Source: Chthoniobacterales bacterium (GTDB lineage Bacteria > Verrucomicrobiota > Verrucomicrobiia > Chthoniobacterales > UBA10450). Taken from it: a DNA stretch of 35,650 nucleotides. A program made the translations under genes and the position numbers. Location: positions 1 through 35,650 of the forward strand of contig QHBM01000079.1 in NCBI GenBank assembly GCA_003244145.1, read 5' to 3'. The notes beneath the pieces were generated by a model that was not told the origin of the DNA, ran no database searches, and saw nothing but the letters and a program-made list of their open reading frames with translations. How positions within the stretch are numbered: the stretch's first letter is position 1; every line of letters begins with the position of its first letter. Positions 1 to 35,650 of this stretch are shown in pieces.

Positions 1-846
1 GTCCTCCGCGTGCTCGATCGCTCGACCGTCAACCTCGATCTCGAGGCGCTCGGGATGCCCGATTACATCCACGATTACATCATCGACGTGATCAATCGGC
101 CGAACGGAATCTTCATCGTGACCGGCCCGACTGGCTCCGGGAAAACGACGACGCTTTATTCGTGTTTGCGCAAGATCAACACGATCGATTCAAAACTCCT
201 GACCGCGGAAGAACCGGTCGAATACGATCTCGAAGGCATCGTCCAGGTACCAGTCAACGAAGGCATCGGTCTGACCTTCGCGCGAATCTTACGTGCGTTT
301 TTGCGCCAGGATCCCGACCGAATCATGGTTGGTGAAACGCGAGATTTAGAAACCGCGCAGATTGCGATTCAAGCGTCGCTTACCGGACATCTTGTTTTCA
401 CGACCTTGCACACAAACGACGCACCCGGCGCGGTCACGCGAATGATCGACATGGGTGTCGAACCATTTCTCATTTCATCCACGCTCGAAGCAGTCCTCGG
501 TCAACGATTGCTGCGCAGCATCTGTGCGAATTGCCGCACCCCCTACGAACCTAGCCAGACGTTTCTCGATCAACTCGGACTTTCACGACGCGACATCGGC
601 GAGAAACAATTTTTCTACGGCAAAGGTTGTGAGGCGTGCAATCAGACCGGCTACAAAGGTCGCAAAGGTATTTACGAATTGATGAAGATCACTGATCCGA
701 TCCGCGAGTTGATTAACGAACGCGCGCCGACTGTTGTCTTGAAGCAAAAAGCAGTCGAGCTCGGTATGGTCACGCTCCGTCAGGATGGATTGCGCAGCAT
801 TTTCGAGGGCGACACCACCATCGAAGAAGTGCTGAAATACACTTGA
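1..846 (+). CDS. GspE/PilB-family secretion/pilus assembly ATPase, 3' part only
   Basis: This is the C-terminal 281 residues of a type II secretion or type IV pilus assembly ATPase; the frame is open to base 1, so the start lies outside the window. It would act as a cytoplasmic hexamer powering pilin or pseudopilin assembly. Seen in the partial protein: Walker [10 protein letters not shown] at about residues 42-50, the Asp-box/Walker B region [10 protein letters not shown] at 103-112, the His box [14 protein letters not shown] at 128-141, and a tetracysteine zinc motif (Cys175, 178, 210, 213) typical of GspE and PilB and absent from PilT. The zinc motif followed by the GRKGIYELM-type segment marks the C-terminal domain. 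Whether it is GspE or PilB cannot be decided without the N-terminal domains. It converges on the EPS locus and is not part of it. Confidence 0.93.
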
Positions 847-848
847 AA

Positions 849-978
849 AAAATGACGAAATCCGAATGACCAAGCTCGAAACAATGAGGAATCACAAATG
901 ACGAGAAGTGACCGGCGCTTTTTCGGATTTCGAGCTTCGTCATTGTTTCGGATTTCGGTTTTCGGATTTCGTCATTTT
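849..978. repeat. Inverted repeat with 18-base perfect arms, dispersed-repeat-like
   Basis: Arms AAAATGACGAAATCCGAA (849-866) and its exact reverse complement (961-978) enclose about 94 bases that hold further partial copies of the same words (GAAATCCGAAA and CAATGACGAA types). It lies between two convergent genes and its right arm runs into the 3' end of the GT2 gene, giving that protein a repeat-coded tail. It may be a non-autonomous mobile or REP-like element. A role as a bidirectional terminator is possible, but there is no U-tract. Confidence 0.75.
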
Positions 979-1824
979 AGTTTTCAGCTCGTAGGTTTTC
1001 GCGACGGAAAGGAATTCATAGATGGCGTGCATTCGCGCGAAATAATAACCCTCCCGGCCGTCGAGAAAGCCCTTCTGCCAAACATAAATGTAAAGGAAAC
1101 GCAGGAGCGGACGGAAAGGCAGATGTTGCGAGAGCAGCTTCAATCTTCGCCGCCGTTCCACCGTGCCACTCCGAATCTGCGCGGCGCTGCCGGAGAGGCC
1201 GCGGTCGGCCGAGACCCGCGCTTCCCAGTTCGAATACCGGTTATGCTTTTCCACGAACACTTCCACGGACGGAAAAGCGTAATGATCCATCTCACAATGG
1301 AGACGGCCGGTGGGCCCCTGCACGATCACATGTTCGTGCACTTCGTTGTCTCCACTGTGCGTATTTACATCCGTTAGCTTTTCATATCGGCCTAACGAGT
1401 GGCGAAACAGGCGGAGGTTCCAGTTCGGATAATACGAATGCCGGAGCCAGCGGCCCATGAACATGAAATGCCGGTTAATCCAATATCCGGCGGTCTCACC
1501 CACGTTCGCGATCGCGCGGGCAAATTCTTCGCGCGCTTCTGGCGGCAAGACTTCGTCCGCGTCGAGGATGAAGATCCATTCATTGCGAAAGGGAAGGTGC
1601 TCGAGCGCCCAGTTCTTTTTCTTCGGCCACGTCCCACTGAAATCGAATTGCACCACCTGCGCGCCGTGGGCTTGCGCGATCTCGATCGAGCCATCCGTGC
1701 TCTGCGAATCGACCACGAAGATTTCGTCGACCCACTTCACCGAAGCAAGGCAACGCGGAAGATTCACCGCTTCGTTCTTGATCGGCACGATGACCGAGAC
1801 CGGCACTTTGGACTTCTCGCTCAT
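940..1824 (-). CDS. Glycosyltransferase family 2, WaaE/KdtX-like
   Basis: A 294-residue cytoplasmic GT-A-fold sugar transferase. The N-terminus VSVIVPIKNE (9-18), FVVDSQSTDGS (37-46 region) and the metal-binding DAD at 88-90 followed by E91 are the family 2 signature; the layout resembles the WaaE/KdtX group, which adds glucose to lipopolysaccharide core. Here, as the last gene of the EPS locus, it more likely adds a sugar to the repeat unit; the substrate is unknown. Its ATG overlaps the stop of the preceding FkbM gene by 4 bases, so it is probably translationally coupled. Odd point: the last 12 or so residues (KMTKSENRNPKQ) are read from the right arm of the inverted repeat at 849-978, so the native C-terminus was probably nearer residue 281. 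Confidence 0.9.
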   Translation of the reverse strand: MSEKSKVPVSVIVPIKNEAVNLPRCLASVKWVDEIFVVDSQSTDGSIEIAQAHGAQVVQFDFSGTWPKKKNWALEHLPFRNEWIFILDADEVLPPEAREEFARAIANVGETAGYWINRHFMFMGRWLRHSYYPNWNLRLFRHSLGRYEKLTDVNTHSGDNEVHEHVIVQGPTGRLHCEMDHYAFPSVEVFVEKHNRYSNWEARVSADRGLSGSAAQIRSGTVERRRRLKLLSQHLPFRPLLRFLYIYVWQKGFLDGREGYYFARMHAIYEFLSVAKTYELKTKMTKSENRNPKQ

Positions 1825-2696
1825 ACGGTGCGAAGGGCGATCGGATATCCCAGGCCGGCAAGAACATCGGCCACCCGTTGATCGAGATCCCGGGCGACCG
1901 CGAGGACGTTAACCGTCTCCGCGGAGATGGGCGTCCGCCGGTCAGAATCGAAGCAGTCGTACCCGAATTCATTCAGAAGGCCGAAGGTTTGCGGCCGGTC
2001 TCCGAAGATTTCGAGCAGGAGAATGGGACGATGCTGTGCCAGGAGATGCTGACCGCCTCGCAAGACGCGCAACTCCGCCCCCTCGACATCGATCTTCACC
2101 ACGAGTGGAGCTGGCCAGCCTTCCGCGATGAGGTGATCGAGAGTTACGGTCTCGACTTCAATTCCTCGCGGGACGGCGCCGTAGTGCGTGGTGTTGAAGG
2201 CGCCGGCCGCCGGTTCGAGAGTTCCCGTAGCACGAGAGATTTCATCGGCGAAAAAAGTCGTGCGGCCGACCTGGTCCGAAACCGCGCGCGGGACAATATC
2301 GTGCGCCACCAGGTTCCACGCCACGCTGGTCCGCCGGAGGCACTGGAGGTTTTTCGCGTCGGGCTCGAAAGACACGATGTGAAAATCGGGCCGGACATCA
2401 GCGCAAGACCAAGTGTAGAGGCCGATGTTCGCTCCGATGTCCCAAAACACTCCGCCCGTCGCCTCGGGCAGTGCGGCAAGAATCGCGATGAATGTTTGCC
2501 GAATGCTGTCTTCCTGGTGTTTCGGATCGGCGATTAACGACGCGTTGGAAATCAAGCAGAGGTAGATCGAGCGGGAAAGAAGCGGCGAATGCCAGCGGAT
2601 CAATGGATCGAATCTGCGTGAGATCGCGCGAAAGAGAAAACTTTTCCGTAAAGTATGCAGAGGATGAATGCGACCGACCGTTTCGATTAAATTCAT
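1821..2696 (-). CDS. FkbM-family SAM-dependent methyltransferase (first of two)
   Basis: A 291-residue class I methyltransferase. SAM-binding motif I is VFWDIGANIGLYT (83-95), followed by SFEPD at 109-113, and the family hallmark KIDVEGAELRVLRGG lies at 201-215. FkbM enzymes O-methylate hydroxyls, and in polysaccharide loci they usually cap or decorate sugars. It overlaps by 4 bases both the WcaF-like gene before it and the GT2 gene after it, so it belongs to the same transcript. The first 80 residues are poorly conserved and basic, as often in this family. The methylated position cannot be told from sequence. Confidence 0.9.
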   Translation of the reverse strand: MNLIETVGRIHPLHTLRKSFLFRAISRRFDPLIRWHSPLLSRSIYLCLISNASLIADPKHQEDSIRQTFIAILAALPEATGGVFWDIGANIGLYTWSCADVRPDFHIVSFEPDAKNLQCLRRTSVAWNLVAHDIVPRAVSDQVGRTTFFADEISRATGTLEPAAGAFNTTHYGAVPRGIEVETVTLDHLIAEGWPAPLVVKIDVEGAELRVLRGGQHLLAQHRPILLLEIFGDRPQTFGLLNEFGYDCFDSDRRTPISAETVNVLAVARDLDQRVADVLAGLGYPIALRTV

Positions 2697-3271
2697 CCTG
2701 CGGCAGTCGGTGTTCTCGGTCCCAGAACGCGGCAGGGATTGCCGGCCGCCATCACGTCGGGCGGAATGTCTCTCGTGACAACGGAACAGGCGCCGATCAC
2801 GCTCCGGGCGCCGATTGTGATGCCCGGCATGACAAAAGCCCGCGCGCCGACGAACGCGTCGTCGCCGATCGTGATTTTGGCCGTGACGAGTTGAAGCGCG
2901 GGGTGTGAAAAATCATGGGTGCCCGTGCTGAGATATGCTTCCTGCGCCACGGTCGCGCGCTCGCCGATTTCAATTTCGCCCAGGCTGTAGGCGTTAGCGC
3001 GATCGCCCAGGCAGGCGCGATCGCGCAACGTGAGATGCCACGGGATGGCGATGCGCGCGCGTTGGTGTACGAATGGTTTTCCCTCGATCGTGGCGCCAAA
3101 AACATCGAGCCAGAAGAGGCGCCAGGGGTTGAGGGGTTTCGGCGTCCAGACGCAAAAAACGAACCAGCAAAATTCCCAGAGCAAACGAAGCGCCCGGTCG
3201 CCCGGCGACCAAGGCGATTCCTGCGCGACGCTTTGCTCAGGTTTGACCGGTGTTTTTATCTCCATGCGCAA
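2693..3271 (-). CDS. WcaF-like hexapeptide-repeat acetyltransferase
   Basis: A 192-residue left-handed beta-helix acyltransferase resembling the putative colanic acid acetyltransferase WcaF. The region 64-165 shows the imperfect hexapeptide ladder (for example AKITIGDDAFVGARAFV from 131). STGTHDFS at 116-123 carries the likely catalytic His119, and the C-terminus has the usual GNPCRVL. It probably transfers acetyl from acetyl-CoA to a sugar of the repeat unit or its lipid-linked precursor. A hydrophobic, Trp-rich stretch (30-60) precedes the helix, as in WcaF relatives, and may touch the membrane. A second ATG two codons downstream is an alternative start. It overlaps the FkbM gene by 4 bases and is separated from the upstream GT4 gene by 53 bases of repeat-like DNA. 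Confidence 0.88.
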   Translation of the reverse strand: MRMEIKTPVKPEQSVAQESPWSPGDRALRLLWEFCWFVFCVWTPKPLNPWRLFWLDVFGATIEGKPFVHQRARIAIPWHLTLRDRACLGDRANAYSLGEIEIGERATVAQEAYLSTGTHDFSHPALQLVTAKITIGDDAFVGARAFVMPGITIGARSVIGACSVVTRDIPPDVMAAGNPCRVLGPRTPTAAG

Positions 3272-3324
3272 TTAAAAGGTAACTGGTTAAAAGCAGAAAG
3301 GCAGCCACGGATAAACAGGGATTC
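3272..3324. repeat. Repeat-like spacer inside the EPS operon
   Basis: One of the few sizeable gaps in an otherwise overlapping operon. Read on the minus strand it contains GAATCCCTGTTTATCCGTGG, which resembles the 'ATCTGTGTTTATCCGTGG' type dispersed repeats I recall from Verrucomicrobiota and Planctomycetota genomes. It is degenerate and appears once here, so the assignment rests on recollection. Confidence 0.35.
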
Positions 3325-4491
3325 TCACTGATAGGATTGGCGGATGATTTCGAGCAGCGAATCGGTGGCACGCTCGATCTCGAACCGTTCCGCGAAGGAC
3401 TTCCTGGCATTGTCTTTCATCGCCATCCGAGCATCGGGCCCGGTAGCCAACCAGCGTTTCAACAAAGCAATCGTTCCTGGGAGATCATCATTTTCAACAT
3501 AGCCGGCGCAGTCCGCTTCGATTTCGCGCCAGATGTTCACCTTGTTGGAGATGAGCACGGGCGTCCCGCAAGCGAGCGCTTCCGCGACGGCGATCCCAAA
3601 ATTCTCCTGGTGAGATGGCAGAATGAACGCATCCGCGGCACTGAACGCGCCCCATTTCCGGCTACCGGTAAGCATTCCAGTAAACGTGATCGAGCCGTCA
3701 TCCTTCGTCGCCGCCCCAGCCAGCCGCTGCAAGTGGCGCAGGTATTCTTCGTCCGCACAAGGCCCTGCCAAAACCAGGTGCGGCGCATGCACAGGAGAAG
3801 AATTTCGGATCGCGGCGAATGCTTCGATGAGCAGCTCGCATCCTTTTTTAACGTGCAGACGACTGAGGAACAGAAACAGATGCTTTTCGCGGAGCTCTGG
3901 ATATGGGCCGAAGAAATCCTCGCGCGCTTTTTCCAAATCCACGGCGGGCGCGGCGGTCCCGTAATTCACCACCACTTCGCGGCAGCGATAAAGCGCGAAA
4001 GATTCGCGGGCCAGACGCCGTTCCTCTTCCGAAGTGAAAAGGACGGCGGCCGCATCGCGCAGGACGCGGTATTCCGCCCAGGGCCAATAGAGCAGTTTCT
4101 TCAAATGTTTGAGCGGATAGGTCCGCTTGAACCAGGGATCGAGCATGCCGTGCGGAAAAACGAAGTAGGGGGTGTTACTCCCGCGCAAAGCGCGCCAGAC
4201 GCCGAAGCTGTTGTATTGCCAGATGCCGTGCACGATCACCGCCTGGAAAAGCGAGCGGCGCTCTCTCACCCATCGCGAAAAGGCGGGCGCGTATCCATAA
4301 CTGCTTCGCCCGGGGCCGAGCGCATGCACGGGCACGGGGAAAGCGCGCACCCAGGGATCGCCCGGTGCATCCAGCGAAATGATCTCCACGACATGACCGC
4401 GCCGGGAAAGAATCGCGGATGATTGCTTAACGGATTCGATCGGGCCGCCGAGGGCCGGATTAACGGTGTGAATGGCTCGAAGAATTTTCAT
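3325..4491 (-). CDS. Glycosyltransferase family 4 (GT-B fold)
   Basis: A 388-residue retaining GT-B enzyme. The N-terminal nucleotide-sugar acceptor half starts MKILRAIHTVNPALGGPIE, with the usual GG loop near 15. The C-terminal donor domain begins near LFLFLSRLHVKKG (205-217) and carries the EX7E pair Glu296/Glu304 in ENFGIAVAE, followed by ALACGTPVLIS. HGMLDPWFK at 114-122 is common in EPS-cluster GT4 enzymes. The frame is open 33 codons further upstream, but that part is low-complexity and lies within the end of the asparagine-synthase gene; the ATG at 4491 fits the family start and gives a 32-base overlap with that gene. Sugar specificity is unknown. Confidence 0.9.
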   Translation of the reverse strand: MKILRAIHTVNPALGGPIESVKQSSAILSRRGHVVEIISLDAPGDPWVRAFPVPVHALGPGRSSYGYAPAFSRWVRERRSLFQAVIVHGIWQYNSFGVWRALRGSNTPYFVFPHGMLDPWFKRTYPLKHLKKLLYWPWAEYRVLRDAAAVLFTSEEERRLARESFALYRCREVVVNYGTAAPAVDLEKAREDFFGPYPELREKHLFLFLSRLHVKKGCELLIEAFAAIRNSSPVHAPHLVLAGPCADEEYLRHLQRLAGAATKDDGSITFTGMLTGSRKWGAFSAADAFILPSHQENFGIAVAEALACGTPVLISNKVNIWREIEADCAGYVENDDLPGTIALLKRWLATGPDARMAMKDNARKSFAERFEIERATDSLLEIIRQSYQ

Positions 4492-6277
4492 CCGCAGAGC
4501 GAAACAGATCCCACCGTTTCGCGTAATGACCGAGAACAACGATGCTCCACAAACGCGTCCAGTGCAGGCGATCGCGACGAAATGCTTCACTCATTTCGTT
4601 GACGAAACTTTGCGGGAGGATCTCGCGCGTCCTCGTTTCGCGGAGGCCGTCATTCACAAATGAGGCAAGCGGCCCCCGCATCCAAGGTTTCATCGGCAAG
4701 ACGAAGCCGGCCTTCGGACGTTCATAAACGGAAGCGGGAAGGAGATCGCGGCACGCTTCTACGAGCAGCCCTTTCACACCCGGATATCGTTTCTTCGCGG
4801 CGGCGGGAAGTCCGAGGACATACTCGACCAGCTCGTGATCGAGAAACGGAACCCGCATTTCGAGAGAGACGGCCATGCTCATCTGGTCCGCGTCCCGCAA
4901 TAGCATCCGGCGCATGTAGCCGGTAAGTTCCGCCCAACTCACCCGCGCAAAATCGTCCGGTAACTCCACCGGACAATCGAAGGCGGTGGGCGCAAGCGGA
5001 AGGCCTGCCCGATGGATCATCTCGTCTGTGAAAAAACGCCGGCGCCATCGGGCGAGTTCGCCAGCATCTGTCGTCGCGGGAAGATCGGCCAGGCGGTCGC
5101 CGAGTCGCGCGGCGCGGCCGAGGGTCTTGCGCAATGGCCGCGGTAGACGGGCGATGAGTTGCAGCCGAGGCACGTCCCGGAAACTGGGATAACCGCCGAA
5201 GAGCTCGTCGCCACCGAGACCTGATAAGGCGACTTTCACTCCGTGCGCCGCGACGGCGCGCGAGACGATGAAGGTGTTGATCGCGTCCACCGAAGGGAGA
5301 TCGAGTTTCGCCACCGCTTCGGTGACGGAGTGGATCACCTCCTCTTCGGAAAGCTGAATGCGGTGATGGTCCGTTCCGTAACGTTGGGCAATTTCCTGCG
5401 CGATCGCGGTCTCATCGAATTCCGCCAGGTCGAAACCAACCGAGTAGGTCTGGAGTTTGTTCTCCAGTTTTTGCGCGGCAATCGCGGTGACGATGGACGA
5501 ATCAATTCCTCCGCTGAGGAAGCTGGCGACGGGAACGTCCGAAAGAAGATGTTCGTCCACCGCGCGCTCGATCAGCTCGCGCAATCTCAGCAGAACGTTC
5601 TCAACCGGCGAAACGAAAGTTTTCCGCGCAGGCCAATATCGCCAGATTTTTTGTTTTCCATCAGATCCTATCGTCATGGCGTGGCCGGCAGGAAGGACGT
5701 GGATGTCTGGAAAAAGGAGTTGGCGCTCAGGAGACGCGCCCCATTGCAGATAAGCGGAGATGGACTCTGCGTCGATCTGCTGCGACGCGCCGGCGAACAT
5801 TTTCACTTCCGACGCGACGCGCACGCTTTCGCGATCGGCCGTGTAGTAAAGCGGTTTGATCCCGAGACGATCGCGAGCCAAAAATATTTCCTTTCGCGCG
5901 GCATCATAGATCGCGAACGCAAACATGCCTTTCAGGTGCTGGACGACTTCATGGCCCCAGCGCGCGTAGCCCTGCAAGAGCGTTTCGGTATCGCTGGTCC
6001 CGCGCCAATCCACGTCCGGCCCCAATCGCTCCCGCAAGGCACGATGATTATAAATCTCTCCGTTCACGACCAGGACGTTGCCTGTGGCCGGGTCCGTCAT
6101 CGGTTGCGCACCCTTGGGCGAAAGATCTACGATCGCGAGCCGTCTACTTCCGAACCAGCAACGGCCATCGGGTGAGGTCCATTCCCCGGAAGAGTCGGGG
6201 CCGCGATGGTGGATGAGGCGAAGATCGAGCGGCGTGGCGCGGCCGGAGGAATTAAAGTGAAGAGCGATGCCGCACAT
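4460..6277 (-). CDS. asnB: Asparagine synthase-like glutamine amidotransferase
   Basis: A 605-residue AsnB-type enzyme. Cys2, exposed after Met removal, is the N-terminal glutaminase nucleophile (MCGIALHF); RGPDSSG at 25-31, NGEIYNH at 72-78 and RDRLGIKPLYY at 135-145 are glutaminase-domain landmarks. The ATP pyrophosphatase loop SGGIDSS is at 255-261, and the C-terminal synthetase domain is full length. The reaction is glutamine-dependent, ATP-driven amide transfer, classically making asparagine. Such genes are common inside EPS and O-antigen loci, where they may amidate sugar carboxylates; that role is inferred from position only. It sits 30 bases after the second FkbM gene and overlaps the next GT4 gene. 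Confidence 0.92.
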   Translation of the reverse strand: MCGIALHFNSSGRATPLDLRLIHHRGPDSSGEWTSPDGRCWFGSRRLAIVDLSPKGAQPMTDPATGNVLVVNGEIYNHRALRERLGPDVDWRGTSDTETLLQGYARWGHEVVQHLKGMFAFAIYDAARKEIFLARDRLGIKPLYYTADRESVRVASEVKMFAGASQQIDAESISAYLQWGASPERQLLFPDIHVLPAGHAMTIGSDGKQKIWRYWPARKTFVSPVENVLLRLRELIERAVDEHLLSDVPVASFLSGGIDSSIVTAIAAQKLENKLQTYSVGFDLAEFDETAIAQEIAQRYGTDHHRIQLSEEEVIHSVTEAVAKLDLPSVDAINTFIVSRAVAAHGVKVALSGLGGDELFGGYPSFRDVPRLQLIARLPRPLRKTLGRAARLGDRLADLPATTDAGELARWRRRFFTDEMIHRAGLPLAPTAFDCPVELPDDFARVSWAELTGYMRRMLLRDADQMSMAVSLEMRVPFLDHELVEYVLGLPAAAKKRYPGVKGLLVEACRDLLPASVYERPKAGFVLPMKPWMRGPLASFVNDGLRETRTREILPQSFVNEMSEAFRRDRLHWTRLWSIVVLGHYAKRWDLFRSADENSSSHSHR

Positions 6278-6307
6278 GTTGGATTATCGCAAGCGCGGGC
6301 GTCTCGT

Positions 6308-7168
6308 TTACCTGGCCACGACGTGGTAAATGCCGAGCGGTGAGCCGTGCACATCGGCGGCCTTCACTTCCGCGCCTCCGTAAGTGAAAAAGGAGTAACC
6401 ACACTGCTGGAGAAACTCGACGACACTTTTCGGGGAAAGTTTTCGTTGCTCCAGGTAATTCAGATGGAGTTCGAGAAAGATCGTTGGCCGGTGCCGGGAC
6501 AAGAATGAGAGCGATCCCTTGATCGCTTCGTATTCATAACCTTCGACATCGATCTTGATAAAATCCGGGACAACTTTGAGGCGGGCCGAGGCGCCATCGA
6601 TGCTCTCGATCGCAACGTCGATGGATTCGGGCGCGGACCACATGGTATGATCAAAGTGGCGGCTCTGGACGAACCCACCTACGGGATCCATCAGCATCGC
6701 GGCCGTGCCGTTCGCTTCCCCAATGCCGATCTGGTTCACATTCATTCGCTCGCCGAATTGATTTAACTCGCGGATTTCAGCCAGCCGTTGGTTCAGCGCG
6801 GGAGAAGGTTCGAAACTGAAAACCCGATTGCCAGGATTCGCCGCGCACCAGAGCGTGGAGATCAGTCCGCAATGCGCGCCGATGTCGAACAAGACGCCGC
6901 CCGGATCGCGCGCCATCTGCGCAATGGCGGCAAATTCCGCGCGGCCCTCGAACGACGTCGCATAATGGGTCAGGTCAGCTTTGCAGAGGATGGGCGCGGA
7001 AAAGGAGAACGCATCATCCACGTTGCAAACAATCGCGGAAGGCGATTCGTCCAGCATCAACCGGGTATCTACCCGGTCGATCGATTGTCCTAAAAAATGG
7101 CGCTTGGCCCGTTCCCGAAAGCTGCCCGGTAAGAGCCGGCCCAGTTTGCGAATGGTGGACCGTTTCAT
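6308..7168 (-). CDS. FkbM-family SAM-dependent methyltransferase (second of two)
   Basis: A 286-residue methyltransferase with motif I VLFDIGAHCGLIS (92-104), FSFEPS at 117-122 and FIKIDVEGYEYEAIKGS at 203-219. It is clearly of the same family as the one at 1821-2696 but divergent, so the two probably methylate different positions rather than being a recent duplication. It starts 8 bases after the hexapeptide acyltransferase, in the same operon. The N-terminal 60 residues are basic and of no recognised fold. Confidence 0.9.
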   Translation of the reverse strand: MKRSTIRKLGRLLPGSFRERAKRHFLGQSIDRVDTRLMLDESPSAIVCNVDDAFSFSAPILCKADLTHYATSFEGRAEFAAIAQMARDPGGVLFDIGAHCGLISTLWCAANPGNRVFSFEPSPALNQRLAEIRELNQFGERMNVNQIGIGEANGTAAMLMDPVGGFVQSRHFDHTMWSAPESIDVAIESIDGASARLKVVPDFIKIDVEGYEYEAIKGSLSFLSRHRPTIFLELHLNYLEQRKLSPKSVVEFLQQCGYSFFTYGGAEVKAADVHGSPLGIYHVVAR

Positions 7169-7176
7169 TTATGAGG

Positions 7177-7842
7177 TCACCAGACGAATCCTTCGCTGCG
7201 GCGAAAATATTCCATCTCCGGCGATAGTTCCTTCAAGGGCTTCGCCGGAACTCCGGCATAAAGCCGATAAGGCTCATCCCACTTTTTGTTCAAAAGCGAT
7301 TGCGCGCCCAGGACGGAGTGGTGCGGCAAACTGCTGCCGCCGAGCATCACCGAATTCGTGCCGGTAAAACAATATTCGCCGATGTCGATCGGCTCCGCGG
7401 TCTGCCGGCCCGCCGCAAGATCGATGGTGTGGGTGATGAGCTGCGAGCGAAATCCGCCGATGGTCGCGAAGGCGCCGATGCGTACGCGCGCGGTGCAATC
7501 GATCAAATGCCGGCTGCTGATGCCGGAGTGTGTTTCCAGGATCAATTCCGGGTGGCGATCGGTTTGATGCGCGAAGTGCCGGCTGGCGCCAGTGGGAAAA
7601 CCGGTAATCCAATTCAGTTGGCCGATGATCGCGTGCGCGCCCAGATGAAGCAGGTCGATGTTCTTGCAGAGCGTGAGATGGCCGATGCGCGCTCCTTCTT
7701 CCAACACGAGGCGGCGCGGGAAAATCCAGGCAAACCCAATGTGACTGCCAGGATGAATCGAATAGCCAAACTGTTTCTCCAAGAGCGAGCGCCGCATCGC
7801 CCATGGCAGCAGAACGGAAAAAAACATCAGAAGCTTTTTCAT
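7177..7842 (-). CDS. Hexapeptide-repeat acyltransferase
   Basis: A 221-residue left-handed beta-helix protein of the acetyl/acyltransferase superfamily. The hexapeptide pattern runs from IHPGSHIG (29-36) through ARIGHLTL, ARVRIGAFATIGG (118-130) and IDIGEYCFTGTNSVMLGGS (152-170), and ends with the cap YAGVPAKPLKEL (195-206). The N-terminal hydrophobic stretch LLMFFSVLLPW may be a membrane anchor or contact. It is probably a second O- or N-acyl decoration enzyme besides the WcaF-like one; it is not obviously a WcaF or a serine acetyltransferase. Its ATG overlaps the stop of the preceding GT4 gene by 4 bases. Confidence 0.85.
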   Translation of the reverse strand: MKKLLMFFSVLLPWAMRRSLLEKQFGYSIHPGSHIGFAWIFPRRLVLEEGARIGHLTLCKNIDLLHLGAHAIIGQLNWITGFPTGASRHFAHQTDRHPELILETHSGISSRHLIDCTARVRIGAFATIGGFRSQLITHTIDLAAGRQTAEPIDIGEYCFTGTNSVMLGGSSLPHHSVLGAQSLLNKKWDEPYRLYAGVPAKPLKELSPEMEYFRRSEGFVW

Positions 7843-8963
7843 GAGGCTGGAGCGAGCGAGTGGTAGAGCCGGGCGTATTCCGCGGCCATTCGCGCGGTGG
7901 AAAAGCGCTTCGCGTTTTCGAGCGCCTTCGCGCTCCAGCGTGCGCGTTCCTCCGGGTCGATCAGGCGAAGGAGGTCCGCGGCGAAACCCGCTTCGTCGTC
8001 AAGAGGATGATTCAGCCCCGCGTCCCCCGCCACTTCCGTCATCGGTTCACGATTGGTGCAAAGGACCGGGCAACCGCAAGCGTGCGCCTCGGCGATGGGC
8101 CAACCAAAGCCCTCGAAGGTCGAGGGAAACAGTAACGCGGTGGCGCAGTTGTAGAGAGCTTCGAGTAATTCACTGCCAGGATCGGGGATCTCCACGATCC
8201 GATCCGAGAGGCCGAGATCGTGGCCTAACGAACGAAGCGACGGCGAGAGAGCATCGCCCGCAAAAACGAGCGACCCGTTCCATTGATCTTTGGCGCGGGC
8301 GAATATGCGCATGACGCCTTCCCGATTCTTCCGGCGCAAGTTCGAGCCGACATGGAGAACAAAAGAGCCGGCTCCGAGAGCGGAGAACTTTGCCAGCCGC
8401 GCCCGAGCTTCTTCCGGCGCCAGCTTCCGGTATGGATAGCTCAAGCCCAGAGTAATCAGTTCTAGCGTGGGTTTCCCATTCTGGCGCGGCACCAAACGGC
8501 GCGCGTCTTCCATGGTGGCGCGGGAAACGCAAGCAATGGCGTCGGCCTGTTCGAGACCAGAGACGATCCAGCGCTGAAGAATTTTCCCGGTGAAACTCGC
8601 CGGGGTATCGGTTTCTTCCCCAAGCCCACCCCGGACCGCGAGCAGATCGTGGCAAGTCACGACCACGGGCGTTCCGCGAATGCTCTTCGCATACATGGCG
8701 TTGGAGTGATCGCAGATATGAACCACGGCGGGGCGTTCGCGCATTTTTTTCCGGAGCCGCCGCCGGAAGAGAACAAATTTGTCGATGTAGGCGAGCCACT
8801 TCGCGATAAAATTTCCCGCGTAGCGGAATCGCCCAAAAAAAGGCTCTGGCTGGATTAACTCCACCGCCAGGCCGCTCGCGCTCAATCCATTCAACATCAT
8901 CGATGCGAATCGCTGCATGCTTTGCTGGCGATCGAGCGGGTAATTACCGATCAACAAAATCAT
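7839..8963 (-). CDS. Glycosyltransferase family 4
   Basis: A 374-residue GT-B glycosyltransferase beginning MILLIGNYPLDRQQSM. The acceptor half has VVTCHDLLAVRGG near 101-113; the donor half begins SFVLHVGSNLRRKNREG (200-216) and has the EX7E pair Glu284/Glu292 in EGFGWPIAE, followed by ACGCPVLCTN. The frame runs 62 codons further upstream, but that stretch copies the 3' end of the Wzy-like gene in another frame and is rich in Arg and Pro, so the ATG at 8963 is preferred (20-base overlap). The VGSNLRRKN type resembles mannosyltransferase-like GT4 proteins; the sugar is not determined. Confidence 0.9.
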   Translation of the reverse strand: MILLIGNYPLDRQQSMQRFASMMLNGLSASGLAVELIQPEPFFGRFRYAGNFIAKWLAYIDKFVLFRRRLRKKMRERPAVVHICDHSNAMYAKSIRGTPVVVTCHDLLAVRGGLGEETDTPASFTGKILQRWIVSGLEQADAIACVSRATMEDARRLVPRQNGKPTLELITLGLSYPYRKLAPEEARARLAKFSALGAGSFVLHVGSNLRRKNREGVMRIFARAKDQWNGSLVFAGDALSPSLRSLGHDLGLSDRIVEIPDPGSELLEALYNCATALLFPSTFEGFGWPIAEAHACGCPVLCTNREPMTEVAGDAGLNHPLDDEAGFAADLLRLIDPEERARWSAKALENAKRFSTARMAAEYARLYHSLAPAS

Positions 8964-9081
8964 CGGGATGACGCGGCGCCGCGGGAACGCTATGCAAACC
9001 CGCCGCGTAACGAGAACGCCGCGCCAGGCGCGGAAGCGCCGGGGCACTCGGCACCTGGGATCCGGATTTCGGCGAAGTTCG
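8944..9081. repeat. GC-rich tract coding the Wzy-like protein tail, possibly repeat-derived
   Basis: The last 45 codons of the Wzy-like gene change abruptly from membrane protein to an Arg/Ala/Pro-rich tail (for example LARRSRYAAGLHSVPAAPR). The DNA is very GC-rich and contains short near-repeats such as GCGCCAGGCGCGG and GAAGCGCCGG. I suspect a dispersed repeat captured as coding sequence, but no second copy is present in the window. Confidence 0.25.
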
Positions 9082-10374
9082 AATATTTCCCGCGGCCAGG
9101 CAAAGGCCGCAGACAAAGGTGGCAAATCCCAAATTAGTGGGCTGACCAAATTGTCCGGTTAAAAGAGAGATGAATCCCGCGGCATACAACATGAGGGGAA
9201 GAATTTCGCCTTGCTTAAGCTGTCTTAAACTGAAGAGGCCGAAATTGAGGGTGAGCAAGGTCCGCCAGGCCAGAAAGGCGAGGCCGAGAATCGGGCCGCT
9301 CTCCAAAATGACTCGCCCCCATTCGCCCTCGGTCAAAAGGTAGACCGCGCGGCCGGTGAGGAATTTCGCGCCGCCATTAGTCCCGATGCCAAGCCCGTAA
9401 CCTCCGATTGGCGCCTGGCTCATAAACAAGATTCCCTCGGTGAAACCGCCGAACGTCCGCTCCAGCAGGCCGCCGGCGATCGTTTTTTCCTCCGCCTCGG
9501 CCACAGCCGTGAAACGATCGGAAAGAACCTGGATGCCTTCCTTGAAAACAGGCAGCTGAGTGGCCACGAGCAGGACTACCACGACGATGAGAAGATTTCG
9601 TCCGAATTGATTAATCGCACTGGGACGATAAACGATGATGGCCAAGAGAGAGGAAAGAACTACCAGGACCGCCAGGAGCACGGAACGACTGCCCGAAACG
9701 CCAATCGTCACGACCAACGCGAGACCGGCACTATAGAGAAGCCAGGTCCGATACACTCCCCGCGACAGGGAGGCGTAAAGCAAGTAGGCCGCGGAAAGCG
9801 CCGCATAATAAATGACGCCGGAGACAAAGGAAAAGGTGCCGGGCGGCCGTATTTTTCCGCCACCTGCCGTGATCTGTTGCGTTTCACCAAGTCCAGCAGT
9901 GCGGTTGATGAAAGCATCCGGCGCGGCGTTAAACTGGAGCGCCAGGAGCACGCACATCGGAATCAACCCGAGCAAAACCCACCAGCCGAGTTTCTTCACA
10001 TCTTCCTGATCGAGCGCTTTGCCGATGACGAAAATGAGCGGCAGATGGAGGAAGTTGGATCGAAACCCAAACCCCGTGATCAGGATGAGCGGTTCGATGG
10101 AAAGGTAGGGCTCGAGAACGATGAGAGAAACCAGCCAGGATAGCATCGCGATGATGCCCAACGAAAGGATCCAGTTGTTTCGCGGGAAGACCTTCGCCTT
10201 GATCGCCATCGCATAAATGGCGAGCACCACCGGATCGCGGATGACCAGAAGGATGTCCGAGTATTGCGGCAGGATCCATTTCCGGAATGTGCCCTCGAAA
10301 ATGAGCAGCCAAAAATAGAGCCAGATCAGCCGCTTGAGGTAGATGATCGGGCGTTCGTCAGTTCGCGATTGCAT
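8944..10374 (-). CDS. Wzy/O-antigen-ligase-like polytopic membrane protein
   Basis: A 476-residue integral membrane protein with many hydrophobic segments, roughly 10 or more (for example 14-30, 40-57, 66-85, 130-147, 181-200, 207-260, 265-285, 385-430). One large extracytoplasmic-type loop (about 290-370) holds the conserved-looking GGYGLGIGTNGG. This topology and position fit the polymerase that joins lipid-linked repeat units in the periplasm, or a ligase of the same superfamily; the two cannot be separated by eye. FEGTFRKWILP near 27-37 recurs, as I recall it, in verrucomicrobial members. It overlaps the GT4 genes on both sides. Residues from about 432 form a basic, Ala/Pro/Arg-rich soluble tail unlike the rest. 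Confidence 0.8.
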   Translation of the reverse strand: MQSRTDERPIIYLKRLIWLYFWLLIFEGTFRKWILPQYSDILLVIRDPVVLAIYAMAIKAKVFPRNNWILSLGIIAMLSWLVSLIVLEPYLSIEPLILITGFGFRSNFLHLPLIFVIGKALDQEDVKKLGWWVLLGLIPMCVLLALQFNAAPDAFINRTAGLGETQQITAGGGKIRPPGTFSFVSGVIYYAALSAAYLLYASLSRGVYRTWLLYSAGLALVVTIGVSGSRSVLLAVLVVLSSLLAIIVYRPSAINQFGRNLLIVVVVLLVATQLPVFKEGIQVLSDRFTAVAEAEEKTIAGGLLERTFGGFTEGILFMSQAPIGGYGLGIGTNGGAKFLTGRAVYLLTEGEWGRVILESGPILGLAFLAWRTLLTLNFGLFSLRQLKQGEILPLMLYAAGFISLLTGQFGQPTNLGFATFVCGLCLAAGNIRTSPKSGSQVPSAPALPRLARRSRYAAGLHSVPAAPRHPDDFVDR

Positions 10375-11584
10375 GTAAAATTTTGTCGCCGTAGGCCAGC
10401 CACGTTAGCTCAGCAGCTTTCAGGCGCGCTGCCGAGCCCATTGCCGGTAATTGGGCCCGATTTTGCACAAACCAAGCGATCTTTTCCGCCAGCGCGGCCG
10501 GTGCCCCGACCGGGACAAGAAACCCCGTTTCCCCCTCGACAATCAAGTCTTCTCCGCCGGCGTTCCTGGTCACGATCAAAGGCAGACCGCAGGACATCGC
10601 TTCCTGTTGCACGAGCGCGCGTCCCTCCACGATGGAAGGCAACACCAGAACGTCGCATGAGCGCATGAGTTGGAGCACAGCCACGTGCGCGCGCGGCGGT
10701 TCGTAAACGAAATTCTCGAATTGGCTTCGATAAAACGGCATCGGCAAAATAAGCGAACCCATCACGACCAGCTCGGCCTCTTTCGATCCGACCAACCTCA
10801 TCGCGGCGAAAAGATCGGCCAACCCTTTTCGTTGCGTCAGCGCGCCGGCGAAGAGAAAGCGCAATTTCCCAGTGGTCTCATGGGACCTATAGGACCTGTC
10901 GCTCTGCGGTGAACCGAACGGCGCTACGACGCATGGTTTCGAAAGGCGCGTCTTTTCCGGAAGCGAATCGAGAACGAAGGCGCTGGGACAAATGACAAGG
11001 TCAGCCAGCTCCAGCTCCCGCGTTTTCCGCGCAAGTTTTTCCTCGGAATCGCGGGTGCCGCCGAGAGTAGGCTCCCATTCCGGATAACGCGTCGCTTCCT
11101 TTTGCAAAAGCCGCTGCGCGGTTTCCCAGTAAGCGATCGGCAGATCGTAGATACGCCGAAGACCAAGCTGGCGCGCGGCTTTGAATGTTTGCTCGGCGCA
11201 ATCTTCGTAGGCGTAAACGCCGCGAACCTTGAGGCGCTCATGGTTTTTCCGCAAGTAGCCCGCGGCAAATCGATCGAGTTGTCGCCAAACCTGATCGATG
11301 CTCGCCCAACCTTGTTCATGCCGGAGGAGCGAGCGTTGTCGAAATTTCTCCGCCAGGAGCCGCACCATTCCGCGGACGGGATGAGTCTTAATTTTGTAAT
11401 GCGGAAGGTCGTAAGCGCGGCGGCCCATTTGCGCCCGCAGTCTAGTCGGCAGCATGTTCAGAAGGGGCGAGCTGTCCGACCATCCTACGCTCGTGACAAA
11501 TTTTGCGAGCAGGCTGGCGCGATCGAGCGCGCCCAAAACCGCGCGGACATTCGCGTTGCCAAAAGGATGCGTGACCAGAATCAT
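10358..11584 (-). CDS. Glycosyltransferase family 4 with a repeat-coded linker
   Basis: A 408-residue GT-B enzyme starting MILVTHPFGNANVRAVL. The donor domain begins LRFLFAGALTQRKGLADLF (241-259) and the EX7E pair is Glu320/Glu328 in EGRALVQQE, followed by SCGLPLIVT. The start at 11584 overlaps the previous gene's stop by 4 bases (ATGA); an upstream in-frame extension is discarded because it copies the neighbouring gene in another frame. Odd point: between the two Rossmann domains residues 228-237 (SDRSYRSHET) are coded by a CCTATAGG-centred repeat at 10874-10903, kept in frame. The catalytic parts look intact, so the enzyme is probably active. Confidence 0.9.
   Translation of the reverse strand: MILVTHPFGNANVRAVLGALDRASLLAKFVTSVGWSDSSPLLNMLPTRLRAQMGRRAYDLPHYKIKTHPVRGMVRLLAEKFRQRSLLRHEQGWASIDQVWRQLDRFAAGYLRKNHERLKVRGVYAYEDCAEQTFKAARQLGLRRIYDLPIAYWETAQRLLQKEATRYPEWEPTLGGTRDSEEKLARKTRELELADLVICPSAFVLDSLPEKTRLSKPCVVAPFGSPQSDRSYRSHETTGKLRFLFAGALTQRKGLADLFAAMRLVGSKEAELVVMGSLILPMPFYRSQFENFVYEPPRAHVAVLQLMRSCDVLVLPSIVEGRALVQQEAMSCGLPLIVTRNAGGEDLIVEGETGFLVPVGAPAALAEKIAWFVQNRAQLPAMGSAARLKAAELTWLAYGDKILHAIAN
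10874..10903. repeat. CCTATAGG-centred dispersed-repeat-like insertion within a coding region
   Basis: The stretch has the tandem near-palindromic form GGGACC-TATA-GGACC, with the perfect 8-base palindrome CCTATAGG at its centre. It stands out in base composition from the flanking GT4 gene and codes the low-information peptide SDRSYRSHET. I recall similar 'GGTCCTATAGGTCCCAT' words as dispersed repeats in verrucomicrobial genomes. Confidence 0.55.
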
Positions 11585-12576
11585 CGGCGCGCGTGCTCCA
11601 TGGCGTTGAGGTACAATTGCGCGACATGACGCGGCGCAAATTGCGCCAGGTGCGCGCTCGCATTCTGCCGGAGACGATCGCACTCCCCGGGATTTTCGAG
11701 CAGTCCCCTCAGCGCGTCCACGAGCGCCCGGACGTCGCCGTTTGGGAACGTTACCCCACAAGGACCGATCGCTTCCGCAAGGCCGCCGTCCGCGGAACCA
11801 ACCACCACGCAACCGCAGGCGATCCCCTCCAGTGCGACAATTCCGAACGGTTCCCGCCAGCGCGACGGCACGACAAGGATTTGGTGTTCGTTGAGAAGCT
11901 TCGCGAGTTCCGCGCTGGTTTGATTGCCGATGAATTCGATCTGCGCTTGCATTTTCAAATCAGCCGCCTGGTTTTCGAGGCTCGCGCGCTCCGGGCCGTC
12001 GCCGGCGACGGTCAACCGCGGCTTCGACTCGAGCAATGCCAGTGCTTCGAGAAGAAGATCAGCGCCTTTATCGGAAACCAATCTTCCGATAAAAATCAGT
12101 TCTTTCGTCCGTGCTTCCGGCAACAGCTTCTTGAAGATTTTGTCGTCGTAGGGATTGCCGACCTGGATGGAAGGCACCGGCAATTGCTCGGCGATCGCCC
12201 GGCTGATCGCCAACGATGTCGCGAAGCGCAACACGAATCGTTTCAACCAATGGAGCCAGCCCGTGCTGCCATCGGGATTCGTGATCCAGGTCTGGTGCGC
12301 GATGCAAAGCGGTCGGCGCACAAAAAGCAGCGGCCAGAGAGTGCGCAGCGAAATATTATTTTGCAGGAAAACATCGCTCCATCGCACCTGGCGCAGGAGT
12401 TCCCGCGCTCCGGGGCGGCGAATCACCGGAAACGGGAAATCACCGTCGCCTTTCGTTTGCGTGATCAAGCGCACGTCGTGGCCCAATTGGACAAACTCGC
12501 GCGCGAGCAAATTGGACGCGATCTCGATCCCGCCGGTGCTGGGAAAAAAATGATGCGATCCGAGCAAAATTTTCAC
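11581..12576 (-). CDS. Glycosyltransferase family 4
   Basis: A 331-residue GT-B enzyme, somewhat short for the family. It begins (M/V)KILLGSHHFFPSTGGIE, where the PSTGG loop is the usual GT4 start, has the donor-domain opening ELIFIGRLVSDKGADLLLEAL (159-179), AGDGPER at 191-197, and the EX7E pair Glu242/Glu250 in EPFGIVALE. The GTG at 12576 fits the family; a TTG at 12618 would add 14 residues and overlap the previous gene. It overlaps the next GT4 gene by 4 bases. Sugar specificity is unknown. Confidence 0.88.
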   Translation of the reverse strand: MKILLGSHHFFPSTGGIEIASNLLAREFVQLGHDVRLITQTKGDGDFPFPVIRRPGARELLRQVRWSDVFLQNNISLRTLWPLLFVRRPLCIAHQTWITNPDGSTGWLHWLKRFVLRFATSLAISRAIAEQLPVPSIQVGNPYDDKIFKKLLPEARTKELIFIGRLVSDKGADLLLEALALLESKPRLTVAGDGPERASLENQAADLKMQAQIEFIGNQTSAELAKLLNEHQILVVPSRWREPFGIVALEGIACGCVVVGSADGGLAEAIGPCGVTFPNGDVRALVDALRGLLENPGECDRLRQNASAHLAQFAPRHVAQLYLNAMEHARR

Positions 12577-12592
12577 GGGGCGTAAATCGACT

Positions 12593-13237
12593 TCAAGCGC
12601 GGAGCCAGGCGCCGCCAAATTCTCTTAAGGTGGGTCGCGACCGAATTTTGCCGGATCGCCGTTTCAGGAAAACCCCAAGCTTGTGGTCGATCTCGAGGAG
12701 CCAGAACCGAAACGAAGCCGCGTTTTGCCGGGCGAGGCGATGAGCGAAACGCGACGTGGCCGGGACCTCCAAATCATCCAGCACAATCACCGCGCCGGCC
12801 GGCGCGTGGTCCATGGCCAGATAAAGCGCATGCTCGCGCTTGGCCGGGTTCGGCGGACTATCGACCAGGATCAGCCGGGCGTGCTGCAGACGTTCGAGAG
12901 ATTCCCGCTCCGCTCCGACATTGAACGACTCGATCGGCCGGCAACGATTCCAACAACGAGTCAGGGGAACGACCGCTGAAAAATCCTTCTCGCGTTTGGC
13001 GATCGCCTCCTCGAGCTGCTCCGTCCGGCTGAGCCAATCGGCGGAGTCTTCGATGCTGGCCGTGGCGGCGGTAGCGCGGCGGAGCGCATGAGTCGAGCGG
13101 CCGGATCCGAATTCAAACGCACTGCTGCCTTCAGGCAAGAGGGCCGCGGCCTTTTCCAGAAACCGACAGCTCGCGAGAGGAAGAATCCAGGCGGGAACTT
13201 CGACGCCGGGCTCGCTCCTGGCATGGTATTTTTGCAC
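12593..13237 (-). CDS. Methyltransferase-fold protein in the EPS locus
   Basis: About 214 residues with a class I SAM-methyltransferase-like pattern: FEFGSGRSTHAL (41-52) as motif I, an acidic post-II strand at TASIEDS, LILVDSPPN near 141-149 and GAVIVLDDLEV near 168-178. It resembles small methyltransferases found in glycan loci, but the substrate is unknown and a non-catalytic role cannot be excluded. The start is uncertain: GTG at 13237 is the first accepted start, yet the frame stays open another 20-odd codons upstream with a plausible hydrophilic heptad-like sequence (ASLESQLEQL) and an AAGGAG-type motif before it, without an ATG, GTG or TTG. A start at CTG or a less usual codon, coupled to the preceding GT2 gene, is possible. 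Confidence 0.65.
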   Translation of the reverse strand: MQKYHARSEPGVEVPAWILPLASCRFLEKAAALLPEGSSAFEFGSGRSTHALRRATAATASIEDSADWLSRTEQLEEAIAKREKDFSAVVPLTRCWNRCRPIESFNVGAERESLERLQHARLILVDSPPNPAKREHALYLAMDHAPAGAVIVLDDLEVPATSRFAHRLARQNAASFRFWLLEIDHKLGVFLKRRSGKIRSRPTLREFGGAWLRA

Positions 13238-13289
13238 GAGCTGCTCAAGCTGACTTTCGAGCGAAGCGTTTGCCGCCGTCAGATTGGAC

Positions 13290-14183
13290 TCAGTGATAAC
13301 CTTTCAGAACTCCTTTCAACATTTCGACTCGTGTATGAAGTCTCGGCTCGTTTTTGAACAGAGCAATCACGCCAAACCAGGCCAGCTCCAGGAGGTGCCT
13401 AACGAACAGTAGCGGCCGCAAATAGAAGCGGCTCGACGGATAAAAGCGTTCGTAGAGATGGACCCGCGAACGGTAAAGATCGAGGATCCGGGCCGAGCCG
13501 CCGCCTTTCCCGCCGGCGCCATCGTGTTTCACCTGATAACCAAGATCGGCGCCGACGCGGTAACCGTTCTGGCGCAAACGCAGGCTGAGATCGGTGTCCG
13601 ACTGGCATTGCCAATACCAGCGATCGAACCCGCCGACGGCGTGGAATGCCTCCATGTTCACGAGCGTGCAACTCGAATGCGCGACTTCCACCTCCAGAAT
13701 CCGCTCTCCCGGCCGTGGCGTCGCCGGGCGCTGAAATTTTTCCCACCAGCGCAGGGCCTGGTTGCCCAAGGCAAAAACCCACGGCGGCATCAGCGGCTGT
13801 TCGTAGCCGTTTTGCGAGACGCCCTGGAAGTTGACCTGTCGGAAATTTATCCAGGCCCAATTTCCTTTTTGAAATTCCGCGTACCCACCCGCGAAATCTC
13901 CCGGCTCAAAAAGAATGTCGGCATCGGCCAGCAGCGCGTACTTTGTCCGGACCTGGCGCAGAGCCAGATCGGAAGCTTTGCAAAATCCCTGGGCTTGCTC
14001 GGTCCGGACCACGCGCAACAGCGCGCTCACTGGCGGAACGGCGTAGGGCTTGGTGGATGCGTCATCGACCAGGACGATTTCCTCGGGCGTGCCCAGATTG
14101 GATTCAAAGGATCGCAGCATGTCCGCCGAGAGTTGGTCGTTGTTGTGCGCGGTCGTGGCCAGCGTTAGCTCGTTGAACTTCAT
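13290..14183 (-). CDS. Glycosyltransferase family 2
   Basis: A 297-residue GT-A enzyme. LATTAHNN opens the fold; IVLVDDAST lies at 36-44 and the metal-binding DAD at 87-89 (ALLADADILFEP). The later VAHSSCTLVNMEAFHAVGGFDRWYW followed by SDTDLSLRLRQNGYRV is the rhamnosyl/galactosyl-type GT2 pattern, with the WQCQSDTDL acidic cluster as the likely catalytic base region. The hydrophobic C-terminus near 245-275 may associate with the membrane. It overlaps the previous gene's stop by 4 bases. Confidence 0.9.
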   Translation of the reverse strand: MKFNELTLATTAHNNDQLSADMLRSFESNLGTPEEIVLVDDASTKPYAVPPVSALLRVVRTEQAQGFCKASDLALRQVRTKYALLADADILFEPGDFAGGYAEFQKGNWAWINFRQVNFQGVSQNGYEQPLMPPWVFALGNQALRWWEKFQRPATPRPGERILEVEVAHSSCTLVNMEAFHAVGGFDRWYWQCQSDTDLSLRLRQNGYRVGADLGYQVKHDGAGGKGGGSARILDLYRSRVHLYERFYPSSRFYLRPLLFVRHLLELAWFGVIALFKNEPRLHTRVEMLKGVLKGYH

Positions 14184-15283
14184 TTTGTCAGCGCCTCCGC
14201 GTAAATCCGGGCAATCTGCCGCGAGGCCGCGTGCGCCTGATACCAGGCGTGAATTTTTTGCCGCGTCTCACGCAAGCGATCTGGAGACGGAAAATCAACT
14301 GCGTCCCCAGTTATGAAATACGGGCCCGGCAATGCGTCGCCCTCGATCGCGATCGCTTCTTCGCGATGGGACAGAACCGGGACGACGCCGTGGGCGCAGT
14401 AAGCCGCGAAGGCGCCCGATTTCAAAATCATCCCCGGCCACATCTTACCTGTGCCAAAATAATCGATCCAACCAAATGACGATTTTCTCAACAGTCCCGA
14501 GGCAAGTTCGGCGCTAACTTCCGGATGATAATGGCACGACAATCCGGGAGTGTTGCGACTCAACCTTTCCAGGACCACGCGCGTGGAATTTTCGTCGCGG
14601 CCTCCAATCACGTCGAGGTGGTCCGGAGAAAAATGGTCTGGGATTGAGCGGTGCCTTTGTTCAAACAGCGCCAGGGAACGCGCGATCAGGGCGGTGCCGC
14701 CGCAGATGGCCCATCGTTTCGGCGAAACATCGTCGACACCATTCGGTTCGCCAAAATTCGACATGACGGGAGCGAGATGGACCGGCTTCCGCGGATCGCA
14801 AACGTGGATCGCTTTCTCGATCGCCGAGTTGCTGACGAAACAGGAGGTGGACAGGTCGATCAGATCGCGCGCGATTTTTACCTGGAGCGGGTGAAGCCAG
14901 AACGCGCTCTTCCAAGGTGGCCCGGACGCATACAACTCGTGAAAGGTCGTGAGCCAGCGACCGCGCAACTGACCGCGAAGCTGGCGCGCGAAACTGCGCA
15001 AGTGAAACGGAATGCCGCGCGATTGGTATCCATAATTCGCGTAATGCAAAATGACGTGCTCGCATTTCTCCGCCAGCGCTTCGATGGAACATTCGTCCAG
15101 GCTGGAGATCACGGAGAAGCCGTCCTTGTTGTTGATAGATGCTCCCCGGGCGACGGCAAACAGGGTCGTTAGGCCGTGATCGGCCGCCAACGCCTTCGCG
15201 AGATTGAGCGCGTAATCGCCGACCCCGTCGAGCGTGCCCGGCAGATAGGGCACAATCTGCAGAACTGTCTTAGGCGTGGGCAT
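14180..15283 (-). CDS. Glycosyltransferase-like protein, divergent GT4 type
   Basis: A 367-residue protein beginning MPTPKTVLQIVPYLPGTLDGVGDYALNLAKAL, a typical GT-B N-terminus with a DGVGDY loop. The C-terminal half has a GT-B-like ICGGTALIARSLALFEQRH, but the usual EX7E motif is not evident; the corresponding region reads GWIDYFGTGKMWPGMILKSGAFAAYCAHGVVPV across the expected site. It is therefore either a divergent transferase with different catalytic residues or a non-catalytic partner. The ATG at 15283 overlaps the upstream GT4 gene by 14 bases; an in-frame extension of 18 codons upstream is less likely. Confidence 0.75.
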   Translation of the reverse strand: MPTPKTVLQIVPYLPGTLDGVGDYALNLAKALAADHGLTTLFAVARGASINNKDGFSVISSLDECSIEALAEKCEHVILHYANYGYQSRGIPFHLRSFARQLRGQLRGRWLTTFHELYASGPPWKSAFWLHPLQVKIARDLIDLSTSCFVSNSAIEKAIHVCDPRKPVHLAPVMSNFGEPNGVDDVSPKRWAICGGTALIARSLALFEQRHRSIPDHFSPDHLDVIGGRDENSTRVVLERLSRNTPGLSCHYHPEVSAELASGLLRKSSFGWIDYFGTGKMWPGMILKSGAFAAYCAHGVVPVLSHREEAIAIEGDALPGPYFITGDAVDFPSPDRLRETRQKIHAWYQAHAASRQIARIYAEALTK

Positions 15284-16457
15284 GCGAGGCGAGATCGTGA
15301 ATTCGCTTCCGATATTCTGCCGCGGTATCGCGAGCAATCGCAGGCCAGGAAAATTTCTCCGCGGTCTTCGCGCTGCGGTCGCTCAGTTCCTGGTAGCCTG
15401 CAAAATCGCCCCGCAGGATTTCGATCAGCGCGTCACTGAATCGAACGACGTCGCCAGCCGGCATGAGCAATTCAGGCAGGCTCTCCCGCAAAATATCGCG
15501 CGGACCCGGCGCGTCGTATGCCACCGTCGGCAGGCCGGCCGCGAGTTGTTCGACCACGGCCATGCCGAAACCTTCCACGTAACTAGGGAACGCGGCCACC
15601 GTGCAATCGGAAATAAGTTGTGGAAGTTCATCCGGCTGGAATTGCGGAACCAGCCCAACGTAATCGACCGGCTCGAGATCCAGATCGTTCCAGACATGGC
15701 GATTTTCGATCATCGTTCCCAAGAAGAGAAAGCAGGCGTCGGGCACTTTCTCGCGAACTCGCCGGATAATTTGTCCCCAGTCCCTGGCTCCTTTGCGCAC
15801 GCTCCACATCCCGACGAAGGCCACTTTTTTCTTCTGCCAACGAGCATCGGCGGAAGCGGCCGCGTCCGAGAGAGCCTGGCGTCGTGCCGGCGTCAAACCA
15901 TACGGCTCGACCGCCACCGGGGTCGCCGATCGAATTTCATCGCGAACGCAAATTAGCTCATCGGAGTTCGGCAAATTCAAAAAATCGCAATGCGCGATCG
16001 ATGCCCGAGACGCGGCCCGGACGCGTTTGTTGAAGACCCCATAGAACAGGCGGCCGATGAGTTTCCCTTTCGACGCCGGCGGCCAGCGCTTCGCGGCGAC
16101 CCGTTCGAACTTTTCGTAAAGGTGATAGAGCCCGACGGAGCGGGCGACGAGCAAGCCGCGGAATTGAAGCGAATTTTTCGAAAACGGGAGCGTGCCGACC
16201 AGGGCATCGATGACATCGAAGCGCTCCGCGTTGCGACGGACAAAACGCGCCGCGCGAAACGGAAAGAGGAGAAAGCGAAAGGCGGAACGCGCGGGAGATG
16301 CGTCCGGTTTCGCAAAGGCATCGGTGAGGCAGAATTTTTCGACGACGTGCCCGGCTCTGGTCCATTCCTCGGCCAGCTCGATCCACACCCGCGCCGCGCC
16401 GAGGCGCGGATCCCAGGGCAGATTCACCACAGCAAGAATGCGCAGCGGTTTATCCAT
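15270..16457 (-). CDS. Glycosyltransferase family 4
   Basis: A 395-residue GT-B enzyme starting MDKPLRILAVVNLPWDPRLGAAR. The donor domain begins KVAFVGMWSVRKGARDW (211-227), and the EX7E pair is Glu295/Glu303 in EGFGMAVVE, followed by LAAGLPTVAYDAPGPRDIL. VFVG-MWSVRKG and PGPRDIL are seen in EPS-locus GT4 proteins. The ATG shares one base with the stop of the upstream gene (TGATG), so re-initiation is likely. Confidence 0.9.
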   Translation of the reverse strand: MDKPLRILAVVNLPWDPRLGAARVWIELAEEWTRAGHVVEKFCLTDAFAKPDASPARSAFRFLLFPFRAARFVRRNAERFDVIDALVGTLPFSKNSLQFRGLLVARSVGLYHLYEKFERVAAKRWPPASKGKLIGRLFYGVFNKRVRAASRASIAHCDFLNLPNSDELICVRDEIRSATPVAVEPYGLTPARRQALSDAAASADARWQKKKVAFVGMWSVRKGARDWGQIIRRVREKVPDACFLFLGTMIENRHVWNDLDLEPVDYVGLVPQFQPDELPQLISDCTVAAFPSYVEGFGMAVVEQLAAGLPTVAYDAPGPRDILRESLPELLMPAGDVVRFSDALIEILRGDFAGYQELSDRSAKTAEKFSWPAIARDTAAEYRKRIHDLASHAHA

Positions 16458-17311
16458 CACGCGATCGATCCGGAAGCGGGGAGGCTGGTCCAAAATTTGT
16501 GCCGCACCGGATTCACGTAGTGCCGCATCGCGATGCGGGAATTGGCGTAACGATCCGGATAAGTGAATTGGTCGTCGAGCTGGAGAACGTACTTCCGCGA
16601 ATCAAATTCCCCTGCTCCATTGGCGTGCATCGCCAGGTGCGCCATGGTCTGGTTCGTAAAAAAATTCGGGGCGCCCTGGAGTTCGAGAAATCGCGCGACG
16701 CTCAACGACCAATCCAGCGGCCGGAAGAGGAGGAGGAACCCGGTATTCACCGGATCGGTTTGTTCGGACGGAGTGTGAAGGAGACGCTCGTCCCCGGAAA
16801 ACCGGCAGTCCGGCAGGTAAAGGGCGGGGAGATCGCGCGTCTCGGCGTGCTCCAAAAGATCCTTCGCTCCGGCGAAAAACAAGATGTCGGAATCGAGATA
16901 CAAGACCGGCGCGTTTTTCGGGAGCGACATGATGAGAGCAAGTTGACGACCCGTCGGATGCGTTTTCAAATAGGGATAAATCTTGTCAGGAAGATTTGGT
17001 GGAACCCATTCACTCGCCGCGCTCACAGTTACCGCCGGGTCCAGACGCCTGAGCAGTTCGATGCTGCGATCCGAATACGTTCCATCCGAGACGACAGTGA
17101 AACGGGGCGGACGCCCGACCCATCGGAGAAACGAACGGATGGAAGCGACCTGTTCGGGCAAGGCAACTTCGCCTGAGTATGCGAAAACTTCCAGGGGAAA
17201 AGATCCCGGCGGTTCGATCTTCGAGCGGATGATGGCGGGTAGCAGAGCGCGGTAGAAGGCGCGGGTCGCCCTGCCTTTCGCCCGCGCAAGATGATAGCCG
17301 TAGTTTGGCAT
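16457..17311 (-). CDS. GT8-like nucleotide-diphospho-sugar transferase
   Basis: A 284-residue protein with the features of a GT-A-fold family 8-like enzyme. VLYLDSDILFF at 136-146 gives a DxD-type metal site (Asp140, Asp142), VNTGFLLLF at 188-196 and FTNQTMAHLA at 218-227 match the later motifs of this fold, and RHYVNPVRHKFW near 263-274 supplies the C-terminal His seen in retaining GT8 enzymes. It belongs to a poorly characterised group annotated simply as glycosyltransferase. It is 3 bases downstream of the flippase gene and overlaps the GT4 gene by one base. Confidence 0.72.
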   Translation of the reverse strand: MPNYGYHLARAKGRATRAFYRALLPAIIRSKIEPPGSFPLEVFAYSGEVALPEQVASIRSFLRWVGRPPRFTVVSDGTYSDRSIELLRRLDPAVTVSAASEWVPPNLPDKIYPYLKTHPTGRQLALIMSLPKNAPVLYLDSDILFFAGAKDLLEHAETRDLPALYLPDCRFSGDERLLHTPSEQTDPVNTGFLLLFRPLDWSLSVARFLELQGAPNFFTNQTMAHLAMHANGAGEFDSRKYVLQLDDQFTYPDRYANSRIAMRHYVNPVRHKFWTSLPASGSIA

Positions 17312-17314
17312 CCG

Positions 17315-18631
17315 TTAACCCGCGGCCAACTGCCAATTCCGAAAACCGCGAAAGCTCAGGATCAGATTGAGGACCAGACTCGGAATCGCGGAGATAAGAT
17401 TGAACATGAGCACGCCGCGCACGCTGGAGAAATCGGTGGAAGGGATTATCGCGAGCTGCGTGGCGAGGGTGAGCGGTATGTAGAGCCAGGAGCCGGCGAT
17501 CCACGCTTTCGCGGCGTTCAAGGCCCAAAGCGTGCCGGCCATCGCCGTGATCACCGCGCCCGCCACCATGAGGAGCAATTCGCGCTCGAGATGCGCGTAT
17601 TTGTTCCCGAGCACAAAAAGAAATTCGTGCGCAAACAGGTAGGCCGCACCGATCACCGCAAGACTGAACCCAGCTACCGCGCCCACGATGGCCGCGTATT
17701 GCCAGCGGAGTTTGCCCAGGCTCTGGCAGCGCGCAAAGGCGGGAGCGAAGACGTTCGAGAGGAGATGACTCAGGACGGCGAAAATCATGGCGAGCCGGCC
17801 GAGCGCGCCGACTTCGGCCACCGACGTGACATGACCAAAGAAGCTGATGAGAAAAACCGTGATCTGTCCCTGAAGGCAAAAGAAGACTGCATTCGCGGCC
17901 TGACTCCGAATGAATCCGCGCATCGCGTCGCGATCCTCGGCGTTTTCGGGCGCTTTGAGATCGATGACGCCGGCGACATATCTTCGCAACATCCAGTATT
18001 GCAGGAGCAGTGTGGCCGAGCCGATGGCGAGCGCGACGGCGCCATTGAGAAACAGATACATCAACGCGACCAACGCGAGAATGCGCGCGATCGCGCCGGT
18101 CATATCTATCGTCTGAATGCGGCCGACATCAGACCGGAGCCGCGGCACGACGCCGAGGACCCCGAGAGAAAGTTGAACGACGAGGCCAAAGAGGAGAATG
18201 GCGATGAGGATCGCGGTGTAGCCGACGGACGCTCCATTTTTTAGGAGCATGAAACAGACGACGGGCGTGACCAGAACGATGGCCAGGGCGCCGAGTTTGC
18301 GGCGAAGACCGAGCGCCGTGTTCACGAGCTGACCGAAACGGTGGCGATCGTGCCAGACGCGGCCGCCGATGGAGACAAGGCCGATGCTGATGCCGATATC
18401 GGCGAGGACATTGAGCGTGCCCTGCATCGTGTTCGCGATGGTGAAGTAGGCGTATTCGCGCTGGTCGAGCTGCCGGACCAACAGGATGCCGCTAAGGAAC
18501 CCGACGATTTGCACCGCGGCCTGGACGATGGCGAAGCTCCCGACCACGCGCGCGCGATGGAGCGCCCGGCGCACGATCGGAGTCGAAGCTTCGTCGAGAA
18601 GTGGCGGCGAAATCGGGCCGAAGAAACTCAT
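17315..18631 (-). CDS. Wzx-like polysaccharide flippase (MOP superfamily)
   Basis: A 438-residue polytopic inner-membrane protein with about 12 predicted hydrophobic segments and the usual N-terminal pattern: a short cytoplasmic lead, then SFAIVQAAVQIVGFLSGILL followed by VRQLDQREYAYFTIANT. This matches Wzx-type flippases, which move lipid-linked repeat units across the inner membrane. It lies directly after the tyrosine-kinase gene with a 60-base gap and just before the transferase genes. Confidence 0.85.
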   Translation of the reverse strand: MSFFGPISPPLLDEASTPIVRRALHRARVVGSFAIVQAAVQIVGFLSGILLVRQLDQREYAYFTIANTMQGTLNVLADIGISIGLVSIGGRVWHDRHRFGQLVNTALGLRRKLGALAIVLVTPVVCFMLLKNGASVGYTAILIAILLFGLVVQLSLGVLGVVPRLRSDVGRIQTIDMTGAIARILALVALMYLFLNGAVALAIGSATLLLQYWMLRRYVAGVIDLKAPENAEDRDAMRGFIRSQAANAVFFCLQGQITVFLISFFGHVTSVAEVGALGRLAMIFAVLSHLLSNVFAPAFARCQSLGKLRWQYAAIVGAVAGFSLAVIGAAYLFAHEFLFVLGNKYAHLERELLLMVAGAVITAMAGTLWALNAAKAWIAGSWLYIPLTLATQLAIIPSTDFSSVRGVLMFNLISAIPSLVLNLILSFRGFRNWQLAAG

Positions 18632-18691
18632 CGCTTGATTCTGCGCGACGGCGGGCCGCTCGACGTCACGGTCCGGAAAGAGGAACGCGTG

Positions 18692-20857
18692 CTAGGACGA
18701 TTGGATCTGCTTGGGCTGAGGATGAAGAGTGGTGGCAGCGACCTCGTCGTGCTCCTCAACCGGCACCGGCGTGTTGTAGTACTCCGAATATTGGTAGTAA
18801 TAATATTCCGGCAGCGAGGTATCGACGTAATTCAAAATGACGCCGGGCACATTGACCTGGCGATTGTAAAGCAACTCGAGCGATTTGCGGGTGAGACGCG
18901 CGGAGGTATACGAGAGCCGCACCACGAAAAGGGTCGCGTCGATCTTCGGCGCCAGGCTGGTGGAATCATCCGCGGCCAAAACCGGCGAGCTATCGATGAG
19001 GATGTAATCGTAGTGATTGTACATCTCCTTCAAAAGCTGATCGGTCGATTCGCGCAGGAGATGCTCGCTCGGCTGGCCCAGCGTTTTGCCGCGGGGCATC
19101 AGGTAAAGGTTGGGATAAGAAGTCGGGACCACCACTTCCTGCCAGTTCACTTCCTGTTTCAGCACTTCTGAAAAACCGATCTTCGAGGAAACGCCGAACG
19201 ATTCGCGCAGCGCGCCGCGGCGGAGATCGCCGTCGATCAGCAAGGTGCGCGCGCCCGAAAGCGCCATGGTGATGGCGAGGTTGGAGGAGATGGTCGACTT
19301 GCCTTCGTTAGGCACAGAGCTGGTGATGAGGAGCGTCTTCGGACGCGGTCCCTCATATGGCATGAAGAAAATAGACGAGCGGATATTGCGATACGATTCG
19401 GCGAAGACATGGCGGGCGTCGTCGGGCTGAAGCAAGGTGACGCGGCCCTTGGTTTTCTCCTTCGGAATCTGGCCGAGAACGTTCTCGGAAAACTGGTGCT
19501 GAAATTCGCCGAAGGAGGCCATGCGATCGTCGATCCGATCGAGCAGGAGGAGAATGCCGATGCCGGCGAGGGCGCCGCAACCGAGACCGATCAACAGACT
19601 CTTGAGCAGGCCGGGCCGCACGGAGATTGGCGCGCCGGCCATTTCCATGATCGAGATCTGATCGCCGCTATCGACGCTTTGCGAGACGTTGATGTCCTTA
19701 AGATTGTTGGTGAGGCGATCGTAGAGTGTCTTCAATCGCTCGGCCTTTCCCTTGATGCGATTGAATTGCGCGAGCCGCTGACTCAAATCGAGGGCCTTGG
19801 CTTCCCATTCCTTGATGTTGGTCTGCAGATTCTCCATCTGTTTCCCGATCGATTTCCGGCGGGTCTCGAGTTTCTCAACTGTGTCCTGCCGATAAAGTTC
19901 GATCAATTTTTCCTGCTTGGTGATCTCGTCATTGATCTTGATGATTTTGGGGTGCTTGGGCCGGAGATCTTTCGAAAGCGTCTCCCGTTCCGCCTTGAGC
20001 AACTGCAGCGTTTGCTTCGCCTTCAGATAATCGGCTTCCGGACCTACGTCCGAGAATGCCATGCCGGGCGCTTTTTCGTCGGTCGACTGGGTGCTTGGCG
20101 GGGTGGTCCCATCGTTCTTGCCCGAAGTCCGATCCAGATTCTGGTCGAGATCGAGGAGGCTCAAGAGGTCGTATTCAGTTTTGAGCTGCGCGTATTGCTG
20201 ATTGAGGCGGACGAGATATTGGGCCGCGCTGTTCCCTTCTTCCTGGATGAAGCCGATGTTGTTTTGCTTCTGGAAGTCGAGCATTTCGTCCTCGCTGTTC
20301 CGCAAATCCTTTTCCACCTGGATCAACTGCTCGGTGATCGCGGTCGTGACGGTTGAGCCCTGGTTTTCGCGCAGGCCCTTTTTGAAATCCACGTACTTCT
20401 GCATGACCGCGTTCAAATAAGCCTGGGTGTACTCCGGGGTGCTGCCGATCGCGACCAGGTCGAAAATCGACGTGCGCGGTTTCTGGGTGACGGTGATTTC
20501 CACCAGGTGGGGCTGCAATTCCGGATGGGTCGAGCGGACGAGGGCTTCCGCGCTGCGTCTCACTTCCGCGCTCTGCATGAGTTGAATCTGGGTGCCGTAA
20601 AAATTCACGCTGTCTTCGCTGTAAACGGCGCTCTGGCTGATGTTCATCTTGCCGGCGAGCATCATCTTGCTCATCGATTGAAATAGCGGCGGGGTCTGAT
20701 AGCTCAGCCAGGATTGGACAAAAAGGCCGAGGCAGATGGTCAACACCGGAATCCACCAGCGGCGCTGGAGGAGCGATTTGTAACGATGAAGCCGCGTGAT
20801 AAACGCAGTGCTCCAGGGTGCGGAAGCGGGACGATCGGTGGCGGCGGGCGCTGGCAT
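18692..20857 (-). CDS. Wzc-like polysaccharide co-polymerase / bacterial tyrosine autokinase
   Basis: A 721-residue fused chain-length regulator and BY-kinase. The N-terminal membrane helix is near 34-52 and the second near 418-440; between them is a long periplasmic coiled-coil-rich region (about 170-385) ending in the G-rich motif of the Wzz/GNVR type. The kinase domain has Walker A SSVPNEGKST (513-522, Lys520), Walker A' LLIDGDLRRG (539-548) and Walker B YILIDSSPV (618-626). The tail carries seven tyrosines within Y685-Y694, the autophosphorylated cluster of this family. It controls chain length and export through the adjacent Wza-like protein by phosphorylation cycles. The ATG follows the Wza stop by 2 bases. 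Confidence 0.95.
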   Translation of the reverse strand: MPAPAATDRPASAPWSTAFITRLHRYKSLLQRRWWIPVLTICLGLFVQSWLSYQTPPLFQSMSKMMLAGKMNISQSAVYSEDSVNFYGTQIQLMQSAEVRRSAEALVRSTHPELQPHLVEITVTQKPRTSIFDLVAIGSTPEYTQAYLNAVMQKYVDFKKGLRENQGSTVTTAITEQLIQVEKDLRNSEDEMLDFQKQNNIGFIQEEGNSAAQYLVRLNQQYAQLKTEYDLLSLLDLDQNLDRTSGKNDGTTPPSTQSTDEKAPGMAFSDVGPEADYLKAKQTLQLLKAERETLSKDLRPKHPKIIKINDEITKQEKLIELYRQDTVEKLETRRKSIGKQMENLQTNIKEWEAKALDLSQRLAQFNRIKGKAERLKTLYDRLTNNLKDINVSQSVDSGDQISIMEMAGAPISVRPGLLKSLLIGLGCGALAGIGILLLLDRIDDRMASFGEFQHQFSENVLGQIPKEKTKGRVTLLQPDDARHVFAESYRNIRSSIFFMPYEGPRPKTLLITSSVPNEGKSTISSNLAITMALSGARTLLIDGDLRRGALRESFGVSSKIGFSEVLKQEVNWQEVVVPTSYPNLYLMPRGKTLGQPSEHLLRESTDQLLKEMYNHYDYILIDSSPVLAADDSTSLAPKIDATLFVVRLSYTSARLTRKSLELLYNRQVNVPGVILNYVDTSLPEYYYYQYSEYYNTPVPVEEHDEVAATTLHPQPKQIQSS

Positions 20858-20859
20858 GA

Positions 20860-21537
20860 CTACATGTTGATCAAACGCTGCGGCACATAGATCTGATCGT
20901 CCGGTTGGAGCACCAGGTCTTCTTCGCTGTGGCCTTCCTCAATCACCCGTTTCAAATCAACGACGAAATCGTGACCGCCCTTGCGCGTCACCTTCACTTT
21001 GCGCTTATTCGCGAAATCGCCAAACCCACCGGCACGGATGATCGCCTTGCTTACCGTATAAGATTCGTCAGTCGGTATTTCCTGCGGCCCCTGCCCCTTC
21101 ACTGATCCATAAACGTATACTTTCCCGCGCGATTTCTCGCTGATGTGATCGACCGCAATGATCACGGTCGCGTGGTAATAATACTCGCGCTCGAGCGCGG
21201 CCTTGACCGTGTAGGCCAGTTCCTTGCAGCTCTTTCCCGCGGCCGGGACGAGACCGATGTAAGGAACTTCCAGTTCCCCATTGTCGTTGACGCGGAGATG
21301 CTGGGATTCGTTGTCGCGATCTTCGACAACGCGGAAGCTGACGTAATCGTTAGACCCGAGTCTCTTCTTGTCGTCCAGCACGTTCATGGAATTGGTCCGC
21401 ATGACCGTGCTGGTGGTGGGCGGCTCGACCGCCGCGGCTTTGGGAATCGAAGGCACGGGGCTGCTTTCCTGCGCCGGGAGCGCCAAAGGCCGCGCCACAA
21501 AGGTAGCGACGAGGAAGATGAAGGCCCAGGTTCTCAT
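20860..21537 (-). CDS. Wza-like polysaccharide export protein
   Basis: A 225-residue secreted protein with a signal peptide (MRTWAFIFLVATFVARPLALPAQ, cleavage near 22-23). The polysaccharide-export domain begins near LGSNDYVSFRV and has GELEVPYIGLVPAAGKS, followed by an SLBB-type segment (VYVYGSVKGQGPQEIPTDESYTVSKAIIRAGG) and the closing LQPDDQIYVPQRLINM. It is shorter than E. coli Wza (about 380): it has one SLBB-like domain, no C-terminal membrane helix, and no lipobox cysteine after the signal peptide. It probably forms the periplasmic part of the export channel with help from the beta-barrel protein encoded before it. An AGAGGAG motif lies about 14 bases before the ATG. Confidence 0.88.
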   Translation of the reverse strand: MRTWAFIFLVATFVARPLALPAQESSPVPSIPKAAAVEPPTTSTVMRTNSMNVLDDKKRLGSNDYVSFRVVEDRDNESQHLRVNDNGELEVPYIGLVPAAGKSCKELAYTVKAALEREYYYHATVIIAVDHISEKSRGKVYVYGSVKGQGPQEIPTDESYTVSKAIIRAGGFGDFANKRKVKVTRKGGHDFVVDLKRVIEEGHSEEDLVLQPDDQIYVPQRLINM

Positions 21538-21558
21538 GAAAGTTCAATGGTCTCCTCT

Positions 21559-22926
21559 TTAGAAGCTATAGGTGCCATCAAACCCGACGCGATTTTGCCG
21601 GTAATCGCGCAGCGGCTGATCCGAATCTTTCTGTGTGTATTGATATCGAAGTCCAAGCGTAACGTGGGGCGTCAACTGGTAACCGACCGTGACCGCGCCG
21701 CCATAGCGATGGATGTGTTCCGCCACGAACGGATTGATATTTGGAACTCCGGGCACGGGCGCAAACAATATACCGCTTCCCCCGGAATCGTCCGCGTCCT
21801 CGTAAAACAACTCGGTCGAGAGGAGCGTGTGATAAAGAATGTTCCAGTTAGCCGTGTGCCGGACGTAATTGAGTTTCACGTAGTTGGAATTGACGCCGAG
21901 CTGGGTTTCGTGGCCGGCCGAAATATTCTGGGTCAACACCGAGTTGACGCGATGTGAGAGCAACACGTTTGCGTAATAATCGTTCAGATCGTGCGCATCG
22001 TTGACCAGGCCGGTGTTGTCGAAATTGATCATCTGATAGCCGCCGGCGACGCGTAATTTCAGATAACTGGTGAGCTGGGTCTCAAGGAATCCACCCACGC
22101 TGTAGTTGACCGAGTCGTTCAAGATATTCTGGTCGTAGGACGTATTAACGATCGATCCTTCGATGCCGACCGTCATGGTGGAAGTCGGAGTAAACCCGAT
22201 CGATCCCGAAACGATGTCCGCGTTCCGATCCAGATAATCGAAGACAGAATTGGTCGAGATGAAATTGTAATGGTCGTAGCCCAGGGTGACGACGGCCTTA
22301 TTCAAATCCCACAAGACCGAGATGCCGGCCGTATTCTGGAAGCGGCCGTAATCGGCCACGTTGCTGAGAGCGACTTCCGCGACGGGGTCCTGCTCGAGGG
22401 AAAAGCGATCATGGAGGTTGATCCGGAAATCGCTCACAAAAATGTCGAAGGCGAGCTGCGATCCGGGCTGAATCAGAACGCCAGTGGTATTGTAGCTGGA
22501 GTGGTCGAGGTAGATGGCGTAACCGACGCCGAGATCGAGCTTGAGGGTATTGAGCTGGGTGATCGGCCAAAGCGCGTCGATGTTGACCTGCGGCCGCAGG
22601 ATGATATCGCTCTGCGGCATAGTCGTCACCAGGATCGGGCCGGTGGGACTGGGGATGAGAGCAGAGCCGTCTTCGGCCAGGTTGATGTTATCGTTGTACT
22701 CGATTCCCATGGTCGCGCTGAAACGGAACTTCATCGGCCCGAGTTGCAGGTTGTAGGGAATCTTGTCGATCGATTGGCGGCGCGCTTCGGCGGCTTGTTC
22801 GCCGGCGAGCGAGGGACGAATGGCATCCTGGGCGCGCGCGATGGGTGCGGCGCCAAGTAAAGGAACCAGAAGAGCGAGCGCAATTTTGCGTGCGAACAAG
22901 GAAGAGGGAGTGGCTGGACGGCTCAT
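21559..22926 (-). CDS. Outer-membrane beta-barrel protein of the EPS locus
   Basis: A 455-residue exported protein. The ATG at 22926 is chosen because it gives a proper signal peptide (MSRPATPSSLFARKIALALLVPLLGAAPIARAQ); 42 more codons upstream have no such signal. The mature protein is made of alternating-residue amphipathic strands (for example FRFSATMGIEYNDNINL and VTLGLRYQYTQK) and ends in VGFDGTYSF, the terminal aromatic of the barrel-insertion signal. It matches the putative beta-barrel porin family seen in EPS and exosortase loci. Given the truncated Wza-like neighbour without an outer-membrane helix, I infer that it forms or helps the outer-membrane exit. It is the first gene of the operon. 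Confidence 0.82.
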   Translation of the reverse strand: MSRPATPSSLFARKIALALLVPLLGAAPIARAQDAIRPSLAGEQAAEARRQSIDKIPYNLQLGPMKFRFSATMGIEYNDNINLAEDGSALIPSPTGPILVTTMPQSDIILRPQVNIDALWPITQLNTLKLDLGVGYAIYLDHSSYNTTGVLIQPGSQLAFDIFVSDFRINLHDRFSLEQDPVAEVALSNVADYGRFQNTAGISVLWDLNKAVVTLGYDHYNFISTNSVFDYLDRNADIVSGSIGFTPTSTMTVGIEGSIVNTSYDQNILNDSVNYSVGGFLETQLTSYLKLRVAGGYQMINFDNTGLVNDAHDLNDYYANVLLSHRVNSVLTQNISAGHETQLGVNSNYVKLNYVRHTANWNILYHTLLSTELFYEDADDSGGSGILFAPVPGVPNINPFVAEHIHRYGGAVTVGYQLTPHVTLGLRYQYTQKDSDQPLRDYRQNRVGFDGTYSF

Positions 22927-22950
22927 GTGGGTGTCAATCCGGTGGTAGTT

Positions 22951-22966
22951 AGCAGATGTGATACCA
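22951..22966 (-). promoter_or_regulatory. Possible sigma-54 -24/-12 element for the EPS operon
   Basis: On the minus strand TGGTATCACATCTGCT agrees at 8 of 12 informative positions with TGGCACG-N4-TTGCW and has the required GG-N10-GC spacing. The predicted start point would be about 14 bases before the ATG at 22926. GG-N10-GC is not rare in GC-rich DNA, so this is tentative. Confidence 0.28.
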
Positions 22967-22972
22967 AAACTT

Positions 22973-22997
22973 TTGAGAGGCCCCGACGCGCTCTCAA
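22973..22997. repeat. Inverted repeat upstream of the EPS operon, possible operator
   Basis: Seven-base perfect arms TTGAGAG and CTCTCAA are separated by 11 bases. Its placement just upstream of the candidate -24 element would suit a regulator binding site. No regulator gene of an evident matching class is adjacent. Confidence 0.35.
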
Positions 22998-23222
22998 GAC
23001 CGCGGGCGCAACCGGCGCACGCTGATTTTGGTTGGGAAATTTGATGTTTCAATGGTTAAGGCTATGAACGCCGATTCTTCTAGCGAGAGAAGGGCACTAC
23101 GGCAAGGAAAATCGCTGGGGTCCGTCGGGAAGAATGGGCTGAATTCCCCGAAGCCAAATTGTTTTACAGGAATCGGGTAATAAATGGCGCCTCCGGAAGC
23201 GGTTGCAAAAAGTCGGCGACCT

Positions 23223-23238
23223 TGGCCCGCTCCTAGCT
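23223..23238 (+). promoter_or_regulatory. Possible sigma-54 element for the secreted galactose-binding-like protein
   Basis: TGGCCCGCTCCTAGCT matches TGGCACG-N4-TTGCW at 10 of 12 informative positions with correct spacing. The expected start point would be only about 6 bases before the ATG at 23255, giving an almost leaderless message, which weakens the call or implies a leaderless start. Confidence 0.3.
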
Positions 23239-23254
23239 TTGCAGCGATTCCCAT

Positions 23255-24451
23255 ATGGCTCTAAGTATTGCCCGCAAGCTGGCGCGCGCATCCGCTGTCT
23301 TCGCGCTTCTTTTTTTTCTCTTCCCGCTCCAATCCACTCTGGCCGGAGAAACTTTTGGCCCGGCCGATGACAGCAACGCCGCCAAAAATCTTGCCCGCAT
23401 GAACTGCGGCGCGCGAATCGATATCATCACCCCTGACGGACGAGTCGTGGCGGAGATCCCGGGCGCAACCGCGAAAGATGCAAACGCCTCCGCCCTGATC
23501 ATGGATGACGACACCGTCAGTGTCCCGCTGCACGAAGGCGACACCACTTTCATCATTGCTTTTCCGAGAACGTCGGCGCTCGACCGCTTCACCTTTGTAA
23601 ATGAGAACGGCTCCGCCGAGGGCGAGATGAAAGTCTCGGTCTCGAATTATCGGTTGCCCGCCCAGAGTTCGAAATGGATTGAGGTGAACGGGAGCACGCT
23701 CTTCACGCATCAGCGGCACTTCAATCTCTCGCTCCTCGGTGTGGAAGCTCGCTACGTAAAACTTTCCTTTCACGTCCAAAAAGCCGGCCGGATCGCGGCG
23801 CTCGGCCTTTATGGCGCCCAATCGCTTCAGAAATTTGCTTCGCGCCAGAGCAGCGTCGTCCGCGTCAAGAACCTCATGGCAGCGCGCCGGCTCGAAGACA
23901 TGCTCAATTTTAATTTCGCGAATCTTTACGCGAAGGCCCGGGTCGTTTTCGTGAGCTCCGGCGCGGAAGAATCCGCCCGCCGCATGATCGACGACGATAC
24001 CATAACCGCTTATCGGTTCGCGGCCGCGGACCCGCATCCGACGGTCATCGTCGAGTTGGCGGAACGGGAACGGCTCCATCGCATCAGTGCCCTCTACAAA
24101 ATGCAGGCGGGCACGCTCGAAGTTTTCTTGCTCGATGAACTCGGATCAAATCCGGGCGACCTCAGCGGGGCAAAGCCGATCGCGTCCATCGTTGACGCGA
24201 GTGGCGGCGGCAAGGCCGCGGTAAACTTCGATCCTAATGGCGGACGCTATGTCGCTCTGCGCTGGACTCCCAGTGCGCCGGAAGCGATAAAAGTATTTGA
24301 GGTAGTGGAGATCAGCGCGTTCGGCGATATGCCGCTTTCGATGCTGAGTACGACGGAATTTCCGGACGTTTACGCGAGCAACACCGCGACCGAGGTCAAG
24401 GCCCCGGAGGTCCCCGTGGAATTACCCGTGCTTGCGCTGGTCAGCGAGTAG
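23255..24451 (+). CDS. Secreted protein with duplicated discoidin/galactose-binding-like module, unknown function
   Basis: A 398-residue protein with a signal peptide (hydrophobic core 13-25, cleavage near LAGE at 29-32). I do not recognise a named family. Two halves echo each other: a LIMDDDTVSVPLHEGDTTFIIAF segment around 81-103 and RMIDDDTITAYRFAAADPHPTVIVEL around 243-268, each followed by a strand pattern of the type LDRFTFVNEN / LHRISALYK. An acidic DDDT turn followed by a hydrophobic strand and a basic-aromatic strand is the look of F5/8 type C (discoidin) beta-sandwiches, which bind glycans. It has no C-terminal anchor or sorting signal. Lying between the EPS operon and the exosortase, it may bind or process the polysaccharide; this is inferred from position. 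Its 3' end overlaps the exosortase gene tail to tail by 11 bases. Confidence 0.8.
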   Translation: MALSIARKLARASAVFALLFFLFPLQSTLAGETFGPADDSNAAKNLARMNCGARIDIITPDGRVVAEIPGATAKDANASALIMDDDTVSVPLHEGDTTFIIAFPRTSALDRFTFVNENGSAEGEMKVSVSNYRLPAQSSKWIEVNGSTLFTHQRHFNLSLLGVEARYVKLSFHVQKAGRIAALGLYGAQSLQKFASRQSSVVRVKNLMAARRLEDMLNFNFANLYAKARVVFVSSGAEESARRMIDDDTITAYRFAAADPHPTVIVELAERERLHRISALYKMQAGTLEVFLLDELGSNPGDLSGAKPIASIVDASGGGKAAVNFDPNGGRYVALRWTPSAPEAIKVFEVVEISAFGDMPLSMLSTTEFPDVYASNTATEVKAPEVPVELPVLALVSE

Positions 24452-25976
24452 GCTTTTCCTTCGCCACGATTTCGCCCACGGTCTTGGCGACCGCGGCCTT
24501 CGCTTCCGCGAAGTCATCCATTCCCGTCACGGCGATTTCCAGCAGACGTTGACCGAGATTGCGTTTCCCATGCAGGGCCGCAAGCAGCCGGCCGCGCATG
24601 TTCCACTCTTCCGATTCCGCGGCGGAAGCGGCGAGCTTGTCTTCCTGGATGCAGACGAATACGAAAAGCGGACGGCCGTTCTGCTCGAATTCGTAGGAAC
24701 GAAAATCCAGGGAAACCAATCCAGCCGGCACGTTCACGTCGGGGCGGGCCGTTCGAAAAGTGCGGCCGATCGCCGGCAAACAAATCTCCGGTGAATGGCT
24801 GCGCACGAGCTGGAGCGCGGCGCGCTGCGGTTTCCAGTGCGCGAAAAAAGCCCACCAGTGCACGCCGCGCGGCGCTTCCCACGCGGCCGTCTTCGCGTCG
24901 TCGTAGTGGAGAATCACGCGCGTCGAATCGGGAATAGGGAGCGGCGCGACTGTTTCATTTTGCGGCCAACTGACTTGCCACGCCGGGCTCTCGATCAGTT
25001 GCCGTTCCTGGTTGCGGTACCAAAATTCGGTGCCGGCGAAAACCAATGCGAGCCACGCGAGCGCGCCCCATTGCGCCGGGAAAATTCGCGGCGGACCGGA
25101 TTTCCGCGGATCATCGCGCGGTTCGCCTTTCCACAGCCAGGCCAACCCAAGCATCCCGGCCATTCCGCCGATCAAGGCCGCGGTGCCGATCGCGTCATGC
25201 CAATGACTGAGCGCGTCCAAGCCGCTGTTGGCCGCGACAAAAACCAGGGCCGTCGCTCGAAAAACGTTGCAGACAAAAACCCAGCCGCAGCCGAGCACGA
25301 GCAGCGCAATGCGTCTGTTCCATCGCAGCCGCAGAAGTTCGCCCAAGACGAGCGCCACCATGATCCCGGCCTGGAGCGTTTTCACTCCGCTGCACGCTTC
25401 ATCGACGCCGACGAACCCGTTCCGCAACTGGATGACGTTGCCTAATTGATAAGCACCCACTCCAAACCAGCCGGCGATTTCCACCGCCACGGACGCGACC
25501 GCGCGCATCATCGTTTGGACGACGAAGTTCTCAAATTGCACTGGCCACGGCACCGCCACGAGCGGAAAACAAACGGGAAACGCGAAATGCTTCAGCCATC
25601 TCGCCCCGCCCGCGCGGAGAATCGTGAGGAGGGAAAAATCGATCACGCAAAACGCCAGAACCCAGCTCAACAAACGCCAATCCGGATTGGCCTCCTCGAT
25701 GACGCGAATCGGAAAGAGCAGCGCCAGCGCGAAGGCCATGCTCACTTTGGCCATCGCGTTGTTTCGCGCGCCGATTTCGGGTGCAGGCCGGCGTTGCCAG
25801 CGAAAATAGAAGAGCAGCAGAGCGAGGAAGGGCACGCCCCAGCCGTAATTGTACTGCGGATTCAGCGACCACTCCACGCGTAGATGCGAGAACAACCACA
25901 GCCAGAGGAGGCCGGGAACCAGCCAGGGTGAAAAGCGATTAAGCGAGAACCGGCGCGGCATCCGCCAGAGATTCAT
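24441..25976 (-). CDS. Exosortase with fused C-terminal EpsI domain
   Basis: An integral-membrane cysteine transpeptidase-like enzyme that recognises and cleaves C-terminal PEP-CTERM-type signals. With the start at 25976 it has 511 residues; numbering below is from the longest frame (start 26027, 528 residues). The catalytic triad is clear: Cys212 in VDEACSGVKTLQ, Arg257 in VFRATALVFVA and His277 in WHDAIGTA, within about eight hydrophobic segments. After the last helix (about 319-333) comes a soluble periplasmic EpsI-type domain with HSPEICLPAIGR at 411-422. In many loci EpsI is separate; here it is fused. Starts at 26027, 26009, 25976 and 25961 are all possible, with no clear ribosome site. 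The exact exosortase subtype cannot be set by eye. Confidence 0.92.
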   Translation of the reverse strand: MNLWRMPRRFSLNRFSPWLVPGLLWLWLFSHLRVEWSLNPQYNYGWGVPFLALLLFYFRWQRRPAPEIGARNNAMAKVSMAFALALLFPIRVIEEANPDWRLLSWVLAFCVIDFSLLTILRAGGARWLKHFAFPVCFPLVAVPWPVQFENFVVQTMMRAVASVAVEIAGWFGVGAYQLGNVIQLRNGFVGVDEACSGVKTLQAGIMVALVLGELLRLRWNRRIALLVLGCGWVFVCNVFRATALVFVAANSGLDALSHWHDAIGTAALIGGMAGMLGLAWLWKGEPRDDPRKSGPPRIFPAQWGALAWLALVFAGTEFWYRNQERQLIESPAWQVSWPQNETVAPLPIPDSTRVILHYDDAKTAAWEAPRGVHWWAFFAHWKPQRAALQLVRSHSPEICLPAIGRTFRTARPDVNVPAGLVSLDFRSYEFEQNGRPLFVFVCIQEDKLAASAAESEEWNMRGRLLAALHGKRNLGQRLLEIAVTGMDDFAEAKAAVAKTVGEIVAKEKPTR

Positions 25977-26047
25977 CGCGCCGCGTGAAAAGGGCAACGC
26001 AGAAACCATATCGAAAATCACGCACAAACCGGAGCGCGCCGAGGTCC

Positions 26048-26063
26048 CGGCATGACGGGTGCT
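26048..26063 (+). promoter_or_regulatory. Possible sigma-54 element for the sorting-signal protein
   Basis: CGGCATGACGGGTGCT matches TGGCACG-N4-TTGCW at 9 of 12 informative positions with correct GG-N10-GC spacing. The expected start point is about 8 bases before the ATG at 26082. PEP-CTERM genes of Proteobacteria are known to be under sigma-54 and the PrsK/PrsR pair, which makes the match worth noting, but it is unproven here. Confidence 0.3.
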
Positions 26064-26081
26064 ATAGGCAATAACTCGATC

Positions 26082-26870
26082 ATGTCCTTTTCATTACGAC
26101 TTTTCCTTTCGCTCCTCTTGACTCCTTTCCTCGTTAGCGCGGCTCATGCGATCACTCTGGACTGGGACACGGTCACCTGGACGCCAGGGTCGCTGAGCAA
26201 TTCCTACGATGTCGATCCGACCAAACCGGGGAACGACATCTCGGTGAACATCACTGGCGACACAGGCCAGTTTGCACCGAAAGGGGGCAGCACGATTCCG
26301 GCGATCATGAATATTATCGAAGGCGGACTCACACCGGTGCAGAACGCCCTCGTTCTCCATCTCGATCTCGCAAATCAAAGTCAGTTCGTGACTGTTACCG
26401 TAAACTTTTCCGCTTCCTATACCCTCGGCGTTAACAATGTTTCCTTTACCATTTTCGACGTGGATTTCGCCAGTAGCGCGTTCCAGGATCAGCTTAGCTC
26501 CATCACCGCCCTTTCGATCGACGGCACGACCCTCGTCGCACCAACGATCACGACCAGCAGTGGAAATTCACTAAGTGGCAGCGGCCTCAATCAGATCGTT
26601 ACCGGCCTCAACAACAACCCCGACACCGGCGCCGGTTCGGACAGTGGAAACGTCACGATCAGTTTTGGAGCGACCGCGATCAAGTCATTCACTTTCACTT
26701 ACGGAAGCGGGGCCACTGCGCCGGCTGATCCTTCAACCCAGGGAATCGCACTGCACGACATCACCTTCACGCCGGTCCCGGAGCTCAACCCGGCCTGGAG
26801 CGGGCTCGCGGCGTGCCTGGTCGCCATAGGCCTCGCCTTTCGTCACCACGCCAATGTTCGCAGGAAATAA
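26082..26870 (+). CDS. Secreted protein with PEP-CTERM-like sorting signal, likely exosortase substrate
   Basis: A 262-residue protein with signal peptide MSFSLRLFLSLLLTPFLVSAAHA, then a Ser/Thr/Asn/Gly-rich, beta-strand-like body with no cysteine before the tail. The C-terminus has the three parts of a sorting signal: motif VPELNPAW (232-239), a hydrophobic helix (about 240-253) and a basic tail RHHANVRRK. The motif departs from canonical VPEP and from VPDSG, keeping P-E followed by L-N-P. It lies head to head with the exosortase and is the only such protein in the window, so it is probably a dedicated substrate. An ATG 10 codons upstream is possible but spoils the signal peptide. Body function is unknown; low charge and Thr/Ser content suggest a glycosylated surface or matrix protein. 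The gene overlaps the TPR gene by 17 bases. Confidence 0.85.
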   Translation: MSFSLRLFLSLLLTPFLVSAAHAITLDWDTVTWTPGSLSNSYDVDPTKPGNDISVNITGDTGQFAPKGGSTIPAIMNIIEGGLTPVQNALVLHLDLANQSQFVTVTVNFSASYTLGVNNVSFTIFDVDFASSAFQDQLSSITALSIDGTTLVAPTITTSSGNSLSGSGLNQIVTGLNNNPDTGAGSDSGNVTISFGATAIKSFTFTYGSGATAPADPSTQGIALHDITFTPVPELNPAWSGLAACLVAIGLAFRHHANVRRK

Positions 26871-28638
26871 CGAGTGCTTCGGCAACGTGCGCACCTTGGA
26901 ACGGCGCGATTTTTATTTGCTCTGGACGCGCCGGTTCGCGGCTTGCCTTCTCCTCGCGATTCTCGCGTTCGGAAGTTACCGCGGCTATGGGGTCTGGAGA
27001 GAGCGACATCTGGCCAAACAAACCCGGGAATTTCTGGCGAAGGGCGATTACCAGAGCGCGGTCCTCGTCGCCTGCCATCTTTTGGAGCTGAATCAAAACA
27101 ACGTGGCAGCTTGCCGCGTCATGGCGGAAACCGCGGCGCTCGCGGGCCGCGGCGAAGCCATTTCGTGGCGCCAACGGGTCGCGTCGCTGGAACCGAACGC
27201 ACCCGAAAATAAGATCGCACTCGTTAGCACCGCGCTGCGCTTCGGTCAGTTCGATCTTGCTCGGAAAGTGCTCGACGCGATCGAGCCGTCGGCGCGTGCG
27301 AACGTGAAATATCATCAGCTAGCCGGCGCTCTCGCCGTCGCGGAAAAACAGCCCGCCGCCGCCGAAACCCAATTCGCCGCCGCGCTCCAGCTCGAACCAA
27401 ATAATCAGCAGCTCGCCCTCAATCTCGCGACCGTCCGTCTTGCTTCGACCGATCCTGCGACCAACGAGAAGGCTCGCGCGGATCTCATGCGGCTTTCCAG
27501 CGAACCGGCGGTGCGCGTCGAATCGCTGCGCACGCTGGCAGCCGATGCGCTCGCCCGAAATTCCCGCGTCTCCGCGGAAAAATGGGCCGCGGAATTGAAA
27601 TCCGAAAAGAGCGCGACCTTCGCCGATTTATTGCTTTATATGGAAGCCACCAAGGGAACAGAAGCCGCCCAAGCCGTCCTTGCGGAAGCGGAATCCCACG
27701 CGGCCGAATCACCCGCCACCGCCGCCGCGCTTCTCACCTGGATGAATCGCCACGACCTGGCGTCAGCCGCGCTCAAGTGGGGTTTGAGCCTGCCCAAAAA
27801 AACTCTCGAGACTCAACCGGTTCCGCTCGCGCTCGCCGAAGTTTACAGTTTTCTCCAGGACTGGCGCGGAATGGAAGCGTGGGTCGACGGGAAGGATTGG
27901 GGCGATCAGGAATGTTTTCGGCTAGCCGTGCAAAGCCACGCGTTGCACCACCTCAGTCTCGTCGATCGCATGTCGATGGAATCGGAAACGATCTGGCGCG
28001 CCGCATTGAAGGCAACGAAGGCGCGCCCGGAACGACTCGCGGCCATCGCACAACTCGCGGAAGGCTGGGGCTACACGGCCGATGCGGAAGAGGCCTGGTG
28101 GATGATCGCGAACGGAAACGAAAACGCGAAGGAAGCGCTGGGCGCGCTGCAGCGTCTCTATAAATCCAAAAAAAATAGCCACGGCCTGCTTCGCGTGGCC
28201 AAACGCGCGCTCGAGTTGAATCCGGCCGATCTCGTGGCCGCGAACAATTGCGCGAGCCTCGGCTTGCTCCTGACCGGCGACAGCTCGGCGCGGCGGCTCG
28301 CCGGCAAACTGCACTCGGAAAATCCGACCAACGCGGTCTTAAACACCACCTTCGCTTTCGCGCTCTTTACCGAAGGCAAAATCGCGGCCGCACTCAAGGC
28401 GATGGAAACGTTAAAAGAAGCGCAGCTGCGCAGTCCCGCGGTCGCCGCTTATTATTTTGTCATGCTGGTCGAGAACGGAAACATGGAACGCGCCCATTTG
28501 TTTCTTTCCGCCGCAAACAAGGCCGCGTTGCTTCCAGAGGAACAGGAGCTCCTCACTGCGGCGACGCGCAAGCTGCTCAACCACGATTCGCAAAATGTGG
28601 CGAAAAGTGTTGCCGCGGCGGACTCGCCCAGTCCGTAG
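26854..28638 (+). CDS. Membrane-anchored TPR-repeat protein of the exosortase unit
   Basis: A 594-residue protein with a short cytoplasmic lead, one membrane helix at about 29-43 (AACLLLAILAFGSYRGY) and then a long alpha-helical repeat domain, probably periplasmic. Repeats are of TPR/half-TPR type, for example AREFLAKGDYQSAVLVACHLLELNQNN (near 57-82), LAGALAVAEKQPAAAETQFAAALQLEPNNQQ, and ALELNPADLVAANNCASLGLLL near 450. Long TPR proteins (PrsT-like) accompany exosortase and EPS loci elsewhere, where they are thought to scaffold the export or sorting machinery. It starts inside the end of the sorting-signal gene, so the two are co-transcribed and probably coupled. No enzymatic motif is seen. 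Confidence 0.85.
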   Translation: MFAGNNECFGNVRTLERRDFYLLWTRRFAACLLLAILAFGSYRGYGVWRERHLAKQTREFLAKGDYQSAVLVACHLLELNQNNVAACRVMAETAALAGRGEAISWRQRVASLEPNAPENKIALVSTALRFGQFDLARKVLDAIEPSARANVKYHQLAGALAVAEKQPAAAETQFAAALQLEPNNQQLALNLATVRLASTDPATNEKARADLMRLSSEPAVRVESLRTLAADALARNSRVSAEKWAAELKSEKSATFADLLLYMEATKGTEAAQAVLAEAESHAAESPATAAALLTWMNRHDLASAALKWGLSLPKKTLETQPVPLALAEVYSFLQDWRGMEAWVDGKDWGDQECFRLAVQSHALHHLSLVDRMSMESETIWRAALKATKARPERLAAIAQLAEGWGYTADAEEAWWMIANGNENAKEALGALQRLYKSKKNSHGLLRVAKRALELNPADLVAANNCASLGLLLTGDSSARRLAGKLHSENPTNAVLNTTFAFALFTEGKIAAALKAMETLKEAQLRSPAVAAYYFVMLVENGNMERAHLFLSAANKAALLPEEQELLTAATRKLLNHDSQNVAKSVAAADSPSP

Positions 28639-28644
28639 CTCGCT

Positions 28645-29493
28645 TCATCCGCCCGTGGCGAACCCGGGATAAAGCGTCATCCCGCCATCGACGAAGAGCG
28701 TCGTTCCCGTCACGTAATCGGACGCGTCCGAGGCGAGCCAGACCGCGGTCCGCGCAATGTCCTCGGGCACTCCGACGCGCCCTTCCGGAATCAACTTGAG
28801 CAGCTCGGCCTCCGCTTCCGGCGTTTCCCACGCGGCGCGATTAATCGGTGTCTTGATCGCGCCCGGCGCAATGCTGTTGACGCGGATTTTCTTCGGCGCC
28901 AGCTCCTGCGCCATGCTTTTCATCAGGAGCATGACGCCGCCTTTCGAAGCCGCGTAGTTCACGTGGCCGCCCCATGGAATCACTTCGTGGACAGAGCTCA
29001 TGCAAATGATCTTGCCCGCGGCGGAGGAAACTTCGGGCACCACGCCGCGCCGCAGGAATTCCCGCACCGCTTCCCGCGCGCAAAGGAACTGGCCCGTGAG
29101 ATTGATCGCGATCACGGTGTTCCATTGCTCCAGCGTCATCTCGTGGAAACGGGCGTCGCGTTGGAGGCCGGCGTTGTTCACCAGGATATCGATGGTTCCA
29201 AATTCCTTCAGCATCTGGGCAAACATGGCTTGCACCTCGTCCTCCCGGCTCACATCCGCGCGCACCGCGAGCGCCCGACTACCACTTTGCTTGATGAGTC
29301 CCACGACCCGCTCAGCTTCTTCCGGGCGCGAGACGTAATTGACCACGATATCGGCGCCCGCGGCGCCCAGGGCCAGCGCGCACGCCTCGCCGATGCCGGA
29401 ATTCGCGCCGGTGACGAGCGCTTTCTGATTCTTGAGAGGTTTAAGAGGATCGGGCGCGTTGTTCACGGCATGAAACCAGGCCGGCAGGATCAT
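28645..29493 (-). CDS. SDR-family oxidoreductase (glucose 1-dehydrogenase-like)
   Basis: A 282-residue classical short-chain dehydrogenase. TGANSGIGEA is the cofactor-binding glycine motif, NNAG follows the fourth strand, and the catalytic Ser (MSSVHE), Tyr and Lys (YAASK) are present; the C-terminal GTTLFVDGGMTLYPG closes the fold. Homologs are commonly annotated glucose 1-dehydrogenase or 3-oxoacyl-ACP reductase; the substrate is not decided. The ATG at 29493 (after GGGGAAA) is preferred, with an alternative at 29550 that would add 19 basic residues. It converges on the TPR gene with a 6-base gap and diverges from the histidine kinase. Confidence 0.88.
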   Translation of the reverse strand: MILPAWFHAVNNAPDPLKPLKNQKALVTGANSGIGEACALALGAAGADIVVNYVSRPEEAERVVGLIKQSGSRALAVRADVSREDEVQAMFAQMLKEFGTIDILVNNAGLQRDARFHEMTLEQWNTVIAINLTGQFLCAREAVREFLRRGVVPEVSSAAGKIICMSSVHEVIPWGGHVNYAASKGGVMLLMKSMAQELAPKKIRVNSIAPGAIKTPINRAAWETPEAEAELLKLIPEGRVGVPEDIARTAVWLASDASDYVTGTTLFVDGGMTLYPGFATGG

Positions 29494-29592
29494 TTTCCCC
29501 GGTGGCAAAGGCAAGCGCTTTCGATTTCGCGAGGTCCGACGCAGGGGCATGGAACTAGCTCTCTGAAGCGTGGGTTCCAGCACAACCTGAAG

Positions 29593-31266
29593 ATGCGATT
29601 AGCAACCGAAATTCAGGGCGACGAGGCATCCACGCAGAAACTCCATCGAGCTGACTACGAAACCTCAAAACATTCGTCGAAAAAATATGAAACTCCTTCT
29701 GACCTATCGAGCGGCCCGTCTGAAATCCCGGAACATTTTGCGCTCGCTGCCCAGGCTACGAATGATGCTGTTCGGGTTTGGATTGTAGCCACCGGCGCCC
29801 TCGCCTGGCCCCAGGGCCTGGAGGCTCTGCTCGGTTACGATCGCTCCGCCGCGGCTGACACCATCGGCTTCTGGCAGAAACTGATTCATCCCCAGGACCG
29901 CGCCCGCGCCGCCGGCTCCATTCGCGATGCTCTGGCCGGCGAAGTCAATCACTGGACCGGGGAATATCGCCTGCGCCACCGCGACGGTTCGTATCTGGAT
30001 TTGCTCGAGCGAGCGGCAATCGAGCGCGATGCCAAGGGAGCGGCCGTGCGTTTTGTTGGTTCGCTCATGGATGTCACGGCGCGCAAACAATTGCAGGACC
30101 AGCTCGTGCGTTCCCAAAAAATGGAGGCGTTCGGCCAGCTCGCGGGCGGCGTCGCCCACGATTTCAATAATTTCCTCACCACCATTCTCGGCTATAGCGA
30201 TCTCCTTCTCGACGAGCTCGGAATGAAAGGCGAGGTCGCCGGTCACATTAGCGAAATCAGAAACGCCGCCGGCCGGGCCTCGGTCCTGACCGCGCAATTG
30301 CTTGCCTTCAGCCGGAAACACCCGCTGGCGCCTTGCGTTCTGGAAATCAATTCTCTTATCAATAATCTCGAGCGGTCGCTCCTGCGCCTCCTGGGCGAAG
30401 ACATTTCGGTGGAATGCCATTTCCATCGCGGCAAGGAAGGCACGCACGCGAAAGTGGATCCGGGACAGCTCACCCAGGTCCTGCTCAATCTCGTCGTGAA
30501 CGCGCGGGAAGCGATGCACCACGGCGGGCGCCTCACTCTCGAGACCTCGGTGGTGTCGGTCGCTGGATCCGAAGAACACGAGCTGGGTTGCGAAGAACCC
30601 GCCCCCGGCAATTACGTCTGCATCAGCATCACCGATACCGGAATCGGCATGAGCGATGAAGTGAAGCAGCATCTCTTCGAGCCGTTTTTTACGACCAAGG
30701 ACGCTGGCCGCGGCAGTGGGCTCGGACTGGCCACCAGCTATGGAATTGTGCGCCAAAGCGGCGGCCACATTTGCGTGGAAAGCGAAGTCGGAAAAGGCAC
30801 GACGGTGAAAATTTTTCTGCCCGAAGTACCGGCCCCGCCCCCGCCCTCCTACAAAAAACCTGGCGCGAACAAAATGCCCACCGGCGTCGAAACCATTCTC
30901 GTGCTCGAAGACGACATCAGTGTGCGTCATCTTTCGGTGCGCGTCCTGCGTAGCCTCGGCTACCAAGTGCTGGAAGCCGCGAGCGGCGACGATGCCCAAC
31001 AGCTCGTCGGCCGCAGCGAAAACAAGAAGATCGATCTGCTCCTGACCGATATGGTCATGCCGCAAATGAGCGGACGAAGCTTTGCCGATTGGCTGAACAA
31101 GACCAGCCCGCAAACCAAGGTTGTCTTCATCTCCGGCTATCTCGAGGAGTCGATTCATCCCGGCGATCGGCGCAGCCAGGAAATGTTCTTCCTTCCCAAG
31201 CCGTTCGATTCCGAACAGCTCGCCGAAAAAATCCGCGAAGCGCTGGATTCAGCGGCGACTCGTTAG
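29593..31266 (+). CDS. Soluble hybrid histidine kinase: PAS, HisKA, HATPase, receiver
   Basis: A 557-residue sensor kinase without membrane segments. Order: a Ser/Lys-rich lead (1-48), a PAS fold (about 55-165, with FWQKLIHPQDRAR and EYRLRHRDGSYLDL), the HisKA box GGVAHDFNNFLTTILGYSD with the phospho-acceptor His189, the HATPase domain with the N box VVNAREAM (about 301-308), the DTGIGM G1 box (348-353) and GRGSGLGLATSYG (372-384), then a linker rich in Pro and a receiver with Asp486 (LLLTDMVMPQMSG) and Lys536. This is the common soluble hybrid type that works through a separate histidine phosphotransfer protein or an unlinked regulator. No regulator is next to it. The frame continues 210 codons upstream without kinase features, and the ATG at 29593 is chosen for family agreement. 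Confidence 0.9.
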   Translation: MRLATEIQGDEASTQKLHRADYETSKHSSKKYETPSDLSSGPSEIPEHFALAAQATNDAVRVWIVATGALAWPQGLEALLGYDRSAAADTIGFWQKLIHPQDRARAAGSIRDALAGEVNHWTGEYRLRHRDGSYLDLLERAAIERDAKGAAVRFVGSLMDVTARKQLQDQLVRSQKMEAFGQLAGGVAHDFNNFLTTILGYSDLLLDELGMKGEVAGHISEIRNAAGRASVLTAQLLAFSRKHPLAPCVLEINSLINNLERSLLRLLGEDISVECHFHRGKEGTHAKVDPGQLTQVLLNLVVNAREAMHHGGRLTLETSVVSVAGSEEHELGCEEPAPGNYVCISITDTGIGMSDEVKQHLFEPFFTTKDAGRGSGLGLATSYGIVRQSGGHICVESEVGKGTTVKIFLPEVPAPPPPSYKKPGANKMPTGVETILVLEDDISVRHLSVRVLRSLGYQVLEAASGDDAQQLVGRSENKKIDLLLTDMVMPQMSGRSFADWLNKTSPQTKVVFISGYLEESIHPGDRRSQEMFFLPKPFDSEQLAEKIREALDSAATR

Positions 31267-31280
31267 GCGAATCTGCAACA

Positions 31281-31309
31281 TTGCCGCTGCCCGCGCCGCG
31301 GTATATTAA
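31281..31309 (+). promoter_or_regulatory. Possible sigma-70 promoter for the threonine ammonia-lyase gene
   Basis: TTGCCG (31281-31286) and TATATT (31302-31307, 15-base spacer) or TATTAA (31304-31309, 17-base spacer) lie in the short gap after the kinase gene. Transcription from here would start at or very near the GTG at 31318, implying a leaderless or near-leaderless message. Confidence 0.35.
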
Positions 31310-31317
31310 ACCTTCGC

Positions 31318-32529
31318 GTGATCACGTTGAAGGACATCGAGGCGGCGCGTGAGCGCATCCAGGGCGCCATCTATTATTCGCCCTGCCAGCCTTCGATCCC
31401 GCTTAGCGAAATCACCGGGATGGAGATTTACTGCAAGCTCGACAATTTGCAGCGCACCGGCAGCTTCAAGGAACGCGGCGCCCGGAACGCGCTCGCGCAG
31501 TTACCGCCCGAACAACAGAAGCGCGGCGTCATCGCCGCGTCCGCCGGCAACCACGCCCAGGCCCTCGCCTATCAGGGCAAACTTCTCGGCATTCCTGCCA
31601 CGGTGGTGATGCCGAAGTACGCGCCTCTTATTAAGATCGGCAACTGCCAGAAACTCGGCGCCACCGTCATTTTGCATGGAAAAGATTTCTCGGAAGCGAA
31701 AGCGCACGCGGACGGCCTCGCGACGGAACGCGGCCTGGCTTACATCGACGGTTACGATGATCCCGCGATCATTGCCGGCCAGGGCACGATGGGTCTTGAG
31801 ATTGTTGAACAGGTCCCCGATCTCGATGCCGTGATCATTCCGGTGGGCGGCGGCGGTTTGCTCGCCGGTGTCGCGCTCGCGATCAAAAGCCTGAAGCCAG
31901 CGGTGAAAATCATCGCGGTGGAAGCGGACCATGTCGCGAGTTTTTCCGCCGCGGTGCGCGAAGGAAAACCGGTCCGGATCGAGATGCAGCCGACGCTGGC
32001 CGACGGTCTCGCCATCGCGCAGGTCGGCAAGAACGCTTTCGCCACCGCCGCGTCGCTGGTGGATCGCACCGTCACGGTCACGGAAGAACAGATCGCGGTC
32101 GCCATCTTGCGCATCGTCGAGCTCGAGAAAGGCGTGGTGGAAGGCGCCGCCGCGACGCCGCTCGCCGCCTGCCTTTCCGGGCAACTTCCCGAACTCGCGC
32201 GCAAACGGGTCGTCCTTCTTCTTTGCGGCGGGAACATCGACCCAAATGTTTTGGGCCGCGTCATCGAACGCGGGCTGGTGGCCGATGGCCGGCTCTCCCG
32301 CTTTACCGCCATGATCAGCGATCGCCCCGGCGGCCTCGCCGATCTCGCCACGCAAATCGCGTCGACCGGCGCCAGCATCAAGCAAGTCGTGCACGACCGG
32401 GCCTTCGCCGGCTCGGACGTTTCCGCGGTCCATGTGTTGTGCACCGTGGAAACGCGGAACAAGGAGCATCTCGCGGAATTGCGCACCCGCCTCCAGGAAC
32501 GCGGCGTGCAGACGTACGATTCGAAGTAG
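31318..32529 (+). CDS. ilvA: Threonine ammonia-lyase (threonine dehydratase) with ACT domain
   Basis: A 403-residue PLP-dependent enzyme converting threonine to 2-oxobutanoate and ammonia, cytoplasmic, for isoleucine synthesis or threonine breakdown. The PLP lysine is Lys51 in RTGSFKERGA; SAGNHAQALAY follows, and the phosphate-binding glycine loop is PVGGGGLLAG. A single ACT domain occupies about 325-400 (RFTAMISDRPGGLADLATQI). This size and single ACT domain match the shorter IlvA/TdcB-like group (about 400) rather than the 500-residue E. coli IlvA. The GTG at 31318 is the start that fits the family. Whether it is biosynthetic or catabolic cannot be read from the sequence. Confidence 0.93.
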   Translation: MITLKDIEAARERIQGAIYYSPCQPSIPLSEITGMEIYCKLDNLQRTGSFKERGARNALAQLPPEQQKRGVIAASAGNHAQALAYQGKLLGIPATVVMPKYAPLIKIGNCQKLGATVILHGKDFSEAKAHADGLATERGLAYIDGYDDPAIIAGQGTMGLEIVEQVPDLDAVIIPVGGGGLLAGVALAIKSLKPAVKIIAVEADHVASFSAAVREGKPVRIEMQPTLADGLAIAQVGKNAFATAASLVDRTVTVTEEQIAVAILRIVELEKGVVEGAAATPLAACLSGQLPELARKRVVLLLCGGNIDPNVLGRVIERGLVADGRLSRFTAMISDRPGGLADLATQIASTGASIKQVVHDRAFAGSDVSAVHVLCTVETRNKEHLAELRTRLQERGVQTYDSK

Positions 32530-32553
32530 CGCGGCACGTTTCCATTTCAGCTG

Positions 32554-33258
32554 ATGAGCGGAGAAAAAAAACGCGCCTTCGATCCGCTCCGGTTCCTGAC
32601 CCGGCTCAAGCGATCGATTCGCAAACGCGTTCTCTTTCGCAAGTTCGGCGATGAATGGAAGGTGAAGAAAGAGGCCTTCCAAAATCGCAGCTACGATTCC
32701 TACGAAGCTTATCTGGAACATCAGAAATCCAAGCTCGAGACGCACGACTTTGGGAAATACGACGTGGAATTCCGGACGGCGTTGCGCGAGCGATTGGCGG
32801 CGCTCGACCTCGACTGGAAAGGCCGGAGCGTTCTTTGCCTCGCTGCGCGCATCGGCACGGAAGTAAAAGCGTTTCTCGATCTCGGCTGTTTCGCGATCGG
32901 GATCGATCTCAATCCGGGAAAAGAAAATCGCTACGTCGTTCACGGCGACTTTCACGATCTGCAATACGCGCCGCAATCGCTGGATGTCGTCTACACGAAT
33001 TCGCTCGATCACGCTTTCGACATCGATCGGATCGCAAAGGAGATTTCGAAGGTGCTGAAACCATCCGGACTGCTCATTGTCGAAGCGTCAAAAGGTCGCG
33101 ATGACGGCGTGAACCCGGGATTCTTCGAGAGTTTTTTCTGGAAGAACCTGGAAGAACTGATCCGCGTCTTCGAAAGCGCCGGCTTCAAACTGAATCAGCG
33201 CATTCCGATCGCGCATCCGTGGCCAGGAGAAATGCTGATCTTCCAGCCGACGTCGTAG
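32554..33258 (+). CDS. Class I SAM-dependent methyltransferase
   Basis: A 234-residue protein with a basic lead of about 70 residues and then the methyltransferase fold: SVLCLAARIGTEVKAFLDLG as motif I (LAARIG in place of the usual D/E-x-G-x-G-x-G, so a variant), FAIGIDLNPG with the acidic residue at the end of strand 2, and VVYTNSLDHAFDI with DGVNPGFFESFFWKN later. It resembles small methyltransferases often annotated class I/SAM type without known substrate. It follows the threonine ammonia-lyase gene by 24 bases on the same strand and could be co-transcribed. Confidence 0.75.
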   Translation: MSGEKKRAFDPLRFLTRLKRSIRKRVLFRKFGDEWKVKKEAFQNRSYDSYEAYLEHQKSKLETHDFGKYDVEFRTALRERLAALDLDWKGRSVLCLAARIGTEVKAFLDLGCFAIGIDLNPGKENRYVVHGDFHDLQYAPQSLDVVYTNSLDHAFDIDRIAKEISKVLKPSGLLIVEASKGRDDGVNPGFFESFFWKNLEELIRVFESAGFKLNQRIPIAHPWPGEMLIFQPTS

Positions 33259-33261
33259 TTC

Positions 33262-33281
33262 CAAGCGAACCCTTTCGCTTG
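33262..33281. terminator. Hairpin between the methyltransferase and gcvP genes, terminator-like
   Basis: A perfect 8-base stem CAAGCGAA / TTCGCTTG with a 4-base loop CCCT, extendable by three more pairs across a one-base bulge (33258-33260 with 33282-33284). It lies just after the methyltransferase stop (33258). No T-run follows, so it may be a weak or Rho-assisted terminator, or a stabiliser of the upstream 3' end. Confidence 0.4.
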
Positions 33282-33311
33282 AACCAATAAACGCACTCCG
33301 TAGGATTCCCC

Positions 33312-35650
33312 ATGCCCACGGCCGAAACCGACCTGCCCGCAAAAACTTTGGAATCCGGACGCTCGAAAAGCGCCCACCTGTCCCGCGAAAAAGACCGCTT
33401 CGATTCTTTCGCCCGCAGGCACATCGGCCCCAATCAACAGGCGCGCACCGAGATGCTCGCTGAGATCGATTTCGAGAATCTCGACGCTTTGATCGATGCC
33501 ACCGTTCCGAAAAATATCCGTTTGGATCGTTCCCTCGATCTCCCAGGCGCGGCATCGGAATGGGACGCGCTCGCGGAGCTGCGTCAGCTCGCGCGGAAAA
33601 ATATCGTCTCGCGGTCGTTCATCGGCGCCGGTTATTCCGACACGATCACGCCTCCGGTGATTCAGCGAAACATTCTCGAGAATCCCGGCTGGTATACCGC
33701 CTACACCCCCTACCAGGCGGAAGTCGCCCAAGGCCGGCTCGAGGCGCTCTTGAATTTTCAGACGATGATCACCGACCTGACGGCGCTCGACATCGCCAAT
33801 GCGTCGTTGCTCGACGAAGCCACGGCCGCGGCCGAAGCCATGACGCTTTGCCACGCCGCAGTCGGAGGCCGGAGAACTTTTTTCGTCGCGGACAATTGCC
33901 ATCCGCAAACGATCGAGGTCGTGCAAACCCGCGCGAAACCGCTCGGCCTCGAAGTGGTGGTCGGGGATTTTTCGCAATTCAAATTCGACGGCACGGTCTT
34001 CGGTGCGCTGGTCCAATATCCCGCGACCGACGGCGCGATTTGCGATTACGAATCCTTTGCCAAAGCCGCGCACGACGCCGGCGCTCTTCTGGTGATGGCG
34101 GCGGACATTCTCGCGCTGACGCTGTTGAAACCGCCGGGCGAAATCGGAGCCGATGTCGCCGTGGGGACGACGCAACGATTCGGAGTTCCACTCGGTTTTG
34201 GTGGACCGCATGCCGGCTACTTTGCGACCCGCGATGCCTACAAACGCCACATGGCGGGCCGGCTCGTCGGCGTTTCTCACGACACGACCGGCAAGCCCGG
34301 ATACCGCCTCGCACTGCAAACGCGCGAACAACACATCCGCCGCGACAAGGCCACCAGTAATATCTGCACCGCGCAGGTCCTCCTCGCTGTGATCGCATCG
34401 ATGTATGCGGTTTATCACGGACCGCGCGGCCTGCGTGCGATCGCACAACGCGTTCACGACCTTACCTGCCGCCTGGCTAACTCAGGCTTGAAGCTGGTGC
34501 ACGAAAATTTCTTCGACACCTTGCATGTCGATCTTGCCGGCAAGAGGTCCGACGAGGTTCTGGCGCGCGCGGCGAAGAACGGAATCAATCTTAGGAGACT
34601 CGGCGACCACGCGATTAGCATCTCCCTCGACGAAACAACTACCGAGAACGATCTCGACGAGCTCTGCGAGATCTTAGGCGCGAAAATCGGCGAAGCGGCG
34701 CGCGATCAATCATTCCGCATTCCGCAATCCGCAATCCGCAATTCCAAATTCCTCACCCATCCCGTTTTCAACACCCACCACACCGAGACGGAAATGCTGC
34801 GTTATCTCCGCCGCCTCGAATCGCGCGATCTCTCGCTCACGACTTCGATGATCCCTCTCGGCTCATGCACAATGAAACTCAACGCGACGGCGGAAATGTT
34901 CCCGATCTCGTGGCCCGAGTTTGCGAAGCTCCATCCGTTTTCACCGGATGAGCAAACGATCGGTTATCGCGAGATGTGCGCGCAGCTCGAAGATTGGCTT
35001 GCCGAAATCACCGGCTTCGCGGCGGTCTCGCTTCAACCGAACGCCGGCTCGCAAGGCGAATACGCCGGCCTGCTCGCGATCCGCGAGTATTTGGAATCGC
35101 GCGCCCCGCAGTCGCGGGAGCATCGCAACATCTGTCTCATCCCGACTTCCGCGCACGGAACGAATCCGGCGAGCGCGGTCATGGCCGGTTTCAAAGTCGT
35201 GCCGGTGGCGTGCCTGAAAGATGGTGACATCGATCTCGCCGATCTGCGCGCTAAAGCCGATGCCCACAAAAACGATCTCGCCGCCCTGATGGTCACCTAC
35301 CCGTCCACCCACGGCGTTTTCGAAACCACGATCCGCGAGATTTGCGAGATCGTGCACTTGCACGGCGGCCAGGTTTACATGGATGGCGCGAACATGAACG
35401 CGCAAGTCGGCCTCTGCCGCCCCGGCGACATGGGCGCCGACGTTTGCCATCTGAATCTGCACAAGACCTTTTGCATTCCCCACGGCGGCGGCGGCCCCGG
35501 CGTCGGCCCGATCGGCGTCGCCTCACATCTCGCGAAGTTCTTGCCGGCTCTTTCTTCAATCCAAAATCCAAATTCCAAATTCCAAAATGGCGTCGGCCCC
35601 GTCACCGCCGCTCCCTACGGCAGCGCCAGCATTCTCACCATCTCCTGGAT
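33312..35650 (+). CDS. gcvP: Glycine dehydrogenase (P-protein of the glycine cleavage system), 5' part
   Basis: The first 779 residues of an approximately 960-residue P-protein; the window ends inside the gene and the frame is open to the edge. It decarboxylates glycine and passes the aminomethyl group to the lipoyl H-protein, in the cytoplasm. Recognised features: FARRHIGPN near 31-39, the N-terminal pseudo-subunit up to about 455, [22 protein letters not shown] in the C-terminal half (written in part), and the PLP lysine at residue 718 in [18 protein letters not shown]. The fused single-chain form matches E. coli GcvP. Odd points: two stretches of repeat-like DNA are read in frame, at about residues 467-480 (interdomain linker) and 749-759 (loop before [11 protein letters not shown]). 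No shine-dalgarno is evident before the ATG. Confidence 0.97.
34712..34752. repeat. Repeat-like array of ATTCCGC/CAATCCG words in frame within gcvP
   Basis: 41 bases made of short near-identical words (ATTCCGC ATTCCGC AATCCGC AATCCGC AATTCC AAATTCC), translated as [14 protein letters not shown]. The surrounding gcvP is not repetitive. E. coli GcvP, recalled, has unrelated sequence here just before LTHPVF. The element lies in the linker between the two halves of the enzyme. Confidence 0.7.
35557..35588. repeat. Repeat-like array of AATCCAAA/ATTCCAAA words in frame within gcvP
   Basis: 32 bases of AT-rich tandem words (AATCCAAAATCC then AAATTCC twice, then AAAAT), translated [10 protein letters not shown]. 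They fall between the active-site lysine segment and the conserved [10 protein letters not shown] motif, replacing the roughly equal-length loop of E. coli GcvP. They share the ATTCCAAATTCC word with the other array at 34712-34752. Confidence 0.7.

Follow-up and report, generated by a model that had tools for sequence, protein, structure and literature searches.

How exosortases tell their substrates apart is, to our knowledge, an open question, and the locus described here poses it in compact form. An exosortase gene (EXO) and the gene of a secreted protein (SUB) stand head to head, and SUB is followed by a TPR gene; a preliminary description of the locus suggested that EXO and SUB may be a dedicated pair of one enzyme and one substrate, tied to the EPS operon nearby. 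Is EXO an ordinary exosortase beside one of its many possible targets, or does it have a sorting signal of its own? From sequence comparisons, we consider it likely that EXO, SUB and TPR form a self-contained sorting unit of a distinct exosortase subtype that recognises VPE-[hydrophobic]-NPA.

The window, that is, the whole stretch of 35,650 nt that was analysed, lies on contig C120 of an assembly of 3.63 Mb in 173 contigs that is 88.45% complete. It contains an EPS locus in which glycosyltransferase-like ORFs (read from their translations) accompany an outer-membrane beta-barrel gene and genes resembling Wzc and Wza. The EPS export genes (18692..23052, minus strand), comprising the Wzc-like kinase (18692-20857), the Wza-like export gene (20860-21537) and the beta-barrel (21559-23052), adjoin both the unit and the empty slots of relatives described below. 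HYP, a conserved protein with a weak F5/8 type C match (23255..24451, plus strand), is convergent with EXO, the gene ends overlapping by 11 bp. A hybrid kinase near the unit is CckA-like and scores 81.5 bits with the PrsK model, below the cut-off of 300.

The three genes of the unit

The longest EXO ORF (24441-26027, minus strand) begins with TTG; given that the ORF starts of two close orthologues align with the ATG at 25961, 24441..25961 is the likelier gene. EXO belongs to the exosortase superfamily by both PF09721 (135.1 bits, cut-off 25.7) and TIGR04178 (52.1 bits, cut-off 23), and its Cys/Arg/His triad, described earlier as intact, is invariant in all 53 aligned exosortases (C212, R257 and H277 in the numbering from TTG used here; residues 190, 235 and 255 from the ATG). 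Profiles of the named NCBIfam subtypes leave it unplaced: no cut-off is reached among XrtA, B, C, D, G, H, J, N, O, Q, R, T, V, W, X, Crt and Art, the best subtype score being 80.7 bits with XrtA (cut-off 208), and the general model TIGR02602 gives 66.6 bits (cut-off 105.55). With 25 of 300 bits for XrtC and a SUB tail that reads VPELNPA, the pair falls outside VPDSG-CTERM/XrtC, and no match to exosortase E is listed at E<=1 in the NCBIfam search.

The claim that EXO is fused to an EpsI-type domain is weakly supported. Its C-terminal half carries H-x-P-x-x-C-x(4)-G, a motif conserved without exception across the 53 aligned exosortases, and other members of a 15-member alignment (A2), which includes EXO as an unmatched member, match PF11984 (in 8, best 5.3e-8), NF045608 (in 7) and TIGR02914 (in 3, best 0.0018). 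EXO itself matches among the EpsI models only NF045608, at 14 bits (cut-off 228), and has no Pfam DUF3485 match at E<=1. We regard the EpsI-like assignment of this region as likely but weak. The AlphaFold2 model of EXO, from a three-row alignment, has a mean pLDDT of 35.5 and was set aside.

SUB (26082..26870, plus strand), divergent from EXO, has a signal peptide (read from the sequence by eye), a body and a C-terminal sorting tail, in which VPELNPAW (26775-26798) is followed by a helix and a basic stretch to 26867, much as first described. The start at 26082 is likelier than the alternative at 26052, because it agrees with the orthologue alignment and the ATG at 26052 sits inside a conserved upstream element. 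The AlphaFold2 model of SUB is beta-rich (pLDDT 53.1, pTM 0.57); a Foldseek search of the PDB returned 581 matches at E<=10 and none at E<=0.001, and hence we claim no fold. SUB has no match in the plasmid collection. The TPR gene (26854..28638, plus strand; TPR_19, 43.8 bits) encodes a protein with an N-terminal hydrophobic membrane anchor, again read by eye, and scores 65.2 bits with TIGR02917 PrsT, below the cut-off of 312.2. Here it overlaps SUB by 17 bp (26854-26870), as already reported, and an overlap of the longest TPR ORF with the SUB end is seen in eight of eight loci.

The conserved upstream element is sigma-54-like (-24/-12, GG-N10-GC), GGCATGACGGGTGC at 26049..26062 on the plus strand; sigma-54 promoters have GG-N10-GC spacing. 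A 14-base pattern, GGYA-N7-TGC, devised after five of the loci had been seen, precedes the aligned start by 25-48 nt in nine of nine linked SUB genes and is also found before the unlinked homologues in G017 (by 18 nt) and G004:C23 (34 nt). Of 16 SUB homologues for which upstream sequence is available, 11 thus have it and five lack it (G033:C153, G004:C22, G006:C19, G005:C2 and G049); none of 14 further tail-bearing genes has it, including a 1018-aa NPA gene and both C52 proteins discussed below. At seven loci it is found upstream of 8 of 89 ORFs of at least 200 aa, four of the 8 being SUB, and its background is 30 matches in 265,312 strand-bases, SUB copies included. A stricter sigma-54 pattern has its sole match in the window at 3025, and in some loci element and start are so close (18 nt apart in G017, 25 nt in G033) that a promoter would have little room. 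Conservation of the element suggests that SUB may be made on demand. For Proteobacteria, Haft et al. 2006 (PMC1569441) describe sigma-54 sites in front of PEP-CTERM genes.

Distribution of the NPA tail and of the unit

Across 58 genomes of relatives, the DNA pattern P-E-[hydrophobic]-N-P-A has 51 matches, 14 of which are C-terminal tripartite tails, with the motif followed by a hydrophobic stretch and then basic residues. All 14 occur within seven of the eight genomes that carry an EXO orthologue and none in the 50 non-carriers. V precedes PE in every one of the 14, though it is absent from the search pattern. The motif of the EXO unit, judged from these tails, is VPE[ILMV]NPA; this amends the wording of the PEL-NP motif first proposed as proprietary to the pair, and leaves in place that the pair has its own motif, found in carriers only. 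The pattern fixes P, E, N, P and A beforehand, and a tail HMM trained on its matches finds the same 14 at E<=6e-12 over 83 family genomes (of the first-look candidates in the larger genomes, only 91 were scored). The next matches are VPETNPA in G017 (8.7e-6) and VPEINPM in G033 (1.4e-5), with others from 0.0017 upward. Together, the pattern search and the HMM indicate that what was first observed is more than chance.

The number of tails per genome is small. Our genome (G000, 88% complete) yields a single PE-hydrophobic-NPA tail, that of SUB; G007 (98% complete) and G033 also have one, G005 and G006 two, G004 three and G009 four for two EXO enzymes. Two or more NPA-type tails are thus present in G004, G005, G006 and G009, and in G033 too if VPEINPM is counted, whereas in G015, which is 85% complete and has EXO on a 3.5-kb contig, no NPA tail was found. 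The related genomes in these counts are not independent of one another. In relatives each enzyme has between one and three substrates, so that a system dedicated to one or a few targets is a better description than the strictly one-to-one pairing first suggested.

A search with the SUB body, tail removed, gave 16 matches in nine of the 83 family genomes. Fourteen are in EXO carriers, 13 with VPE[ILMV]NPA and one with VPEINPM; the others are in G017 (VPETNPA) and, distantly related, in G020 (LPESSAG). The 1018-aa protein encoded beside EXO in G009 has an NPA tail and resembles SUB over the last ~36 residues only, which argues that the tail is a module. That the tail is a plain PEP-CTERM domain was considered and rejected: at E<=1 neither PF07589 nor any NCBIfam model matches SUB, which is absent among the eight PF07589 matches of its own genome at E<=10 and lies outside PF07589/TIGR02595, and all 14 NPA tails scanned at E<=10 gave only two weak matches, to NF038129 (0.064) and NF051874 (3).

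EXO orthologues, at ~55% identity or more, occupy nine loci in the eight carriers (two in G009). The same number of genomes, 8 of 83, is found in the family at E<=1e-125, and a class-wide sample of 384 genomes has six (E<=1e-118), all in this family, with G015 and G033 evidently not drawn, as they are not among the matches. Orthologues at 77 and 73% identity are found in the MAGs Verrucomicrobia bacterium AV80 and Spartobacteria bacterium palsa_1414; loci L146 and L147, apparently the same as those of G006 and G004, were counted once. EXO, SUB with a VPE[ILMV]NPA tail and TPR are adjacent in eight of the nine loci, with HYP flanking EXO. The ninth, in G015, is cut by its contig; it holds EXO, a partial HYP and, facing EXO head to head, a further ORF that is truncated. 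In one G009 copy, two SUB genes separate EXO from TPR; the other has the 1018-aa gene between EXO and SUB, its TPR gene reaching the contig end.

The three genes are also absent together. In the non-carriers G001, G002, G017 and G019 the slot lacks EXO, SUB and TPR without a remnant of any of them (tblastn, E<=1e-3). The surroundings are retained: the same EPS genes, with HYP, and the genes on the far side. The latter are an SDR gene and a kinase in G001 and G002; the SDR is missing as well in G017 and G019. HYP was considered as a fourth member of the unit and rejected, because it does not disappear with the unit, being present in all four empty slots and shorter in G001. G070, whose contig ends in HYP, is not counted as an empty slot and enters the tree of neighbouring proteins as a non-carrier. 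This tree needs two changes of carrier status; hence loss, or more than one gain in the same slot, has occurred.

Other exosortases and tail motifs

Only two exosortases were found in our genome (PF09721 at E<=1), EXO and one on contig C52. The C52 exosortase has a TPR gene downstream, with one small ORF between, and C52 also encodes proteins with the C-terminal motifs VPEPSTW and VPEASTW. The genome has five PF07589 matches above cut-off, of which four lie near this exosortase; two of the four are seen as C-termini and the other two are candidate tails, as is a match of 21 bits on C139. The preliminary description had set several exosortases with canonical tails against its own reading. Half of that picture is present here, but the C52 system is a separate linked unit, EXO belongs to no named subtype and the three genes are conserved together, so that the earlier reading of the EXO locus largely holds.

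Exosortase loci numbered 54, of which G055 was dropped for want of an exosortase ORF, leaving 53 in the alignment and tree. The nine EXO orthologues form one side of a branch with 100/100 support. Positions specific to this clade (9/9 within, at most 2/44 elsewhere) include T217, S410 and S412. T217, five residues after C212, is T in nine of nine and S in the 44 other exosortases, and S410 and S412 flank the invariant H411 of the EpsI-like region; shared ancestry alone can explain these residues.

Seventeen genomes of the tree carry another clade, about 40% identical to EXO. VPEM[SN]A tails, unlinked, occur in 11 of them; no such tail was found in G007, G009, G020, G024, G026 and G032, with the three G024 sites left out. 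Three of the 11 (G017, G019 and G033), together with G015, have a further exosortase clade, whose enzyme stands head to head with a VPEMSA substrate in all four. The first batch of the VPEMxA search gave 56 matches, 25 of which pass the tail filter (two are duplicates), with not every listed site covered; of 39 in the second, two pass, both weak and not VPEM[SN]A. One VPEMSA protein is encoded in our genome, on C8 next to a TPR gene, and neither of the enzyme classes that accompany VPEMSA in relatives was found in the 88%-complete assembly; EXO might serve this protein too, or its enzyme lies in an assembly gap. G003 has no exosortase match, no PF07589 match at E<=0.05 and no NPA match, and its three VPEMxA matches are not tails. 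The correspondence of motif and clade is imperfect: VPEMSA is associated with two clades, and mapping VPE[PA]STW onto the tree takes two changes.

These exceptions bear on the best-surviving alternative, in which EXO is a general exosortase of the ordinary kind, the NPA tail has simply drifted from PEP-CTERM and both tail types are handled by either exosortase of the genome. Family, catalytic residues and tripartite tail are common to the EXO unit and PEP-CTERM, VPE is shared by the SUB and C52 tails, the VPETNPA protein of G017 has no orthologous enzyme in its genome and the VPEMSA protein of our genome lacks its usual enzyme class. Nevertheless, we consider this explanation improbable, given that none of the 50 non-carriers has a VPE[ILMV]NPA tail, although 34 have another exosortase-like match (E<=1e-5), that motifs largely track enzyme clades and that EXO, SUB and TPR are jointly missing from the slot in four relatives. 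Even less credible is a coincidental or decayed neighbourhood in which SUB is merely membrane-anchored and EXO inactive on it: the unit does adjoin an EPS locus and several exosortase relatives have no recognisable linked target, but the catalytic residues of EXO are intact, the EPS genes persist without the unit, and unlinked SUB paralogues and the 1018-aa protein carry VPE[ILMV]NPA only in EXO genomes.

We therefore retain, as the likely reading, that of a self-contained sorting unit. Since the SUB signal differs from that of the C52 exosortase, the two sorting channels are probably insulated. A more far-reaching proposal would be that, in this family of Verrucomicrobia, paralogous exosortase-TPR units are parallel insulated channels with the tail codes VPE[PA]STW, VPEM[SN]A and VPE[ILMV]NPA, that the NPA unit is gained or lost as a block at a fixed slot, that SUB is under sigma-54-type control, that specificity comes from a few residues near two putative active sites, such as T217, and that SUB is covalently coupled to the polysaccharide of the neighbouring EPS locus; with all parts taken jointly, we put this forward only tentatively and think it rather unlikely to hold in full.

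Proposed mechanism and related systems

Given its signal peptide, SUB would be exported by Sec, on demand if the upstream element acts as it suggests, and would then be held in the inner membrane by its tail. EXO may recognise VPE-[hydrophobic]-NPA, with C212 attacking next to the motif, and transfer the SUB body to an acceptor, plausibly a lipid or glycan made by the EPS pathway encoded alongside. The TPR protein probably serves as a scaffold from which SUB passes to EXO or the EPS machinery. If the acceptor comes from the EPS pathway, SUB would be an EPS- or outer-surface-linked protein.

Haft 2012 is said to describe VPEID-CTERM/exosortase E as a single-target system and VPDSG-CTERM/exosortase C of Verrucomicrobia. 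Both reportedly resemble the EXO unit in having subtype-specific VPE or VPD motifs, whereas its motif has neither ID nor DSG; a dedicated exosortase with a single target would, from the former, be an already known concept. The recognition and transfer steps proposed above follow exosortase and archaeosortase biology as given in PMC1569441, PMC3237569 and PMC11980579. PEP-CTERM/EpsH (exosortase A and relatives; PMC1569441) shares with the EXO unit the Cys/Arg/His exosortase, tripartite tail, EPS neighbourhood, TPR partner and sigma-54-like site before targets, and its EpsI-like region has a likely but weakly supported counterpart in EXO. It differs in its motif, PEP instead of VPE-hydrophobic-NPA, and in its targets, with a median of eight per genome (PMC1569441) compared with the one to three per EXO enzyme found here. 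In PMC3237569, a sorting enzyme with a single target per genome is termed a dedicated system, and dedicated rhombosortase pairs tend to be adjacent. Such rhombosortase/GlyGly-CTERM pairs resemble the EXO unit in that a target, the only one for the rhombosortase, is encoded beside the sorting enzyme, but rhombosortase is an unrelated serine protease and the EXO unit has a Cys exosortase and a TPR gene (PMC3237569).

Neither the NPA motif nor the EXO subtype was found in NCBIfam, Pfam or the portions of the literature surveyed, the main subtype paper lying outside this survey. Judged by their sequences, EXO and the NPA signal are a new exosortase/signal subtype of already known machinery. They provide a searchable motif and subtype that the PF07589 and NCBIfam models missed here. 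One genome combines related enzymes that have different tail motifs, and the NPA enzyme has one to three targets, one of them adjacent; hence, specificity lends itself to experiments in which short tails or single residues are exchanged.

The EpsI-like region of the exosortase

Within the C-terminal EpsI-like region of the exosortase, the motif H-x-P-x-x-C-x(4)-G (window 24765-24797, minus strand) is invariant in 53 of 53 aligned exosortases, and this invariance hints at a putative second active or ligand site.

Neighbours of the unit

HYP, the conserved protein encoded convergently with the exosortase (window 23255-24451), has a weak F5/8 type C match and is retained in the slot whether the unit of exosortase, secreted substrate (SUB) and TPR gene is present or absent. 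At two of the seven loci (L046:4156-5520 and L052:10110-11468), the gene for the EPS outer-membrane barrel is also preceded, at a distance of 38-39 nt, by the candidate sigma-54-like pattern found before SUB genes.

Additional copies and homologues

One related genome, G009, carries the unit in two copies (L049 and L050), each with two NPA-tailed proteins. An orphan SUB homologue with the tail VPETNPA, also associated with the sigma-54-like element, occurs in G017 (L154:1372-2184), which has no orthologous exosortase. The distant exosortase-SUB-TPR trio of G049, from another family (L207:7660-12035), includes a SUB homologue (31%) with the C-terminus VPEASQ and is the same kind of unit with a different tail.

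VPEMSA-type tails and their enzymes

On contig C8 of the window's own genome (L257:5234-7790), a TPR gene adjoins the gene of a secreted protein with a VPEMSALFPI tail; none of the exosortase classes paired with the VPEMSA motif in relatives was found in this genome. At four loci (L168, L169, L170 and L114), one protein of ~190-209 aa ending in VPEMSAL or a VPEMSA-like motif is encoded head to head with an exosortase of another clade, in what looks like a second dedicated pair. In G004 and G005 (L102:2767-4836 and L274), genes for VPEMNA-tailed and VPEINPA-tailed proteins lie near each other, and the two proteins are presumably sorted by different enzymes.
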